Positions 1-64,000 of a stretch of 64,000 nucleotides of DNA are shown here, one piece after another (positions within the stretch are counted from its first letter, which is position 1; each line of letters opens with the position of its first letter). This DNA is from Butyrivibrio sp. CB08. GTDB lineage: Bacteria > Bacillota > Clostridia > Lachnospirales > Lachnospiraceae. The translations under genes were made by a program, and so were the position numbers. Under the pieces are notes generated by a model, which saw nothing but the letters and a program-made list of their open reading frames with translations, was not told the DNA's origin and made no database searches. The stretch lies in the NCBI RefSeq assembly GCF_003625485.1, contig NZ_RAIR01000006.1, positions 62,001-126,000 of the forward strand. The letters are read 5' to 3'.

Positions 1-870
1 AACAGCCTCGATGGTGCGCTGGTTCTCGTAAACAGCGTGCTTAGCCTTCTTCTGCATATCAGGGTCTGTTAAAAGTCCCTTGTTGGCCTCAAACTCCTCG
101 ATTGAAAGATCACCAAGTCCCTTGATATCAAGGCTCTTCTGAAGAATTGCAAGAGCCTCTTCGCACATGCTCCTTCTTGCGTTGTACTGGGAGTCAGTGA
201 GCTTGTGCTTTTTATTGGTGTTAGCAATGATGATCTTGGCGCCATCAAGCTTAATTGGTGCATATTCAAAAGAGAGATCGGCTGTATCTAAGAAGATCGC
301 GCTGCCTTCCTTACCCATGGCTACTGCAAACTGATCCATGATACCACAGTTACATCCGTTGTAGTTATTCTCAGAATACTGTCCGATAAGGGCAAGGTCC
401 TGATTAGAAACCTCAAATCCATAGAGATCTCTTAAAATGAAACCTGTCAGCACTTCAAGAGACGCTGAAGAAGAAAGACCTGAACCATTAGGAATATTTC
501 CATAGATGACCATGTCAAATCCCTTGTCTATCTTCATTCCTCTTCCAGCAAAGGCCCATACAACACCCATTGGATAGTTGGTCCAGCCCGCCTCTTTCTT
601 GGCCTCAAGATCTGACAGAGAAGCCTCAATAACACCAGCCCTGTCCTGATTTACTGAATAGAAACGGATCTTGTCATCATCCCTCTTAGCAGCTGCTCCA
701 TAAGTACCAATTGTCAGTGCACAAGGAAATACATGACCTCCGTTATAATCTGTATGTTCCCCAATAAGATTAACCCTTCCAGGTGCAAAATACGCCTTAA
801 CCTTATCATTCTTACCAAATGCCTTCTCAAAGCTCTCAAGAACCGCCTTCTTCATCTCCTGATCAATCAT
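1..870 (-). CDS. galK: Galactokinase, N-terminal 290 residues (runs off left edge)
   Basis: Phosphorylates alpha-D-galactose to galactose-1-phosphate, the first step of the Leloir pathway, in the cytoplasm. The translation shows the galactokinase signature near residues 29-40 (GRVNLIGEHTDYNGG) and the GHMP-kinase ATP loop (PNGSGLSSSAS). Start ATG at 870 has GGAGG five bases upstream. About 290 of the usual ~390 residues are visible; the C-terminus lies outside the window, so the gene is partial only because of the window edge. The 145-base leader contains a 13-bp palindrome (988-1000) that could be an operator. The family call is safe; the next downstream gene cannot be seen. Confidence 0.95.
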   Translation of the reverse strand, partial: MIDQEMKKAVLESFEKAFGKNDKVKAYFAPGRVNLIGEHTDYNGGHVFPCALTIGTYGAAAKRDDDKIRFYSVNQDRAGVIEASLSDLEAKKEAGWTNYPMGVVWAFAGRGMKIDKGFDMVIYGNIPNGSGLSSSASLEVLTGFILRDLYGFEVSNQDLALIGQYSENNYNGCNCGIMDQFAVAMGKEGSAIFLDTADLSFEYAPIKLDGAKIIIANTNKKHKLTDSQYNARRSMCEEALAILQKSLDIKGLGDLSIEEFEANKGLLTDPDMQKKAKHAVYENQRTIEAV

Positions 871-987
871 ATAACCCTCCTAATTTGTTGACTGCCTGAG
901 GCTCTACGCCTCTCATTTCCAAAACACTCACAAATGTTTTACTTTCCTTAATCATACACAAACACTTTCCGAATATCCATGCCTCTT

Positions 988-1000
988 TGTTTCTGAAACA
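988..1000. promoter_or_regulatory. Candidate operator palindrome upstream of galK
   Basis: A perfect 13-bp palindrome, TGTTTCTGAAACA, lies about 118 bases upstream of the galK start. Its position suits a repressor or activator site, but I see no convincing -35/-10 pair placed around it, so its role is a guess. Confidence 0.3.
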
Positions 1001-1016
1001 TGTCAAAATGTTAAAT

Positions 1017-1197
1017 GGGGCAGTTCCCATAGTCTATTTCCACGAGTCATTTTGACGAGGAGATGATTCATGGAACGCAAAAAAGAAGGATATCCGATTT
1101 CTTTGAATAACATGAAATGAGGATATCCTTCTTTTTTAAGTTCTAATGAATCACGACGCAGTCAACGCGAGTGAAAATAAACTATGGGAACTGCCCC
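1017..1197. repeat. 181-bp interrupted palindrome (MITE- or REP-like hairpin) containing a bidirectional terminator
   Basis: The outermost 17 bp (1017-1033, GGGGCAGTTCCCATAGT) are exactly complementary to 1181-1197. The innermost 17 bp (1079-1095) are exactly complementary to 1121-1137, with a 25-base loop between. The middle portions pair imperfectly. The inner stem has six A/T on both outer sides, so it can terminate transcription in either direction and probably ends the telA transcript. The right tip lies two bases beyond the telA stop codon. AAT flanks both tips, which could be a 3-bp target duplication. No second copy is visible in this window and it encodes no protein. Confidence 0.75.
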
Positions 1198-1199
1198 AA

Positions 1200-2375
1200 T
1201 TAGTTTTTGGCAGCTTCAAGAAGCTTGTCTTTAAGCTGGTTTTCGATCTGGGCGAGTTCTGCTTCGGCTTCGTGGCGCTTCTGCTTGCCCTCTGTCTGGA
1301 TACGAAGTACTTCGTCCAGTGTTGTGATGAGAGACTCGTTGGTGTGCTTAAGTGTCTCGATATCTACGATGCCTCTCTCTGCTTCCTTGGCACTCTCGAT
1401 TGTTGCAACCTTGAGAGCGTCTGCGTTCTTGCGAAGCAGGTTGTTAGTCATATCGTTAACTTCTCTCTCTGCTCTTGCAGCCTGAGTAGCGTGCTCGATA
1501 CCCATAGCGATAACCATCTGGTTCTTCCAGAGAGGAATAGTGTTTACAATAGTTGACTGGATCTTCTCAGCCATCATTGTGTCAGATGACTGTACCATAC
1601 GGATCTGAGGACCTGTCTGCATAGCAATGGTTCTTGTAAGCTCAAGGTCATAGAGCTTCTTCTCAAATCTGTCGCACTTGTTAGCGAAGTCCTTAGCTGC
1701 CTCTGCATCCTCAGGAAGTCCTGAAGTCTGAGCCTTGTTCTGGAGCTCTACAAGAGTGGTGTTTCTCTCCTCTTCAAGTCTCTTCTTACCAGCAAGGATG
1801 TACATTGTAAGTTCCTTGTAGTAGTTGAGGTTAAGGTCATACATCTTATCAAGAACATCTACGTCCTTAAGAAGTGTAACCTGGTGCTTCTCAAGCTCGT
1901 TAGCGATGGTCTGAACATTAACTTCAGCCTTGGCATATTTAGCCTTCATGCCCTCAAACTTGTTGGCGCCCTTCTTGAAAAGAGCTCTAAGTCCCTTCTC
2001 GTCCTCTTCTATCTCAAAGCCCTTGAGCTCAGTTACAAGATCTGTGATCATGTTTCCAACTTCGCCCATGTCCTTGGTTCTTACATTCTCAATAGCCTTC
2101 TCAGAGAAATCTGCAAGCTTCTTCTGTGTGCCAACACCGTAGTTCATAACTCCTGTTGTGTTGGAAATGTCGATCTGCTTGCTGAAATCCTCAACCTGCT
2201 TGAGCTCCTCTGCTGTAAGCTGTGCCTCAAGTGCGAGGTTTCCGTTAGATGCCTCTTTTTCAGGTTCTGCTGCGGCTGTTGCTGCAGCTGCAGGTGCTGC
2301 CTGTGCCTGAGCCTCTGCCCCAAAGCTAAGTGATGGTGCTGCTGGAGCTGCACCGAATTCTAAATCTGCTCCCAT
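1200..2375 (-). CDS. telA: TelA/YaaN family toxic-anion-resistance protein
   Basis: Member of the TelA (KlaA/YaaN) family, cytoplasmic largely helical proteins named for tellurite resistance in plasmids and linked to cell-envelope stress in Firmicutes; the biochemical role is not established. The 391-residue protein is coiled-coil rich and of usual family length. It starts with a non-family Ala/Gln-rich segment (about residues 1-45) bearing the short motifs DLEFG and SLSFGAEAQAQ. ATG at 2375 has AGGAGG 6-7 bases upstream. It lies 55 bases downstream of the xpaC-like gene, the same pairing as xpaC-yaaN in Bacillus subtilis, and is very likely cotranscribed with it. Confidence 0.9.
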   Translation of the reverse strand: MGADLEFGAAPAAPSLSFGAEAQAQAAPAAAATAAAEPEKEASNGNLALEAQLTAEELKQVEDFSKQIDISNTTGVMNYGVGTQKKLADFSEKAIENVRTKDMGEVGNMITDLVTELKGFEIEEDEKGLRALFKKGANKFEGMKAKYAKAEVNVQTIANELEKHQVTLLKDVDVLDKMYDLNLNYYKELTMYILAGKKRLEEERNTTLVELQNKAQTSGLPEDAEAAKDFANKCDRFEKKLYDLELTRTIAMQTGPQIRMVQSSDTMMAEKIQSTIVNTIPLWKNQMVIAMGIEHATQAARAEREVNDMTNNLLRKNADALKVATIESAKEAERGIVDIETLKHTNESLITTLDEVLRIQTEGKQKRHEAEAELAQIENQLKDKLLEAAKN

Positions 2376-2430
2376 ATCATCCTCCTAAGAACTTAATATT
2401 CTATAATAAATATTACTTTTGTGCTTGTCT

Positions 2431-3687
2431 TTACTTGGGCTGTGTCTGTGCCTGAGCCTGTCCTCCAAACTCAAGGCTCTGGGCTGCAGCCTGTCCTACC
2501 ATACTCTGAGCAACTGCCCCAGTCTGAGCTGTGATGCCCTGTCCCTCTACAGTAAGTCCGTCCTGTGCCATCATTGTCTTCATGACAGAGATGTCAGAAG
2601 AAATATCCCATGCCATATCCTGGAAAAGGCTGTCTAAAAGGGTCTCAAATGCCATATTGATGGTATCCATAGCATCGTCGATTTCTCTCTTGGTCTGGGT
2701 GATGTTCTCACCAACCTCTGGCTGCTTATCAAGCTCAACGTATGCGTTAAGAAGCTTTTTAGTAGTTGGCAGATAGTAGGTCATGAGCTTGTGAAGCTCT
2801 TCTGCGCTGCCAGGATCTTTTTTGACCTGAGCAAAGATCTTGTTCATGATCTCTTCAAGTCTGTATAGCTTGTCTGACATAACCTCTGTATCAGGGATCA
2901 CGTCGTTGATCTGACGAACAAAGGTGATGTATTCCTTACCATCTTCAAGAATCTGTATCTCCTTGTCAGAGAGGTTCTTGTACTCAGCGTGCTTAGCTCT
3001 CTCGGCTGCGATCGCTGCCTTTTTCTCCTCTTCTTCCCTCTGCTCTCTGGCGATCCTGTCGCTCTCAGCTCCAAGATACTGCTCATAAGCCCTGTCTGTC
3101 ACCATGCACACTGTCTCTGTGCTATCGAAACGGGCTCTTGGAAGAAAGCCAAACTTGATCATGTTCTTGATGTCCTTAAGGACGCTCTTGTCACTTTTAA
3201 CTGATGCCCTTGCCAAGTCTGCGATATTGAAAAACTCAGCCTGCTTGAGGATAGATCCGTACTGATAATACTTCTTGGAGAGGTCATATTTCTTTTTACC
3301 CCTTGCAAAGATGAATGCACAGGTAGCAATAATTACTCCCAGAGTAATGGATCCGGCTATGGAACCGCTTAAGATCGCTCCCAGAAGAGGAAGAAGGAAA
3401 AATGCTCCAATGGCACCTGAAATTGCCATCTGTGGAACTCCAAGGAACTTGCTGATGTTCTTCTGAAGGAATGGGAACACCACTGTTCTTGGCTTGGCCT
3501 GCTGCTGAGGCTGCACTCCCTGCTTCATCTGGCTTGAGTAGTTGACTTTCCTCTCTATGCTAACCGACTTCACAGCCCTTGCCACATCTGCATGAAGGTT
3601 GCTGTAGTCATTTCTGTCTATGGCGCTTGAAACGCTGTTAAGAATGTCGTTTCCCGCTTTTAAAAATTCCTGAATATCGTTCTGCAA
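2431..3687 (-). CDS. xpaC: XpaC-like membrane protein (partner of TelA)
   Basis: Resembles the XpaC family ('5-bromo-4-chloroindolyl phosphate hydrolysis protein'), whose real function is unknown; the name comes from an old screen. The 418-residue protein has an N-terminal cytoplasmic part, a pair of hydrophobic segments around residues 88-130, a charged Glu/Lys/Arg coiled-coil stretch (about 215-240) and a helical C-terminal half. Its last ~20 residues (SLEFGGQAQAQTQ) echo the motif at the start of the downstream TelA. The start is TTG at 3687 with AAAGGA seven bases upstream; a nearby ATG (3692) is out of frame. It is first gene of a two-gene unit, with a promoter at 3726-3754. Confidence 0.8.
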   Translation of the reverse strand: MQNDIQEFLKAGNDILNSVSSAIDRNDYSNLHADVARAVKSVSIERKVNYSSQMKQGVQPQQQAKPRTVVFPFLQKNISKFLGVPQMAISGAIGAFFLLPLLGAILSGSIAGSITLGVIIATCAFIFARGKKKYDLSKKYYQYGSILKQAEFFNIADLARASVKSDKSVLKDIKNMIKFGFLPRARFDSTETVCMVTDRAYEQYLGAESDRIAREQREEEEKKAAIAAERAKHAEYKNLSDKEIQILEDGKEYITFVRQINDVIPDTEVMSDKLYRLEEIMNKIFAQVKKDPGSAEELHKLMTYYLPTTKKLLNAYVELDKQPEVGENITQTKREIDDAMDTINMAFETLLDSLFQDMAWDISSDISVMKTMMAQDGLTVEGQGITAQTGAVAQSMVGQAAAQSLEFGGQAQAQTQPK

Positions 3688-3725
3688 AACATAGTCCTTT
3701 CACATTTAACCAAAATGCACCTTAC

Positions 3726-3754
3726 ATTTTACAGTAAATCGGTAGAAAACACAA
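3726..3754 (-). promoter_or_regulatory. Promoter of the xpaC-telA unit
   Basis: -35 TTGTGT (3749-3754) and -10 TAAAAT (3726-3731), 17-base spacing, reading leftward about 35 bases upstream of the TTG start. Confidence 0.6.
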
Positions 3755-3783
3755 TTAGTTGGAGGGCTTGAAAAGGTTATAAT

Positions 3784-3813
3784 TTGCATAATACAATACA
3801 ATTAACATAGAAT
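3784..3813 (+). promoter_or_regulatory. Promoter of the AraC-type regulator gene
   Basis: -35 TTGCAT (3784-3789) and -10 TAGAAT (3808-3813) with 18-base spacing, about 37 bases upstream of the start codon. Divergent from the xpaC promoter, with about 30 bases between the -35 elements. Confidence 0.55.
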
Positions 3814-3849
3814 TTACCAAAACTGACACATCGAAACAGAGGAACATTC

Positions 3850-4764
3850 ATGGAGAAAGCCTACAAACTGCTTTTTAACACAGAAGAATCCGACGATCTT
3901 TATGTATATTGCTGCGGTCTTTCGCAGACCCTTCCAGGTCACAGCTTTGGACCGGCCCTTAAGCCCCACTACATGATCCATTACTGTCTTAGCGGCAAGG
4001 GCAAGTTTTCAATCGGGGGAAAGAACTATCCCCTTAAGGCAGGCTATGGCTTCCTTATCGTTCCTGAGGAGCTTGCTTACTACGTCTCAGATGAAAAAGA
4101 TCCCTGGACCTATGCCTGGATCGGCTTTGGAGGCAAAAAAGCCGGTGACGTGGTATCACAGCTTGGCTTATCCCTTCAGCAGCCTGTATTTAAGAGCGAT
4201 GCATCAAATGACATCTACGATATAGTCAAGGACATGATGGACCACAACACCTTCAGCGTTGAGGACGTCCTTAGAAGAAATGGCCTTCTGTCCATGTTCC
4301 TGTCGGTTATCGCCTCCGGAATCAGCGTAACTGCAAGAAGCGACAGCGGAAGTGCCAACAACTACGTGACCAGGGCTCAGGCCTACGTAAGAAGCAACTA
4401 CTGTAACCCCATCAAGGTCACAGATATCGCCAACTACGTCTGTATCAACCGAAGCTACCTGTACACCCTCTTTGAAAAGACCCTTGGCATATCGCCTCAG
4501 CAGTACCTTACAAGCTACCGCATAGCCAAGGCCACGGAGCTATTACAGCTTACTCAGCTCCCGATAGAATCCATCGCCATCTCCTGCGGCTATTCGGATC
4601 CCCTTGTATTCTCAAAAGCTTTCCGCCAGGAAAAGAAAATGTCGCCCTCCGTCTACAGAAAGAGCCTTCCAAAGAGCGACACCCCTGCAGGAAACAAGGA
4701 AAACTTAAAACAGGTGGAAAAACTGATAGAAGAGCGGCACTTGGAATCCAACGATCCAAACTGA
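3850..4764 (+). CDS. AraC family transcriptional regulator
   Basis: Cytoplasmic DNA-binding regulator of 304 residues. The N-terminal ~120 residues form a cupin-like effector domain (PHYMIHYCLSGKG, then LKAGYGFLIVP), typical of sugar-responsive AraC members. The C-terminal ~100 residues carry the two helix-turn-helix motifs (DIANYVCINRSYLYTLFEK; IAISCGYSDPLVFSKAFRQ). A charged tail of ~30 residues follows. ATG at 3850 has GAGGAA eight bases upstream. It is a single-gene unit divergent from xpaC-telA and convergent with glgP. No adjacent sugar hydrolase is in the same operon, so its target and ligand cannot be named; glgP or the xpaC promoter are possibilities by position only. Confidence 0.92.
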   Translation: MEKAYKLLFNTEESDDLYVYCCGLSQTLPGHSFGPALKPHYMIHYCLSGKGKFSIGGKNYPLKAGYGFLIVPEELAYYVSDEKDPWTYAWIGFGGKKAGDVVSQLGLSLQQPVFKSDASNDIYDIVKDMMDHNTFSVEDVLRRNGLLSMFLSVIASGISVTARSDSGSANNYVTRAQAYVRSNYCNPIKVTDIANYVCINRSYLYTLFEKTLGISPQQYLTSYRIAKATELLQLTQLPIESIAISCGYSDPLVFSKAFRQEKKMSPSVYRKSLPKSDTPAGNKENLKQVEKLIEERHLESNDPN

Positions 4765-4778
4765 GTTGGTACTATACG

Positions 4779-4805
4779 GATTGCTTCGCTTCGCTCTCGC
4801 AATCC
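4779..4805. other. Small inverted repeat after the AraC gene
   Basis: GGATTGC and GCAATCC flank a C/T-rich loop. No T-run follows directly. It may be a folded 3' end or a repeat remnant; I see no coding potential in 4765-4880. Confidence 0.35.
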
Positions 4806-4878
4806 TGCAAACATTCGGAAATCGAATCGCTCATTCTTCGCGCTTCTTTTTTCCTCATGTTTGGGCGGGTCATAAATA

Positions 4879-4915
4879 AAAGGAGTGAACCATGTAAACA
4901 TGGTCACTCCTTTTT
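4879..4915. terminator. Bidirectional terminator between araC-type gene and glgP
   Basis: AAAAGGAGTGAACCATG pairs with CATGGTCACTCCTTTTT with one bulge and a 4-base loop. A/T runs on both sides allow termination of the convergent transcripts. Confidence 0.75.
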
Positions 4916-4924
4916 CTTATTCCC

Positions 4925-7396
4925 CTATAGTACCAGCTTGTCCAAATGCCAAACTTCGTCAACATACTCCTGAATTGTTCTGTCAGATGAGAACTTACCG
5001 CAGGATGCTGTATTGAGAAGTGACATCTTAGCCCAGCGCTTCTTGTCTGCATACGCATCAGTGATCTTTCTGTGAGCCTCAAGGTAAGCCTCGAAGTCCT
5101 TAAGAATAAAGTACTGATCTGCCTTGCTGGAGTTGTTTGTGTTAAGAAGGCAGTTGTACAGAGGTCTGAAGAGCTCTTTATCGCTTGAGAATGTGCCATC
5201 TACAAGGCTGTCGAGGACTGCCTTTACGTTAGGATCTGAGTTGTAGATGTCCATTGGATTGTAGCCGCCATTTCTCTCATAGTCCATAACCTCCTGAGAA
5301 GTAAGACCAAAGATAAATGCGTTCTCCTCGCCAACTTCGTTAACGATCTCAACGTTAGCACCATCCAGTGTTCCAAGAGTTACTGCGCCGTTGAGCATCA
5401 TCTTCATGTTACCGGTTCCGGAAGCCTCTTTACTTGCTGTAGAGATCTGCTCAGAGATATCAGCAGCAGCAAAGATAAGCTCTGCGTTTGAAACCTTGTA
5501 ATCCTCAATGAATACAACTTTAAGTCTTCCCTTGATATCAGGGTCGTTGTTAACCACATCAGCTACTGAGTTGATGAGCTTGATTGTAAGTTTTGCTGTA
5601 AGGTAGCCAGCTGCTGCTTTTGCACCAAAGATATATGTCTTTGGATAGAAGTCCTTTGTTGGATGAGCCTTGATATCCTTGTATTTGTGGATAACCTGAA
5701 GGATATTAAGGAGCTGTCTCTTATACTCGTGAAGTCTCTTTACCTGAACATCAAAGATTGACTTAGGATCAACATCAACACCGTTGTGCTCCTTGATGTA
5801 AGCTGCAAGACGCTTTTTGTTCTGGAGCTTGATGTCCATGAACTCCTCAAGGGCCTTCTTGTCATTAGCAAAAGCCTTAAGCTTGTCCATCTCTGACAGA
5901 TCTGTGATCCAGCCATCTCCGATCTTGTCTGTTACCCAGTCTGCAAGAAGTGGGTTAGCGTGGAGAAGGAATCTTCTCTGAGTGATACCATTTGTCTTGT
6001 TGTTGAACTTCTCTGGCATCATCTCGTAGAAGTCCTTGAGCTCTCTCTTTTCAAGGATCTCTGTGTGAAGTCTTGCAACGCCGTTTACTGAATGTCCACC
6101 AACGATGGCAAGGTGAGCCATCTTGACCTGATTGTCATAGAGGATAGCCATGCTGCGGATCTTGGCCTGAACATCGATACCAGCGCTGTTTGTGTATTTA
6201 CGCATGATCTGATCAACAAATCTTCTGTTGATCTCATCAACGATCTGATAGATTCTAGGAAGAAGCCTCTGGAAAAGATCTACTGGCCACTTCTCAAGAG
6301 CCTCAGCCATGATAGTGTGGTTGGTGTAGCAGCAGGTCTTGGTTGTAACATCCCATGCCTCATCCCATGTGAGATAGTACTCATCCATGAGGAGCCTCAT
6401 AAGCTCTGCAACTGCTACTGTAGGATGGGTATCATTAAGCTGGAATACAGCCTTTTCGTACAGTTTCTTGATATCGTCGTGGTGCTTTAAATATCTCTTA
6501 AGTGCGGTCTGAACAGAAGCAGAGATAAAGAAATACTGCTGCTTAAGTCTTAGCTCTTTTCCTGCGATGTGATTGTCGTTAGGATAGAGGACTTCGCAGA
6601 GCTGGCTTGCAAGGTTCTCCTGCTCAACAGCCTTCTGATAGTCGCCCTTGTCAAAAGAATCAAGCTGGAAGCACTGGATTGGCTCAGCATCCCAGATCCT
6701 GAGGGTGTTAACCACGCCATTTCCATAGCCAATTACAGGAAGATCATAAGGAACAGCCTTAACTACCTGATATCCCTCCTGCTTGAACACTGTTCTGCCT
6801 CGGTCGTCGGTGTACATATTTACATAGCCGCCAAACTTAACTTCCTTGGCGTACTCATTTCTTCTAAGTTCAAATGGATTGCCGTTCTCAAGCCATGCAT
6901 CAGGAACCTCAACCTGGTAACCGTCCTGGATCTTCTGGCGGAACATTCCATATTTATAGCGGATACCACAGCCATAAGCCATGTATCCAAGGGTTGAAAG
7001 AGAATCCAAAAAGCAGGCTGCAAGTCTTCCAAGACCACCATTTCCAAGGGCTGGATCCGGCTCCTGATCCTCAAGTACGTTTACATCTATTCCAAGCTCG
7101 TCCAGAGCTTCCTTAACGGGCTTATATGCCTGAAGATTGATGATATTGTTACCAAACGCCCTTCCCATCAGGAATTCCATGGACATGTAGTAAACAATCT
7201 TAGGATCCTGCTCGGCTGCTGCCTTCTGAGTGGTCATCCAGTGGTCAACTATGGCATCCTTGATGGCATAAGCTGCTGCCTGATAGAGTTCCTGGGGCTC
7301 TGCCTCTTCCATAGTCTTTCTGTACAACGTCTTTACGTTATACTGGACACTTCTCTTGAATAAGTCCTTGTCAAAAGACATTTTCTTTTTCTTCAT
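4925..7396 (-). CDS. glgP: Glycogen/maltodextrin phosphorylase
   Basis: Phosphorolyses alpha-1,4-glucan chains to glucose-1-phosphate in the cytoplasm (GT35, PLP-dependent). The 823-residue length is normal. The N-terminal third shows the conserved LGNGGLGRLAACFLDS segment, and the PLP lysine lies in TGNMKMMLNG near residue 664. The start ATG at 7396 is preceded by GAGGAGG at about 10 bases; a second Met at residue 6 is an alternative. Single-gene unit downstream of ileS. A LacI/CcpA-like operator overlaps its likely promoter (7425-7440), pointing to sugar-responsive control. The cytoplasmic GH13 enzyme at 47.3 kb could work with it on maltodextrin or glycogen. Confidence 0.97.
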   Translation of the reverse strand: MKKKKMSFDKDLFKRSVQYNVKTLYRKTMEEAEPQELYQAAAYAIKDAIVDHWMTTQKAAAEQDPKIVYYMSMEFLMGRAFGNNIINLQAYKPVKEALDELGIDVNVLEDQEPDPALGNGGLGRLAACFLDSLSTLGYMAYGCGIRYKYGMFRQKIQDGYQVEVPDAWLENGNPFELRRNEYAKEVKFGGYVNMYTDDRGRTVFKQEGYQVVKAVPYDLPVIGYGNGVVNTLRIWDAEPIQCFQLDSFDKGDYQKAVEQENLASQLCEVLYPNDNHIAGKELRLKQQYFFISASVQTALKRYLKHHDDIKKLYEKAVFQLNDTHPTVAVAELMRLLMDEYYLTWDEAWDVTTKTCCYTNHTIMAEALEKWPVDLFQRLLPRIYQIVDEINRRFVDQIMRKYTNSAGIDVQAKIRSMAILYDNQVKMAHLAIVGGHSVNGVARLHTEILEKRELKDFYEMMPEKFNNKTNGITQRRFLLHANPLLADWVTDKIGDGWITDLSEMDKLKAFANDKKALEEFMDIKLQNKKRLAAYIKEHNGVDVDPKSIFDVQVKRLHEYKRQLLNILQVIHKYKDIKAHPTKDFYPKTYIFGAKAAAGYLTAKLTIKLINSVADVVNNDPDIKGRLKVVFIEDYKVSNAELIFAAADISEQISTASKEASGTGNMKMMLNGAVTLGTLDGANVEIVNEVGEENAFIFGLTSQEVMDYERNGGYNPMDIYNSDPNVKAVLDSLVDGTFSSDKELFRPLYNCLLNTNNSSKADQYFILKDFEAYLEAHRKITDAYADKKRWAKMSLLNTASCGKFSSDRTIQEYVDEVWHLDKLVL

Positions 7397-7419
7397 AAAT
7401 AGCCTGCCTCCTCAACTTC

Positions 7420-7450
7420 ATTGTACGAAAACGATTTCGTCCCAATACAA
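7420..7450 (-). promoter_or_regulatory. glgP promoter with embedded LacI/CcpA-type operator
   Basis: -10 TACAAT (7420-7425) and a weaker -35 TTGTAT (7445-7450, 19-base spacing) read leftward. Between them, 7425-7440 (ACGAAAACGATTTCGT) is a 16-bp palindrome with one mismatched pair and a central CG, the hallmark of LacI-family and cre operators. Repressor binding there would block RNA polymerase. Confidence 0.6.
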
Positions 7451-7525
7451 TATACGTTTATATTTTACCGCATATTAGTTCACAATTCTATAAACATTAA
7501 GTAAATTAAGCATATCCCCAAAAGA

Positions 7526-7569
7526 AATCCCCTGTGCATCAGCATTTGCGCGCCTTTGCACAGGGGATT
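7526..7569 (-). terminator. Terminator of ileS
   Basis: AATCCCCTGTGCA pairs with TGCACAGGGGATT across an 18-base loop, just downstream of the ileS stop. The leftward T-run is short (TTTCTTTTGG). Confidence 0.65.
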
Positions 7570-7608
7570 GTCCCTCTAATCCATATTATACTGGCATTTT
7601 GTAGAATA

Positions 7609-10600
7609 TCAAACCTTTTCTACGCCGATTGTAACCTTCTCGCCGTTGATATCCCACTCTTTAGCGTTGGCTACATCTGAGCCATAAACAACCTCGTTAG
7701 CAAGAACCTTGGTTGCGATGCTGCTCTCGTTAGCCTTAACGATATCTGCAAGCTTGTCGTTGCCATTTAAGGAAACCTTGATGTGATCCATAACTTCGAA
7801 TCCGGAATCCTTACGCATTGTCTGTACCTTACTGATAACCTCAAGTACAAAGCCCTCGTTGATGAGCTCCTCAGAGAGGTTAGTATCAAGTACTACTGTG
7901 ATTCCCCAGTTCTCCTGAGAAATGAAGCCTTCCTTCTGAGCCATCTCGATAAGGAGATCTTCCTTAACAAGCTCTACGTCAACATCGTTTACAGTGAACT
8001 TGATCACGCCGTTTGTGTTAAGCTCATCCATTGTGGCATTTCCATCAAGACCCTCAAGGTAATTCTTGATAGCGCCGATGTTCTTGCCGTACTTAGGTCC
8101 TAATGTCTTAAGCTGTGGCTTGAAGCTGTAGCTTGTAAAGTCTCTTACGTCATCTGTGAATGCAACGTTCTTGACGTTGAGCTCTTCTCTGATGATATCT
8201 GTGTAGAACTCGCCTACAGTCTGCTCAGCCTTTACATACATCTGGCCGATTGGCTGACGGTTCTTGATGTTAGCTGCATTTCTGCCAGCTCTTCCAAGAA
8301 CAACGATATCAAGAACTTCCTCCATGTCCTTCTCAAGCTTAGCATCGATGAGAGCCTCATCTACTGCTGGGAAGTCGCAGAGGTGGATTGACTCTGGAGC
8401 ATCCTTGAAGCTGTTTCTTACAAGGTTCTGGTAGATCTCCTCTGTCATGAATGGAACCATAGGAGCTGCTGCCTTGGATACAGTTACAAGAGCTGTGTAA
8501 AGAGTCATGTAAGCTGAGATCTTATCCTGCTCCATTCCCTTAGCCCAGAATCTCTCACGGGATCTTCTTACGTACCAGTTAGACATCTCGTCAACGAAGT
8601 TATCCAGGGCCTTACCAGCCTCAGGAATTCTGTAGTTATTAAGGTTCTCATCTACAGCCTTTACGCAGCTGTTGAGCTTACTAAGAAGCCACTTATCCAT
8701 AACAGTGAGCTTATCAAGCTCAAGCTTGTAATTAGCTGCATCAAAGCCATCGATATTAGCATAAAGTGTAAAGAACGCATATGTGTTCCAAAGAGTTCCA
8801 AGGAACTTGCGCTGTCCCTCCATAACCGCATCACCAGAGAAGCGGCTTGGAAGCCATGGTGCTGAGTTAGTGTAGAAGTACCATCTGATAGCATCTGCAC
8901 CGTATTTCTCAAGAGCATCGAAAGGATCAACCGCGTTGCCCTTTGACTTACTCATCTTCTGTCCATTCTCATCCTGCACAAGGCCGAGTACTATTACATT
9001 TTTAAATGCAGGCTTGTTGAAAAGAAGTGTAGCCTCTGCGTGAAGTGAGTAGAACCATCCTCTTGTCTGGTCTACAGCCTCAGAGATGAACTCTGCAGGG
9101 AACTGCTTCTCGAAGAGCTCCTTGTTCTCAAATGGGTAGTGGAGCTGTGCAAATGGCATTGCTCCTGAGTCGAACCAGCAGTCGATAACCTCTTTTACCC
9201 TGTGCATCTTCTTGCCACACTTAGGGCATGTGATCTCGTACTGATCGATATATGGTCTGTGAAGCTCGCATGTCTCTGCTGATGGATCTCCAGAGAGCTC
9301 AGCAAGCTCTTTTCTTGAACCTACAGAGAGCTGGTGACCACAGTCATCACACTCCCAGATATTAAGAGGTGTTCCCCAGTATCTGTCACGGGAGATACCC
9401 CAGTCCTGAATGTTCTCAAGCCAGTCACCAAATCTTCCCTTACCGATTGACTCTGGAACCCAGTTGATCTCTTTATTGTTGCGGATAAGGTCGTCCTTAA
9501 CCTCTGTAACCTTGATGAACCATGAAGAACGAGCATAGTAAAGAAGTGGTGTACCGCATCTCCAGCAGTGAGGATAATCGTGCTCCATCTTAGGTGCTGA
9601 GAAGAGGAGCTGTCTTGAATCAAGATCCTTAAGTACCTCTGGATCTGCACTTATAGCACCCTCATCCATTTCCTTCTGTGTAGGCTTACATCTGTAGCCA
9701 GCAAAAGGTGTCTCAGGCTTAAGACGTCCCTCTGAATCAACCATCTGTACAAGCGGAGCGTCATACTTACGTCCTACTCTTGCGTCGTCTTCACCGAATG
9801 CAGGAGCGATATGAACGATACCAGTACCATCTGACATAGTTACATAGTTGTCGCAGTAGATGAAGAAAGCCTTCTTGTGCTGCTTGTCAGCCTCATCCTT
9901 AGCGCACTGGTAAAGTGGCTCGTACTCCTTGTGCTCAAGATCTGTACCAACATATGTCTCAAGGACTTCATATGCCTTCTGGCCTTCCTCTTTTGCAAGA
10001 GAGCCAAGTACATTGTCTGCAAGAGCCTCAGCAAGGTAATATGTATAGCCATCAGCTGCCTTAACCTTGACGTACTTCTCATCAGGGTTTACGCAAAGGC
10101 CGATGTTAGATGGAAGTGTCCATGGTGTTGTTGTCCATGCGAGGAAGTAAGCATCCTCACCTGTAACCTTGAAACGAACAACAGCTGTGCGCTCTTTTAA
10201 TGTCTTGTAGCCCTGTGCTACCTCGTGAGATGAAAGAGGGGTACCACAGCGAGGACAGTAAGGAACTACCTTAAATCCCTTGTATAAAAGGCCCTTCTTC
10301 CAGATCTCGTTAAGAGCCCACCACTCGGACTCGATAAAGTTGTCATCGTATGTGATGTAAGGATGATCCATGTCAGCCCAGAAACCAACTGTGCCTGAGA
10401 AATCTTCCCACATTCCCTTGTACTTCCACACAGATTCCTTACACTTCTTGATGAAAGGCTCCATGCCGTACTCTTCGATCTGCTCTTTGCCGTCAAGACC
10501 AAGCATCTTCTCAACTTCCAGCTCTACAGGAAGTCCGTGAGTATCCCAACCTGCCTTACGAGGAACAGTATAGCCCTTCATTGTGCGGTATCTTGGGATC

Positions 10601-10800
10601 ATATCCTTGATGGCACGAGTAAGAACGTGTCCGATATGTGGCTTACCATTAGCTGTTGGAGGGCCATCATAGAACATATACATCTCACCCTGGCTGCGGG
10701 TATCAACACTCTTCTGGAAAATGTCTTCTTTTTTCCAGAACTCTTCGATCTTCTTTTCTCTGCCGACAAAATTCATATCGGTATCGACTTTGTTATACAT
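7609..10800 (-). CDS. ileS: Isoleucyl-tRNA synthetase (long, IleS2-like)
   Basis: Charges tRNA-Ile; cytoplasmic class I synthetase. The 1063-residue protein has the HIGH motif as PHIGH near residues 54-58, the WDTHGLPVE segment just after it, the CP1 editing region, and the KMSKS loop near residue 625. There are Cys pairs at CPRCGTPL, CWRCGTPL and CPKCGKKM. Length and layout fit the longer IleRS2 class rather than the ~930-residue bacterial type 1; IleRS2 enzymes are typically mupirocin resistant, but that is inference here. ATG at 10800 with GGAGCTC-type RBS. Controlled by the T-box leader 10842-11125. Confidence 0.97.
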   Translation of the reverse strand: MYNKVDTDMNFVGREKKIEEFWKKEDIFQKSVDTRSQGEMYMFYDGPPTANGKPHIGHVLTRAIKDMIPRYRTMKGYTVPRKAGWDTHGLPVELEVEKMLGLDGKEQIEEYGMEPFIKKCKESVWKYKGMWEDFSGTVGFWADMDHPYITYDDNFIESEWWALNEIWKKGLLYKGFKVVPYCPRCGTPLSSHEVAQGYKTLKERTAVVRFKVTGEDAYFLAWTTTPWTLPSNIGLCVNPDEKYVKVKAADGYTYYLAEALADNVLGSLAKEEGQKAYEVLETYVGTDLEHKEYEPLYQCAKDEADKQHKKAFFIYCDNYVTMSDGTGIVHIAPAFGEDDARVGRKYDAPLVQMVDSEGRLKPETPFAGYRCKPTQKEMDEGAISADPEVLKDLDSRQLLFSAPKMEHDYPHCWRCGTPLLYYARSSWFIKVTEVKDDLIRNNKEINWVPESIGKGRFGDWLENIQDWGISRDRYWGTPLNIWECDDCGHQLSVGSRKELAELSGDPSAETCELHRPYIDQYEITCPKCGKKMHRVKEVIDCWFDSGAMPFAQLHYPFENKELFEKQFPAEFISEAVDQTRGWFYSLHAEATLLFNKPAFKNVIVLGLVQDENGQKMSKSKGNAVDPFDALEKYGADAIRWYFYTNSAPWLPSRFSGDAVMEGQRKFLGTLWNTYAFFTLYANIDGFDAANYKLELDKLTVMDKWLLSKLNSCVKAVDENLNNYRIPEAGKALDNFVDEMSNWYVRRSRERFWAKGMEQDKISAYMTLYTALVTVSKAAAPMVPFMTEEIYQNLVRNSFKDAPESIHLCDFPAVDEALIDAKLEKDMEEVLDIVVLGRAGRNAANIKNRQPIGQMYVKAEQTVGEFYTDIIREELNVKNVAFTDDVRDFTSYSFKPQLKTLGPKYGKNIGAIKNYLEGLDGNATMDELNTNGVIKFTVNDVDVELVKEDLLIEMAQKEGFISQENWGITVVLDTNLSEELINEGFVLEVISKVQTMRKDSGFEVMDHIKVSLNGNDKLADIVKANESSIATKVLANEVVYGSDVANAKEWDINGEKVTIGVEKV

Positions 10801-10841
10801 TTTGAGCTCCTTTCATATTGCGCAGAATGACTCTTTTAAAC

Positions 10842-11125
10842 GAAGAAAGACCCCGTCCTTGTAAAAAGGACGAGGTCATAAATGTACAAACTCGTTATAC
10901 CACCCATTTACACATACGCGTCATCTGCTGTCTGCATCTGATTGAATACGCTCTTCGTTAACGCCGAAGGTACGTCAGGATCTACTATATGTAATAAGGT
11001 TCGATCCTGCGGCTCAGAAGTGATCTTCGATCAGCTACTACTTGCACTGACTTGCACCAACCGTCAGCTCTCTGCATGCTTTCGTCTGCTGTCTACTGTC
11101 TTCGTCACAGCTTTTCTTCATATAA
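10842..11125 (-). promoter_or_regulatory. T-box riboswitch, isoleucine-specific (ileS leader)
   Basis: Reading leftward, a Stem I with AGAGAGCTGACGG...GGTGCAAGTCAG is followed by a specifier loop. There GAAG-ATC-ACTTCTGAG places codon ATC (11024-11022, Ile) as specifier. The conserved T-box bulge sequence GGGTGGTATAACG lies at about 10892-10905. The terminator GACCTCGTCC/GGACGGGGTC is at 10849-10877 with TTTCTT after it. Uncharged tRNA-Ile would pair with the specifier and T-box and favour the antiterminator. The specifier agrees with the downstream gene. Confidence 0.95.
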
Positions 11126-11132
11126 TGCACAC

Positions 11133-11161
11133 ATTCTACTACTAATCCGTTAAACATGCAA
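11133..11161 (-). promoter_or_regulatory. Promoter of the ileS T-box transcript
   Basis: -35 TTGCAT (11156-11161) and -10 TAGAAT (11133-11138), 17-base spacing, directly ahead of the T-box leader. Confidence 0.65.
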
Positions 11162-11196
11162 GAACTAATTCATATAAAATGTGCGCCTCACAAGGA

Positions 11197-12132
11197 CTAT
11201 TTTGTCCAGGCTGCAAACTCCTCATCTGTGCACTTTACATAGTGGCTTCCATCAACAAGGTGCTCCGTGCCCTTAGTGTAGTCAATTCCTGATGTCTTGT
11301 AGTCGTAGTTGATGGCTTCACGGTTCTTTTCAAGCTCAGGGTTAGGGATCGGAATAGCTGACAAAAGAGATTTCGTATAAGGATGAATTGGATTGGAGAA
11401 AATCTCATCTGTTGTTCCGGTCTCAAGAAGGTGTCCAAGGTGAAGAACACCGATCCTGTCTGAAATATACTTAACCATTGAAAGGTCATGGGCGATGAAC
11501 AGATATGCTGTTCCAAGCTCCGCCTGGATGTCCTTCATAAGGTTAACTACCTGGGCCTGAATGGATACGTCAAGAGCTGAGATACACTCATCAGCTATAA
11601 CAAGCTTAGGATTGAGGATAAGGGCTCTGGCGATTCCAACTCTCTGTCTCTGTCCACCAGAGAACTGATGTGGATATCTGTCAGCGTGCTCTTTTGCAAG
11701 ACCAACCTTTTCAAGGATAGCCTCTACCCGATGGTCTCTCTCTTCCTTGCTGTTATAGAACTTATGAACATCAAGAGCTTCTCCGATGATGTCCTTGATC
11801 TTCTTTCTTGGGTTAAGTGATGCCATAGGATCCTGGAAGATCATCTGCATCTGGATCCTTAGTTTCTCCTTAACATCCTTGCTCATCTTGCCGGAAATAT
11901 CCATTCCGCAGAAGTTGATAGTACCTTCTGTTGGATCATAGAGCCTTATTATGCTCCTGCCGATTGTGGACTTACCAGATCCCGACTCGCCAACAAGGCC
12001 GTATGTCTCGCCAGGATAAACCTTGAAACTGACATCATCTACAGCCTTAACTGTGTATGTCTTGCTGATAGGGAAGTACTGCTTAAGTCCCTTTACCTCC
12101 AAAAGAGGCTCTGCATTATAATTTGCTGTCAT
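11197..12132 (-). CDS. oppF: Oligopeptide ABC transporter, ATP-binding protein OppF
   Basis: Second ATPase of the Opp/Dpp peptide importer, on the cytoplasmic face of the membrane complex. The 311-residue protein has Walker A GESGSGKST near residues 48-56, the ABC signature FSGGQRQRVGIARAL and Walker B LVIADECISALD. The oligopeptide-specific C-terminal extension follows (about 240-300, HPYTKSLLSAIP). ATG at 12132 lies inside the 3' end of oppD (17-base overlap) with AAGGAGG upstream, so translation is probably coupled. Last gene of the oppA-B-C-D-F unit. Confidence 0.95.
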   Translation of the reverse strand: MTANYNAEPLLEVKGLKQYFPISKTYTVKAVDDVSFKVYPGETYGLVGESGSGKSTIGRSIIRLYDPTEGTINFCGMDISGKMSKDVKEKLRIQMQMIFQDPMASLNPRKKIKDIIGEALDVHKFYNSKEERDHRVEAILEKVGLAKEHADRYPHQFSGGQRQRVGIARALILNPKLVIADECISALDVSIQAQVVNLMKDIQAELGTAYLFIAHDLSMVKYISDRIGVLHLGHLLETGTTDEIFSNPIHPYTKSLLSAIPIPNPELEKNREAINYDYKTSGIDYTKGTEHLVDGSHYVKCTDEEFAAWTK

Positions 12133-13255
12133 TTGCCTGCGCCTCCTTCTTCATTCTCTCAATTCTGGCCTTCAGCTCTTTTGGCATCTCTACCTTAGGA
12201 GCTCTTGGGTCAAGGAGCCATGTGGCTGCCCAGTGGGTCTCTGAAATCTGGAACATTGGTGGCTCAAGCTTATCATCGATCTCAAGGGCATAAGCATTTC
12301 TTGGTGCGAATGCATCTCCCTCCTTCTCGTGGAGAAGGTTTGGTGGTGAACCAGGGATCGTATAGAGTCTGTCATCATCTGTTCCAAGGTCAGGCATAGC
12401 TGACAGAAGTCCCCATGTATATGGGTGCTTGGGCTCGTAGAAGATCTCGTTGATATTGCCAACCTCTACGATCTTACCAGCATACATAACGTTTACGTAG
12501 TCTGCTACCTTAGCAACAACACCAAGGTCATGGGTGATGTAGATTACTGCAATATCCCTTTCCTTCTGAACCTTTTTGATGAGCTCAAGGATCTTGGCCT
12601 GGATATTAACGTCCAGAGCTGTTGTAGGCTCATCGCAGATAAGAAGGTCAGGGTTACATGAAAGAGCTATAGCGATAACCACTCTCTGTCTCATACCACC
12701 TGAGAGCTGATGTGGATACTGCTTCATTCTCTTTTCCGCATCTTCGATTCCAACCTCTTTAAGAAGGTTTACAGCTCTGTCATAGGCGTCCTTCTTGTCG
12801 ATCTTGTAGTGCCAGATCATACCCTCCATGATCTGCTTACCAATGGTCATGGTTGGGTCAAGGCTGGTCATTGGATCCTGGAACACCATGGCAATTCTAC
12901 GACCATTGATGTGCTTTCTGATCCACTTCTTATCCATCTTGAGGATGTCTGCCTCTTTCCACTGAGCTGAGGCATCGTTTTCAGGGTTGTAGTCGATTCC
13001 GCCCACATTATCGCGGTATCTGTAGATGATCTCTCCGCTGTTTACCACTGCGTTCTTGGCAAGGATACCCATTGCAGCACGCATGGTAACTGACTTACCA
13101 GAGCCTGACTCACCAACGATGGCTACAGTCTCGCCCTGATAGAGATCTATATTAACTCCTCTGATGGCATGTACCTTACCGGCAGTTGTCTCAAAGGTGA
13201 TGTCAAGATTTTTGACATCAAGAATTTTTTCACGGGTCTTTTTTTCTTCACTCAT
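12116..13255 (-). CDS. oppD: Oligopeptide ABC transporter, ATP-binding protein OppD
   Basis: First ATPase of the Opp importer. The 379-residue protein has Walker A GESGSGKSV near residues 48-56, Q-loop VFQDPMTSLDP, signature LSGGMRQRVVIAIAL, Walker B LLICDEPTTALD and the HPYTWGLLSAMP C-terminal motif common to peptide ATPases. About 45 residues between Walker A and Q-loop are inserted (YRYRDNVGGIDYNPENDASA...), as in many Lachnospiraceae and Clostridia homologues. ATG at 13255, five bases after the oppC stop, with AAGGAG upstream. Confidence 0.95.
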   Translation of the reverse strand: MSEEKKTREKILDVKNLDITFETTAGKVHAIRGVNIDLYQGETVAIVGESGSGKSVTMRAAMGILAKNAVVNSGEIIYRYRDNVGGIDYNPENDASAQWKEADILKMDKKWIRKHINGRRIAMVFQDPMTSLDPTMTIGKQIMEGMIWHYKIDKKDAYDRAVNLLKEVGIEDAEKRMKQYPHQLSGGMRQRVVIAIALSCNPDLLICDEPTTALDVNIQAKILELIKKVQKERDIAVIYITHDLGVVAKVADYVNVMYAGKIVEVGNINEIFYEPKHPYTWGLLSAMPDLGTDDDRLYTIPGSPPNLLHEKEGDAFAPRNAYALEIDDKLEPPMFQISETHWAATWLLDPRAPKVEMPKELKARIERMKKEAQANDSKL

Positions 13256-13260
13256 CTTGG

Positions 13261-14316
13261 TTACATCTCCTTAAGCTTTGGATCCAGGGCCTCTCTAAGG
13301 CCGTCAGCCACCAGGTTAAAGCTCAGCATAAGAAGTGCCATAACCACGATAGGTGGAATTATCTGATAAGGGTGTGTTGTGAAGCTGTTGAAGCCTTCTG
13401 AAATAAGGGAGCCAAGAGAACATCTTGGTACCGGGATTCCAAGTCCAACGAAGGACAGGAAAGCTTCAGTGAAAATAGCTGTAGGAATTGAGAACATAAC
13501 CTGAGTTATGATAGGTCCAATGATGTTAGGAAGGACCTCGCTGAAGATGATGTGCATGCTTCCAGCGCCAAGAGTTCTTGATGCAAGAACGAACTCCTGC
13601 TCCTTGAGCTTGAGCATCTCAGCTCTTGCAATCCTACTCATTCCTACCCACTCTGTCAGCATCAAAGCGACGATGATAGTGAGCATACCTGGCTTAAATA
13701 CAAGAAGAAGGAGGGTTACGATAACAAGTCTTGGAATACCGTTTGCGATCTCCAAAATTCTCTGCATAACCATGTCCACTTTTCCGCCAAAATATCCGGA
13801 AATAAGACCGTAGCTCATACCAATGATCATGTCGATGATAGCTGCAGCAACAGCGATGATAAGTGAAACCTGGGCTCCGGACCATGTCCTTGTCCAGATA
13901 TCTCTTCCGAAATTATCACTTCCAAACCAGTAGAATACGTCAGGAAGCTTGTTTTCAAAGTAAAGGTTTACTGTCTTGGTACCCTTGGTTGTTGCGATGT
14001 TTTCGTGTCCATCGAAGAAACCAGTGTACTCAATGATCGGGATTCTTGGTGCAAGGTTCTTTTGTGAAAGATCCTGACCTGAGTAGGTGTACTGATTCAT
14101 GCCAGGTCCGATAAATGCAAAGAAAGTGATGACCAGCACGAAGATAAGTCCAAGTACTGCACTTTTCTTTTTCCTGAATCTTGCTACTACCTCTTTCCAG
14201 AAGCTCTGGGAGGCGAAGTTGGTATCCACAAGGATATCTTCAATATTGCCTTTTAGCTTGAAGTCCTCATCCTGAGGCACATAGGGCTCTTTTGTAAGTA
14301 CTGTTGTATCTGCCAT
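13261..14316 (-). CDS. oppC: Oligopeptide ABC transporter, permease OppC
   Basis: Inner-membrane permease (351 residues) with the N-terminal OppC leader domain, one membrane segment near residues 60-80, an extracytoplasmic insertion of ~85 residues, and five more segments. The EAA loop with ARAEMLKLKEQEFVLASRTLGA contacts the ATPases. I place the start at ATG 14316, with AAGGAGGGTGA upstream, rather than at the upstream in-frame ATG at 14340 inside oppB. That leaves one base between the oppB stop and this start region. Confidence 0.93.
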   Translation of the reverse strand: MADTTVLTKEPYVPQDEDFKLKGNIEDILVDTNFASQSFWKEVVARFRKKKSAVLGLIFVLVITFFAFIGPGMNQYTYSGQDLSQKNLAPRIPIIEYTGFFDGHENIATTKGTKTVNLYFENKLPDVFYWFGSDNFGRDIWTRTWSGAQVSLIIAVAAAIIDMIIGMSYGLISGYFGGKVDMVMQRILEIANGIPRLVIVTLLLLVFKPGMLTIIVALMLTEWVGMSRIARAEMLKLKEQEFVLASRTLGAGSMHIIFSEVLPNIIGPIITQVMFSIPTAIFTEAFLSFVGLGIPVPRCSLGSLISEGFNSFTTHPYQIIPPIVVMALLMLSFNLVADGLREALDPKLKEM

Positions 14317-14317
14317 A

Positions 14318-15253
14318 TCAGTCACCCTCCTTTGCCACACGGATTCTAGGATCGATCACGCCGTAGAGGATATCAACCACAAGCATGATGCCAATGTACA
14401 TTGCAGAATATATAAAGCTAAGGGCTATAACCACGTTATAGTCGTTAGACTGGATTGCGTTTACAAGAAGTGAACCTACGCCAGGGATGGAAAAGATCTT
14501 TTCTACAACCAGAGAACCTGTCATAAGGTCAACAACAAGTGGTGCCAATACTGTGATGATTGGAATAAGAGCGTTTCTAAGTGCATGAGCAAAGATAAGC
14601 TTGTTGCCGGAAAGTCCCTTGGACTCTGCAAGAAGCATATAGTCAGAACCTAAAACCTCGATCATCTCCGCTCTTGTAAATCTTGCGATTGAAGCCATGG
14701 TGAACATGGACAGGGATATTGATGGAAGTACGCTTGATCCAATTACATCTTTTGCTGAGAAAAGCATTGGGAACCATTTCAATTTGAAACCGAACTGGTA
14801 AGACAGTGCCAGCGCAAACACATAGGAAGGCACTGATACACCGATTACTGAGATGATTGTTGCCAGGGTATCCCAGACTGTATCCTTTTTAAATGCAGCC
14901 AGAAGTCCCAGACAAAGACCAACCAAAGCTCCGATCATTACTGCTGCAAATCCAACCCCGATTGAGATTGGAAGACGTGAAGCAATAAGCTGTGTGATTG
15001 GTGTGTTCTTGGAAATCTTGTAGCTTACGCCAAGGTCTCCTTTAAACATATTTATTACATAGCGGAAAAACTGGACAACGATAGGCTGGTCCAGTCCATA
15101 TTTTGCATATAGTGATGCCCTCTGGGTATCGTTGAGCTTCTCATCGTTGAAGGGTGAACCCGGCATGAGCTGCATCAGTATAAATAATATCAGTGTGATG
15201 GCCAGCAGTGTGAAAAGAGCTGTCACCACTCTTTTAATAACATATTTTTTCAT
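14318..15253 (-). CDS. oppB: Oligopeptide ABC transporter, permease OppB
   Basis: Inner-membrane permease (311 residues) with six predicted membrane segments beginning at residues 9-28, the conserved LMPGSPF motif after the first one, and the EAA loop (RFTRAEMIEVLGSDYMLLAESKGLS). It pairs with OppC to form the channel. Separated from oppA by a stem-loop (15268-15324) that could lower expression of oppBCDF relative to the binding protein. The RBS is weak (GGGG), fitting lower expression. Confidence 0.94.
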   Translation of the reverse strand: MKKYVIKRVVTALFTLLAITLILFILMQLMPGSPFNDEKLNDTQRASLYAKYGLDQPIVVQFFRYVINMFKGDLGVSYKISKNTPITQLIASRLPISIGVGFAAVMIGALVGLCLGLLAAFKKDTVWDTLATIISVIGVSVPSYVFALALSYQFGFKLKWFPMLFSAKDVIGSSVLPSISLSMFTMASIARFTRAEMIEVLGSDYMLLAESKGLSGNKLIFAHALRNALIPIITVLAPLVVDLMTGSLVVEKIFSIPGVGSLLVNAIQSNDYNVVIALSFIYSAMYIGIMLVVDILYGVIDPRIRVAKEGD

Positions 15254-15265
15254 GACTACCCCAAT

Positions 15266-15324
15266 AGAGAAACTGCGCGGGGATAAGTAATGTGTCCACT
15301 ACCCATCCTCGCGCAGTAGCCTTC
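15266..15324 (-). terminator. oppA-oppB intercistronic stem-loop
   Basis: CTGCGCGAGGA pairs with TCCCCGCGCAG with a ~34-base loop. There is no long T-run, so it is more likely an mRNA-stabilising or partially terminating structure than a full stop. Confidence 0.6.
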
Positions 15325-15343
15325 TTATGTCTTAATTTTTAGA

Positions 15344-17077
15344 TCAGTTCTTTACTGCGTTCTTATATACTCTGTTAAGAGCAACTGGGTGGAACTCGAT
15401 TCCTGAAACGCTTGTAGAGATAAGCTCTGCATTGCACTGTGTGTAGAGAGGGAAGATAACTGCCTCTTCCATAACGATCTTCTCTGCATCATAGAGTGCT
15501 GCCCAACGAGCTGCTGGATCCATAGCTGTCTCACCTGTTGTGCACTCGTCGATGATCTTGTCGTACTCAGCGTTGCTCCAGAAACCATAGTTGTTAGAGT
15601 TGTTTGTTACCCACATACCAAGGTATGTCATAGGATCTGCATAGTCAGGACCCCAACGTGTAAGAGCGATCTCAAACTCGCCTTCCTGCATACGCTCAAC
15701 TCTTTCCTTCTTAGGCATCTGCTGAAGATCAACAGTAAGACCTGGAAGAGTTGTCTCGAGCTGTTCCTTAACAACCTGTGCAACCTTGATAGGAGCATCA
15801 TCAGCGTCGTGGATCATTGTGAGGTTGAGCTCTGTGATACCAAGCTCCTCAAGACCCTTAGCCCAGTAGTCAGCAGCTGCAGCTGCATCATACTTGCAGT
15901 AGTCTGAGAACATTGTCTGATCTGCTGAGAAGTCTGATCCGTCTGGGCCTGCTGCGAAGTCCATAGGAACTGATGTGTATGTAGGAGCTGAACCATCCTT
16001 AAGGACGTCAGTTGTGATTGCTTCTCTGTTAAGAGCCATTGTGATAGCGTAACGAATGTTGAGGTTATCAAGCTCTTTTACTTCCTTGATGTTAGGGCTG
16101 ATGTACCACATGTATCCAGCACCGATTGCTGCGAATGCAGGATCATCCTTAACCTGGTCAACCTGCTCACCATTTACGAGAGTTGTATCAAGGTCACCAT
16201 TCTGGTAGCTCATAAGAGCCTGCTGTGAATCCTGGATTACCTGATAGTTGAGGCCTGCAAGCTTAACCTTTGCAGCGTCGTAGTAGTTCTCGTTCTTTGT
16301 AAGGTGAATAGCTGTAGCAGCTGGCTGATAGTCATCAAGAACAAATGCGCCGTTTGAAAGAGTTGTCTCTGGGCTTGTTGCGAATGTATCACCAACGCTC
16401 TCATAGAAAGCCTCATTTACAGGGTAGAATGTTGGGAAGTACATAAGGCTGAGGAAGTAGCTTACAGGAACGTTAAGCTTAACCTCAAGAGTCTTGTCAT
16501 CAACAGCTGTAACGCCGAGCTCTGACTTGTCCTTAGCACCATCGATAACGTCCTGAGCGTTTACGATCTGGCCGATATCGCTGAGCATGTAAGAATACTC
16601 TGAAGCGATCTCAGGATCAACTGCTCTCTGCCAAGCAAATACGAAGTCGTTTGCTGTTACAGGATCGCCGTTGCTCCAGTTAGCATCTGCGCGAAGGTGG
16701 AATGTATATGTAAGACCGTCATCTGAAATATCAACGCTCTCAGCGATAGCGTTTACAGCCTGTCCATCTGCATCCATCTGCATAAGACCATCTGTGTAAT
16801 CAGCGATTACCTCAAATGATGTTCCGTCTGTAGCCTGCTGTGGGTCAAGTGACTCAACTGGTGTCTCAAGCATTACGTTGAGATCCTCTCCTGAACCCTC
16901 GCCTGCTGGCTCTGCACTTGTAGCGTCAGCACTCTGTGCTGCGTCTGTGCTCTGTGCAGAATCTGTAGATTCTGTTGTCTCTGTTTCAGTTACTCCGCTT
17001 ACTGCAGAGCTTCCGCATCCGATCATGCTCATAGCAAGAACAGAAGCGAGCATAACTGACAAAAGCTTTTTCTTCAT
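15344..17077 (-). CDS. oppA: Oligopeptide-binding lipoprotein OppA
   Basis: Extracellular peptide-binding lipoprotein (SBP family 5) that feeds OppBCDF. The 577-residue form starts at ATG 17077 with AGGAGG upstream, followed by a lipoprotein signal peptide with lipobox SMIGC. A Thr/Ser/Ala/Asp-rich linker (about residues 30-60) precedes the domain. The family core shows LDPQQATDGTSFEV, DGLTYTFHLR and WSNGDPVTANDFVFAWQR. An in-frame ATG 21 codons upstream lacks an RBS. First gene of the opp unit, with a strong promoter containing a cre-like operator (17139-17168). Confidence 0.96.
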   Translation of the reverse strand: MKKKLLSVMLASVLAMSMIGCGSSAVSGVTETETTESTDSAQSTDAAQSADATSAEPAGEGSGEDLNVMLETPVESLDPQQATDGTSFEVIADYTDGLMQMDADGQAVNAIAESVDISDDGLTYTFHLRADANWSNGDPVTANDFVFAWQRAVDPEIASEYSYMLSDIGQIVNAQDVIDGAKDKSELGVTAVDDKTLEVKLNVPVSYFLSLMYFPTFYPVNEAFYESVGDTFATSPETTLSNGAFVLDDYQPAATAIHLTKNENYYDAAKVKLAGLNYQVIQDSQQALMSYQNGDLDTTLVNGEQVDQVKDDPAFAAIGAGYMWYISPNIKEVKELDNLNIRYAITMALNREAITTDVLKDGSAPTYTSVPMDFAAGPDGSDFSADQTMFSDYCKYDAAAAADYWAKGLEELGITELNLTMIHDADDAPIKVAQVVKEQLETTLPGLTVDLQQMPKKERVERMQEGEFEIALTRWGPDYADPMTYLGMWVTNNSNNYGFWSNAEYDKIIDECTTGETAMDPAARWAALYDAEKIVMEEAVIFPLYTQCNAELISTSVSGIEFHPVALNRVYKNAVKN

Positions 17078-17138
17078 AACTTTTATCCTCCTGGTGATAT
17101 TAATGCTTATACGTGTATACAATTGATGTATATTAACC

Positions 17139-17168
17139 ATAGTAAGCGCTTACCACTAGGAATGTCAA
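17139..17168 (-). promoter_or_regulatory. oppA promoter with cre-like operator in the spacer
   Basis: -35 TTGACA (17163-17168) and -10 TACTAT (17139-17144), 18-base spacing, reading leftward. The perfect palindrome GTAAGCGCTTAC (17142-17153) overlaps the -10 and spacer. It matches 12 of 14 positions of the cre consensus (TGWAARCGYTWWCA), so CcpA or another LacI-family repressor is likely. Confidence 0.75.
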
Positions 17169-17235
17169 CAAAAACTTTATCACTTTAAACCGTTTTCCCT
17201 TCAACGCGCCTACCGGACAAAGCAGAAACCCGTAA

Positions 17236-17275
17236 AAATAGGGCAACTGCGCGGCTTAGCAGTTGCCCATGTTTT
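17236..17275 (-). terminator. Terminator after threonine aldolase gene
   Basis: GGGCAACTGC pairs perfectly with GCAGTTGCCC over a ~9-base loop, with ATTTTTA on the leftward side. It ends the fRMsr-aldolase transcript. Confidence 0.85.
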
Positions 17276-17287
17276 TGAAAAACTTTT

Positions 17288-18358
17288 TCATAAGTACATC
17301 ATCAATGTGTCTATATCGTCCTCTGAAGTAGCCCAGTCGGTAGCAAGTCTTATGACCGTATGGGTGTCATCATACTTTTCCCAGAAGCTGTATCCCACGT
17401 GCTCCGAGATCTCTTTTAGCTTGTCATCACTTATAATAATGAACTGCTGGTTCGTTGGAGAATCCAGGAAGAACTTATAGCCCTTCTCTGTAAGGCGCTC
17501 TTTTAAAAGCTCCGCCATCTCTATGGCATTCTCACTTATCTCAAAGTACAGGTCATCTGCAAAAAGAGTATCGAACTGAATTCCAAGAAGCCATCCCTTG
17601 GCAAGAAGTGCTCCGTGCTGCTTGACGATTGGAACAGGGTGGGCAGTTGGAACGCCCTTAGGGAACACAACAGCCTCGCCAAAAAGAGCTCCCACCTTGG
17701 TTCCACCTATATAGAACACATCAACAAGTGATGCGATATCCTGAATTGTCACATCAGTTCTCTTGCTCATAAGGCCGTAGCCAAGCCTTGCTCCATCAAG
17801 GAAAAGAGGTATCTTATACTCTCTGCATACTGCCGAGATATCAGTCAGCTCCTTCTTAGTATAAAGAGTTCCGTACTCAGTTGGATGTGAGATGTAAACC
17901 GCACCAGGAAATACCATATGCTCGTGATTGTCATCGCCGTAGAAGGTCTCAAGATACTTCTTAAGGTCTTTAGCGTCAATCTTGCCTATGTCTGATCCGT
18001 ACTTCGCAGTATCTTTTTCAGCTCCTTTAGCAGGAAGAGTCAGTACCTTGTGTCCTGAAAACTCAATAGCTCCCGCCTCGTGGGCTGCCACGTGGCCAGT
18101 CTGAGCTGCCACTACTCCTTCATATGAATTAAGAAGAATGTCGATAACTGTCTGGTTAGTCTGGGTTCCTCCAACAAGGAAGATCACATCACCATCAGGG
18201 CATCCGCATTTTGCCTTGATCTTGTCAGCTGCGCTCTTGCAGATATCATCTGTGCCATAACCTGACATCTGGTCAAAGTTATTCTCCATAAGGCGCTCTA
18301 AGATCTGTGGGTGTGCGCCCTTTGTATAATCACTGGAAAAAGAAATCCTGGTGCTCAT
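17288..18358 (-). CDS. ltaE: Low-specificity L-threonine aldolase
   Basis: PLP enzyme of the aspartate aminotransferase fold that cleaves L-threonine/allo-threonine to glycine and acetaldehyde in the cytoplasm. The 356-residue protein shows GGTQTNQT (64-71, PLP phosphate loop), H89, the FLDGARLGY block (187-195) and the Schiff-base lysine K221 in YIGGTKVGA. Length is normal. Its ATG overlaps the stop of the upstream fRMsr gene (TAATG), so the two are translationally coupled. A broader beta-eliminating-lyase assignment is the only real alternative. Confidence 0.93.
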   Translation of the reverse strand: MSTRISFSSDYTKGAHPQILERLMENNFDQMSGYGTDDICKSAADKIKAKCGCPDGDVIFLVGGTQTNQTVIDILLNSYEGVVAAQTGHVAAHEAGAIEFSGHKVLTLPAKGAEKDTAKYGSDIGKIDAKDLKKYLETFYGDDNHEHMVFPGAVYISHPTEYGTLYTKKELTDISAVCREYKIPLFLDGARLGYGLMSKRTDVTIQDIASLVDVFYIGGTKVGALFGEAVVFPKGVPTAHPVPIVKQHGALLAKGWLLGIQFDTLFADDLYFEISENAIEMAELLKERLTEKGYKFFLDSPTNQQFIIISDDKLKEISEHVGYSFWEKYDDTHTVIRLATDWATSEDDIDTLMMYL

Positions 18359-18810
18359 TAGAATTCTATAACCTCCTCAAGTGCAGCAACGAAATGCTCA
18401 AGTCCTTCTTTGTCCTCTTCATTGAAGCGTGACAGACTTGGGCTGTCGATATCAAGAACAGCTACAACCTTGCCATCTTTATGAATAGGAACAACGATCT
18501 CTGAATTTGATGCACTGTCGCAGGCAATGTGTCCCGGGAACTGGTGCACATCCATAACAAGCTGAGTCTTATCCTCTGCTACTGCTGTTCCGCAGACACC
18601 CTTTCCAACCTCGATCCTGATGCAGGCAACCTTTCCCTGGAATGGTCCCAGCATAAGAGATCCCTTATTCATAATGTAGAATCCCGCCCAGTTAAGGTCC
18701 TCTAAGTTGTCATATAAAAGAGCTGACGCGTTGGAAAAAACCGGGATGTAGTTGGGCTCATCGTCTGCCAGAGCCCTTATCTGTTTTGCAAGTAACTTGT
18801 AGTCTGTCAT
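18358..18810 (-). CDS. msrC: Free methionine-(R)-sulfoxide reductase (GAF domain)
   Basis: Reduces free Met-R-sulfoxide using thioredoxin. The 150-residue single GAF domain carries the three family cysteines at positions 63, 73 and 97 (KVACIR, GVCGTA, IACDSASNSE) and the WAGFY motif near 41-45. It is the first gene of a two-gene unit with threonine aldolase. A candidate promoter (TTGTGC-17-TAGTAT) lies about 60 bases upstream and a stem-loop (18828-18858) sits in the 5' leader. The call rests on the Cys pattern and length. Confidence 0.93.
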   Translation of the reverse strand: MTDYKLLAKQIRALADDEPNYIPVFSNASALLYDNLEDLNWAGFYIMNKGSLMLGPFQGKVACIRIEVGKGVCGTAVAEDKTQLVMDVHQFPGHIACDSASNSEIVVPIHKDGKVVAVLDIDSPSLSRFNEEDKEGLEHFVAALEEVIEF

Positions 18811-18827
18811 ATTTTTTCTCCATAAAC

Positions 18828-18858
18828 TAAAAGTGAATGTAGGCTCTCGCCCACATCC
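18828..18858 (-). other. Stem-loop in the 5' leader of the fRMsr gene
   Basis: GTGGATGTGGGC pairs with GCCTACATTCAC (with G-T pairs) at the probable transcript 5' end, followed by TTTTAGTTT. It could be an mRNA-stabilising 5' hairpin or a weak attenuator. Confidence 0.4.
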
Positions 18859-18907
18859 ACTATACTAACACTTGTTTATCTTGCGCACAATCTATTATTT
18901 CACAAAA

Positions 18908-18941
18908 CAAAACCCCAGGTTGTGAACTCTGGGATTTTGGG
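18908..18941 (-). terminator. Terminator of tRNA-Gly (first copy)
   Basis: AAAATCCCAG pairs with CTGGGGTTTT, followed by GTTTTG, directly after the tRNA 3' end on the minus strand. Confidence 0.75.
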
Positions 18942-18951
18942 CATAAAAAAG

Positions 18952-19024
18952 AGCGATAGACGGGGCTCGAACCCGCGGTCTCCACCTTGGCAAGGTGGCG
19001 CTTTACCAACTAAGCTACTATCGC
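18952..19024 (-). tRNA. tRNA-Gly (anticodon GCC), copy 1
   Basis: Cloverleaf: acceptor GCGATAG/CTATCGC, D-loop TTAGTTGGTAA, anticodon stem CCACC/GGTGG with loop TTGCCAA (anticodon GCC), T-loop TTCGAGC. The discriminator is U, usual for bacterial tRNA-Gly. CCA is not encoded, consistent with the cca gene in this window. Identical in sequence to the copy at 32830-32902, which is on the opposite strand. Confidence 0.97.
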
Positions 19025-19062
19025 GTAAAATATATATAAAGTTGCTATCGCAACGCAAAAAC

Positions 19063-19093
19063 TATAATACACGATAGATTAATGGATTGTCAA
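19063..19093 (-). promoter_or_regulatory. tRNA-Gly promoter overlapping a divergent -10 for the capA-like gene
   Basis: Minus strand: -35 TTGACA (19088-19093), 18-base spacer, -10 TATTAT (19064-19069). On the plus strand TATAAT (19063-19068), with TTGCTA at 19042-19047 (15-base spacing, suboptimal), can serve the capA-like gene. The two -10 elements occupy almost the same bases. Confidence 0.6.
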
Positions 19094-19123
19094 CACATTA
19101 TTTTTCTATTTGGTGATTTGGTT

Positions 19124-20269
19124 ATGAGAAAAAAACTAATCGCTCATATCTTAGCACTTACAGTGTTTTTGTCAGTATTTCTGACAGCGGACAATATCTC
19201 TTTTGCCCAAAAGACTGCGGAGCAAAACTCTGATATCACAATAGTGATGGTGGGAGACATTCTACTTCATACCCCGGTTGAAGAAGCTGCCCGTAATGCT
19301 GATGGAAGTTATAACTTTGATTTCATCTTTCAGAATCTAAAGGCAGATATAAGTGCGGCGGATCTGGCCATAGTCAACCAGGAAGTGATAATTGGAGGTC
19401 AGGAACTTGGCGTTTCCGGATACCCTTCCTTTAATGCCCCTTACCAGATTGGAGACGCGCTGATAAATGCCGGATTTGACGTGGTCTGTCACGGAACAAA
19501 TCATGCGCTGGATAAGGGAAAAAGTGGCGTTTTGAACTGCCTGAAGTATTGGAAGCAGCATCCTCTGGTAACTGTCCTTGGAATAAACGAGACAGAGGCA
19601 GAATATAATACAGTTTCTATTTTTGAAAAAAAGGGCATTAAGATCGCAATACTTAACTATACATATGGAACAAACGGAATTCCTCAGCCAAAAGATATGC
19701 CCCACGCAGTAGATATGCTGGAAAAGGAAAAGGTTGTAAAGGATCTTAAATTCGCAGAAGAAAATGCAGACTTTACAATAGTTTGTCCCCATTGGGGAAC
19801 GGAATATAAGCTGGAAGCAGACTCCTCCCAGAAATACTGGACAGACATTTTCAGGAAAAACGGAGCCGATCTGGTTCTTGGTACCCATCCCCATGTGATC
19901 GAGCCCATCGAAATGCTTGAAGATGATAACGCAGCAATAACCAACAATCATGGTGACGGCGACATGCTTGTATACTATTCCCTTGGTAATTTTGTAAACT
20001 GGACCTCCGGAAAAGGAAAGGGAGTTGCAAATCGCATGGTTGGCGGAATGGCCAACGTCAAAATTGGCAAGAATACAAATGGCGAGATTGTGATCAAAGA
20101 TCACGGTATCACTCCTGTCGTTTGTCATTTACACAAAGGCCATGAAGGCGTTATAGTATATCCACTAAAGGACTACACAGACGAACTCGGGAAAGAAAAT
20201 GAAATAGTTAAGCAGGATCCTTCATTTTCTGCAAAATATACAAGAGACCTGTGTAACAAAGTATGGTAA
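19124..20269 (+). CDS. CapA-family (poly-gamma-glutamate synthesis type) metallophosphatase, exported
   Basis: CapA/PgsA-like protein of the calcineurin-like metallophosphatase superfamily. CapA homologues take part in poly-gamma-glutamate or capsule synthesis, but no capBC genes are here. The 381-residue form starts at ATG 19124 (RKKLIAHILAL signal segment, cleavage near SFA-QK). An upstream ATG at 19082 would add a stretch overlapping the tRNA promoter. Motifs seen: MVGDILLHTP, NQE, HGTNHALD, PHWGTEY, GTHPHVIEP and YYSLGNF, all metal-site regions of the family. Followed after 16 bases by the rlmI-like gene, so probably cotranscribed. The substrate cannot be inferred. Confidence 0.9.
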   Translation: MRKKLIAHILALTVFLSVFLTADNISFAQKTAEQNSDITIVMVGDILLHTPVEEAARNADGSYNFDFIFQNLKADISAADLAIVNQEVIIGGQELGVSGYPSFNAPYQIGDALINAGFDVVCHGTNHALDKGKSGVLNCLKYWKQHPLVTVLGINETEAEYNTVSIFEKKGIKIAILNYTYGTNGIPQPKDMPHAVDMLEKEKVVKDLKFAEENADFTIVCPHWGTEYKLEADSSQKYWTDIFRKNGADLVLGTHPHVIEPIEMLEDDNAAITNNHGDGDMLVYYSLGNFVNWTSGKGKGVANRMVGGMANVKIGKNTNGEIVIKDHGITPVVCHLHKGHEGVIVYPLKDYTDELGKENEIVKQDPSFSAKYTRDLCNKVW

Positions 20270-20285
20270 AAAGAGGTTTATTGAT

Positions 20286-21560
20286 ATGGCAAATGTGATC
20301 TTAAAAAAGGGACAGGGCAGAGAATTTAAATCAGGCGGTCTCTGGATTTATGACAACGAGATAGACAGAGTAGATGGCAGCTTTGAAAACGGAGATATTA
20401 TTGAGCTCCACGACTTTGACGATTATTTCCTGGGATACGGATTTATCAATGAGAACTCCAAGATAAGAGTCCGCGTCATGTCCAGGAAAAAGGATAACCC
20501 GGTGGATCTCATGCTCCTTGAAAAGAGAGTTCGCGACGCCTGGAATCACAGGAAGAATATCATGCGTAGCTACATTAAGGAATATCTTCTTAATGGAAAA
20601 GAGCTGTCTGCCATAACAGATAATGAGAGATCCGATGCTCTTACAAGACTTTCTACAAGACTTGTATTTGGAGAGGCGGACTTCCTTCCTGGAATCACAA
20701 TCGACAAGTTCTCCGACGTTTTAGTAATCGAATCCCTGGCTCTTGGAACTGACAGGATGAAGGATAAGATCATTGACCTTTGCAAAAAAGTCCTTGCTGA
20801 GGATGGCGTAATCATTCGTGGAGTCTATGAGAGAAGTGATGCCAAGGTTCGAGAGCTTGAAGGTCTTGAGAGGACCAAGGGATTTATTGGAGAGCCTTTT
20901 GATACCAAGGTTCTCATTGAAGAGAATGGCGTAAAATACTACGTTGACGTAGAAAACGGCCAGAAGACCGGATTTTTCCTTGATCAGAAGTTCAACAGAC
21001 AGGCTATCAGGGGAATCTGCAAGGGCAAAAAAGTCCTGGACTGCTTTACACATACTGGCTCCTTTGCTCTTAACGCTGCAGCTGCTGGAGCAACTTCAGT
21101 CCTTGGCGTAGATGCATCAGACCTTGGCTGTGACCAGGCAAGAGAAAATGCAGCCCTAAATAACCTTGAAAATGTGGCAACCTTCCAGTGTGCAGATGTG
21201 TTTGAGCTTCTGCCTGACCTTGAGAAAAAGGGCGAGAAGTTCGATGTTGTCATCCTTGACCCTCCAGCATTTACCAAATCAAGGGCTTCTATCAAGAAGG
21301 CTGTTACAGGATATAAAGAGATCAATCTTCGCGGAATGCGACTTGTAAAAGACGGCGGATATCTTGCTACCTGCTCATGTTCGCACTTTATGGATGAAGA
21401 GCTCTTTTTAAAGACCATAAGCGATGCAGCCAGAGACGCCCACAAGCGCCTTAAGCAGGTAGAGTTCAGGCAGCAGGCCATGGATCACCCGATCCTCTGG
21501 GGCGGATCTGCTTCCTACTATCTGAAATTCGTGATCTTCCAGGTATGTGACGAACTGTAA
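20286..21560 (+). CDS. rlmI: RlmI-like 23S rRNA (cytosine-C5) methyltransferase
   Basis: Class I SAM-dependent RNA m5C methyltransferase of the RlmI/YwbD group. The 424-residue protein has an N-terminal PUA-type RNA-binding domain (about 1-75), a linker domain, then the Rossmann fold with motif VLDCFTHTGSFALNAA (SAM loop). The DPPAF motif and TCSCSH, supplying the catalytic cysteine near residue 364, follow. Specificity for C1962 is inferred from E. coli RlmI. Start ATG at 20286 with GAGG about 9 bases upstream. Confidence 0.92.
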   Translation: MANVILKKGQGREFKSGGLWIYDNEIDRVDGSFENGDIIELHDFDDYFLGYGFINENSKIRVRVMSRKKDNPVDLMLLEKRVRDAWNHRKNIMRSYIKEYLLNGKELSAITDNERSDALTRLSTRLVFGEADFLPGITIDKFSDVLVIESLALGTDRMKDKIIDLCKKVLAEDGVIIRGVYERSDAKVRELEGLERTKGFIGEPFDTKVLIEENGVKYYVDVENGQKTGFFLDQKFNRQAIRGICKGKKVLDCFTHTGSFALNAAAAGATSVLGVDASDLGCDQARENAALNNLENVATFQCADVFELLPDLEKKGEKFDVVILDPPAFTKSRASIKKAVTGYKEINLRGMRLVKDGGYLATCSCSHFMDEELFLKTISDAARDAHKRLKQVEFRQQAMDHPILWGGSASYYLKFVIFQVCDEL

Positions 21561-21568
21561 TCCTATAT

Positions 21569-21612
21569 TTAAAAAATACCACCAGCCTGATATCAGGTCT
21601 GGTGGTATTTCT
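21569..21612. terminator. Bidirectional terminator between rlmI-like and nhaC-like genes
   Basis: AAATACCACCAG pairs perfectly with CTGGTGGTATTT over a 13-base loop, with A/T runs on both sides. It separates convergent genes. Confidence 0.9.
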
Positions 21613-21622
21613 GTTAGTAAAG

Positions 21623-23146
21623 CTATTTACTTTCGACTTTTTTAATTGCAAAAAGCGTAATAAACATAAGAATGATTCCAATTGCGAAACAAATAACCCA
21701 GTTTCTGACAAAACCTGAAATGATATAAGCGGCAAAGGATACAGCTGCTGCTGTTATTGCATAAGGCAGCTGAGTTGATACGTGCCTGATGTGGTCACAC
21801 TGTGCACCTGCGCTAGCCATGATAGTTGTATCGGAAATAGGTGAGCAATGATCTCCGCAAACTGCACCTGCCATACATGCAGAAATAGAAATGATCATAA
21901 GTTCATTATCCAGATTTGCTCCAAATACATTAACAACTATAGGGATAAGGATACCAAAGGTTCCCCAGGAAGTACCAGTAGCAAAAGCAAGGAAAGTAGC
22001 GATGACAAAAACCAAGGCAGGGATGAAACTCATAACAGCATTGTTTTCTGCAACGTTTTCAAAAATACCAGCAACATAGGTTGCTGCGCCAAGAGAGTCT
22101 GTCATGCTCTTTAAGGTCCATGCGAATGTAAGGACTAGAATAGCAGGAACCATACTCTTGAAGCCTTCTGGAATAGAATTCATACATTCTTTGAAGGAAA
22201 GAACCCGGGTTGCCATAAAAAAGATAACTGTTAAAAGCAGTGCAACTACAGAACCATATACAAGCCCTACAGATGCGTCTGAACCAGAAAAAGCATCAAC
22301 GAAATTTGTGCCACTGAAGAAACCACCAGTATAGATCATACCAACAACGCAGCAAATAATAAGTGCCACTATAGGAAATACAAGGTGAATAACTCTACCT
22401 TTCTGAGAAGTTGGTGGATGTGGCTGATCGGTAGCGCCCAAAAGTCCTTCTCCGTCGCCGTAATTGTATTTTTTTGGATCCTTCAGAATATGCTCTTCTG
22501 CTTTTTTCATAGGACCGTAATCAAAGTTCATCGCAGTAAGCCCAAACATCATTACGATCGTAAGCAGAGCATAAAAGTTATAAGGAATGGCTCTTACAAA
22601 AAGAGTAAGTCCGTTTGCGCCGTCAACAAATCCTGTTACAGCTGCGGCCCATGACGAAATAGGAGCAATGATACATATAGGAGCAGCTGTTGCGTCAATA
22701 AGATAAGCCAGTTTTTCTCTGGAAATCTTGTGCTTATCTGTAAGTGGACGCATAACAGAGCCTACAGTCAGGCAGTTAAAATAGTCATCAATAAAAATCA
22801 ACATTCCAAGGAGAATAGTTGCAATCTGGGCTCCAACCTTGGTCTTTACATGCTCAACTGCCCATTTTCCAAATGCGCTTGAACCGCCTGCACGATTCAT
22901 CAACATGACCATAGTTCCCAAAACCACCAGGAAGATCAAGATTCCAACATTCCAACTATCCGAAAGTTGAGCTATCATTCCATCAACAAAAACATGTTGA
23001 ATGGTTCCTTCTATACTGAAAGAAGAATAAAGAAGTCCTCCCACAAGAATCCCAAGAAAAAGAGAAGAATAAACTTCTTTAGTGATTAAAGCTAAAGCAA
23101 TTGCGATAATCGCCGGCACTAGTGCCCAAAATGAATCAACAAACAT
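21623..23146 (-). CDS. nhaC: NhaC-family Na+/H+ antiporter
   Basis: Integral membrane transporter of 507 residues with about 11-12 hydrophobic segments. The conserved IDDYFNCLTVGSVMRPL block (about 118-134) and the SSWAAAVTGFVDG and FATGTSWGTFGIL repeats are typical of NhaC/YheL-type antiporters and MleN-like carriers. Membrane substrate choice (Na+/H+ versus lactate-malate coupled) cannot be decided from sequence alone. ATG at 23146 with GGGAGGT upstream. Single-gene unit. Confidence 0.9.
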   Translation of the reverse strand: MFVDSFWALVPAIIAIALALITKEVYSSLFLGILVGGLLYSSFSIEGTIQHVFVDGMIAQLSDSWNVGILIFLVVLGTMVMLMNRAGGSSAFGKWAVEHVKTKVGAQIATILLGMLIFIDDYFNCLTVGSVMRPLTDKHKISREKLAYLIDATAAPICIIAPISSWAAAVTGFVDGANGLTLFVRAIPYNFYALLTIVMMFGLTAMNFDYGPMKKAEEHILKDPKKYNYGDGEGLLGATDQPHPPTSQKGRVIHLVFPIVALIICCVVGMIYTGGFFSGTNFVDAFSGSDASVGLVYGSVVALLLTVIFFMATRVLSFKECMNSIPEGFKSMVPAILVLTFAWTLKSMTDSLGAATYVAGIFENVAENNAVMSFIPALVFVIATFLAFATGTSWGTFGILIPIVVNVFGANLDNELMIISISACMAGAVCGDHCSPISDTTIMASAGAQCDHIRHVSTQLPYAITAAAVSFAAYIISGFVRNWVICFAIGIILMFITLFAIKKVESK

Positions 23147-23246
23147 TATTTACCTCCCAACATCTCTTTTGCACGTTAATTTGTTAAATCCCACAATAAA
23201 TATATCACACTTTTTCATGTTCTGGGTTTTATTTTTCGCAAAAAAG

Positions 23247-23294
23247 TACAAGGCTGCTACCCGGGGGTATACATCCCCAGATAGCAGCCCTGTG
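23247..23294 (-). terminator. Terminator of the sugar-transporter unit
   Basis: GGGCTGCTA...TAGCAGCC hairpin with an inner GGGG/CCCC stem and TTTTTT on the leftward side, downstream of the permease gene. Confidence 0.85.
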
Positions 23295-23334
23295 CAAAGA
23301 AATAAGAGAAAGAATTTGGCAACAAGTCTATATG

Positions 23335-24525
23335 TTAGTTTTTAACTATCATCTTTCCGCCACGCTTTGATACTACATCAAAGATAACAGCAGCGAGAAG
23401 AACTGCGCCCTTAACCACCTTCTGCATGTTGGCATCGACACCCATAAGTGACATACCAAGGTTGATAACACCCATGAGAACCGCACCTACGATAACTCCA
23501 GGAACTGTTCCGATTCCGCCGTAAGCTGATGCTCCACCGATGAAGCAGGATCCGATAGCGTCCATCTCATAGTTCTGGCCGTATGTTGGCTGAGCTGATG
23601 TAAGTCTAGCGATTGTTACCATAGCAGCCAGGGCTGCAAGGAATCCCATGTTTGTGTATGCAAGGAAGTAAACTTTATTAGTATTGATACCGGAAAGCTT
23701 TGTAGCCTTCTCGTTACCACCTACTGCGTAGAAATGTCTTCCTACTGTGGTGTTCTGTGTGATGTAGCCATAAACAAGAACTACAACAAGAACCCAGATA
23801 AGAACTGTAGGAATACCTTTGTGCTGAGCGAGCTTGTAAGCAAAGAGGATAACTACACCAACGATAACTACCATCTTTACTACGAATGTCCAAAGAGCCT
23901 CTGTCTCGTAACCGTGTTTCTTTCTGTTGATACGTGTGATGAACTGAAGGATTACGAAAAGAGCTGCTGCAAGGATACCACATACAAGGCATGTAAGGTT
24001 GATGCCATTTCCGCCTAAGAAGTCGTGAACGTAGCAGTCAGCACCGCCTCCGAAGAGGTTTACAAATGTGGTCTGCTCCTTGATGGATACTGTAAGACCG
24101 TTAAGTACTACGTTTGAAAGTCCTCTGAATGCCAGCATTCCTGCCAGTGTAGTGATGAAAGGAGGAATTCTTACAAAAGCGATCCAGAATCCCTGGAATG
24201 CTCCGATAGCAGTTCCGATAAGTACCATGATGATAATAGTAAGCCATACAGGTACATTTAAGTTAACCATCAAAGTAGCGCCGATAGCACCAACGAAACA
24301 AACAACAGATCCAACTGAAAGGTCGATGTTACCTCCAGTTAAGATACACAGCAGCATACCTGTTGCAAGAATGAACACGTATGCGTTCTGTGAGATAAGG
24401 TTACTTACGTTCATGGGAAGGAGGATTGCTCCGCCTGTTCTCCATGAGAAGAATCCAAGTACAATGATCAGAACAATGATCATCGTATTCTTTTTTATAA
24501 AATCAATTACTCTAGTATTATTCAT
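23335..24525 (-). CDS. Monosaccharide ABC transporter permease (GguB/XylH-like)
   Basis: Permease of the CUT2 sugar importer family, 396 residues with about ten hydrophobic segments. It shows the family blocks GGNIDLSVGSVVCFVGA and IGGASAYGGIGTVPGVIVGA. The extra loop around residues 200-225 is typical of the longer GguB/XylH subgroup rather than RbsC. Its ATG is two bases beyond the stop of the ATPase gene, so it is cotranscribed. Likely substrates are xylose, galactose or other monosaccharides; none is provable from sequence. Confidence 0.93.
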   Translation of the reverse strand: MNNTRVIDFIKKNTMIIVLIIVLGFFSWRTGGAILLPMNVSNLISQNAYVFILATGMLLCILTGGNIDLSVGSVVCFVGAIGATLMVNLNVPVWLTIIIMVLIGTAIGAFQGFWIAFVRIPPFITTLAGMLAFRGLSNVVLNGLTVSIKEQTTFVNLFGGGADCYVHDFLGGNGINLTCLVCGILAAALFVILQFITRINRKKHGYETEALWTFVVKMVVIVGVVILFAYKLAQHKGIPTVLIWVLVVVLVYGYITQNTTVGRHFYAVGGNEKATKLSGINTNKVYFLAYTNMGFLAALAAMVTIARLTSAQPTYGQNYEMDAIGSCFIGGASAYGGIGTVPGVIVGAVLMGVINLGMSLMGVDANMQKVVKGAVLLAAVIFDVVSKRGGKMIVKN

Positions 24526-24527
24526 TA

Positions 24528-26072
24528 TTAACCAACCTCCCTTTTTCCGGATGACTGTAAAATATAAGTCATAATCTTCTCCTGGGTAGCATCTTTGCCA
24601 TCCAGTTCGCCAACCATTCTTCCTTCGTTCATGACATAGATTCTGTCACACATACCAAGGATCTCCGGAAGCTCAGAAGATATCATGATTACAGATTTAC
24701 CTTCGCTTACCAGCTGGTTGATAATACAATAGATTTCATATTTAGCACCTACGTCGATACCTCTTGTAGGCTCATCAAGAATAAGGATATCAGGATTAGC
24801 AAACATCCACTTAGCAAGAAGAACTTTCTGCTGGTTACCACCTGAAAGGTTACCAACGTTCTGCTCTACTGTAGGGCATTTTGTCTTAAGCTTCTCCTTG
24901 TACTCAACTGCTACAGAGTACTCTTTATCCTTATCAATTACTGTCCTGTTACTTACTTCGCCAAGATTTGCAAGAGTTGTGTTTATCTTGATCGGGTTAG
25001 AAAGAATAAGTCCATTACCCTTTCTGTCTTCAGTAACATATGCAAGTTTGTGCTTGATAGCGTCCTGTACAGAGTTGAGGTGAACCTCTTTTCCCTGGAT
25101 AAAGAGCTGTCCAGAGATATTCTCTCCATAACTCTTACCAAAGATGCTCATTGCAAGCTCGGTTCTTCCTGCTCCCATAAGTCCTGAGATACCAAGAACC
25201 TCGCCCTTTCTTACGTTGATACTTACATCATCAACGATCTTTCTCTCGTTATATAATGGATGGTAAACATTCCAGTTCTTAACTTCCATCATTACTTCGC
25301 CAACGTGAGATTCACGCTTAGGGAATCTGTCAGAAAGTTCTCTTCCTACCATTCCCTTGATGATTCTTGCTTCTGAGAAATCATCTACGCCCTTTGTAAG
25401 GGTCTCAATAGTTGCTCCGTCACGGATAACTGTGATCTTGTCTGCAACATAGGAAACCTCATTGAGCTTATGTGAAATAATGATTGATGTAAGATTCTGC
25501 TCTTTCTTAAGCTTAAGGAGAAGATCAAGAAGTGCTCTTGAATCAGTCTCATTAAGTGAGGATGTAGGCTCATCAAGGATGAGGAGCCTTGCATGCTTTG
25601 AAAGAGCTTTTGCAATCTCTACGAGCTGCTTACCAACACCAATGTCCTTAATTAATGTCTGTGTGCTCTCTGAAAGGCCAACAGTGTCAAGATACTGTCT
25701 TGCCAGAGCACCGGTCTCATTCCAGTTGATCTTAAACTTCTTTCCTCTCTCATTTCCGAGGAACATGTTCTCAGCGATGGTCATATAAGGAATAAGCGCA
25801 AGCTCCTGATGGATGATAACTATTCCCTTACCTTCACTGTCTTTAATGTCGTTAAATTTGCATATTTCAGAATCGTAAACAATATCGCCTTCATAGGAGC
25901 CATATGCATAAATTCCACTAAGAACGTTCATCAAAGTGGACTTTCCAGCTCCGTTTTCTCCAACGAGTGCGTGGATTTCTCCTTCTTCAACCTGTAAATT
26001 TACATTATCTAAGGCTTTCACACCGGGGAAGGTCTTGGTGATATTTTTCATTTCCAGTAATATCTTCGCCAA
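24528..26072 (-). CDS. Monosaccharide ABC transporter ATP-binding protein (GguA/XylG-like)
   Basis: Double ABC ATPase (514 residues) of the CUT2 family. First domain: Walker [10 protein letters not shown] (37-45), [10 protein letters not shown] Walker B. Second domain: degenerate Walker [11 protein letters not shown], signature LSGGNQQKV, Walker [14 protein letters not shown]. The unequal second P-loop is normal for the family. Start is TTG at 26072 with GGAGGGG upstream. It follows the binding-protein gene after 108 bases containing a stem-loop. Confidence 0.94.
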
Positions 26073-26113
26073 TTTAACCCCTCCTTCTCTCTCTTAATCT
26101 CTTTTTTGCTTTA

Positions 26114-26146
26114 ATAGAGGCGGGTCATATTGCGCCCGCCTCATAG
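26114..26146 (-). terminator. Intercistronic stem-loop between binding protein and ATPase genes
   Basis: GAGGCGGG pairs with CCCGCCTC over a 10-base loop and lacks a T-run. It probably stabilises the upstream mRNA or partly terminates, giving more binding protein than ATPase. Confidence 0.65.
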
Positions 26147-26180
26147 TTATTATAGTTTTTTACCTAACCCGTTTAAGCTA

Positions 26181-27329
26181 TTACTTAAGCTGATCCTCTG
26201 TGTAGTAACCAGAATCGATAAGAAGTTCCTTGTAGTTGTTAACGTCTGCAAATACAGGCTCGCAAAGGAATGAAGGAATGATACCTGTTCCGTTGTCGTA
26301 TGTCTTTGTATCGTTAACTGGAGCCTCTGAACCCTTCATGATAGCGTCAACCATCTCTACAGTCTTAGCTGCAAGAGTACGTGTATCCTTGAAGATAGAC
26401 ATTGACTGCTTTCCAGCGATCATGTTCTTTACAGAAACGATATCACAGTCCTGACCTGTGATGATTGGCCAATCACCTGTGTAGTTAGCTTCGAGTGAGT
26501 TTGTAACACCCTGAGCTGTTGAGTCGTTTGAGCACATAACAGCGTCAAGCTTTGTTCCATCTGCATAGTTAGCAGAAATGATAGCGTCCATTCTTGACTG
26601 AGCGTTCTCTGTTGCCCAGTTAGCTGTAGCAACACTATCGAAATCCTTCTGACCAGACTTAACTACGAGCTTGCCCTCATCGATGTACTTGTTAAGTACG
26701 TCCATAGCGCCGCCGAAGAAGAATCTAGCATTGTTGTCACCAGGATCACCTGTGAAGAGCTCGATGTTGAATGGGCCTGCTGCGTTGTCAAGATCAAGCT
26801 GATCTCTGATGTACTCGCCCTGCTTTGTTCCTACCATGTAGTTATCGAATGTAGCATAGTAAGAAACAGCGTCAGAATTCATGATAAGACGGTCGTAAGC
26901 GATAACAGCTACGCCCTGCTCTTTAGCCTGCTCAAGAACTGTTCCAAGTGAATCACCATCGATAGATGCGATTACAAGAACCTTAGCGCCAGATGAGATC
27001 ATGTTCTCGATCTGTGAAACCTGTGTAGGAATATCGTTTGATGCATACTGAAGGTCAACTTCGTATCCAGCTGCCTCGAGCTGCTTCTGCATGTTCTCGC
27101 CGTCCTGATTCCATCTCTGGAGATCCTTAGTAGGCATTGCAACACCTACTCTTCCAGCTCCGCCTGCCTCTGCTGCTGGAGCTTCTGCTGCTGGAGCCTC
27201 TGCTGCAGGTGCTTCTGCTGCTGGAGCCTCAGCTGTCTCTGTTGCTGCTGGTGCAGATGAGCCGCAACCAACAAGTAATGACATTGTCATTGCTGTTGCA
27301 AGAATACCGCTTAAAAGTTTTTTCTTCAT
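26181..27329 (-). CDS. ChvE-like monosaccharide-binding lipoprotein
   Basis: Extracellular sugar-binding lipoprotein (periplasmic-binding-protein type 1) feeding the GguAB-like transporter. The 382-residue protein has a signal peptide with lipobox LLVGC. An unusual Ala/Pro/Glu linker of repeated AEAPA units (about residues 30-56) follows, then the ChvE/XylF-type domain (VGVAMPTKDLQRWNQDG; CSNDSTAQGV; ITGQDCD). ATG at 27329 with GGGAGGG upstream. Terminated from the upstream regulatory genes by 27443-27480. Confidence 0.95.
   Translation of the reverse strand: MKKKLLSGILATAMTMSLLVGCGSSAPAATETAEAPAAEAPAAEAPAAEAPAAEAGGAGRVGVAMPTKDLQRWNQDGENMQKQLEAAGYEVDLQYASNDIPTQVSQIENMISSGAKVLVIASIDGDSLGTVLEQAKEQGVAVIAYDRLIMNSDAVSYYATFDNYMVGTKQGEYIRDQLDLDNAAGPFNIELFTGDPGDNNARFFFGGAMDVLNKYIDEGKLVVKSGQKDFDSVATANWATENAQSRMDAIISANYADGTKLDAVMCSNDSTAQGVTNSLEANYTGDWPIITGQDCDIVSVKNMIAGKQSMSIFKDTRTLAAKTVEMVDAIMKGSEAPVNDTKTYDNGTGIIPSFLCEPVFADVNNYKELLIDSGYYTEDQLK
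27172..27236 (-). repeat. 15-bp tandem repeat encoding the AEAPA linker
   Basis: About four copies of a 15-base unit (GCTGGAGCCTCTGCT-like on the plus strand) encode repeated Ala-Pro-Ala-Ala-Glu between lipobox and sugar-binding domain. The copies differ at few third positions, so copy number could vary by slippage in steps of five residues without frameshift. Confidence 0.85.
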
Positions 27330-27440
27330 GGTTTCCCTCCCTTAAAAAATTAAGTTGGTTTGTTTACACACATAAGTTATCACATATTAAATAGCAATGA
27401 TTTATGAAATACAGCATATTTTTATTTACAAAAATTTAAT

Positions 27441-27482
27441 AAAAAAGCTGTGCTAGCATTTTTTTGCCAGCACAGCACACGA
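27441..27482 (-). terminator. Terminator after the second binding-lipoprotein gene
   Basis: GCTGTGCTGGC pairs with GCTAGCACAGC over an A-rich loop, followed by TTTTTTATT leftward. Confidence 0.88.
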
Positions 27483-27498
27483 TATTAATATAATGCTA

Positions 27499-28572
27499 TT
27501 AGTTTGATGGCATCTTACCAGGAACATTAAGATACACATCTTCTTTTAAGTGGAATCCACTCTTAATGATAACCTCATTGATGTTGCTCTCATTAACGCT
27601 TACAGGGTCTATCTTAAGGTATGGCACCATTTCTGATCCGTCATCATACTGAGAGAGATTGGGATCCTCAACACCCTGTCCAAGCGCAAGAAGAACCGAC
27701 GCCTGGGCAGCTCTCTGAGCCAGCTTCTCAATAGGCTTATAAACTGTCATAAGCTGCGTGCCCTCTACAATCCTCTGGCAGGCCTCAAGGTCTGCGTCCT
27801 GACCAACAACCAGTATCTTTCCTGCAAGTCTCTTTTCCGCAAGGGCATGTACCACTCTTGTGGCAAGATCGTCGTTACCGCACATTATTGCGTCTGCCAT
27901 AACAACTTTGTCCATGTTATTTATGATGTAGTTGCCTGCCTCCTCAGCTTTCCAGCCGTCTGCGTAGAAGGTGTCGATGATCTCGTTTCTGTTCTGTCTC
28001 ATGACTTTTTTAAAGCCGTTTTCAACCATAGGTACGTTGAAATCTGTAAGCGATCCGCATATCATCAAAACTTTTCCGTTCTTCACATCTCTTTTAACTA
28101 TGGCTTCGCCCATCATCTGGCCAACCTTCTCGTTGTCAAAAGAGATATACAGATCAACACCTGCATCCTTGATGGGCCTGTCGTAGGCGATAACCTTGAT
28201 CCCTGCGTCCTGAGCCTTCTTAACGGACTCAGCTATGGCTGTGGAATCAATACAGATGATGACAATAACGTCCATTCCGCTCTTGATGAAGTACTCGATC
28301 TGCTGCTTCTGCTGCATTGGGTCTCCGTTGGCGTTCTGGATATTGACCTCAGCCCCAAGCTCCTTGGCAGTAGACACGAACACGTCCCTGTCCCTCTGCC
28401 ATCTCTCAATGACAAAGGAGTCAAAGCACATTCCAATGCTTATCTTGTCGTCGTCTTCCTTGTCCTTTTTGCTGCTGTCAGCGCCTTCCCCTCCGCAGGC
28501 TGTCAGCGACAAAACGCATAATACAAGCGCAAGGATAAAAGAAATCCCTCTTTTCCTTACTATTTTCCCCAT
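27499..28572 (-). CDS. Sugar-binding lipoprotein (XylF/RbsB-like) in the sensing cluster
   Basis: Extracellular type 1 periplasmic-binding protein of 357 residues. Signal peptide with lipobox SLTAC, then a Lys/Asp/Glu linker and domain motifs SIGMCFDSFVIERWQRD, DVIVIICIDSTA, IKVIAYDRPI, CGNDDLATRV and VVGQDADLEACQ. It begins eight bases after the YesN-type regulator and ends at its own terminator before the transporter. It is therefore transcribed with the regulators, not the transporter, and may be a sensing or high-affinity accessory protein. The sugar is unknown; XylF-like motifs favour a pentose or galactose-type ligand. Confidence 0.9.
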   Translation of the reverse strand: MGKIVRKRGISFILALVLCVLSLTACGGEGADSSKKDKEDDDKISIGMCFDSFVIERWQRDRDVFVSTAKELGAEVNIQNANGDPMQQKQQIEYFIKSGMDVIVIICIDSTAIAESVKKAQDAGIKVIAYDRPIKDAGVDLYISFDNEKVGQMMGEAIVKRDVKNGKVLMICGSLTDFNVPMVENGFKKVMRQNRNEIIDTFYADGWKAEEAGNYIINNMDKVVMADAIMCGNDDLATRVVHALAEKRLAGKILVVGQDADLEACQRIVEGTQLMTVYKPIEKLAQRAAQASVLLALGQGVEDPNLSQYDDGSEMVPYLKIDPVSVNESNINEVIIKSGFHLKEDVYLNVPGKMPSN

Positions 28573-28580
28573 TACTCTTT

Positions 28581-30176
28581 TTAACCTCTCTCTTTAAACT
28601 CAGTAGGTGTAACTCCCACATTCTTTTTGAAACTGCGGCTGAAGTAGTTCGGATCTGTGTATCCGCAGGTAGCGCAGACCTCCTTGATGGACATGTCCGT
28701 ACCAGACAACAGCTCTTTTGCCTTGTCGATCCTTATATTGGTCAGGTACTCAATAAAGTTAAGGCCACTCTCCTCCTTGAAGATCTTACTGAAATAGTAG
28801 GGCGAGATGTTGACCTGTCTTGATACGTCGTCTAAGGAAATCTCTTTGCTGTAGTTATCTTTAATATACTCCATAGCGGTCCTTATGATATCGTTGGAAC
28901 GCTCTTCCCTCTTACTTACTACGTCGCTGCAGGCGTTTGAGAGCTTGGCGATAAACCAGTCCCGGACCTCCGTTGGAGTGCTCATTCCCATGATCTCCGG
29001 AAGGTAGGTGTCTCTTCCTGAATAGTGGTAGGTCTGACCTCCACTCTGGTATGCAATGTGCTCAGCATAGAGTGCAAACTCAAGGGCCTTAAGCCTCATG
29101 GACATCAGGTCTCCTGAACCAGCTCTCTGGCACATCCAGTCAGCATACTTGTCGGCGTAAACCAGCATGCCGTTTAAGTCTCCCTTTGAAACAGCCTCAA
29201 ACATAGGCTTTTCAAGCTCTTTGGGATAGTCCTCCTCATAGCTGCAGCTGATGGTAAGGTCATCCACATGAGCCACGGTTCCTGTTGTAGCGATAAGAGC
29301 ATTTAAAGCTTCTCTGTAGGAATCTCCCAGATCCCTCAGTGGATGCAGAGCGCCAATTCCCACACGGAAGTTGATATCTGTCTTTTTGCGAAGGTATCTG
29401 CACATGTCCCTGGCTCTGTCAATGAGCTCAGTTCTGTCATTGTACTCAAGGACCTTGCTTCCATAAGGAACCAGCACAGCGATCTTATTGGCCATAACGT
29501 TTCCTATCTTGCAGTCAAAAAAGCTCTTGACCCCTTCACGGATCTCCCTGTACATACCAGATACTTTTACGGAGCTTCCTACGGCGTTGGTCATGTGGTT
29601 ACCTTCCTGGGTTTCGCCGCAGACGATAGCCATCATGTATCCGTAGTCGTCCTCGATTCCAAGAATGCTCTTATAGCTGTCCACATCCTCCTCAAAATGC
29701 TCCTGAAGAAGAATGTCGTAGATAAGGCCGTTCTCAATGATAGGCTCGATGGTCTCAAGCTTTTCTTTTATGAGAAGCTCGTTGCTCCTCTTGGCTCTTT
29801 CTGAATCTATCTGGTCCATGGCGCGCTTTAAGGTGTCTATTACCTTCATTCGCTCCATGGGCTTTGTTATATACTCAAGTACTCCAAGCTTGATGGCCTC
29901 TTTGGCGTAGTCAAACTTATCATAGGCTGACATGACGATAAACACAGCGTTTGGACAGAACTGCTTCATCTCCTTGATGGCGTCGATACCGTTGATACCG
30001 GGCATGTGGATATCAACAACCGCAATATCCGGTCTGAACTGCTCAGCCACCTCGATAAGGCGTCTGCCGGTCTTTGCAAACTCAAGACTGCACTTGTCCC
30101 CAAACTCTTTTTCAATTATGAATTTCATTGAGTCGATGACGATTCCTTCGTCATCCGCGATCATCACTCTGTACAT
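28581..30176 (-). CDS. yesN: YesN-family response regulator with AraC-type output
   Basis: Cytoplasmic response regulator of 531 residues. The N-terminal receiver domain (1-125) has phosphoacceptor Asp in VVDIHMPGINGI and the conserved Lys in EYITKPMER. A middle GAF/helical region follows (about 130-420), then a C-terminal pair of helix-turn-helix motifs (SLDDVSRQVNISPYYFSKIF; EVCATCGYTDPNYFSRSF). It overlaps the upstream kinase gene by 26 bases. Most likely it activates the adjacent sugar transporter genes. Paired with the YesM-type kinase. Confidence 0.95.
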   Translation of the reverse strand: MYRVMIADDEGIVIDSMKFIIEKEFGDKCSLEFAKTGRRLIEVAEQFRPDIAVVDIHMPGINGIDAIKEMKQFCPNAVFIVMSAYDKFDYAKEAIKLGVLEYITKPMERMKVIDTLKRAMDQIDSERAKRSNELLIKEKLETIEPIIENGLIYDILLQEHFEEDVDSYKSILGIEDDYGYMMAIVCGETQEGNHMTNAVGSSVKVSGMYREIREGVKSFFDCKIGNVMANKIAVLVPYGSKVLEYNDRTELIDRARDMCRYLRKKTDINFRVGIGALHPLRDLGDSYREALNALIATTGTVAHVDDLTISCSYEEDYPKELEKPMFEAVSKGDLNGMLVYADKYADWMCQRAGSGDLMSMRLKALEFALYAEHIAYQSGGQTYHYSGRDTYLPEIMGMSTPTEVRDWFIAKLSNACSDVVSKREERSNDIIRTAMEYIKDNYSKEISLDDVSRQVNISPYYFSKIFKEESGLNFIEYLTNIRIDKAKELLSGTDMSIKEVCATCGYTDPNYFSRSFKKNVGVTPTEFKERG

Positions 30177-31662
30177 CGTTTGCTTCTTTCTTCTGTCTTG
30201 GGATGCGCACTATAAACTCGCAGCCCATATTTTCTCCCTGGCTGTGGATCTCTACAACGTCATCCCTTCCCGCATAGAGGCGAAGTCTTGCTATAACGTT
30301 GCCAAGTCCTATTCCGTTGTTGTCGTACTGCTGCTCTCTTGGCTCGTAGCTGCCATCAAGGATCCTGTCGATCTCCTCTTTGGCAATGCCCTTCCCGTTG
30401 TCAGCAACACTTATGCAGACATCCTCTCCGTCCCTGAATACCTTGAGGCTTATCTTTCCCTTATCTCCCATCTCTCTGATACCGTGGTTTACGGCATTTT
30501 CTACGATGGGCTGAAGGATCATGCTTGGCATCTTGATATCAAGGAGCCTTTTGTCTATCTGCTTTTCATAGCCGATATCTCCGGAGAATCTTACATTCAG
30601 GATCTGGATGTAATTGTCTACCAGGTCTACCTCTTCTCTTACTGTAACGTCATTTTTGTTGTTCTTAACGTTATATCTGAAAAAGTCTGCAACTGTCTGA
30701 ACATACTCGTAGGTCTTATCTGCACCTTCCATCATGGCAAGCTGAGCGCCTGCATTTAAGGTGTTGAACAAAAAGTGCGGATTGATCTGAGCCTGCAGGT
30801 ACTTAAGCTGGGCTTCCTTAAGGTGAGCGGTCATCATCAGCTCTTTTTCCTGAAGGAGTCTCTCTTTTTCCATACTCTCCTTGAGCTGCTCGATGTACTG
30901 TTTGATGCTGACAACCATCTTGTTGAAGGCCCTTGTTACGACACCAACCTCATCGTCGTATGGAGTGTCCGGAATCTCTGTATCGAAGTTACCTTTAGAA
31001 ACCTCGTCCGCGCTGCTTGCAAGATTCTTAAGCGGCATGGTCATGGCGTTTACAAGGCTGGCTACCATTATAACGTTGCCCACCATGATAAGGGTCATGA
31101 CAAGAACGCCTGCTGCCTCAAACTTCTTAAAGGCTTTGCTGAGGGCAGTGTACTTCTCTGAGTTTACTACAAAGAGTTCCAGGTTCAGGTTTGTGATATA
31201 TTCCTCGATATCGTCGCACAGCTCTGTGGCATTCTCATAGTAGGTGCGATACTTCTCAACATTTCGACCTCGCTTGGCCTCAACAGTCTGGGCAACTTCA
31301 TCAAGATAAGTCTTGGACATAAACTTGATATTGCGCTCCATCCTGTCGTAGCTCTGGTCGGTTATCTTATCATTCAGAGTATCAGTAAGATCCTGGTATC
31401 TCTGGGCACTTTTGTAATAGTTTTCCAAAGACTCACTGGTCTTGGAGCTTAGGTACTCCGTCATGGAATCCTGCACATCAGAAAGAGCGGTGGTCAGTTC
31501 ATTCAGCTGTCTGTTGTCCAGATAGGCTGCTTCCATATCGTTGGACATGCTGTTGATTCCAAGGATCAGGAAGATATTCACCACGAAGATGATAACATTG
31601 GTGATAGCGCAGATGATAATGATCTTAAACTGCAGGGGCTTATCAAAGAATCTACTCTTCAT
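30151..31662 (-). CDS. yesM: YesM/LytS-type sensor histidine kinase
   Basis: Membrane kinase of 503 residues with membrane segments near 13-33 and 182-206, and an extracytoplasmic helical bundle between them (four-helix MCP-like, not Cache). A HAMP domain follows (about 207-260), then a coiled coil and the HisKA_7TM-type phosphoacceptor region with INPHFLFNTL, then HATPase with N-box VENAVNHGI. The helical sensor suits indirect sensing through a binding protein. It overlaps the upstream anchored binding protein by 11 bases and the regulator by 26, so the three are coupled. Confidence 0.94.
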   Translation of the reverse strand: MKSRFFDKPLQFKIIIICAITNVIIFVVNIFLILGINSMSNDMEAAYLDNRQLNELTTALSDVQDSMTEYLSSKTSESLENYYKSAQRYQDLTDTLNDKITDQSYDRMERNIKFMSKTYLDEVAQTVEAKRGRNVEKYRTYYENATELCDDIEEYITNLNLELFVVNSEKYTALSKAFKKFEAAGVLVMTLIMVGNVIMVASLVNAMTMPLKNLASSADEVSKGNFDTEIPDTPYDDEVGVVTRAFNKMVVSIKQYIEQLKESMEKERLLQEKELMMTAHLKEAQLKYLQAQINPHFLFNTLNAGAQLAMMEGADKTYEYVQTVADFFRYNVKNNKNDVTVREEVDLVDNYIQILNVRFSGDIGYEKQIDKRLLDIKMPSMILQPIVENAVNHGIREMGDKGKISLKVFRDGEDVCISVADNGKGIAKEEIDRILDGSYEPREQQYDNNGIGLGNVIARLRLYAGRDDVVEIHSQGENMGCEFIVRIPRQKKEANDVQSDDRG

Positions 31663-32731
31663 CTTCGTCCTCCCCTGTCAGAAACTGATTAACATTGTCC
31701 TGATTTATAAGAGTTACATCTGCAAGGTAATATTCACTTGTGTTTCCAAGGTCATAATAATCTGAAAGGGCCTTGATGCTGTACTCACCAAGCTGCCTTG
31801 CATCTATTGAAACAGTGGCGTAAATTCCGCCTCTTTCAATGGCTGTCAGTATATCCTGTGAATCGTAATATCCAAGTATGTTTACTTCTCCAACCTTGTT
31901 AAAGTCAACTACTGCCTGATATGCGCAGACTGTACTAAGTTCATTGAGGCAAACGATGACGTCCGGAACCTCCTCTTCCATGAAGATATCCCTTATGGAC
32001 TCTTCCACTGAGAAGGAATTGGAATTATCAACCGTCATGATGGATATGGAAAATTCCGCATCTGTGGCGTTTTCTTCCATGATGGCATCCTGCATTGCAG
32101 GGATGATGATGTTCTGTCCGGTATCTTTGGTATCAGAATTGGCAACTACAACCACCTTGACGTGGGAGCGCTCTTCAAAGCTCTCAGCTTCAATAAAGTC
32201 TTCTCTTCGTCTCTCCTTGATGACATTGATAACCTGCTTGCCATACATCTTACCTATACTGTATCCGCCAACTCCAACGAAACTAAGCCTGTCAGATCTC
32301 GTATTGTCTCCGTACAGGGTAACTACTGGGATTCCTCCCCAGACAGCTTCGTTTATCAGCTCTGTCATGGTATCAGATTCATCAGCAGATACCATGATGG
32401 CGTCGGGCCTTGCAGCTATGGCCATCTTCATGAGTTCCTCGGTCGTGTACTCTCCTGAGAGATTATTACCAAGCAGATCCACATAGATATTCTCTTCCTT
32501 AGCCGCTTCTAAAGCGCCGTCGTAAACCGACTGCCAGAAATCTGACTTGTGATTGTCAGCGATAAGGCAGTAGTACTTGTCATATTCCCTTACGTCGGAA
32601 CTTCCCTTAACACTAAGCTTATAAAATCTGAAAACAATTGCACCAACAACAATAGTAACTAACAGAAACAGAATTGTTGCGGCAAAGATCAGATATTGTT
32701 TGTTTTCGTTTGTTTTATACTGCTTATCCAT
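31652..32731 (-). CDS. Membrane-anchored sugar-binding protein (XylFII-like sensor partner)
   Basis: A type 1 periplasmic-binding domain anchored by one N-terminal membrane helix (about residues 14-36 of the 359-residue form) with no lipobox and no cleavage site. This differs from the lipoprotein binding proteins nearby. Domain motifs: YYCLIADNHKSDFWQSVYDGA, RPDAIMVSADES, IPVVTLYGDN, VVIVCLNELSTV-type hinge, NILGYYDSQDIL. XylFII-LytS-YesN systems use just such an anchored protein to switch the kinase. Neither candidate start (32758 or 32731) has a good RBS; I favour 32731. An Asp/Glu tail ends the protein. Confidence 0.85.
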   Translation of the reverse strand: MDKQYKTNENKQYLIFAATILFLLVTIVVGAIVFRFYKLSVKGSSDVREYDKYYCLIADNHKSDFWQSVYDGALEAAKEENIYVDLLGNNLSGEYTTEELMKMAIAARPDAIMVSADESDTMTELINEAVWGGIPVVTLYGDNTRSDRLSFVGVGGYSIGKMYGKQVINVIKERRREDFIEAESFEERSHVKVVVVANSDTKDTGQNIIIPAMQDAIMEENATDAEFSISIMTVDNSNSFSVEESIRDIFMEEEVPDVIVCLNELSTVCAYQAVVDFNKVGEVNILGYYDSQDILTAIERGGIYATVSIDARQLGEYSIKALSDYYDLGNTSEYYLADVTLINQDNVNQFLTGEDEDEE

Positions 32732-32771
32732 AAATCCGATTGTACCAAATCGCGCCAATAAGAAAAAGCTA

Positions 32772-32815
32772 TTGACAAAGCTTTCAATGTAGTTTAATAT
32801 TTACTTTGCTGTCAA
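32772..32815. promoter_or_regulatory. Overlapping opposite promoters for tRNA-Gly (+) and the sugar-sensing genes (-)
   Basis: Plus strand: -35 TTGACA (32772-32777), 17 bases, -10 TAATAT (32795-32800), ahead of tRNA-Gly at 32830. Minus strand: -35 TTGACA (32810-32815), 18 bases, -10 TACATT (32786-32791), ahead of the anchored binding-protein gene. The footprints overlap, so polymerase can occupy only one at a time. Confidence 0.7.
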
Positions 32816-32829
32816 CAACGACAGGCAAT

Positions 32830-32902
32830 GCGATAGTAGCTTAGTTGGTAAAGCGCCACCTTGCCAAGGTGGAGACCGCGGGTTCGAGCCCCGTCTATCG
32901 CT
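32830..32902 (+). tRNA. tRNA-Gly (anticodon GCC), copy 2
   Basis: Same 72-base body as the copy at 18952-19024, anticodon loop TTGCCAA (GCC), discriminator U, no encoded CCA. Followed by TATTTTTTTG, which may terminate with the tRNA acceptor structure. Confidence 0.97.
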
Positions 32903-32952
32903 TATTTTTTTGCCATTTTTCAGATTCGTTCATCCACAAAAATAAACAATAA

Positions 32953-32990
32953 AAAACTGGGCACGGGATAATCTCTCGTGCCCAGTTTCA
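32953..32990. terminator. Terminator between tRNA-Gly and the small sigma-linked gene
   Basis: AAACTGGGCACG pairs perfectly with CGTGCCCAGTTT over an 11-base loop. TTTTTTATTG follows on the minus side (ending the sigma-factor unit) and CATTTTG on the plus side. Confidence 0.9.
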
Positions 32991-33004
32991 TTTTGTTTAA
33001 ACTA

Positions 33005-33196
33005 TCACAGCTTGGTCTCCTGCTTCTTGGTGAATGCGTCTACAACACCAGCGGCATTTAACATTCCAAGCTCATCATCTGAAAGAACCTGAATATCATC
33101 TGAATATCTGGACTCAACGTCCTTTATGATAGATGCAAGCTTATCATTTGGCTCATATTTCTGATAATCAAACAATCTTGATAATTTCTTTTCCAT
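33005..33196 (-). CDS. Small protein of unknown function downstream of the ECF sigma factor
   Basis: I do not recognise this 63-residue soluble, acidic protein. There is no membrane segment, so it is not a standard membrane anti-sigma factor. A C-terminal LSDDELGMLNAAGV segment has a loose resemblance to the LSDDEL...AGG part of nitrile-hydratase/nif11-type peptide leaders. Start chosen at ATG 33196 because GGAGGT lies eight bases upstream; an earlier ATG (33229) has none. It follows the sigma gene by ~80 bases and shares its terminator. It could modulate the sigma factor, but that is position-based only. Confidence 0.7.
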   Translation of the reverse strand: MEKKLSRLFDYQKYEPNDKLASIIKDVESRYSDDIQVLSDDELGMLNAAGVVDAFTKKQETKL

Positions 33197-33277
33197 AGAA
33201 GCAACCTCCATTTTGTAAGCATCGTTCATTTGCTTTCAATCTTTTATACGAACGACAAGGATATGTGGCAAAAAAAT

Positions 33278-33751
33278 TTATAACATATCTCTTAGTCTTC
33301 CCAAAGCCTCTCTGTGCCTTAACTTGACAACGCCATATGAGAGGTTCATCTTAACAGCTATATCCTGAAGGGTAAGTCCCTTGTAATACCTGAGGACGAT
33401 TATATCCATCTGTTCCTGCGGGAGCCTACTCAGCGCATCTGCAAGAATCTCCAGGTTCTCGTTATTTAATACCTCATCCTCAATGGAGCTTCCCTCGTCG
33501 GTAAGATCCTCTGGGATCTCTGAATGTATGTGATTAGTTCTGTAAAAATCTATGACCGTGTTGCTGGTCATGGAATAGATCCATGTTGAAAGGCTTGCCT
33601 TGGATTCATCGTAGGTATCAAGCTTACTGTAGATCTTAACAAAGATATCGCTTGTGATATCCTCAGCATCCTCCGGTGAATTGACGTGATTTCTCACATA
33701 GCCAAAAACCTTGTCTCTGTACTGGGTATAGATTTCTTCTTTAGTCAGCAT
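33278..33751 (-). CDS. ECF-type RNA polymerase sigma factor
   Basis: Group 4 sigma factor of 157 residues. Region 2 covers about 10-70 (YRDKVFGYVRN, DAEDITSDIFVKIY, STWIYSMTSNTVIDFYR) and region 4 about 100-155 (LPQEQMDIIVLRYYKGLTLQDIAVKMNLSYGVVKLRHREAL). Start at ATG 33751 with GGGTGG upstream; the earlier ATG (33790) lacks one. Promoter TTAGCA-16-TATAAT lies at 33796-33823 and shares its -35 area with the tRNA-Pro promoter. No classical anti-sigma gene is next to it. Confidence 0.9.
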   Translation of the reverse strand: MLTKEEIYTQYRDKVFGYVRNHVNSPEDAEDITSDIFVKIYSKLDTYDESKASLSTWIYSMTSNTVIDFYRTNHIHSEIPEDLTDEGSSIEDEVLNNENLEILADALSRLPQEQMDIIVLRYYKGLTLQDIAVKMNLSYGVVKLRHREALGRLRDML

Positions 33752-33795
33752 ACTTATGTCCACCCTCTCCGAAAATAAGATACTAATCACCTATA

Positions 33796-33845
33796 ATTAT
33801 ACCTTAATTACTCCACTTGCTAAAGAGCAGATTATCAAATATAAT
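33796..33845. promoter_or_regulatory. Divergent promoters of sigma factor (-) and tRNA-Pro (+) sharing the -35 region
   Basis: Plus: -35 TTGCTA (33817-33822), 17 bases, -10 TATAAT (33840-33845). Minus: -35 TTAGCA (33818-33823), 16 bases, -10 TATAAT (33796-33801). The two -35 hexamers are the same bases read on opposite strands. Confidence 0.65.
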
Positions 33846-33865
33846 ATTTTGGCAACCACAGATTT

Positions 33866-33939
33866 CGGGGCGTGGCTCAGCTTGGTAGAGCGCTGCGTTC
33901 GGGACGCAGAGGTCGCGTGTTCGAATCACGTCGCCCCGA
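33866..33939 (+). tRNA. tRNA-Pro (anticodon CGG)
   Basis: Acceptor CGGGGCG/CGCCCCG, D-loop CTCAGCTTGGTAGAG, anticodon stem CTGCG/CGCAG with loop TTCGGGA (anticodon CGG, reads CCG), T-loop TTCGAAT. The C1-G72 first pair and A73 are typical of tRNA-Pro. CCA is not encoded. The MBOAT gene starts 31 bases downstream with no terminator between, so cotranscription and processing are possible. Confidence 0.97.
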
Positions 33940-33970
33940 TTTCGATTCTTTTAAGAGTATGGAGTCTTCC

Positions 33971-35431
33971 ATGTTGTTTAATTCCCTGGAATTTGTATTG
34001 TTCCTGCCCATAGCGTTCTGCTTGTACTGGCTCAGTACAGATAAGATCCGATGGATAGTTCTGCTAGTCATCGATTGGTATTTCTATTTATCCTTATGTC
34101 CAAAGTTTTTCCCATTACTACTTTTTATAACTTTTATTAGCTGGATCTTTGCAATAATGATGGACAGGCAAAAGACTTCTTCTAAGAACAAGTCTTTGTA
34201 CCTTATCTGTTCTATCCTTATCTGCTTTTCTTTCCTGTTCTTTTTCAAGTATTTTAATTTCGCTTCTGAAATTGCTTCAGGTATCGCAGGGGCTGTGGGT
34301 CTTAACCTTCACCCTAAGACACTGGCAATAGCTCAGCCAGCTGGAATCTCTTTTTATACCTTTATGACTGTAAGCTACCTGGTGGATGTATATAAGGGCA
34401 AGATCAAGGCAGAGAGCAATTTTGCAAAGCTGTCTCTCTATGTCTCATTTTTCCCTCAGATCATAGCTGGACCTATAGGAAGGGCTCCGCAGCTTCTTGG
34501 GCAGTTCTTTGAGAAAAGAGATTTCGACGCCGCAAAGGCTGAAAGCGGCCTTCGCCTTATCATGTGGGGATATTTTAAAAAGCTCATCATCGCAGATTCT
34601 CTTTCAGCCTACGTTGATAGCATATATTCCTCAGTCTATGACTACTTTGGAATGACCTTTATCATCACTTCTCTTATGTACACCATGCAGATCTACTGCG
34701 ACTTTTCCGGTTATTCAGACATCGCTATTGGTGTTGCAAGACTCTTTAATATCGATCTTATGGAGAACTTTAAGAGCCCCTATTTCTCAAGGTCTATTAA
34801 GGAATTCTGGTCCAGATGGCACATTTCCCTCTCCACATGGTTTAGGGATTACGTGTATATCCCTCTTGGAGGCAGCAGACACGGAGAGCTTAAAAAGAAC
34901 CGAAACATCCTTCTCACCATGCTGGCAAGCGGCCTCTGGCACGGCGCAAACTGGACATTTATTGTCTGGGGCGGACTTCACGGAATATATCAGGTTATTG
35001 AAGGCCTCTTTTGGACAAGGTCTGGGGAAAAGAAAGATCGGCAGACGGGCGTTGCATCCAACGTCATCCACTGGGCTCTTACCTTCATTCTGGTTGATAT
35101 AGCCTGGATCTTTTTCAGGGCAGACAATTTCTCAGACGCATTTTACGTTGTATCACATCTCCACAGTGGAGTGATCCTTCATTTTGCAGCTGCATGGACC
35201 AGGATGCTGACCGACTTTGGTATTACAGGCCTTGACCTCTTAAAGCTTACTGCTCCCGTGATTTTACTTGTGATCTACGACTTTATTTCGCTTAAAAAAG
35301 ACATTTCTACTGAGTTTTCAAAGGTTCCTCTTCTGGTAAGATGGCCTATCTATATAGCCCTTACTGTCTGGGTAGTAACCACACAGCTTAACGGCGGAAC
35401 CACTCAGAGCTTTATTTACTTTACGTTTTAA
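33971..35431 (+). CDS. MBOAT family O-acyltransferase (AlgI/DltB-like)
   Basis: Polytopic membrane acyltransferase of 486 residues that moves acyl groups, usually acetyl, across the membrane for surface-polymer O-acylation. The family blocks are present: SFYTFMTVSYLVDVYKGK, FPQIIAGPI, EFWSRWHISLSTWFRDYVYIPLGG and the catalytic-His segment GLWHGANWTFIVWGGLHG (near residue 320). I choose ATG 33971 (LFNSLEFVLFLPIAF, standard MBOAT N-terminus) with GGAG eight bases upstream. The frame extends back into tRNA-Pro, which cannot be coding. The acceptor polymer is unknown; the next gene is a DltD/AlgJ-like partner. Confidence 0.93.
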   Translation: MLFNSLEFVLFLPIAFCLYWLSTDKIRWIVLLVIDWYFYLSLCPKFFPLLLFITFISWIFAIMMDRQKTSSKNKSLYLICSILICFSFLFFFKYFNFASEIASGIAGAVGLNLHPKTLAIAQPAGISFYTFMTVSYLVDVYKGKIKAESNFAKLSLYVSFFPQIIAGPIGRAPQLLGQFFEKRDFDAAKAESGLRLIMWGYFKKLIIADSLSAYVDSIYSSVYDYFGMTFIITSLMYTMQIYCDFSGYSDIAIGVARLFNIDLMENFKSPYFSRSIKEFWSRWHISLSTWFRDYVYIPLGGSRHGELKKNRNILLTMLASGLWHGANWTFIVWGGLHGIYQVIEGLFWTRSGEKKDRQTGVASNVIHWALTFILVDIAWIFFRADNFSDAFYVVSHLHSGVILHFAAAWTRMLTDFGITGLDLLKLTAPVILLVIYDFISLKKDISTEFSKVPLLVRWPIYIALTVWVVTTQLNGGTTQSFIYFTF

Positions 35432-35452
35432 AAGGCAGGGTCAGGTATTCGT

Positions 35453-36496
35453 ATGAAAAACTTTCTACTTAAGTGCATAGCTTTTTTCATAATCGTCGGC
35501 TTGATCTTTGCCATTCCGGCTTATGTTATCGACCCCTACAACGTGTTCCACGCTACAAATGTAAGGAATAACGGAGTCGAGCCCAACAAGCGCTACATCA
35601 AGATGCGCAATGTAATCAAGAATCCTGACAAGTATGATTCCTTATTATTCGGCTCTTCAAGAGTTGGCTATTTTGATGTATCCAAGATGAGTGACGGAAA
35701 GTGCTACGACATGTCCTATTCAGAGGGTCTTCCAGCTGAGCACCTTGAGGACCTTGAAATACTTATCTCAAAGGGTATTGTTCCAAAGAACGTTTATATC
35801 GGCCTTGATGACATAGCATATTTCGTTGACCCATCAAGTCACCAGAAAATGCTCTACAGAAAGGCTTATCCCTGGAATAAGAATCCCATCTCAAAGCTTA
35901 AATTCTACCTTGGATACTTTGATCTGATAACCATCAGCGAATCCCTTGAAGTATCTGGTGCTTTTACAGATAATGATCCGGATTTTGGTGGCAGACTCCT
36001 TGAAACAGGAACAGAAAGACTTGATATGCCCACAGGCTTTGATGAGAGCGACACCGCTCCAACCTGGTCTGATTACTATGCACCAAGGAAAGAAGTCTTT
36101 GAAGACATCGCAGCTATTAAAGCCCTTTGCGAAGAAAACAATATACACCTTGTCTTCTTTACAAATCCAATAAACATCTACACCTACGAAAAAGATGTGG
36201 AAAATGGCTACATAGATTTCCTCACAGAACTGGCAAACACTACTGACTATTATAATTTCAGCGGAATAAATGATATTACTACAGATATGTCTTACTACTA
36301 CGAGACAAGTCACTTTAGTCCCGAAGTTGCTGACATGATGATTGCCTGCATGCTTGAAGGCGAAGCAGACCCCCAGTTAACAGAACAGGGCTTTGGCGTA
36401 TATGTCACAAGCGAAAACACTGAAACACTTACCAAAACCCTGTATGAGCAGGCCGCAGCCCGCGGTATTTCTACTAATTCGTACTCAGGCAATTAA
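35453..36496 (+). CDS. DltD/AlgJ-like exported SGNH-type protein, partner of MBOAT
   Basis: 347 residues with an N-terminal membrane anchor (5-25) and an extracytoplasmic domain. The nucleophile motif GSSR (near residue 65) and a C-terminal SHFSPE segment (near 285) fit an SGNH-hydrolase-like acyltransferase partner as in DltD, AlgJ or AlgX. The usual Asp before the catalytic His is replaced by Glu-Thr-Ser (ETSHF), so activity is uncertain. 21 bases after the MBOAT gene, so one operon. Its stop codon overlaps the stop of the convergent AAA+ gene by four bases. Confidence 0.8.
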   Translation: MKNFLLKCIAFFIIVGLIFAIPAYVIDPYNVFHATNVRNNGVEPNKRYIKMRNVIKNPDKYDSLLFGSSRVGYFDVSKMSDGKCYDMSYSEGLPAEHLEDLEILISKGIVPKNVYIGLDDIAYFVDPSSHQKMLYRKAYPWNKNPISKLKFYLGYFDLITISESLEVSGAFTDNDPDFGGRLLETGTERLDMPTGFDESDTAPTWSDYYAPRKEVFEDIAAIKALCEENNIHLVFFTNPINIYTYEKDVENGYIDFLTELANTTDYYNFSGINDITTDMSYYYETSHFSPEVADMMIACMLEGEADPQLTEQGFGVYVTSENTETLTKTLYEQAAARGISTNSYSGN

Positions 36497-37719
36497 GCCT
36501 CACTGCTTTCTTCTGAAGCATCCTCTGAATCTACAGAAACGCTATCTGCCTCGGCAGTGGCGTTTTCTTTTGTTTCAGCGTTCTCTTCTGCTGGAGCGCT
36601 CTCCTCTTCGCCAAGCTTCTCCTCAGTAAGGTCCTCAAGGACGATCTTCATCATATCATCACTTGTAGGATTCTCCAGAGTCGCAATTCTTCTTGCCTGG
36701 TTTGTGATGATCTCCTCAAAGAGGTTTCTGACCTCTCTGGCATTGGCGAAATTGTCGATGTTCTGAATCTTCCTTGATGTGATAAGCGCCCTTATCTGGT
36801 GCTGAACTTCCTCTTCAACCTTGTAGTCGTACTTCTTGCAGTTCATGTTGAAGATCTCTTCAAGCTCGTCGATATTGTAATCCGGGAACTCAATGTACTT
36901 GTTGAAACGGGACTTAAGTCCAGGGTTACTCTCGATGAACTTCTTCATAGGATCTGTGTATCCCGCAACGATGACAACAAAATCATCTCTGTTATCTTCC
37001 ATTGCCTTAAGAATTGTATCTATAGCTTCCTGACCGAAGGCGTCATCCTTCTGTGCCAGTGAATAAGCCTCATCGATAAAGAGCACTCCGCCCTTAGCCT
37101 TGGCGATCTGCTCCTGAGTCTTAATCGCAGTCTGTCCAACATATCCAGCTACAAGGCCTGATCTGTCAACTTCAACCAGCTGTCCCTTGGACAGTACTCC
37201 GATCTGCTTGTAGATCTGAGCGATGATCCTTGCTACAGTGGTCTTACCTGTTCCCGGGTTACCAGTAAATACCAGGTGGAGTGAAACCGGAACTGACTTA
37301 AGTCCCTGCTCCTGTCTGGCCTTCTGTACCTTAACAAAAGCTGTGAGCTCTTTTACATCTGACTTAATAGTTGAAAGGCCGATAAGCTTATCAAGGGTCT
37401 CCATTGGATCCTCTTCAGGCTCCTTGACCTCCTCTTCCTTGGGGGCGCTGACATTGCTGTCTTTAGCAAAAAGAGCTTTCGCTTCCTCAAGAGCCTCATT
37501 GGCATCCTGCATGGCGTCCTTCTTAGCTTCTGGCGCAGCTGCAGGCGCCGCCTGATCTACCGGCTTTTTCTCTCTTTCAAGTTCAGGAAAAGAGAAATCT
37601 CCTGACTTTGAGCTGCTTCCTGCTGAGAAAAAGTCCCCGTAGATTCCCCCGAGCAGATCCTTTTGCATATTTGTTATCTTTTCAAGTGTTTCAAGTTCCT
37701 TGTCTAAATCTCTTCCCAT
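36493..37719 (-). CDS. CbbX/SpoVK-like AAA+ ATPase
   Basis: AAA+ ATPase of 408 residues, closest in motif pattern to the CbbX/SpoVK group. A helical N-terminal ~120 residues precede the core, which has Walker A GNPGTGKTTVAR (near 150), Walker B GGVLFIDEAYSL (near 205), sensor and Arg-finger segment SRFNKYIEFPDYN. An acidic Glu/Ala/Ser tail of about 45 residues follows the lid. CbbX remodels RuBisCO and SpoVK acts in sporulation; neither partner is visible here, so substrate is unknown. Start at ATG 37719 with GGAG upstream; the frame extends 29 codons further without an RBS. Convergent with the MBOAT partner gene. Confidence 0.85.
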   Translation of the reverse strand: MGRDLDKELETLEKITNMQKDLLGGIYGDFFSAGSSSKSGDFSFPELEREKKPVDQAAPAAAPEAKKDAMQDANEALEEAKALFAKDSNVSAPKEEEVKEPEEDPMETLDKLIGLSTIKSDVKELTAFVKVQKARQEQGLKSVPVSLHLVFTGNPGTGKTTVARIIAQIYKQIGVLSKGQLVEVDRSGLVAGYVGQTAIKTQEQIAKAKGGVLFIDEAYSLAQKDDAFGQEAIDTILKAMEDNRDDFVVIVAGYTDPMKKFIESNPGLKSRFNKYIEFPDYNIDELEEIFNMNCKKYDYKVEEEVQHQIRALITSRKIQNIDNFANAREVRNLFEEIITNQARRIATLENPTSDDMMKIVLEDLTEEKLGEEESAPAEENAETKENATAEADSVSVDSEDASEESSEA

Positions 37720-37795
37720 AACTACTCCAAAAAATTTCAATTTGTCATAACGACTATACCATTGTAAATCAAAGTACCACAAATAAAAAGAAAAA

Positions 37796-37832
37796 AATAA
37801 CGGCACGCCGTATCTGGCGTACCGTTATCAGT
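37796..37832 (-). terminator. Terminator ending the FprA/DUF5722 run
   Basis: ATAACGGTACGCC pairs with GGCGTGCCGTTAT (one mismatch) over a 6-base loop, followed by TTTTTTTCTTTT leftward. Strong intrinsic terminator. Confidence 0.92.
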
Positions 37833-37837
37833 ATTTA

Positions 37838-39490
37838 TCAGTCGTTTAAGAACCATCCGCTTCTTGACATGAATGTTCTGTTTAAAACAAGGGCATCTAC
37901 GTTCTCTCCGATGATCTCGGAAGCCTTTGCCTTGTAAGGTGCAGCGCCTGCTGTGCCAAGGTTCTTGTAGAAGTCATATGCCATCTTGTTGCTGCCATCA
38001 AGGTTCTTAAGACCCTGAGCGATGTGGCTCTCCATCTCGTGAGCATCATCTATCTCTCTAAAGAGGATGAAGCTTGAGATGTATGGGTTGTTCTCAGCCA
38101 TTGTGTATGCATATGTGATAGAAGCTGCCTGAGCATCCTCGCCAAAGCTTGATGTGTAACCGATCTCTGAAAGAGAGATATCCCTGACTGCACCGCTTGG
38201 AGCAAGGAATGATGGCTGGCACATATAGTCTGTAAGGATGTAAATGTTCTCCATTGTGATGTATGGAGTTGTAAGGCTTGTATTTACATACTGTGACTGC
38301 TGCTTCCATGCATATGGATCAAAGAGAGGTGCATTGTAAGGGTGAACTGAAAGACACCAGTCTACGTTACCCTCTCTGTTGATGTAATAGTTGAATCTGT
38401 CCAGATACTCCTTGGAAAGGAAGCATCCAGGATTTGACTTTCTGTTCCACTCCTGATCGAAGGAAGTGTAAATTCTTGCGTTGGCATTTACAGACTTGAT
38501 CTCGTTGTAGAAGATACGGAAAGCCTTAACATACTCGCTGACATTGAGCTCAATGTTGGTTGAGTTGAGGTAGTACCACTCTGTTCTTGCGTTAACCTCG
38601 TTACCGATTACCCAGTTATCAATTGTTCCATAAGCTCCGCCTGAATATCTCTGAGCAAGGAAGGCTGCGATAGCCTTAAGGTGCTGTGTTCCTTCATCCT
38701 CGTCAGTGTTCATGGCATAACCAGGGCAAACATGATCATCTCTTGAAAGAGGATGAATAAGGTCTGCGCCAGCTTCTGTCTTGTTATTAAGGATTGTCAT
38801 TGTAAGCTGGAAGTTGTTGATCGCACACCAGCGAACAAAGCCGTCATACTGATCAAGAGCTGCACCATTGAACTGATAAGGAATTCCATTATAGGTAAAG
38901 TCGATTGTTCTGCCATCAGGGCTTGGTCCAACAATGTCTCCCATGTACAGATTGTAAACGATCTGGGCTACTCCAAGATCCTTGAATGTCTCAGGATCTA
39001 CTGAACCAGGAAGAATACCCTTCATTCCGTGGTCGTTTCTTGCTACTGTCTTTTTAGCAATAGCCTCAGGGTTTGTGATATAGTGCTCATCACTAACCTG
39101 CTGCATTGATCCGCCGCTCTTAACTGCTACCAGGAACTTCTTGCTAAGGTTTGATCCCTCCTGATAGTGATTTAAAGGGAATGTAAAGGTTGCTCTTGCT
39201 CCCTTCTCAGTTGTTGCCACGATTGTTCCTACACAGCCGTCCTGATATACTTCATCAGCATAAAGATAATATTTTCCATCATCTGATGATGGAACGTTCT
39301 TGGCTGATACATTTACAACAACATCAGTTCCAGAGATGACGCATGAGTCGATGCTTACAACTCTGCCTGCTGCCTCTGCAACTGCTCCCCTGTTGTCTGT
39401 TACTAATCCTGTTACTTTACTGGAAAATGCCACAGTTGCAACAACCATGACTCCTGCCAGTAACTTTTTCACTACTCTCATTTTCTCCAC
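37838..39490 (-). CDS. Secreted DUF5722-type protein with GH-A-like catalytic motifs
   Basis: 550-residue exported protein. The signal peptide is followed by an Ig-like beta domain (about residues 45-145), then a TIM-barrel-like region. NWVIGNEVNARTEW resembles the Asn-Glu acid/base motif of clan GH-A, and SLSEIGYTSS places a second Glu on a late strand like a GH-A nucleophile. I assign it to the DUF5722 group by resemblance; no substrate is known to me. GTG at 39490 has GGAGG six bases upstream and is preferred to ATG 39481, which lacks spacing. It follows fprA by 22 bases and ends at a strong terminator. Confidence 0.75.
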   Translation of the reverse strand: MEKMRVVKKLLAGVMVVATVAFSSKVTGLVTDNRGAVAEAAGRVVSIDSCVISGTDVVVNVSAKNVPSSDDGKYYLYADEVYQDGCVGTIVATTEKGARATFTFPLNHYQEGSNLSKKFLVAVKSGGSMQQVSDEHYITNPEAIAKKTVARNDHGMKGILPGSVDPETFKDLGVAQIVYNLYMGDIVGPSPDGRTIDFTYNGIPYQFNGAALDQYDGFVRWCAINNFQLTMTILNNKTEAGADLIHPLSRDDHVCPGYAMNTDEDEGTQHLKAIAAFLAQRYSGGAYGTIDNWVIGNEVNARTEWYYLNSTNIELNVSEYVKAFRIFYNEIKSVNANARIYTSFDQEWNRKSNPGCFLSKEYLDRFNYYINREGNVDWCLSVHPYNAPLFDPYAWKQQSQYVNTSLTTPYITMENIYILTDYMCQPSFLAPSGAVRDISLSEIGYTSSFGEDAQAASITYAYTMAENNPYISSFILFREIDDAHEMESHIAQGLKNLDGSNKMAYDFYKNLGTAGAAPYKAKASEIIGENVDALVLNRTFMSRSGWFLND

Positions 39491-39512
39491 AACAAACCTC
39501 CACTTGATCCAC

Positions 39513-40709
39513 TTATGCGCTATGAACCGCATCAGTGAAACTATTTAGTGCCTCTGCATCTTTTGCAGAAAGAGCACTTTTAATGGTTAGTACATTCTCA
39601 AGAATATTCACGTTCTTAAGATTTGTCAATTTTTCTGACATCATCTTGCCAGTGACAGGTGCCCATGTTCCGTTCTGAGCCAGGGCAAATACTCTGTTCT
39701 GAACTCCAAGAGCGATCATGTCATTAATGAATCCCTCCATTGGTGGATAAATTCCGCCGTTATAGGTTGGGCACATGAGGACGATCTTTTTAGTCCTCCA
39801 CACTTCACCTATCAGATAGGATACATCAGTCCCGGACACATCAAAGACTTTAACGCCCTCTTCACCCTTCTCCCGCAGGGATGCAGCCACAGCTTCTGCT
39901 GCGCTGGCTGTATGTCCATACAGACTGCCATACACTACTATAACACCATCTGACTCAGATTCATAGGTGCTCCATTTCTGATATTTTTCTAAAATTACGT
40001 TCAGATCCTTTCTCCACACTGGCCCGTGAAGTGGAAGGATCATCTGAATATCAAGGCCTGCTGCCTTTTTGAGAGCTGCCTGAACCTGAACGCCATACTT
40101 TCCAACTATGTTAGCATAATATCTTCTTGAATGCTCAAGAAAGTCCTTCTCAAAATCGTACTCATCGGCGAAAAGCCCGCCATCAAGGGCTCCGAAGGTT
40201 CCAAATGCATCTGCAGACAAAAGAGCTTTCGACGCACTGTCATAAGCAAACAAAACCTCAGGCCAGTGAACCATAGGTGCAGATACGAAGTTAAAAGTAT
40301 GAGCTCCTGTTGAAAGGCTGTCCCCCTCCTTAACCTCAAGCTTGTTATAGTCCCTGGACTCAGGGAAGAACTGCTCCATAAACACGAAGGTCTGCTTACC
40401 GCCTACTACTGTCACATCAGGGAAAAGAGCTGTTACCTTATCGATAAGTGAGCAGTGGTCCGGCTCCATATGAAGAACCACAAGGTAGTCAAGCTTTCTT
40501 CCAGAAAGGGCTGTCTTTAAATTCTCCATATACTGATCTGCAACAGTTACGTCTGCAGTGTCGAAAACCGCTGTCTTTTCATCATCGATAAAATAGCTGT
40601 TATAAGATACTCCCTCTGGAATTGGGAAGATATTCTCAAATCTCTCAAGTCTTCTGTCGCTTCCGCCAATCCAGTAAATTCCCTCAGTTACTTTTTTTAC
40701 ATTATTCAA
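39513..40709 (-). CDS. fprA: Flavodiiron protein (FprA, A-type flavoprotein)
   Basis: O2- or NO-reducing flavodiiron enzyme of 398 residues, cytoplasmic, protecting anaerobes. The N-terminal metallo-beta-lactamase fold has diiron ligands H80, E82, D84, H85 in HMEPDHCS, a further His in PMVHWPEV, Asp in SADAFG and His in LPLHGPVW. The C-terminal flavodoxin domain has the FMN loop VYGSLYGHTASAAEA. Electrons usually come from rubredoxin or a flavin reductase module; a flavin reductase-like gene is in the same run (45202-45708). Start is TTG at 40709 with AGGAGG nine bases upstream, 18 bases after the kinase gene. Confidence 0.96.
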   Translation of the reverse strand: MNNVKKVTEGIYWIGGSDRRLERFENIFPIPEGVSYNSYFIDDEKTAVFDTADVTVADQYMENLKTALSGRKLDYLVVLHMEPDHCSLIDKVTALFPDVTVVGGKQTFVFMEQFFPESRDYNKLEVKEGDSLSTGAHTFNFVSAPMVHWPEVLFAYDSASKALLSADAFGTFGALDGGLFADEYDFEKDFLEHSRRYYANIVGKYGVQVQAALKKAAGLDIQMILPLHGPVWRKDLNVILEKYQKWSTYESESDGVIVVYGSLYGHTASAAEAVAASLREKGEEGVKVFDVSGTDVSYLIGEVWRTKKIVLMCPTYNGGIYPPMEGFINDMIALGVQNRVFALAQNGTWAPVTGKMMSEKLTNLKNVNILENVLTIKSALSAKDAEALNSFTDAVHSA

Positions 40710-40727
40710 GTCTCTTTCCTCCTGGTT

Positions 40728-43700
40728 TTATTGTTTGAATTCCAAAATAGTTCTCTCAACTATCTTAATGTCGATAGGTTTTGAAACATGGGCATTCATT
40801 CCCGCATCAAATGCCAGCTGAACGTCGTCTGCATAGGCGTTGGCTGTCATGGCGATGATAGGAATCCTCTGAGACCAGTCTGTGTCCAATGCTCTGATAG
40901 CCGCTGCAGCCTCATATCCGTTCATTATAGGCATCTGGATATCCATAAGGATCATGTCGTAGTCGCCTTCATTGGCGGCCTTGAACATCTCAACAACTTC
41001 CTGACCATTGACGCCTCTTGTAACCTGTGCACCCTCCATGTTCATAAGCTCTATAAGGATATCTGCGTTGATATCATTATCCTCTGCTGCAAGGAACTTC
41101 ATGCCCTCAAGAGGATTCTTTTCCTCCTGCGCAGTGTTTGTTCCTGCACGGCTGCTGATATCTTCGATGAGCTGCTTGAAGGTTGATACGAAGAATGGCT
41201 TCTGCATCAGGTCGTTGGCGCCTGCTGCCCTTATCTCATCCTCAACTGCCGAGAAATCATCAACCATGGCAATAATAAGGACATTGTTCCTCTTGTCCTT
41301 GGCTCTGATGTTCTTGATGATCTCAGCGGCATTCATGTTACCAACTGTCTCATCTACCATGATAACATCAAATGGCTGATTTTCGCCCTCACAGATATCA
41401 ATAAGATGTAGTGCTCCAAATCCTGTTGGAGACTCCATAACCTCCACACTGTCATTCTCAAGAAGGTTGGCGATCTTTTCGCACTCGTAGTGGTTAGCAT
41501 CAACAAAGAGAACTCTCTTGATTCCATGGGAGATCCAGAAATCACCGTAGCTGCTGTCTGCCACTTTAAGTCTAAGGTTTACAATAAACTCACTTCCCTT
41601 GCCCTCTTCACTTTCTACGCGGATAGTTCCGCCCATAAGCTCAACAAGGCTCTTAGTGATGGCCATACCAAGTCCTGTTCCCTGGATACCCTTGGTCTCG
41701 CCCTTCTCTTCTCTTGTGAAGGCATCAAAGATCTTATCCTTATACTCAGGCTTCATTCCGATTCCGTTGTCCTTAATAGTGAACTTAAGGTTTGAGAAGC
41801 CCTCAGAAGCAGTAGGAGCCTCGCTTATCCTAAACTCGATCTTACCGCCCTCTGGCGTATACTTGACCGCATTTCCAAGAATATTTACCAGGATCTCATT
41901 GATCCTCTGCTTGTCACCCATGAACATATCATGTTCCATCTCTTCAAGACGAACCGTATATTCCTGGTTCTTGGCCTTGGCCTGGAAGCTGATGACTGAG
42001 TTTATCTCCTCTAAAAGAAGTCCCATGGCCATCTCACTGATATCAAGGGTGGTCTTGCCACTCTCAATCTTACTCATATCAAGTACATCGTTAAGAAGCG
42101 CCAGCAGGTTCTGGGATGCCAGTGAAATCTTGTGGGTGTACTCTCTTACCTTCTCTGGCTCCTGGGCGTGCTTGTCTATCAGGAGATTAAAGCCTGTGAT
42201 GGCATTCATAGGAGTCCTGAAGTCATGGGACATATTTGCAAGGAAGCTTGTCTTTGCCTTGTTAGCAGTCTCAGCTGAATTGAGTGCTTCCTGAAGAGTG
42301 TGATTTCTTCGGATCTCAAGAGTTCTGTCGTAGAGAGCGATGGCCAGCCTCTTTCCTCCATCATCAAAAGTACATATGATTACTCCACGATAATACAGAT
42401 GTTCATCAGTCTTGACGTTCCTGAACCTGATCTCCTCTAAGATCTGAACCTCGCCTGTTGTAAGGGCTGTAGTAATGGCTTCGCCAAGTTTTCTATCTTC
42501 GCCCTCACGCTGAGCTTTTTCAAGGGTTCTTATGTCAGCCTTAAGCTCCTCAAGTGGCAGTCCAAGAACTTTTTCTGCATTGGCTGTAATAAAGCTTGCC
42601 TCATAGGAATCCTCATTGACAACAGCGAGGATATCGTTGTTTCTCTCAACAACGAAATCAAAGAGCCACTCTCTGTAATGGATGTCGTTCTCCTTAAGAG
42701 CCAGCTGCTCTTTATTCATCCTGTCAATCTCAAGCACCATGTTGCTCAGAGTATCTGCCATATCCTTCATGGATGCTGACAGCATACTGATCTCATCATT
42801 TCCGGTGTCGTTATTCTCAACACCAAAATACCCGTTCTTGATCTCGTTGGCCATGTTGTTGATAGCCCCGATCCTTGAACACAGGCTGTCTGAAATCTTT
42901 GTTCCAAGGAAAAGAGATATCAAAAATAGCACAAGGGCAATGACAAGGACAGAAAACAGAATCCTGAAAACATCAGATGTGATCTCGACCTTGTCCACGT
43001 AGTAGTATAATATCCAGCCATTAGACATCCTGGCTGAGGGAACAATAAAGTAGTTCTTTTGCTCCTCAAACTCAACGACCTCACCGGTCTGGATCCGTTC
43101 CATGATCTCTCTGTCAAGTCTGGCATCTGTTATTTGGTCGTGGGTAACCACATCTCCGTTTCCATCAAGTATCACTAGTCCGTTATCCAGGTAGCTGCTC
43201 TGGTTAACTATAGAAAAGAAGGATTCGTTTCTGACCTTAAGAACGATCATTCCAATTCTCTTTGATGATGTTGCCGAATCCAGAAGGGCTTTTACGAGGT
43301 AAACACCGCCATTTCCATCCACCATCCAGTTGGTGCCATATTCTGTATCTGTATACTCGTACCAGGCTTTTTCCTGATCAGTTTCTGGCTGCATAAGGAA
43401 ATCACCCATATGCTTGTCTTCAATGATATGGGAATAGATAACGATGGATTCGATGTTTGTATCACTACTGAGGTAATACCATATGAGCGGTTCAATGTTA
43501 TCGTTAAGTTCATCAGTCAGAGTAAAGGGATCCGCATGGACCCTCTCCAGCGCTTTTCTGAAGGAATCCTCATAGGAAAAGAACTTTACAACATCATTTT
43601 CTCTTTTGGCATTGTTTTCAATACCATAAGCGATAACTTCAGCATTTCCGATCATGGATATCCTGGTCTGCTCAATAAGGTTGTTCTTCGCAACGATATA

Positions 43701-43808
43701 GGCATACACACCAAGGATAACGATGGGGATGATAATGAGTACCGCCATCATTGCTATGAGCTTGGTTCTTATACTTCCAAGTTTTTTCTTTCTCTCATTC
43801 TGCTCCAT
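40728..43808 (-). CDS. Hybrid sensor histidine kinase with two receiver domains
   Basis: 1026-residue membrane kinase with membrane segments at about 17-40 and 281-303, a Cache-like extracytoplasmic sensor between them, and HAMP (304-360). A PAS-like domain (375-495), HisKA with phosphoacceptor H528 (SHDFRTPMNA) and HATPase (to about 755; NILGNAVKYTPEGG) follow. The first receiver (768-890) has VIMVDETVG and MQKPF; the second (905-1022) is canonical (LMDIQMPIMNGYE). No Hpt domain or DNA-binding output is fused or adjacent, so the phosphorelay target is elsewhere. It begins 12 bases after the binding-protein gene, suggesting that protein presents the ligand. Confidence 0.95.
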   Translation of the reverse strand: MEQNERKKKLGSIRTKLIAMMAVLIIIPIVILGVYAYIVAKNNLIEQTRISMIGNAEVIAYGIENNAKRENDVVKFFSYEDSFRKALERVHADPFTLTDELNDNIEPLIWYYLSSDTNIESIVIYSHIIEDKHMGDFLMQPETDQEKAWYEYTDTEYGTNWMVDGNGGVYLVKALLDSATSSKRIGMIVLKVRNESFFSIVNQSSYLDNGLVILDGNGDVVTHDQITDARLDREIMERIQTGEVVEFEEQKNYFIVPSARMSNGWILYYYVDKVEITSDVFRILFSVLVIALVLFLISLFLGTKISDSLCSRIGAINNMANEIKNGYFGVENNDTGNDEISMLSASMKDMADTLSNMVLEIDRMNKEQLALKENDIHYREWLFDFVVERNNDILAVVNEDSYEASFITANAEKVLGLPLEELKADIRTLEKAQREGEDRKLGEAITTALTTGEVQILEEIRFRNVKTDEHLYYRGVIICTFDDGGKRLAIALYDRTLEIRRNHTLQEALNSAETANKAKTSFLANMSHDFRTPMNAITGFNLLIDKHAQEPEKVREYTHKISLASQNLLALLNDVLDMSKIESGKTTLDISEMAMGLLLEEINSVISFQAKAKNQEYTVRLEEMEHDMFMGDKQRINEILVNILGNAVKYTPEGGKIEFRISEAPTASEGFSNLKFTIKDNGIGMKPEYKDKIFDAFTREEKGETKGIQGTGLGMAITKSLVELMGGTIRVESEEGKGSEFIVNLRLKVADSSYGDFWISHGIKRVLFVDANHYECEKIANLLENDSVEVMESPTGFGALHLIDICEGENQPFDVIMVDETVGNMNAAEIIKNIRAKDKRNNVLIIAMVDDFSAVEDEIRAAGANDLMQKPFFVSTFKQLIEDISSRAGTNTAQEEKNPLEGMKFLAAEDNDINADILIELMNMEGAQVTRGVNGQEVVEMFKAANEGDYDMILMDIQMPIMNGYEAAAAIRALDTDWSQRIPIIAMTANAYADDVQLAFDAGMNAHVSKPIDIKIVERTILEFKQ

Positions 43809-43820
43809 CTGACACCTCTA

Positions 43821-45173
43821 TTACTGTGGTCTAAGGATCTCGTTAACCCGCTTATCTACTTTTTCAAGGGCCTGGTCTGTGGTCTGCTTTCCAAGTATCA
43901 CCTTCTGCAGCTCTTTTCCCAGCTGATAGTGAATAGGTCCATTTAGGTCTGATCCCCAGTCCATCCATGGAGAATAGATAAGACCCTGCTCCCTGCACTC
44001 TGTAAGTCCCGCATACACATCGCTGTTCTCAAACTGCGTATATTTCAGATATGTCTGACTCCCTGGTCTGTCCTGCCACAGTGCATACTGTCCTGCCGGT
44101 GTTGAAAGAGAAGTCAGTACTTTTTTTGCTTCGTTATAGTTTGGAGAATTGACATTGAGGGCGAGGCCCACATCACATCCTCCAATCATTGCCTTAAGCC
44201 TTCCCCTTTTACCATAGAAGGGAAGTGTTCCCATGTTCATATCAGGTCTCATCCTGATAATGGCATTGTAGGTTTCCGGGCCTCCAACAATCATAGCCGC
44301 TTTACCACTTGCAAATTCCTCAAGGGCAGTAAGGTTGTCTACGGTGTACATCTCTTTTGTGAACACCTTGTGCTCTATCAGCACTTCCCACTCATCAAGG
44401 AAGGGTTCAAACTCCTCGGTAAATGTAGTCCTTCCGTACTGAAGCCTTCCGCCAAAGCCGCTTCCTCTGTCAGTACAGAAGTAATCGGCAGAAACCAGAG
44501 CAAGGGCACTGTTAGAAAGAGCATAAGGATTTTTTAAGCTTACTGCCAGTGGCTTGATCTTTTTTACTATCCTTAAATTGTCACAGGATCCAATAAACGT
44601 ATCAAAAGAATAGGGTACAATGACGCCCTTCTCCCTAAAAAGATCCTTGTTGTAGTAGATGCATTCAAACTGGGAGGTGTTTGGCACCGCATAGATAGCA
44701 TTTCCATAGTCAAAAGACCTTTTGGCCTCCTCAGTGAATCCGGTAGTAATGTCAGTTACATTGGCTATATACCTTGTTCTGGCATGTTTTTCTACCATTT
44801 CCTGATCCATGAAGATGATGTCAGGTGCACCTTTATAGGAAAGCTGAGCATCTATAATGGGCTCATAGTTGCTCTTGTCGATATAAACGTATTCAAATGT
44901 GTATTCTGGAAATTGTCTGGCAAGATATGCCTGTAGATTAGCAAGGTCATATTCCTGATACCAGGAGGCAATCCTAATGACTGGCCGATCCTGTTCAATA
45001 ATACCTTCCAAGCCTGTTATTTCTTTTACGGCTCTAATGTCAGCTTTTTCTTCCTCTGACGCCGCAAATACAAGGTCCGCCTCTGAAAAACTCTTTTCAG
45101 AAAGCGCACCTGTGATCATTATTATTAAGAAAACGATGGAAATAAAGATATTTCGAAGCCTTTTACTCTTCAT
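43821..45173 (-). CDS. Extracellular solute-binding protein linked to the hybrid kinase
   Basis: 450-residue family 1-like binding protein (sugar/polyol type). The signal segment (9-25) has no lipobox Cys, so it is secreted or membrane anchored rather than a lipoprotein. Core motifs: APDIIFMDQEMV, YAVPNTSQFECIYYNKDLF, FASGKAAMIVGGPETYNAI. No permease or ATPase gene is nearby, which argues for a role as a sensing partner of the downstream kinase rather than in transport. Separated by 28 bases from the flavin reductase-like gene and 12 from the kinase gene. Confidence 0.88.
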   Translation of the reverse strand: MKSKRLRNIFISIVFLIIMITGALSEKSFSEADLVFAASEEEKADIRAVKEITGLEGIIEQDRPVIRIASWYQEYDLANLQAYLARQFPEYTFEYVYIDKSNYEPIIDAQLSYKGAPDIIFMDQEMVEKHARTRYIANVTDITTGFTEEAKRSFDYGNAIYAVPNTSQFECIYYNKDLFREKGVIVPYSFDTFIGSCDNLRIVKKIKPLAVSLKNPYALSNSALALVSADYFCTDRGSGFGGRLQYGRTTFTEEFEPFLDEWEVLIEHKVFTKEMYTVDNLTALEEFASGKAAMIVGGPETYNAIIRMRPDMNMGTLPFYGKRGRLKAMIGGCDVGLALNVNSPNYNEAKKVLTSLSTPAGQYALWQDRPGSQTYLKYTQFENSDVYAGLTECREQGLIYSPWMDWGSDLNGPIHYQLGKELQKVILGKQTTDQALEKVDKRVNEILRPQ

Positions 45174-45201
45174 ATGTCCCTCGTAAGAATAGCCGTAATG
45201 C

Positions 45202-45708
45202 TTATCTCACCAATATCTTCTTTATTTCCCCAACATAGACCATGTGAAACTCATCGTCTTTGTAAAACTCGTCTAATATCCCCTTTTCCACAATGCCATC
45301 CTTGGAAAACTCCTTGCCATAAAGGAGCTTGGCTGTAATGACAGTGTCTGCCTCGTCGATAAACGGAATGCCTTCGTAGTAATTAACGTTAAGTCTGGCT
45401 CCCGCTATCTTGTCCTCATCGCGACCTGAGACCGCCTCAATATATTTCATGGCGCCCCTGTATTCCTGATTGTTGATATAACTGATTGAAAACTCCCCAG
45501 AAGCTTCTACGTATTCCCTGGTAAATCTCTTACCGCGAAGGAAAATGTAGACAACTCTCCTGTTCCACAGGTATCCGACTCCCCCGAAAGTAGCTACACC
45601 AGTGTTGACCTTGTCCCCATTGCCTGCAGTTACAAGCATTTTAAGGCCGGTAAATGTGAATGGTCCCTCATCCACTTCAACTGGATCAACTGGCTGAAAA
45701 ACGTGCAT
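45202..45708 (-). CDS. Flavin reductase-like (split-barrel FMN-binding) protein
   Basis: 168-residue protein of the flavin reductase/pyridoxamine-phosphate-oxidase-like split-barrel group (LVTAGNGDKVNTGVATFGGVG; VVYIFLRGKRFTREYVE; FHMVYVGEI near the end). Such proteins bind FMN and use NAD(P)H; the true reaction is unproven. In class C flavodiiron proteins of cyanobacteria a related domain is fused to the flavodiiron core, so this may supply electrons to FprA in the same run. ATG at 45708 with GGAGGT upstream; 32 bases after greA. Confidence 0.85.
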   Translation of the reverse strand: MHVFQPVDPVEVDEGPFTFTGLKMLVTAGNGDKVNTGVATFGGVGYLWNRRVVYIFLRGKRFTREYVEASGEFSISYINNQEYRGAMKYIEAVSGRDEDKIAGARLNVNYYEGIPFIDEADTVITAKLLYGKEFSKDGIVEKGILDEFYKDDEFHMVYVGEIKKILVR

Positions 45709-45740
45709 AGATACCTCCTTATATTACGGATGACAAAAGC

Positions 45741-46244
45741 TTAAAAATCCCTGATCGTATCCTCTTCTGTCAATCCGGTATTTTCAATTTTTGTTATCGT
45801 TACGTCGTAACTAATTTGGTCGCTCACTTTAATAGTAACACGGTCTCCTACCCTATGTCCAAGTAATTGTTTGCCAAGGGGAGACTCAATGCTGATGAGA
45901 CCCTTTAAGGAATTCTTGCGCATGGTAGTAACAATCTTGTAGGTTTCTATAGAACCGTCATCCTCCATCCTTAAGGTTACGGTCTTGTTCATTCCCACTT
46001 CATCTTCCTGGGCATCGTCATCTATAACTCTCGCAGTCTTTATCATCCTCTCCAAAAACCTTATCCTGCTCTCATTCTGGTTCTTGGCCTTTTTTGCTGC
46101 GTAATATTCAAAGTTTTCGGACAGATCTCCCTGAGCCCTTGCTTCCTTAACGTGCTCAAGCAGTTCCTTTCTCACGACCACCTTGCGGTGCTCGATCTCT
46201 TTTTCCATATCCTCGATATCTTTTTTAGTTAGTTCGTTGTTCAT
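45741..46244 (-). CDS. greA: Transcription elongation factor GreA
   Basis: Rescues backtracked RNA polymerase by stimulating transcript cleavage. The 167-residue protein has the N-terminal coiled coil with the DLSENFEYYAAK tip motif (acidic residues) and the C-terminal FKBP-like domain ending in LGHRVGDRVTIKV. Slightly longer than the usual ~158. ATG at 46244 with AGGAG upstream. Only ~31 bases separate its start from the fba terminator hairpin, leaving no obvious room for a separate promoter. Heads the run of genes reaching to 37838. Confidence 0.95.
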   Translation of the reverse strand: MNNELTKKDIEDMEKEIEHRKVVVRKELLEHVKEARAQGDLSENFEYYAAKKAKNQNESRIRFLERMIKTARVIDDDAQEDEVGMNKTVTLRMEDDGSIETYKIVTTMRKNSLKGLISIESPLGKQLLGHRVGDRVTIKVSDQISYDVTITKIENTGLTEEDTIRDF

Positions 46245-46267
46245 GTTATGCTCCTAAATTTCTAAAA

Positions 46268-46305
46268 GAAAAAGGGTAAAGCCATTGGCTCTACCCTTTG
46301 TATAA
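46268..46305 (-). terminator. Terminator after fba, directly ahead of greA
   Basis: AAAGGGTAGAGCC pairs with GGCTTTACCCTTT over a 4-base loop, followed by TTCTTTTAG leftward. Confidence 0.85.
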
Positions 46306-46320
46306 ACTCTCTTGCAAATA

Positions 46321-47184
46321 TCAAGCCTTGCCAACTGATCCGAAGAGTTCCATCTTCTCTTTAACTGTTGCCTTGATTGCCTCAGCACCAGGAGCGAGAA
46401 GCTTACGAGGATCAAATCCCTTGCCCTCAAGATCCTTGCCTGCCTCAACATACTTACGTGTTGCGTCTGCGAATGAGAGCTGGCACTCTGTATTAACGTT
46501 GATCTTGGAAACACCAAGTGTGATTGCCTTCTTGATCATGTCTGCTGGGATACCTGTGCCGCCATGAAGAACGAGAGGCATAGCACCTGTCTTCTGCTGG
46601 ATAGCATCAAGAACGTCGAATCTAAGTCCTGGCCATCCCTCTGGATACTTACCATGGATGTTACCAATACCAGCTGCAAGCATATCAACACCGAGGTCTG
46701 CAATTCTCTTGCACTCGTCTGGATCTGCGCACTCGCCCATTCCAACAACGCCGTCTTCCTCACCGCCGATTGAACCAACCTCAGCCTCGATTGAAAGGCC
46801 AAGAGCATGTGATACGTTAACGAGCTCAGATGTCTTAGCTACGTTCTCTTCGATATCATAGTGTGATCCATCGAACATGATAGATGTGAAACCAGCCTTG
46901 ATGCACTTGTAGCATCCTTCGTATGTACCGTGGTCAAGGTGAAGTGCTACTGGAACTGTGATTCCAAGGCTCTCATCCATAGCCTTAACCATAGCTGCAA
47001 CTGTGCCAAAACCTGTCATGTACTTACCAGCGCCCTCAGAAACACCAAGGATTACAGGAGAGTTGAGCTCCTGTGCTGTAAGAAGAATAGACTTTGTCCA
47101 CTCAAGGTTGTTAATGTTGAACTGACCAACTGCGTAGTGGCCTTCTTTTGCTTTTACAAGCATGTCTTTTGCGGATACTAACAT
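46321..47184 (-). CDS. fba: Fructose-bisphosphate aldolase, class II
   Basis: Zn-dependent glycolytic/gluconeogenic aldolase of 287 residues, cytoplasmic. LHLDHGTYEG (81-90) supplies the catalytic Asp and a zinc His; VLHGGTGIP (near 207-215) contains another zinc His and the phosphate loop. Length fits the short class II group (FbaA type A variants and tagatose-bisphosphate aldolases). The tagatose assignment is the only close alternative, given galK nearby. Promoter TTTACA-17-TATAAT at 47226-47254; RBS AAAGGGGAG. Confidence 0.94.
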   Translation of the reverse strand: MLVSAKDMLVKAKEGHYAVGQFNINNLEWTKSILLTAQELNSPVILGVSEGAGKYMTGFGTVAAMVKAMDESLGITVPVALHLDHGTYEGCYKCIKAGFTSIMFDGSHYDIEENVAKTSELVNVSHALGLSIEAEVGSIGGEEDGVVGMGECADPDECKRIADLGVDMLAAGIGNIHGKYPEGWPGLRFDVLDAIQQKTGAMPLVLHGGTGIPADMIKKAITLGVSKINVNTECQLSFADATRKYVEAGKDLEGKGFDPRKLLAPGAEAIKATVKEKMELFGSVGKA

Positions 47185-47225
47185 TTTGATTCTCCCCTTT
47201 ACTATAGTTTTTGATGGTTAAACCC

Positions 47226-47254
47226 ATTATATACTTGCTTTTATTAGGTGTAAA
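47226..47254 (-). promoter_or_regulatory. Promoter of fba
   Basis: -35 TTTACA (47249-47254), 17-base spacer, -10 TATAAT (47226-47231), about 40 bases upstream of the start codon. Confidence 0.8.
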
Positions 47255-47258
47255 GGCA

Positions 47259-49349
47259 CTAGAACTCGATTACGTTGTCTGACCAGAACTCGTCATCCGT
47301 TACAGCAGCGAAGCTGTTGAACCTCAGGACATATCCGGTATTTCTTGACATTGTAAGGCTGAGTATGCCGTCACTTACTGTCTTGGTTGTAATAGTTGAA
47401 TCAAATCCTGTGGCATCAGTTACAATGAGCTGCCTGAGCTTTGCATCTCTTGGAATTCCCAATGGCCATACCTGAATATCCCTTGTAACCTCAAAACCGT
47501 TGTTGTTGATCGCAACTATGACCGCCGCGGTTCTATTGAATCTTCCGTAAACAATAATGTTGTTTTCTGCGAAAAGTTCTCGAATAGAACCTTTAATGAG
47601 CTCAGGGCAGGCTTTGTGGATCCTTATCATCTCCTTATGGAAACGGATCATCTCCTTGTCCTCCTGGCCCCATGGGTAGGTACGCCTGTTGTCAGGATCA
47701 GTAAAGCCGCAAAGTCCGGCTTCATCTCCATAATATATCGTAGGTGCTCCAGGCCATGTCATCTGAACCATAACAGCCTGTCTCATCTGATATTTCTTGA
47801 TTCCGGTATCTGAAGAGCCTCTGACCATGGAATCTGCTCTTCCAACCTTCTGATTGGTCCTTGTAAGGAATCTTGAATGGTCATGGTTTGAAAGCTCATT
47901 CATTGCTGTATAAAGAGAAGGCATTGTGAAGTTCTCGCCGCCTTGATAGAGCATGGTGTCAAAGAACTCTCTGGCATTTCCAACTCGCAATGGCTTAAAC
48001 TCGTCGCTGTGCTTCTCCATACCAGTGAGGAACCAGGTAAGAGGCTCCATGAAGGCGTCGTAGTTCATCACTGTGTCCCACTCATCGCCCATAAGCCAGT
48101 CTCTTGCTGGTCCGTAGTGCTCAGCAAGGATTATGGCATCAGGCTTAGCCTTTTTGACTTCCTGCCTGAACCTCTTCCAGAATTTGTGGTTGTACTCTGG
48201 AGAATGTCCCAGGTCAGCAGCCACGTCAAGACGCCATCCATCGGCGTTATAGGGCTCTGAAACCCATTTTTTACCGATCTGGATTATATAGTCCTCAAGG
48301 TCCTTGGAACCTTCGTAGTTGAGCTTTGGCAGGGTGTCATATCCCCACCATCCATCGTAATTTCCGTTATATGGCCAGTTGCCGCCTGTAAAAGAGAAAT
48401 ATGATCTGTAGGGGCTGCTTTCTGAAACATAAGCACCCTTCTCGTAGCCCTTGGCATCCTCATAGATTCTCTCTCTGTCCAGCCACTTGTTAAATGAACC
48501 GCAGTGGTTGAATACGCCGTCAAGGATTACCCTGATATCTCTTGCGTGAGCCTCTGAAACGAGCTTTGCAAAAAGCATGTCGCTGGCTTCAAGGTTCTTT
48601 TTGCTGGTTACTCTCTTGATATAGCGCTCTGCGCGCTTGTTGTTCTTTTCATACTGAGGAAGAATATCTCCTCCATCCTCAACGATCTTACCAAAGTGAG
48701 GGTCTATGTGGTCATAGTCCTGTGTGTCGTACTTGTGTGATGATGGTGAAACAAAGATAGGATTTAAGTAGATAACATCAACGCCAAGGTCATGAAGATA
48801 ATCCAGTTTGTCTATTACTCCTTGGAGGTCTCCGCCATAAAAATCTCCAAAATCCCTCCTGGCATCAGGATATTCCTCCCAGTTTTCGACAAGGCGGGCT
48901 GCCATACCATTGTATGAATACTCCCCTGAATAGACGTCGTTACTCTTGTCGCCGTTACAGAATCTGTCCACAAAGATCTGATACATTACTGCGCCTTTAG
49001 CCCAGTCTGGTGTGGAAAAACCAGGTACTACCACGAACTTCATGCTCTCCATAAGGCTGCCTACAGCGCCTCGCTTGTCGAAGTAACTAAAGCTCTCGTC
49101 TTTTCCTGTGATCTCAAAGTGGTATCTGAAAGGATCTTTTCCGATGTTGACAGAAATATCGTAATAATCGAAACCGCCTTCGGTCTCGCTAAGTTTCATC
49201 TTCCTTCTCTCATTTCCAAACACCAAAACTACCTGCGCAGCGTCATTGTGTGCACATCTGAATCTGAAATCTGTGATTCGGAAGGCATCTGGCTCCGCAG
49301 GACGAAGGTAATCCAGTGTCATGTCATGGAAGAACGCGTTTGTGTTCAT
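47259..49349 (-). CDS. Cytoplasmic GH13 alpha-glucosidase/cyclomaltodextrinase/neopullulanase-like enzyme
   Basis: 696-residue GH13 enzyme without signal peptide, so intracellular. An N-terminal beta domain (about 1-110, CBM34-like) precedes the barrel. GH13 regions: DGVFNH (277-282), nucleophile D375 in WRLDVAAD, acid/base E410 in ILAEHYG, third acid D490 in LSNHD. The pattern and N-domain match the neopullulanase/cyclomaltodextrinase/maltogenic amylase subgroup (GH13_20-like). It would cut imported maltodextrins; glgP in this window acts on the same pool. RBS AAGGA; start ATG 49349. Confidence 0.93.
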   Translation of the reverse strand: MNTNAFFHDMTLDYLRPAEPDAFRITDFRFRCAHNDAAQVVLVFGNERRKMKLSETEGGFDYYDISVNIGKDPFRYHFEITGKDESFSYFDKRGAVGSLMESMKFVVVPGFSTPDWAKGAVMYQIFVDRFCNGDKSNDVYSGEYSYNGMAARLVENWEEYPDARRDFGDFYGGDLQGVIDKLDYLHDLGVDVIYLNPIFVSPSSHKYDTQDYDHIDPHFGKIVEDGGDILPQYEKNNKRAERYIKRVTSKKNLEASDMLFAKLVSEAHARDIRVILDGVFNHCGSFNKWLDRERIYEDAKGYEKGAYVSESSPYRSYFSFTGGNWPYNGNYDGWWGYDTLPKLNYEGSKDLEDYIIQIGKKWVSEPYNADGWRLDVAADLGHSPEYNHKFWKRFRQEVKKAKPDAIILAEHYGPARDWLMGDEWDTVMNYDAFMEPLTWFLTGMEKHSDEFKPLRVGNAREFFDTMLYQGGENFTMPSLYTAMNELSNHDHSRFLTRTNQKVGRADSMVRGSSDTGIKKYQMRQAVMVQMTWPGAPTIYYGDEAGLCGFTDPDNRRTYPWGQEDKEMIRFHKEMIRIHKACPELIKGSIRELFAENNIIVYGRFNRTAAVIVAINNNGFEVTRDIQVWPLGIPRDAKLRQLIVTDATGFDSTITTKTVSDGILSLTMSRNTGYVLRFNSFAAVTDDEFWSDNVIEF

Positions 49350-49380
49350 AGGTCTAGGTCGTCCTTAAATATTTATTAAT

Positions 49381-49412
49381 AGCAAAAAAGACAGCGGGTA
49401 AGCTGTCTTTTT
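49381..49412 (-). terminator. Terminator of ftsH
   Basis: AAAAAGACAGC pairs perfectly with GCTGTCTTTTT over a 6-base loop. It lies about 160 bases beyond the ftsH stop and 31 bases ahead of the GH13 start, so read-through is needed unless a promoter lies between. Confidence 0.88.
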
Positions 49413-49568
49413 AGAGAAGGTATTTCTTTCTTATGGGGTATAGCAAAAAACTATATAATGTATTGGGGGGTTACGCATATTATACTAACATCACCCCAAC
49501 CCCGCGTAAAGACTAATACTTCACAAATTTGTCAAAAACAGCTCGTTGTTTTTGTGAAAATTGCACAA

Positions 49569-51428
49569 TCAAATGGACACTTCAACATCCTCTGTGATGT
49601 CATGTCCTTCGAAAAGGGCTTCAAACTCCTCCCTGCCAATCTTCTCTTTTTCTATCAGAAGATCAGCACTGGCGTGGAGAACATCCTCATACTGCAGAAT
49701 GATCTCTTTTGCCTTTGCATAGCACTTCTCGATGATGGTTCTGACTTCCTTATCGATCTCACCAGCCACCAGCTCAGAATGTTTCTTGCTGTGGGAGATG
49801 TCATAACCGATAAATACGTCCTCTTCGTTGTCGTCGTAGCTGACTACACCGATATTATCTGACATTCCGTACTTGGTAACCATGCTTCTGGCTTCCTGTG
49901 TGGCCTTCCTGATATCACTGGAAGCACCGGTTGTAATGTCGCCAAATATGATCTCTTCTGCAATCCTTCCCCCAAGGGAGACCATAATATCCTGAAGCAT
50001 CTTGCGTTTTGTAAGGAACATCTCATCCTTTTCCGGAAGAGGCATTGTGTAGCCTGCTGCCCCAAGACCAGTTGGGATGATGGAAATTGTATGTACCGGG
50101 CCTACATCTGGAAGAACATGGAACAAAATAGCATGTCCTGTCTCGTGGTAAGCTGTAATCTTCTTTTCTTTGTCGGAAATGATCCTGCTGTGCTTCTCAG
50201 TTCCGATTCCAACCTGGATGAACGCCTTATTGATGTCATCCTGCTTGATGAACTGTCTGTCAGCTATAGCCGCGTTAATGGCTGATTCATTGAGAAGGTT
50301 CTCAAGGTCAGCTCCCGTAAATCCGGCTGTTGTCTGAGCTACCTGCTTGATGTCTACGTCCTCAGCAAGCGGCTTATTCCTTGCATGAACGTTGAGGATC
50401 TCCTCTCTTCCGCCTACATCAGGTCTTGATACAGTGATCTTTCTGTCAAATCTTCCAGGTCTTAAAATAGCCGGATCAAGGATATCTACTCTGTTGGTGG
50501 CTGCCATGACAATGATTCCCTCATTGACACCAAAGCCGTCCATCTCAACAAGCATCTGGTTAAGAGTCTGCTCTCTCTCGTCGTGTCCGCCACCCATACC
50601 GGTTCCGCGGCGTCTTGCCACAGCATCGATCTCATCGATAAATACGATACAGGGAGAGTTCTTTTTCGCCTCAGCAAAGAGATCTCTTACTCTTGATGCG
50701 CCGACACCGACAAACATCTCTACGAAATCTGAACCTGAAATACTAAAGAATGGTACTCCAGCTTCTCCAGCTACCGCTCTCGCCAAAAGAGTTTTACCGG
50801 TTCCTGGTGCACCCTCAAGAAGGACACCCTTTGGAATCCTTGCACCAACCTTGGTGAATTTCTCAGGGTCCTTTAAGAATTCTATGATCTCTGACAGCTG
50901 CTCTTTTTCTTCCTTAAGACCAGCTACGTCATTAAGTGTGATCTTGTTCTCTTCTCCAGTGGACATCTTGGCTCTGCTCTTGCCAAAATTCATCATCCTG
51001 CTGTTTCCAGAGCCCGCATTCTGGGCATTGGAAAACATGGAGAACACAAATACCATGACAATAAGTCCGACGATGATTGGAATAATTCCATTTATCAGGA
51101 CATTCTCCGTGGGAACGTCCTTGACTTCCACGTTTACTCCATTAGTAATAAGATATGTCTCGATAGCTGCCACATCTGTTGAATAGAAGACAACGTCGTC
51201 GCTTCCATCACTAAAGCTGACTCTCACAGAACCTGTTGGAGTCTCGGCATTTGGCATGATCGCTACATATCTTACTCTCTGTGCTGCCACGTCGCTTTCA
51301 AGTGAACTTCTTGAATACAGAGTGTCCTTGTTGTTTACAAGCCCTCTTCCATACTCAAGTAGCACCACTGCTACCAGCAGCACTATTACAAATACAAAAA
51401 TAGAATTATAATTCCTAGACCGATTCAC
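49569..51428 (-). CDS. ftsH: ATP-dependent zinc metalloprotease FtsH
   Basis: Membrane-anchored AAA+ protease of 619 residues. Two N-terminal membrane segments (about 10-28 and 112-132) flank an extracytoplasmic domain. Walker A GAPGTGKT lies at 206-213, Walker [11 protein letters not shown], the SRH region with Arg finger (RPGRFD) and HETGH zinc site (near 435), then the M41 peptidase domain. GTG at 51428 with GGGGGA upstream. 40 bases after hpt, last gene of tilS-hpt-ftsH. Quality control of membrane proteins. Confidence 0.97.
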
Positions 51429-51468
51429 GTTACGCGCAGTCCCCCTTTAACAATACTTCCCCTCGATA

Positions 51469-51993
51469 TCAGTTAAACTCCACTACCCCAATGTATGGAA
51501 GGTTACGATATCTCTGATCATAATCAAGACCATATCCCACAACGAACTCGTCAGGGATCTCAAATCCTGTGTAGTCTACCTTAACGTCTGTAACTCTTCT
51601 CTCTGGCTTATCAAGCATTGTGCAGAGCTTGATGCTTGCTGGTCCTCTGTCACCGAGCATCTTGATAAGGTAAGAAAGAGTTCTGCCTGAATCAACGATA
51701 TCCTCAACGATGATAACGTTCTTGTCCTTAAGTGGCTCGTCAAGGTCCTTAACGATCTTAACTACTCCGCTGGACTTGGTTGCGCTGCCATAGCTGGAAG
51801 CTGACATGAAATCCATGGTTACAGGAACAGTGATGCGCTTAGCAAGCTCACACATAAAGAAAACGCCACCCTTTAATACGCATACAAGGTGTACAGTCTG
51901 GCCAGCGTAGTCCTTGCTGATCTGGTCGCCCAGCTCCTTGATCCTCTTATCCACTTCTTCTTCAGAAAGCAATATTCTTACTGATTCAGCCAT
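51469..51993 (-). CDS. hpt: Hypoxanthine-guanine phosphoribosyltransferase
   Basis: Purine salvage enzyme of 174 residues joining hypoxanthine or guanine to PRPP. PRPP-binding motif VIIVEDIVDSGRTL at 93-106, preceding LKGGVFFMCEL loop at 40-50, and FVVGYGLDYDQRYRNLPYIGV near the end, all typical. Overlaps tilS by 8 bases with GGAGG inside the tilS end, so coupled. Confidence 0.96.
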   Translation of the reverse strand: MAESVRILLSEEEVDKRIKELGDQISKDYAGQTVHLVCVLKGGVFFMCELAKRITVPVTMDFMSASSYGSATKSSGVVKIVKDLDEPLKDKNVIIVEDIVDSGRTLSYLIKMLGDRGPASIKLCTMLDKPERRVTDVKVDYTGFEIPDEFVVGYGLDYDQRYRNLPYIGVVEFN

Positions 51994-53401
51994 TATTTAT
52001 TCCTCCATCATCGATTTTAATTTCCAAAATATATTTAGTAGCTTCACTGACCTTGCAGGAAGCACTTAAGCGATATCCCGGCACCCATAAAACGTGGCTG
52101 CCATCTGCAACGATCACCATCTCATCCCTCTCATCCTTAGGGATCTTGACGTCTGTCATGAACTTGGACAGGGGCTTTTTGCGATTGCCATCGCTGGTGT
52201 TGATACAGATATAGTCATCTCCTCTTCGAGTTCTAAAGGAAACTTCTTGTATTCTACCATAATCGAGCCATTTAGTATATGTCTCTGTGGGAACCTCTTT
52301 TACTTTATTGTAAGGAAAAACCGCCATTTTAACCCGCCCCAGTACTGGAACTGTAATTTCAGTTTCCTCATCCTGACTTAGGCTGACGCTTACCTCCTCG
52401 AAAGACTCTTTAGGGTTTCCTTTTTTCCCGATCTCAAGCCTGTCATAGGTCCTTTTTGCTACAAGTCCGTAGGGAAGATCTGCTATAGTCTGGCCATCTG
52501 TCCCATGTAGCAGTGATAATACCGCATCCACATGGACAGCTCCAATGTCTTTTCTGTTCCTTACAAGCTCTTCAAACATCATAAGAACAATGTTTTCCTG
52601 GATTATCTCCTTTTCAGTAAGAAGGTCACTTCTGTTAACAGACAGCTTATCCCCTGCAGAGCTCACTATCCTTTGGAATATCTCTTTTGCGTAGCCTCTT
52701 ATAAATTCATCTGCCTTGTCAAAAGAGCTTGCGGCGCTTGCAAGATGCTCTACCGCCCTGTCATTTATCCTGTCCTCAAGTTCTGGAATGATCTGGTTTC
52801 TAAGATAATTCCTGGTGTGGATATCCTCAAGGTTAGTCTTATCTATGCAAAAAGAGATATCTCTTTTTCGAAGGAACTCCTCGATCTCCTGCCTGGTCAC
52901 GCCAAGAAGCGGTCTTACAACATTTCCTCGTACCGGCCTTATGGCAGAAGCGCCGTGAAGTCCAGATCCCCGAAGGAGATTCATAAGAAGCGTCTCAGCC
53001 ACGTCGTTTTGGTGATGGGCTACTGCGATATATGAAGCACCCACCTCATCAGCGTAGCTTTCAAAGGCTTCGTATCTTGCATATCGTCCAGCCTCTTCCT
53101 CGGTGAGGGACTTCTCTTTTGCCATCGAAGGGATGTCTACAGAAACGCTCTTAAAGGGAACGCCCTTATCTGCACAAAAAGCCCGGCAAAACTCCTCATC
53201 TTCCCCGGCTTCCTGCCTGATCATGTGGTTTAGGTGGATAGGAAAGATGCTGATCTTAAGAAGGTCCTTAAGGTCACAGAGGACTTCCATAAGGGCAACG
53301 GAGTCTGCGCCTCCGGAAAAGCCCACAACTACACGGCTTTCCTCTTGAAACATCCTATTTTTCTGTATGAAGTTTAGTACTTTTCTTGAAAATTCATCCA
53401 T
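51986..53401 (-). CDS. tilS: tRNA(Ile)-lysidine synthase
   Basis: Makes lysidine at C34 of tRNA-Ile2 (CAU), essential for reading AUA. The 471-residue form (start ATG 53401) has the PP-loop SGGADS at 29-34, a linker, TilS C-terminal domains (about 380-471). The frame could begin at 53455, but that would read through the terminator hairpin at 53411-53453, so I favour 53401. Its RBS is not obvious. Followed by hpt and ftsH in the order conserved across Firmicutes. Confidence 0.93.
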   Translation of the reverse strand: MDEFSRKVLNFIQKNRMFQEESRVVVGFSGGADSVALMEVLCDLKDLLKISIFPIHLNHMIRQEAGEDEEFCRAFCADKGVPFKSVSVDIPSMAKEKSLTEEEAGRYARYEAFESYADEVGASYIAVAHHQNDVAETLLMNLLRGSGLHGASAIRPVRGNVVRPLLGVTRQEIEEFLRKRDISFCIDKTNLEDIHTRNYLRNQIIPELEDRINDRAVEHLASAASSFDKADEFIRGYAKEIFQRIVSSAGDKLSVNRSDLLTEKEIIQENIVLMMFEELVRNRKDIGAVHVDAVLSLLHGTDGQTIADLPYGLVAKRTYDRLEIGKKGNPKESFEEVSVSLSQDEETEITVPVLGRVKMAVFPYNKVKEVPTETYTKWLDYGRIQEVSFRTRRGDDYICINTSDGNRKKPLSKFMTDVKIPKDERDEMVIVADGSHVLWVPGYRLSASCKVSEATKYILEIKIDDGGINNG

Positions 53402-53410
53402 ATCAGCATG

Positions 53411-53453
53411 TAAAAAGCGCAGACTAATACGTCCCCGTATCGATGTCTGCGCC
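53411..53453 (-). terminator. Terminator between the divIC-like gene and tilS
   Basis: GCGCAGAC and GTCTGCGC form a perfect outer stem with an inner ATAC/GTAT stem, followed by TTTTTAC leftward. The tilS start is about 10 bases later. Confidence 0.88.
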
Positions 53454-53469
53454 AAGTGTCAAAAACAAC

Positions 53470-53781
53470 TTAGTTATCCGTATTCTTGAAGATGATCTCT
53501 CCCGGATAAACCAGTCCCAGCTTTTCTTTCGCTGTGTCCTCTATGTATTTACGCGTCTCTGTGTACCTTTCGTACTCAGCTATCTCGTCGCTCCTTTGAG
53601 TCTCATACTCGATCTGCTCCTCAAGAGCCTGTTCCCTGGCCCGATACTCTCTTGCCTTTTGCATAAGGCCTATACTCTTGATGGATACTACAGTTACAAG
53701 TATAAGCACCACAATGCTGGCCCAGACAATACCTGCCCGGTTTTGGAAGCGACGCCTTTTATAACGTGCTCTGGTCGCCAT
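53470..53781 (-). CDS. divIC: Septum formation initiator (FtsB/DivIC family)
   Basis: Bitopic divisome protein of 103 residues with a basic cytoplasmic N-terminus (RARYKRRRFQNR), a membrane segment near 20-38, a coiled coil (about 40-75) and a short C-terminal extracytoplasmic tail (EKLGLVYPGEIIF). ATG at 53781 with GGGG upstream; an earlier GTG (53793) is weaker. Synteny with rqcP, tilS, hpt and ftsH supports DivIC rather than another FtsB copy. Confidence 0.9.
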   Translation of the reverse strand: MATRARYKRRRFQNRAGIVWASIVVLILVTVVSIKSIGLMQKAREYRAREQALEEQIEYETQRSDEIAEYERYTETRKYIEDTAKEKLGLVYPGEIIFKNTDN

Positions 53782-53847
53782 ATTATACCCCACTCACAAT
53801 CCTATATCTTCTAATTTCATTGTAATACAGTGATTTTGACGCGTCAA

Positions 53848-54087
53848 TCAGATGTACTTGTAGAGATTTGTTACATCTTCCTTGTGTATGGTCTCCTGAA
53901 CATCGAGAACTTCTACGGATACGTCCTTGTTTCCAAAGCCAATGGTTATCTTGTCTCCAACCTTGACCTCTGCTGAAGCCTTGGCTGGTTTGCCATTTAT
54001 CTGGACCCTTCCTGCGTCGCAGGCCTCATTGGCCACGGTCCTTCTCTTTATCAGTCTTGTTACTTTTAAATACTTATCCAGTCTCAT
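53848..54087 (-). CDS. rqcP: RqcP-like S4-domain RNA-binding protein
   Basis: 79-residue S4 domain (RLDKYLKVTRLIKRRTVANEACDAGRVQINGKPAK-type fold) of the HslR/RqcP group, which in Bacillus acts with RqcH in C-terminal tailing of stalled nascent chains. Start at ATG 54087 with AGGAG upstream; the frame also runs 14 codons further into the PEGA gene. Located ahead of the divIC-like gene as in other Firmicutes. Confidence 0.92.
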   Translation of the reverse strand: MRLDKYLKVTRLIKRRTVANEACDAGRVQINGKPAKASAEVKVGDKITIGFGNKDVSVEVLDVQETIHKEDVTNLYKYI

Positions 54088-54091
54088 TTGT

Positions 54092-55852
54092 TTAGTCTCC
54101 TGATGCGCTTGCTGTACTTGCAGCGTCACCAGCCTCTTCTTTCTTAGAATTGCCCTCTGTGCTCTCAGACCCTTCAGTGTGATTGGTGGAGCCTTCTGAG
54201 CTGTGATCTACGCTTGCATCCTCAGTGGGATCTTTTGAATCTTCAGTAGAAGCGTCCTCTGATGGCTCAGAATCACCACTTGGTGCTGAGATCTCTGCTG
54301 ATGAAGCATCAACTGCTGAGTCGTCTTCCGACGCAGTATCTCCTGTTGATGCGGAATCTGCCGCAGATGAATCGTCTGAACTTGCAGATGAAGCGGAGGA
54401 TGATGAAGAGCCGTCATCATCGTCAGTTTTATGCTTAACAAGATCAGGGAATGTATAGTTAAGGTCAACTTCGTCCTTATCTATGCTGATCCTGTAGCTC
54501 TTTGTTTCATAGCCTTCCTTTTTAAGGATAACTTCGTGTGTTCCAGAAATCTTGGTAACACTTGTAGGAATCATGCCAATATACGCGCCGTCAAAGTATA
54601 GCTCTGCGTCGTATGGCTTGTCAAAGTATATCTTGTAGCCCTCAATGACCTTGTTTCCAGGCTTCTCTGAAGCGGAGTTGTCGCTGATAGTAGCTGCTGT
54701 TGTGGCTGCTGATGCAGATGTCACTGATGAGCTGTTACTTGTGGTCTTGTCTTTGCTGCTCTTTGAAGAGCTGCTGTTTGAGTTGTCTGAGTCAGATTCG
54801 TACTCGGATGAGGAAGCCTCTGAAGAAGCGTCCTTATCTTTTTCCATCTCAATTGAGATCACTGACTTAGGGGTTCCGATCTTGAGATATTTATCCTGAG
54901 TCTTGTAGCCCTCTGCGATGATCTTGAGGTTATGATAGCCATATCTAATGGACTGTGGAGTTCCTGTAAGGACCTTCTCGCCATCAACAAACACTTCTGC
55001 AGTATCAGGGATGATCTCAAAAGTAACCAATCCCTCTTTGGGCTTAGTGATATTTACATTGCTGGTATCTACTACAGTCTCCTGATTCCTTGAAATGTTT
55101 ACCTCAGATGTATAGTTGGCTCCATTTCCAAGGATCTGAAGGGTGTAATCTCCCTCTGGTGCGCTAAGGAGCATATTGGGAGAAATCTTATAGATAACCT
55201 CGTTGTCCAGCTCAATCCATGAGCCCACAAGGCTGTGGTCCTCGACAGTATCTGAGGAAAGGCTCACATATCCGTGGCCGCTGGTAACTACAACGCTGTA
55301 AATGTCTTTTCCAATGCCGCTTACTGTGACTCTGTCAGTTGAAAGAACGTCCTCAGCAAGTGCTACAGTGCCATCTGCCATAACAAGAGTCTTGGGATCT
55401 ATCTTGTAGAGCTCGCCCTTGACCTTGGCTGTGCCATTGCCACGAACCAGCTCGTGTTCTCTTGTGTCCTCCACGATCCATGCCTCAGAAGAAACATTGA
55501 GAGAAGTGATGTGTTTGCTACTCTTTAAGAACTTCACATCAACTATCTGTCCCACCTCTAAAAGAGCTGCAGACAGCGCCGTACCTCTGATGTCGTAGAT
55601 CATACTGGTATTGTCGTAGGACAATGTGTAGTTTTTGCCTGTTTTATGGTTTCTGAATCTGATCTGCTTTTTTACTGTATCTATGTCCCTTATGGCTGCT
55701 GTGTCAAAAGAGTCATACTTGCCTATAAGGGATACGCTGACCTTGTCTGCTTTCTCAGCGGCCCTTGATATGCTCTGGGGCGAAGATATCAGCATTGCTG
55801 CCACAAGCATGGCAGAGAGCGTTATTCTCAAAACCTTTCTAGTTCTAAACAC
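54092..55852 (-). CDS. Exported PEGA-domain protein with Ser/Asp-rich tail
   Basis: 586-residue protein with a signal peptide (1-31, SISRA-A cleavage) and a beta-rich N-terminal region (about 35-240). Two PEGA-type repeats follow: about 262-335 (TFEIIPDTAEVFVDGEKVLTG) and about 420-485 (YDAELYFDGAYIGMIPTSV). The Ser/Asp/Glu low-complexity linker between them and a ~110-residue Ser/Ala/Asp/Glu tail look wall-spanning or surface disordered. PEGA domains are often S-layer or wall associated; the function is unknown. GTG at 55852 with GGAGG upstream, 12 bases after cca. Confidence 0.85.
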   Translation of the reverse strand: MFRTRKVLRITLSAMLVAAMLISSPQSISRAAEKADKVSVSLIGKYDSFDTAAIRDIDTVKKQIRFRNHKTGKNYTLSYDNTSMIYDIRGTALSAALLEVGQIVDVKFLKSSKHITSLNVSSEAWIVEDTREHELVRGNGTAKVKGELYKIDPKTLVMADGTVALAEDVLSTDRVTVSGIGKDIYSVVVTSGHGYVSLSSDTVEDHSLVGSWIELDNEVIYKISPNMLLSAPEGDYTLQILGNGANYTSEVNISRNQETVVDTSNVNITKPKEGLVTFEIIPDTAEVFVDGEKVLTGTPQSIRYGYHNLKIIAEGYKTQDKYLKIGTPKSVISIEMEKDKDASSEASSSEYESDSDNSNSSSSKSSKDKTTSNSSSVTSASAATTAATISDNSASEKPGNKVIEGYKIYFDKPYDAELYFDGAYIGMIPTSVTKISGTHEVILKKEGYETKSYRISIDKDEVDLNYTFPDLVKHKTDDDDGSSSSSASSASSDDSSAADSASTGDTASEDDSAVDASSAEISAPSGDSEPSEDASTEDSKDPTEDASVDHSSEGSTNHTEGSESTEGNSKKEEAGDAASTASASGD

Positions 55853-55864
55853 CGTTTCCTCCAG

Positions 55865-57214
55865 TCAAGTCAGGTCCTTCATGTACTTAGTTCTTAGGCG
55901 CTCCGGCTCTAGCAAATAGTCTTTGGTATTTCTTGATGGGTCCTCTAAAACATCCATAAGCATGGCATTTAATATATCGCCCATCTGTTTGGAGGGCTTA
56001 ACCCCCATTGATATAAGATCTTTTCCGTTAACTGCAAGGCTCTTTAGACTCACGCAGTCCTTACTGTCTAAGATCTGCTGATACACTGCTTTTGTTTCTT
56101 CGATGAGGGCGAGCTTCTCTTTCCTCATATAGTCGCTCTGGGCCATGGTATCTGCATATCTTATCTCAAACAAAAGAGGGAAATCCTGCTCCCCCACTCT
56201 GTTTATTGTCCGCCTTATTACCGGGGCTTCTGCAGGATACCTGTAATCGTGGTATCTTATGAGGTTGCACACCCTGTCCATGGTGTCTCTGTCGAACTTA
56301 AGGCGCTTCATGATCTCTTTTGCCATGTCTCGTCCAAGCTCTTCGTGGCCCTTGAAGTGGGCAACGCCCTCCTCATCTATCTTCATTGTAGCAGGTTTTC
56401 CAAAGTCATGCATCAGCATAGTAAGCCGCAAAAGCTTGTCGTTTCTGACGTTCTGCATAGCCACTATGGTGTGATCCCCCACGTTGTACATGTGGTGGAT
56501 GTTTTGCTGCTGCGTCTCCATGCACCTGTCGAACTCTGGCAGGACAACTGCAGTGATACCAAGCTCATAGGCCAGCTTAAGTTTCTCCGGATGGTCCGAT
56601 ACAAGGAGCTTTATAAGCTCTGTCTGGATCCTCTCTGCGCTTATCTTTGTAAGGGTAGGCGCAAGCTCTTTTATGGCTTCAACTGTCTTTTCTTCTATGT
56701 CGTAGTCCAGCTGAGCCGCAAAACGAACAGCTCTCATGATACGAAGAGCGTCCTCTGAAAATCTTTCCTTTGGGTCTCCAACACAGCGTATTGTGTGGCT
56801 ACCCAGGTCTTCTATTCCTCCAAACTTGTCAACCAGGCCCTCTTTATCATTGTAGGCCATGGCATTTATGGTAAAATCCCGTCGCCTCATGTCCTCCACA
56901 AGGTCTCTGGTAAAAGTAACTTCGCTGGGATGGCGGCTGTCCTCGTACTTGCCATCTATCCTGTAGGTTGTAACTTCGTATCCCTCTTTTCCCGCCATTA
57001 TCGTGACGGTTCCGTGCTCTATTCCAGTATCTATGGTTCTTCTAAACAGTTGTTTTACTTGCATTGGAAGGGCGTTGGTAGTAATATCCCAATCCGAAGG
57101 CTCTTTTCCCAGGATCGCATCTCTAACACAACCACCAACGATATAGGCTTCATACCCCGCCTCGTGCAGGGTATTCAGTATCATCTTCGCGTTCTTTGGC
57201 ATTTCTATCTTCAT
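55865..57214 (-). CDS. cca: CCA-adding tRNA nucleotidyltransferase
   Basis: Adds the CCA 3' end to tRNAs. The 449-residue class II enzyme has GGCVRDAILG at 27-36, the catalytic Asp pair in DWDITT (41-46), RRDFTINAMAYN, and a C-terminal HD domain (MHDFGKP, RYHDYRYP). The three tRNA genes in this window lack encoded CCA, consistent with dependence on it. First gene of the cca-PEGA-rqcP-divIC run. Confidence 0.96.
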   Translation of the reverse strand: MKIEMPKNAKMILNTLHEAGYEAYIVGGCVRDAILGKEPSDWDITTNALPMQVKQLFRRTIDTGIEHGTVTIMAGKEGYEVTTYRIDGKYEDSRHPSEVTFTRDLVEDMRRRDFTINAMAYNDKEGLVDKFGGIEDLGSHTIRCVGDPKERFSEDALRIMRAVRFAAQLDYDIEEKTVEAIKELAPTLTKISAERIQTELIKLLVSDHPEKLKLAYELGITAVVLPEFDRCMETQQQNIHHMYNVGDHTIVAMQNVRNDKLLRLTMLMHDFGKPATMKIDEEGVAHFKGHEELGRDMAKEIMKRLKFDRDTMDRVCNLIRYHDYRYPAEAPVIRRTINRVGEQDFPLLFEIRYADTMAQSDYMRKEKLALIEETKAVYQQILDSKDCVSLKSLAVNGKDLISMGVKPSKQMGDILNAMLMDVLEDPSRNTKDYLLEPERLRTKYMKDLT

Positions 57215-57314
57215 ACCTTCATAATAGCCTAAAGACCTACATTTGTGAATAATTCACTAGGAATTTTATCGTTATGATATTATACTTAATATATGTAATC
57301 ATGAGGAATAATGT

Positions 57315-59036
57315 ATGAAATTATGGAACTATCGACGCTTTGACAAACTGATCCCAGCAGTTATCCTTGTTGTGATCATTGCCATTGCCATCATAACTTC
57401 TAATAAATTCTTTATAAACACCAATTCCCGTTACGCTCTTGACGATGGCTGGACCATCACCTACAAGGGCGACAAGCTTGATTCTACAAGTCTGTCCAAT
57501 TCTGGTGTCGGTGTTATCAATAACGGCGAGATCGTAACTATTTCCGGTACACTTCCAGACATTGGTATTGATAATCCCTGTGGTTCTATGTACACTATCC
57601 ACGCTATTATCGACGTTTATCTTGACGGAAAGATGATCTACACATACGGCAGAGAGTTTGCCGAGAAGAATAAGTCTGTCCCAAAGCACGTCAACACCTT
57701 CTCTCTTGGAAGTGACTATGCAGGGAAAAAGCTGCTGATCATCCTTACCGGTTCCAGGGTTCACTCATTTGCGGGTCTTACCCCGGTGACAATAGGTGAT
57801 AAAAACGCGCTCTTTGTGGAGCGTCTTATCTCTATGAGACGTGACATCGCTATTGGTGCATTCCTTATTGTGCTTGGCGTTATCCTGATGATCCTGTCAC
57901 CATACATGGTTATCTATCACAATAATGATTTCCGTTTGTTCTTTAGCGGATTCATCTCCCTGATGCTGGGTCTGTACACCTATGCCTTCTATGGGATAAT
58001 CGACCTTATCACCAACAACTCCAATCTGAATATGATCACGGAGTACTCATCTCTTTACAACATCCCGACTGCAATAATCGGATACTTCATGTCTGTCTAT
58101 AAGGGAAGGCTAAAAAAGGCGTTCCAGTTCCTCTACGTCTTTAATATCCTTGTCTTTGCCGGTGTGTTCTGCTTCTGCGTATTTGGCCCGGGAAGGATTT
58201 ACGAGTGTACACCCCTGCTTCACTCCATGACTGTTTCTGAGGGTGCTTTTGCAGTTGCAATGATAATCAGATCCTTTGTAAGTACCTATAAGAACAAGAA
58301 AAAGAGACTTGTCTCTTCCGACAATGTATTCTCCCTTGGACTTCTCATTCTAATGATGTTGTCCATAGTTGATATATTTAATTACAACTTCAAAAATATG
58401 TCCTCTGATGCCAGTGAATCCGTAACTTCCATCAACGGATTCCTCTTTGGATCACTTATCTTTGTGTCAGGTCTTCTGGTAAGTTACATGCTGTATGTGA
58501 TCTACAATTCTGACCTCGATTCAATGCAGAACAAGATCTCATCCCTGGCTTATACAGATCCTCTTACAGGCCTTGCAAACAGAGCAAGATGTGAGCAGGT
58601 TATGGATATGCTTACTTCGGAGCACGCATCCTATACTATAATCAGCCTTGACCTCAATAAGCTCAAAGAAGTCAACGACAATCTTGGACACCACGAGGGA
58701 GACAGACTGATAGCAGGCTTTGCTACTATTCTTTCGGATTCGTTCTGGGATGCAAACCTGGTTGGCAGAATGGGCGGCGATGAGTTCATTGTTGTTCTTA
58801 CTGAGGACAGAGCTCTTAACTGCACCAGAAGGATCCACAACCTCTATTCTATGATCAATGACTGGAACCGTAAGGAACAGCGATTCCAATATAGCGCTTC
58901 CTACGGTTATGCATACAGCTATGAAGTTCCATCAGGCTCAGCTCAGGAAGTATATATGCTGGCTGATAACCGCATGTACGAGATGAAGCGAGAGCACCAG
59001 AATTCCGGTTCGAAAGGGGGTGTAGTTCATGCGTAA
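57315..59036 (+). CDS. Membrane GGDEF-domain diguanylate cyclase, copy A
   Basis: 573-residue membrane protein. One N-terminal membrane segment (12-30) precedes an extracytoplasmic beta domain (about 35-175, 7TMR-DISM-like), then about six or seven more membrane segments (about 180-400). A C-terminal GGDEF domain (about 415-565) has an intact GGDEF near residue 486. The inhibitory RxxD site is absent, so feedback inhibition by c-di-GMP is unlikely. No EAL domain. ATG at 57315 with GAGGAAT upstream; the downstream paralogue overlaps it by 8 bases. Confidence 0.92.
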   Translation: MKLWNYRRFDKLIPAVILVVIIAIAIITSNKFFINTNSRYALDDGWTITYKGDKLDSTSLSNSGVGVINNGEIVTISGTLPDIGIDNPCGSMYTIHAIIDVYLDGKMIYTYGREFAEKNKSVPKHVNTFSLGSDYAGKKLLIILTGSRVHSFAGLTPVTIGDKNALFVERLISMRRDIAIGAFLIVLGVILMILSPYMVIYHNNDFRLFFSGFISLMLGLYTYAFYGIIDLITNNSNLNMITEYSSLYNIPTAIIGYFMSVYKGRLKKAFQFLYVFNILVFAGVFCFCVFGPGRIYECTPLLHSMTVSEGAFAVAMIIRSFVSTYKNKKKRLVSSDNVFSLGLLILMMLSIVDIFNYNFKNMSSDASESVTSINGFLFGSLIFVSGLLVSYMLYVIYNSDLDSMQNKISSLAYTDPLTGLANRARCEQVMDMLTSEHASYTIISLDLNKLKEVNDNLGHHEGDRLIAGFATILSDSFWDANLVGRMGGDEFIVVLTEDRALNCTRRIHNLYSMINDWNRKEQRFQYSASYGYAYSYEVPSGSAQEVYMLADNRMYEMKREHQNSGSKGGVVHA

Positions 59037-60711
59037 AACCCTTTCCCTTATTTTCTTCTCGGCAATGATGATTCTGGTATTTTTGTATGGAAGCCATGTT
59101 TTCTTTTCCTTCACACCAGAGCACATGCTCTACAAACTTGAACGTGGCTGGACTGTTTCTTACCACAACCAGCAATACTTAAACACCAATCTGGAAAAGC
59201 TGGGAGATGAGCTTGAGACCAAATTTGCCAAGGGCGACACCATTGTCCTTCATTACTCAAAGCCCCTTATGGATCTCAATGTTGATACTCCTTATCTGTT
59301 CTTCAAAACTTCTTTCTGTTCATACGAAGTTTACCTTGATGGAGAACTGATAGCAGAGCAATATACTGATATTGCCAAGAACCATTTCGTTGGTATCAGC
59401 TATTATGGCGTTGCTCTTCCTACTGATTACGCTGGAAAAAAGCTGTCTATCGTACTTACTGTTATTGAGAACGAGACCAACGGTAATCTGATCAATCCTG
59501 TGATCGGAGACTACGATGATATATACAGAGACCTTCTCCACACAGCAATATTCCCATTCTTTACAGGATGCTTTTTGCTGATCTTTGGAATGGTGTTCTT
59601 TGTACTATCCCTGATCTTCTACATGGGATCTCCTGGTGTTGCAAATCAGCTGTTTTGCTCCGTTCTTACAGTTATTTTGGGCGCCTGGATCCTTACAGCC
59701 TTTGATATAGTGGATCTTGTGATATCTTCAACGCTGTCAACGACTATAGAGTATGCTTCCACATATCTTATTGCACCTTGCATATACCTTATTATCTATG
59801 ACCTTCACAAGAGGCAGAATAATAAGATACTTATCATCATGGGATTTGCGACCCTGGGCTTCTCAATACTGTTTATGGCCCTGCATTTCTCAAACATAGT
59901 CCACTTCAATCACTTTGAGGGACCATATTACCTGATCTCTTCAGTTGGTTTTATCCTTCTTTTAACCTATGGATATATAGATCTGAAGAGCAAGTCCAAA
60001 AACTCCTCGCTGATTGTAACAATGGTTGGCCTGACACTTCTTTCTTTGTCACTGCTGGTTTATTCCGTTATTTCAATCCTTGGAAAAGTCGCTGATTACA
60101 GGCAGAGCCCTATACTCACCGTACTTATACCCACAGGAGCCCTGCTCTTTGTGATAATGCAGCTTCTTAACTACTTTATTTTCATGACTCACTCTTTTGC
60201 CAGAAAGAAAGAATACGCTGCACTTACCAAGATTGCTTACATCGATAACCTTACTGGTCTTCCAAACAGAGTAAGCTTCGATGAGAAGATGGTCGAGTTT
60301 GACAAATCAGAAGATGACTTCTGCCTCCTTAGCCTTGACCTTAACGGATTGAAGTCGGTAAATGACAACTCAGGACACCCTGCTGGAGACAGACTTCTTC
60401 GTTCCTTTGCCCATGCTCTTGCAGAGATTTTCGATAATATCGGAACCTGCGCAAGGATCGGCGGCGATGAGTTTGTTGTACTGATAAAGGATATCGATTC
60501 CTTTACCCTTGATGGTCTTTTAAACAAACTGGACACTGAGCTTGTTGCCCTGGATAAACTGGACACAGAGATCAATCACAGCGTTTCGTATGGATACGCC
60601 TTCAGACATGAGACGGAAGAAAAAGACACCCATACAGTGCTGATGCTGGCGGATAAGAGAATGTACAGTTATAAGAAACAGCACTACGCGCATATGATGA
60701 CAAGAAGATAA
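59029..60711 (+). CDS. Membrane GGDEF-domain diguanylate cyclase, copy B
   Basis: 560-residue paralogue of the preceding gene with the same order: N-terminal membrane segment, extracytoplasmic beta domain (TYLF and YLDGELIAEQY segments match the neighbour), six or seven membrane segments, and a GGDEF domain with GGDEF near residue 477. It also lacks RxxD. It overlaps the upstream gene by eight bases (ATG at 59029) with AAAGGGGG upstream, so translation is coupled and the two may form heteromers. Probably signals through c-di-GMP to surface or motility functions. Confidence 0.92.
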   Translation: MRKTLSLIFFSAMMILVFLYGSHVFFSFTPEHMLYKLERGWTVSYHNQQYLNTNLEKLGDELETKFAKGDTIVLHYSKPLMDLNVDTPYLFFKTSFCSYEVYLDGELIAEQYTDIAKNHFVGISYYGVALPTDYAGKKLSIVLTVIENETNGNLINPVIGDYDDIYRDLLHTAIFPFFTGCFLLIFGMVFFVLSLIFYMGSPGVANQLFCSVLTVILGAWILTAFDIVDLVISSTLSTTIEYASTYLIAPCIYLIIYDLHKRQNNKILIIMGFATLGFSILFMALHFSNIVHFNHFEGPYYLISSVGFILLLTYGYIDLKSKSKNSSLIVTMVGLTLLSLSLLVYSVISILGKVADYRQSPILTVLIPTGALLFVIMQLLNYFIFMTHSFARKKEYAALTKIAYIDNLTGLPNRVSFDEKMVEFDKSEDDFCLLSLDLNGLKSVNDNSGHPAGDRLLRSFAHALAEIFDNIGTCARIGGDEFVVLIKDIDSFTLDGLLNKLDTELVALDKLDTEINHSVSYGYAFRHETEEKDTHTVLMLADKRMYSYKKQHYAHMMTRR

Positions 60712-60713
60712 AA

Positions 60714-60747
60714 AATAAGACCTGAGCCGTAAAAAGCTCAGGTCTTT
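60714..60747. terminator. Bidirectional terminator between copy B GGDEF gene and proS
   Basis: AGACCTGAGC pairs with GCTCAGGTCT over an 8-base loop with A/T runs on both sides. Confidence 0.9.
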
Positions 60748-60763
60748 TATTATGCATTAGATA

Positions 60764-62197
60764 TTAGTATGCTCTTCCCCAGTAAACCATCTTGGTTGCT
60801 GGCTTTCCACATACAACGCAGGTATCTGAAAGATTTTCCTGCTCGAATGGGATACATCTGCTGGTTACGTTGTAATCTTCCTTGATCTTGTCTTCACATT
60901 CCTGACATCCGCACCACATTGCCTTTACAAAGCCCTTGGTCTGCTCAAAAGCCTTAGCAAACTCATCCTTGTTGTGAGCTGCAAATGTGTGCTCATCAAG
61001 GTGTTTCTTGGCTCTTTCGAACATCTCCTTCTGGATTGTATCAAGAAGCTCGCCAACCTTGGCTGATACTTCTGCGATTGGGCAAGTGATCTTTTCTCTT
61101 GTGTCTCTTCTTACAAGTACGCACATTCCAGCCTCAAGATCCTTAGGTCCGATCTCAACGCGGACAGGAATACCTCTCATCTCCTGCTCAGCGAACTTAA
61201 ATCCTGGAGTTCTGTCTGTATCATCTGTCTTAACTCTGTAATCTGAAAGGCTCTTTTCAATGCCATAAGCTGCATCGAGGACGCCCTCTTTCTTCTGCTG
61301 AATAGGAATAACAACAACCTGTACAGGTGCGATCTTAGGAGGAACAACAAGTCCTGAGTTGTCGCCGTGTACCATGATCATAGCGCCGATGGTACGTGTT
61401 GTAAGTCCCCATGAAGTCTGGCATACATAGTGGAGCTGGTTGTCCTTGCCTGCGTACTGGATTCCGAAAGCCTTGGCAAAGCCATCACCGAAGTTGTGGC
61501 TTGTTGCACTCTGAAGAGCTCTTCCGTCATGCATAAGAGCCTCAACTGTGTAAGTAGCCTCAGCGCCTGCGAACTTCTCCTTGTTAGTCTTCTGTCCCTT
61601 GATAACAGGGATAGCCATGTCGTTCTCAAGGAAGTCAGCATAGACGTTAAGCATCTGCTGTGTGCGCTCCTCAGCCTCTTCCATTGTTGCATGAGCTGTA
61701 TGGCCTTCCTGCCAGAGGAACTCTCTGCTCCTTAAGAAAGGTCTTGTCTCTTTTTCCCATCTGACTACGCTGCACCACTGGTTAAGAACCTGTGGAAGGT
61801 CTTTGTAGGAGTGAATCTCTCCCTTATAGTAATCACAGAAAAGTGTCTCTGATGTAGGACGTACACAGTATCTCTCTGTAAGTGGCTCAAGTCCGCCGTG
61901 AGTTACCCATGCTACCTCAGGTGCAAATCCCTCTACGTGATCCTTCTCCTTCTGAAGAAGTGACTCAGGGATGAACATTGGAAGGTATGCGTTCTGTACG
62001 CCAGTAGCCTTGAATCTTGCGTCAAGATGCTTCTGTATAAGCTCCCAGATTGCGTATCCTGCAGGCTTGATAACCATGCAGCCCTTGATGTTTGAGTAGC
62101 TTACAAGGTCAGCCTTGATACATACGTCAGTGTACCATTGTGTGAAATCCTCATCCATGGATGTGATCTCTGCAACTAATTTCTTGTTGTCTGCCAT
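60764..62197 (-). CDS. proS: Prolyl-tRNA synthetase, archaeal/eukaryotic type
   Basis: Charges tRNA-Pro. The 477-residue class II enzyme has [19 protein letters not shown] (motif 2 region), [31 protein letters not shown], and a C-terminal zinc domain ([14 protein letters not shown]) ending in WGRAY. This is the archaeal/eukaryotic-like ProRS class, without the ~180-residue bacterial editing insertion. RBS GAGGAG. Preceded by a Pro-specific T-box (62252-62452). Confidence 0.96.
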
Positions 62198-62251
62198 TTC
62201 TTTCTCCTCTTTTCTTTTTATGAAGTAGTGGATACGAGGTTTTAGAAATTA

Positions 62252-62452
62252 AAAAGAGCCTTCGCATCCCTAATAACAGGGACCGAAAGCTCGGCGGTAC
62301 CACCCTATTTAAACCTGCAAAAGCAGATTTCACTTCATTTCACCCTTAACGCGGGAAACGCTGTACTTATGCGTTAGCTTTCATACAGGACTCCAAGGCA
62401 GGTTCGCTGATTTTCCGTAAGAGCCTCGCACCAATGGCTCTCTCTCTGAAAC
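62252..62452 (-). promoter_or_regulatory. T-box riboswitch, proline-specific (proS leader)
   Basis: Reading leftward: Stem I with CAGAGAGAGAGCC...GGTGCGAGGCTC, then GCGAA-CCT-GCCTTGGAG with specifier CCT (62402-62400, Pro). The T-box sequence GGGTGGTACCGC lies at about 62293-62305. A terminator hairpin GAGC...GCTC runs to TTTTT at 62252-62293. The specifier matches the downstream proS, and tRNA-Pro(CGG) in this window could bind less well than the CCU-reading tRNA. Confidence 0.95.
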
Positions 62453-62502
62453 GTGATTACAGTTACTATTCCTCTTCAACGTCTTTGATTATATTAAAGT
62501 TG

Positions 62503-62531
62503 ATTTTAGTTATATTTACTTTTCTTGTCAA
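62503..62531 (-). promoter_or_regulatory. Promoter of the proS T-box transcript
   Basis: -35 TTGACA (62526-62531), 17-base spacer, -10 TAAAAT (62503-62508), directly ahead of the T-box leader and just beyond the stop of the sugar kinase gene. Confidence 0.85.
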
Positions 62532-62544
62532 TAACTATTACAAT

Positions 62545-63567
62545 TTAACGATTAAGCTCGCTGGTAGGACCATCACTGTGGTGATTTCTGATAATGCCGT
62601 CAATTACCTGAAGATCGCATGCTGGGAGGTCTCCAGGAACAGTATTCTTGGCACTTGATGTGGCATTGCCATAGTAAAGGGCCTTCTGGGGATCCTCGTA
62701 CTTAAGAAGTCCGTACAGAACTCCTGATACATAGGCATCTCCTGATCCAATCCTGTCTATTACATCTATTCCCTTATAGGGCTCTTCTGTGTAGAACCGA
62801 TCCTCCCTGGCACTGTAGATAGTAGAAGTAAAGTTGTGCTTTTTAGGGCTTATGACCTCTCTCTGGGTTGTACAGACTATTTTTACCGGATACTCTTTGG
62901 TGTAGCTCTTCATAATATCAGAGAGGTCTCCCTCTTTTTGCATCATTCGTCTTGAGGTCTCCTCTGAAACAAACAAAATGTCCACATATGGGAGAATTGC
63001 CTTAATTGATGCCCTGGCATCTTCTTCGCTCCAGAGGTTTGCTCTGTAGTTACAGTCAAAAGAGACTGTGGCTCCTGCAGCCTTAAAGCGCCTGATAAGC
63101 TCTGTGGTCACTTCTCTGGTGTTGTCGTTAAGTGCCAGAGTTATGCCACTTGTGTGGAACATCCTGGTATTGGTATAGACACTGTCTGGGATCTCGTCTA
63201 AAGAAATTCTGGTGATAGAGGAATTCATCCTGTCATAAACTATTGAAGGCTTACGTGGTGCTGCGCCATTCTCATAATAGTATATGCCAAGTCTTGCCTC
63301 TGGCGAGTCGTCATAGATAAGGTAGTCATCTGACACACCTTCAAATCTGATCCTGTTCTTGATGAATGTGCCAAGAGAATTGGCTGGAAGCCTTGATATA
63401 ACGCCGGTGCGAAGCCCCAAAAGAGCTACACCCGACGCTACATTAAGCTCAGAGCCACCTGCACGCTTATCAAACACATCTCCCCGAGTCATAAGCTCGT
63501 AATTGGGAGGAGAAAGTCGCAGCATAATCTCTCCAAATGTTAAAAGATCAAATCTTCCATCTCCCAT
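62545..63567 (-). CDS. kdgK: PfkB-family sugar kinase, 2-keto-3-deoxygluconate kinase-like
   Basis: Phosphorylates a sugar or sugar acid with ATP; 340 residues. N-terminal FGEIMLRLSPP and AGGSELNVASGVALLG are PfkB segments. The catalytic Asp sits in IGSGDAYVSG near 275 (normally GAGDAF). RLGIYYYENG and the FDCNYRANLW segment favour KDG kinase over ribokinase. A pectin/uronate route is implied but no other genes of it are here. RBS AGGAGG; start ATG 63567. A cre-like palindrome and a hairpin lie upstream. Confidence 0.9.
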   Translation of the reverse strand: MGDGRFDLLTFGEIMLRLSPPNYELMTRGDVFDKRAGGSELNVASGVALLGLRTGVISRLPANSLGTFIKNRIRFEGVSDDYLIYDDSPEARLGIYYYENGAAPRKPSIVYDRMNSSITRISLDEIPDSVYTNTRMFHTSGITLALNDNTREVTTELIRRFKAAGATVSFDCNYRANLWSEEDARASIKAILPYVDILFVSEETSRRMMQKEGDLSDIMKSYTKEYPVKIVCTTQREVISPKKHNFTSTIYSAREDRFYTEEPYKGIDVIDRIGSGDAYVSGVLYGLLKYEDPQKALYYGNATSSAKNTVPGDLPACDLQVIDGIIRNHHSDGPTSELNR

Positions 63568-63612
63568 AGCAGGCCTCCTAAAATAGTTCCATCAAAAAAC
63601 TAGTTACAAAGG

Positions 63613-63654
63613 AAAAAACTTACTGACACCTTGATGATATCAGTAAGTTTTTTC
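63613..63654 (-). terminator. Hairpin with T-run ahead of the KDG-kinase-like gene
   Basis: AAAAACTTACTGA pairs with TCAGTAAGTTTTT, followed by TTTTTTCC leftward, 46 bases before the start codon. It may end the small membrane-protein transcript or act as an attenuator, because the cre-like palindrome and any promoter lie on its other side. Confidence 0.8.
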
Positions 63655-63655
63655 T

Positions 63656-63673
63656 AGTGTAAGCACTTACACT
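63656..63673. promoter_or_regulatory. LacI-family/cre-like operator
   Basis: AGTGTAAGCACTTACACT has perfect 8-base arms around a CA centre; TGTAAGCACTTACA differs from the cre consensus only at the centre G. It lies 89 bases upstream of the sugar kinase start and 67 bases downstream of the small membrane gene's stop. Confidence 0.65.
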
Positions 63674-63739
63674 GTCTTTATTGTTGAATATCTTGAACAA
63701 GACCAATATGAGAACCCGGGAGGGTGGGGACTGCTTTGT

Positions 63740-63943
63740 TCAGGCAACTACTGCCTTTCTTACATTGATCTGAATGTATTTCTTCTTATCCATCTTCTTA
63801 ATGAAGTGATAGATGATAACTGCGAGAACTGCTACTCCAAAAACTATTCCAAATACAGGATAGAATGCGCTCATTCCAAAAATTGTAAGTCCCTCAAATA
63901 CCAATGTCATGATGATGAATAACTTTGCTAATGTCTTTGCCAT
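63740..63943 (-). CDS. Small two-helix membrane protein, unknown function
   Basis: 67-residue protein with two hydrophobic segments (about 6-22 and 26-47) and a basic C-terminal end (KKMDKKKYIQINVRKA). No family recognised. ATG at 63943 with AAGGAGAG upstream makes a real gene likely. It precedes the KDG-kinase-like gene on the same strand, separated by the operator and hairpin above. It could be an accessory transport or toxin-like membrane peptide, but nothing in the sequence decides. Confidence 0.65.
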   Translation of the reverse strand: MAKTLAKLFIIMTLVFEGLTIFGMSAFYPVFGIVFGVAVLAVIIYHFIKKMDKKKYIQINVRKAVVA

Positions 63944-64000
63944 ATCTTTTCTCTCCTTTCAGAGTTTGAATTTGTTTTTGTGTTTTTTGATTACACTTAT

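What the first reader, a model, noticed from the sequence alone, without database searches (positions are those of the whole stretch)
1017..1197. 181-bp palindrome with perfect 17-bp outer and inner stems at the telA stop
Two exact 17-bp stems bracket an imperfectly paired middle, AAT flanks both tips, and no protein is encoded. It looks like a small non-autonomous element (MITE or REP family) that also supplies a terminator to telA.
Basis: seen in the sequence. Interest (0 to 1): 0.5.

Follow-up and report, generated by a model that had tools for sequence, protein, structure and literature searches.

The report
Palindromic mobile element after telA gene
The 181-base hairpin after the telA gene is one copy of a family of small, gene-less mobile DNA elements scattered through Butyrivibrio bacteria, whose two arms keep changing in step, and here it sits where close relatives have telA's normal stop signal.

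Summary
The palindrome is real and far beyond chance. It is the only copy in its own genome, but relatives occur in 47 of 79 genomes of its genus, Butyrivibrio, with 44 places in one. A shallow family-wide search matched two genomes, both of this genus; the other 395 gave none. Copies share a 145-nt framework, while their stems differ in sequence and stay complementary: 29 of 29 pairs change on both sides; G-U in 22 of 3007 cells.

One branch is a clear MITE: 219-bp units, a recent burst, 8-bp target duplications. Another rides inside IS1182-family insertion sequences. Of 121 copies, 56 lie in convergent and 10 in divergent gaps. Close relatives have a plain terminator between telA and galK; the window has the element there instead. 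IS1272, an IS1182-family member, is reported to replace stem-loops (PMC5678879).

Best reading: a MITE that displaced telA's terminator and probably terminates transcription both ways. Which transposase moved this copy is not shown. The paired arm evolution is the unusual part.

The parts
1017..1197 (.). whole palindromic element (181 bp), the window's copy of the family
   Evidence: 5 of 10 G045 copies have the same palindrome size, 180-182 bp
1017..1033 (+). outer arm / presumed terminal inverted repeat, left (GGGGCAGTTCCCATAGT)
1181..1197 (-). outer arm / presumed terminal inverted repeat, right (exact reverse complement of 1017-1033)
1035..1179 (+). 145-nt family core used for the covariance model R1
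   Evidence: 145 bits for this copy
1054..1068 (+). conserved 5' framework block GACGAGGAGATGATT
   Evidence: alignment (19 copies); the exact two-block pattern gave 12 stretches, 12 of 12 in records titled Butyrivibrio
1079..1095 (+). inner stem, left arm (A-run, then 11 bp that vary between copies)
   Evidence: covariation
1096..1120 (+). conserved terminal loop region GATTTCTTTGAATAACATGAAATGA
1121..1137 (+). inner stem, right arm, ends in a T-run; with 1079-1095 a predicted two-way intrinsic terminator
   Evidence: not called by the consensus scan
1149..1163 (+). conserved 3' framework block AATCACGACGCAGTC
1001..1014 (-). block TTAACATTTTGACA upstream of galK, conserved in relatives; the element sits between it and the telA stop
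   Evidence: about 188 nt after the telA stop here, 61 and 66 in L091 and L092
1200..2375 (-). telA (PF05816); its stop codon abuts the element
1..870 (-). galactokinase gene (PF10509, PF00288), cut by the window edge, downstream of telA

Best explanation
The 181-bp palindrome is a MITE: a gene-less mobile element whose long outer arms are its terminal inverted repeats and whose inner hairpin is a bidirectional intrinsic terminator. It belongs to a family found across the genus Butyrivibrio. Members insert mostly in the 3' intergenic space of genes and are moved in trans by DDE transposases. One branch leaves 8-bp target duplications. Another branch is carried in the transposase leader of IS1182-family insertion sequences. 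At telA an ancestor of this genome and its relative G075 gained the element beside telA's terminator; in this genome the plain terminator is gone and the inner hairpin does its job. Shown by sequence comparison: the family and its copy number, a recent burst, target duplications in one branch, carriage by IS1182, and a terminator in close relatives where the window has the element. Inferred: which transposase moved this copy, shared ancestry with the G075 half element, one-step replacement of the hairpin, and termination of transcription in the cell.
For: Family: 28 of 79 genus genomes by DNA similarity, 47 of 79 by covariance model, 44 distinct places among 54 matches in G023. Recent mobility: pairs of G043 copies at 94-99% identity over a unit that ends 37 nt either side of the core in complete copies, flanks unrelated. 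Target duplication: 6 of 25 sites with GTTACAATTCAG-type ends repeat at least 7 of 8 flanking bases at exactly 8 bp, 0.08 expected from mismatched flanks; no comparable excess at 5, 6, 7, 9 or 10. IS1182: four G006 places on two contigs share a 2.11-kb unit at 98.9-99.9% with unrelated flanks; its 544-aa protein passes NCBIfam IS1182 (347.9 bits, cut-off 270); the palindrome lies between the IS end and the transposase start there and in G008, G014 and G026 copies, not in copies of G001, G002, G017, G019 and G023-C15. telA site: the model finds the full element only in the own locus among 31 sources; close relatives L091 and L092 have a hairpin terminator and the galK block at 61 and 66 nt, against 188 here. 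Ends: GGGGCAGT here, GGGGCTGT in the IS1182 copies. Position: 56 convergent, 55 tandem, 10 divergent of 121.
Against: Only one copy in its own genome and no match to this IS1182 transposase there, so movement in this strain today is unlikely. Transposase and element do not go together: G001, G002, G011, G017, G025 and G053 have transposase matches at E below 1e-80 but no element; G043, G045, G032, G007, G024 and G010 have 19-39 listed element matches and no transposase match. The window copy has no exact 8-bp repeat, and its ends match the IS1182 ends at 7 of 8 bases only. G075 has a half element plus a plain terminator, so loss of the terminator need not have been one replacing event. L102 (G072) has a weak partial model match, 27.4 bits, after telA.
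Confidence: 0.82

Rival explanations
1. A structured non-coding RNA family (or RNA signal) that happens to be multicopy; the conserved loops are the functional part and the stems covary under RNA selection.
For: Very strong covariation: 29 of 29 pairs changed on both sides, 98.5% of cells paired, 779 two-sided cells against 172.8 in shuffles. Conserved blocks. In the inner hairpin G-U (22 cells) exceeds A-C (8 cells). In the alifold-based pair list of 10 G043 copies, G-T cells (16) outnumber A-C (1); that structure was predicted with G-U allowed, which favours such columns.
Against: G-U is only 22 of 3007 cells (0.7%) against 14 of 213 pairs (6.6%) in 10 tRNAs of the window and loci. With a fold that forbids G-U, strict single mismatches in the outer stem are 69 A-C and 41 G-T, and for G043 11 A-C and 5 G-T, so neither strand is favoured as RNA there. 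No Rfam family reached its gathering score. Copies lie at different sites and burst recently.
Confidence: 0.12
2. Only a local terminator of telA, unrelated to mobile DNA.
For: Single copy in the genome; abuts the telA stop; close relatives have terminators at this place.
Against: Homologous copies in 46 other genus genomes; shared 145-nt framework; recent burst and target duplications elsewhere in the family.
Confidence: 0.03
3. REP-type palindrome mobilised by a Y1 (RAYT / IS200-like) transposase.
For: Palindromes between genes; Y1_Tnp in 60 of 79 genomes.
Against: G069 (12 matches to the model, listed as 100% complete), G045, G028, G035, G049 and G050 carry the element without a Y1 match, and G001 and G002 carry Y1 without the element. 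The 8-bp duplications and inverted ends of one branch are what DDE transposases leave (general knowledge).
Confidence: 0.04
4. The solo copies are decayed left ends of IS1182 elements left after deletion, not units that move by themselves.
For: Several G023 copies (for example L060, L061, L062, L082, L086) have IS1182 similarity reaching the end hairpin, L085 reaches the start of the transposase, and L178 carries transposase fragments; 20 of 120 loci show IS similarity outside the palindrome, full copies included.
Against: None of the G043 and G045 loci tested showed it; G043 has sharp ends with 8-bp duplications; both genomes have no match to this transposase.
Confidence: 0.2

Closest known systems
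MITEs of bacteria (non-autonomous derivatives of DDE insertion sequences; recalled)
   Same: Short, gene-less, inverted terminal repeats, many dispersed copies, 8-bp target duplication in one branch, resemblance to an IS in another
   Different: Arms and inner stem differ in sequence between copies while pairing is kept; termini differ between sub-families; nested double palindrome around a conserved framework
IS1182 family, in particular IS1272 with inverted-repeat-replacing transposition (PMC5678879; abstract, passages and section 22 read)
   Same: Transposase family confirmed for the IS copies that carry the palindrome; GGGGC-type ends; a plain terminator of close relatives is missing where the window element sits; no target duplication seen at the window copy
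   Different: IS1272 carries a transposase; stem-loop replacement was not observed directly here, and G075 leaves a two-step history possible
REP / BIME and ERIC-type intergenic palindromes (recalled)
   Same: Intergenic palindromes, often near 3' ends of genes, many copies
   Different: As recalled, those keep a conserved stem sequence; here the stem is what varies. No association with Y1 transposases
Template-switch mutation as a source of compensatory changes (PMC8794818; passages read)
   Same: Paired changes and near-perfect stems with little wobble are what such copying would leave
   Different: Shown there on RNA genes; here a mobile DNA element, and the mechanism is not shown

Membership tests
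MITE | multiple dispersed, closely related copies without coding capacity | tested here: met
   47 of 79 genomes, up to 44 places in one; G043 pairs at 94-99% identity; no ORF of 60 aa wholly inside the window copy
MITE | terminal inverted repeats at sharp element boundaries | tested here: met
   G043: similarity of complete copies ends 37 nt either side of the core, at GTTACAATTCAG...CTGAATTGTAAC. Window copy: 17-bp exact arms, its own boundary not proven by a second copy
MITE | target-site duplication | tested here: inconclusive
   met for one branch: 6 of 25 sites, 8 bp, 0.08 expected; not seen at the window copy
MITE | related autonomous element that shares its ends | tested here: inconclusive
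   IS1182 copies contain the palindrome, and GGGGCTGT resembles the window's GGGGCAGT; no parent found for the GTTACAATTCAG branch
IS1182 family (the carrier IS) | IS1182 transposase | tested here: met
   NF033551 347.9 bits, cut-off 270, for the G006 carrier; no match in the window genome
IS1182 family (the carrier IS) | replacement of a target stem-loop without duplication, as reported for IS1272 | tested here: inconclusive
   terminator in close relatives, element in the window; G075 keeps a terminator beside a half element
REP / RAYT system | co-occurring Y1 REP transposase | tested here: not met
   presence does not track the element
Structured ncRNA | match to a described RNA family | tested here: not met
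   no hit at gathering score; the best below-threshold hits are miRNA models
Structured ncRNA | G-U pairs tolerated on one strand | tested here: inconclusive
   G-U 22 of 3007 in the inner hairpin set, but above A-C (8); outer stem A-C 69 against G-T 41; G043 pair list shows more G-T
Intrinsic terminator | stable stem with a U-run | tested here: met
   17-bp stem ending in six U in both directions (these can pair with the A-run), -25.2 and -23.7 kcal/mol; consensus scan did not call it; activity not measured

The most novel reading that the evidence does not exclude
The arms are kept complementary by DNA-level copying from one arm to the other (template switching or hairpin correction), not by RNA selection. 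A mobile element can then drift through new terminal repeats and new terminator stems while staying a near-perfect palindrome, and its framework can end up with different transposon ends (IS1182-type, GTTACAATTCAG-type) in different species.
Probability: 0.4. Interest if true: 0.75.

Novelty: new variant of a known kind. Interest (0 to 1): 0.55.

Why it matters
If right, genomes of a common rumen genus carry up to dozens of mobile terminators at 3' ends of genes, and at telA one stands where close relatives have the host's own terminator. The family also gives several hundred natural replicates for a long-standing question: how both sides of a long stem change together. Within one genome there are stages from single mismatches to fully paired new stems. 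In practice, these palindromes appear to break draft assemblies: many G043 contigs start or end inside a copy.

Tried and rejected
Retron or ribozyme reading of the conserved loops: considered from the structure only, dropped for lack of an Rfam match and because of mobility. Small peptide in the element (GAGGAG then ATG, MERKKEGYP...): rejected, because the frame runs through the inner stem, which varies between copies. RAYT/Y1: tested, no association. Target-duplication search around all 130 unique copies without fixed ends: 7 with an exact 8-mer against a control mean of 1.7; only the branch with defined ends gave a clean result. In one search some of the 25 sites are overlapping alternatives (L276, L284 and L290 appear twice) and all stayed in the count; of the six with a duplication, four carry the core (L204, L207, L211, L236) and two are short palindromes without it (L286, L303). 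Simultaneous double changes at short times: not supported in the G043 burst, where pairwise counts at 96% identity or more give 22 one-sided and 0 two-sided differences, and the 84% bin gives 46 one-sided, 86 two-sided between Watson-Crick pairs and 12 other two-sided. These are pairwise counts, so one change counts many times. This fits mutation followed by correction or selection, not only one-step copying. An earlier mismatch count on 75 copies gave 57 G-T and 69 A-C; one search replaces it.

Limits: the background of gene orientation (3 convergent of 52 other gaps) is biased, because the loci are centred on element gaps. Candidates scored per genome: 10, 40, 150, 8, so copy numbers and absences are lower bounds. 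telA loci were fetched for 30 of the 77 genomes with a match. The alignment used 100 of the fetched loci (104 matches); one search left out the five G043 copies with a 55-nt insertion; one search used 10 of 15 G043 copies. The G066 IS copy is cut at its start and its leader could not be judged.

Papers: no paper in the library holds both 'miniature inverted-repeat' and Butyrivibrio. In the titles and abstract starts listed I saw no description of this family; those lists are capped, and only open-licence PMC papers are searchable.

Full report
Observation. The palindrome is as described. The outer arms 1017-1033 and 1181-1197 and the inner arms 1079-1095 and 1121-1137 are exact 17-bp reverse complements. 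The strand folds at -93.8 kcal/mol, z -12.8, 0 of 200 shuffles as good. It lies between the stop codon of telA (PF05816) and the upstream region of a galactokinase gene, both on the minus strand.

A family, not a single hairpin. In its own genome it has no second copy at E <= 0.001. In the genus, DNA similarity finds relatives in 28 of 79 genomes, own included. Aligning 19 copies gave a 145-nt core and a covariance model that finds matches in 47 of 79 genomes. Genome G023 has 54 matches, 44 distinct places once opposite-strand hits are merged. An exact core pattern in the GTDB collection gives 12 stretches, all in records titled Butyrivibrio; contig lengths there equal those of G022-C8 and G016-C2, which names the genus. 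In a family-wide sample of 397 genomes two matched, both of this genus, and the other 395 gave none, with 8 candidates scored per genome. The same pattern in viral contigs and a similarity search of plasmids gave nothing.

Anatomy. Copies have an outer stem, a conserved 5' block (about GACGAGGAGATGATTT), an inner stem flanked by an A-run and a T-run, a conserved loop (about GATTTCTTTGAATAACATGAAATGA), a conserved 3' block (about AAATCACGACGCAG) and the outer stem again. Framework and loop are conserved; both stems differ between copies and still pair. On 104 copies, 29 of 29 pairs have changes on both sides, 98.5% of cells pair, and 779 cells have two-sided changes against 172.8 in shuffles. 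G-U makes up 22 of 3007 cells and A-C 8, against 14 G-U of 213 pairs in 10 tRNAs from the window and loci. Strict single mismatches in the outer stem are 69 A-C and 41 G-T, so the wobble that RNA would tolerate on one strand is not favoured there. Against this, G-U exceeds A-C in the inner hairpin, and the alifold-based pair list of 10 G043 copies shows 16 G-T and 1 A-C cells, although a fold without G-U gives 5 and 11 for G043. In the G043 burst one-sided differences come first (22 against 0 at 96% identity or more) and two-sided ones accumulate later (46 against 86 in the 84% bin). I read this as mutation followed by restoration of pairing. Whether selection on two-way terminators or DNA-level arm-to-arm copying restores it is open.

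Mobility. In G043, pairs of copies at 94-99% identity share a unit that in complete copies is 219 bp, similarity stopping 37 nt on each side of the core at GTTACAATTCAG...CTGAATTGTAAC, with unrelated flanks. Among 25 sites with such ends, 6 have at least 7 of 8 identical flanking bases at exactly 8 bp, where 0.08 are expected; other lengths from 5 to 10 show no comparable excess. One of the six is in G032, and two are short palindromes with the same ends but without the core: 88 bp in G045 and 80 bp in G043. These ends occur 63 times in G043 and never in the reversed control pattern.

Carriage by IS1182. In G006 four copies lie inside a 2.11-kb unit repeated at 98.9-99.9% identity on two contigs with unrelated flanks. 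It encodes a 544-aa IS1182-family transposase (NF033551, 347.9 bits, cut-off 270; Pfam DDE domains). The palindrome sits between the IS end (GGGGCTGTCGC...) and the transposase start; the same holds for copies in G008, G014 and G026, while copies in G001, G002, G017, G019 and G023-C15 have the leader without it. Several solo copies in G023 keep the IS-end hairpin, and L085 the start of the transposase; L178 is a deletion derivative. The transposase does not track the element across genomes and has no match in the window genome.

The telA site. Of 31 telA-side sources (30 telA loci and L131) the model finds the full element only in the window's own locus; L102 has a weak partial match, 27.4 bits. 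A simple scan finds a terminator-like hairpin within about 130 nt after the stop in 23 of 30 loci; the own locus is one of the seven without. In three of the 23 (L103, L105, L106) the hairpin lies beyond the galK block, four (L110, L113, L114, L117) have no galK block in the stretch scanned, and L090 is the half-element case. In the close relatives L091 and L092 the galK block follows the stop at 61 and 66 nt with the terminator between; in the window it follows at 188 nt with the element between and no plain terminator. G075, whose TelA is the closest (98% identity), has the telA-proximal half of an element followed by a plain terminator, read from two contigs that overlap by 55 nt. I infer that the element arrived before these two lineages split and that the plain terminator was lost in the window's lineage. 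IS1272, placed in the IS1182 family in a passage of PMC5678879 (abstract, passages and section 22 read), is reported there to insert by replacing stem-loops without target duplications. The telA site fits that, and the window ends GGGGCAGT resemble the IS1182 ends GGGGCTGT, but G075 leaves a two-step history possible.

Function. Of 121 copies with genes on both sides, 56 are in convergent, 55 in tandem and 10 in divergent gaps; the gene on the 3' side faces the element with its stop in 98 of 128 cases, 91 of them within 100 nt of the core. The inner hairpin has a 17-bp stem ending in six U in either direction. I infer that copies, this one included, act as two-way terminators and are tolerated or kept for that reason.

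Verdict. I found no description of the family, which cover open-licence PMC text only. As a kind of thing it is a MITE; the paired, wobble-poor drift of its arms and the different termini on one framework make it a new variant.

Noticed in passing
L286:1501-1588 (G045) and L303:392-471 (G043): Short 80-88 bp palindromes with the same GTTACAATTCAG ends and 8-bp target duplications (8 of 8 and 7 of 8) but without the 145-nt core: a second, smaller MITE type.
   Followed up: partly
L208-L212 (G043), inside the 3' framework; similar stretch in L153 (G008) after a terminator: A 55-nt palindromic insertion (about GTATGACATTTCACTAAGCTCGAAAAAACCTCGCTAAGTGATCTGCACAT) nested inside some copies and present alone elsewhere: another small repeat family.
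   Followed up: no
G043 contigs (for example L198, L200, L208-L210; pattern hits at about position 125 of many contigs): Many contigs of this draft genome start or end inside a copy, so the element appears to fragment assemblies and hide its own copies.
   Followed up: partly
L102:1423-1495 (G072), after the telA stop: The telA terminator of this genome weakly resembles the family's inner hairpin (27.4 bits, E 0.002); it may be a worn remnant or chance.
   Followed up: no
L143, L144, L146, L147 (G003): Weaker matches limited to the inner part of the model (positions 31-118; 4 of 6 listed G003 matches) hint at a more distant sub-family. G052, G065 and G067 also have only weak best scores but were not looked at.
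   Followed up: no
L060 site (G023 and G004) and loci L148-L177: 2 of 30 fetched loci carry the element here, G023 and G004. In them the first hairpin after the stop resembles the IS1182 end hairpin, while relatives such as L150, L151 and L154 have a plain terminator after the same gene: a possible second case of terminator exchange, but the gene on the other side differs.
   Followed up: partly
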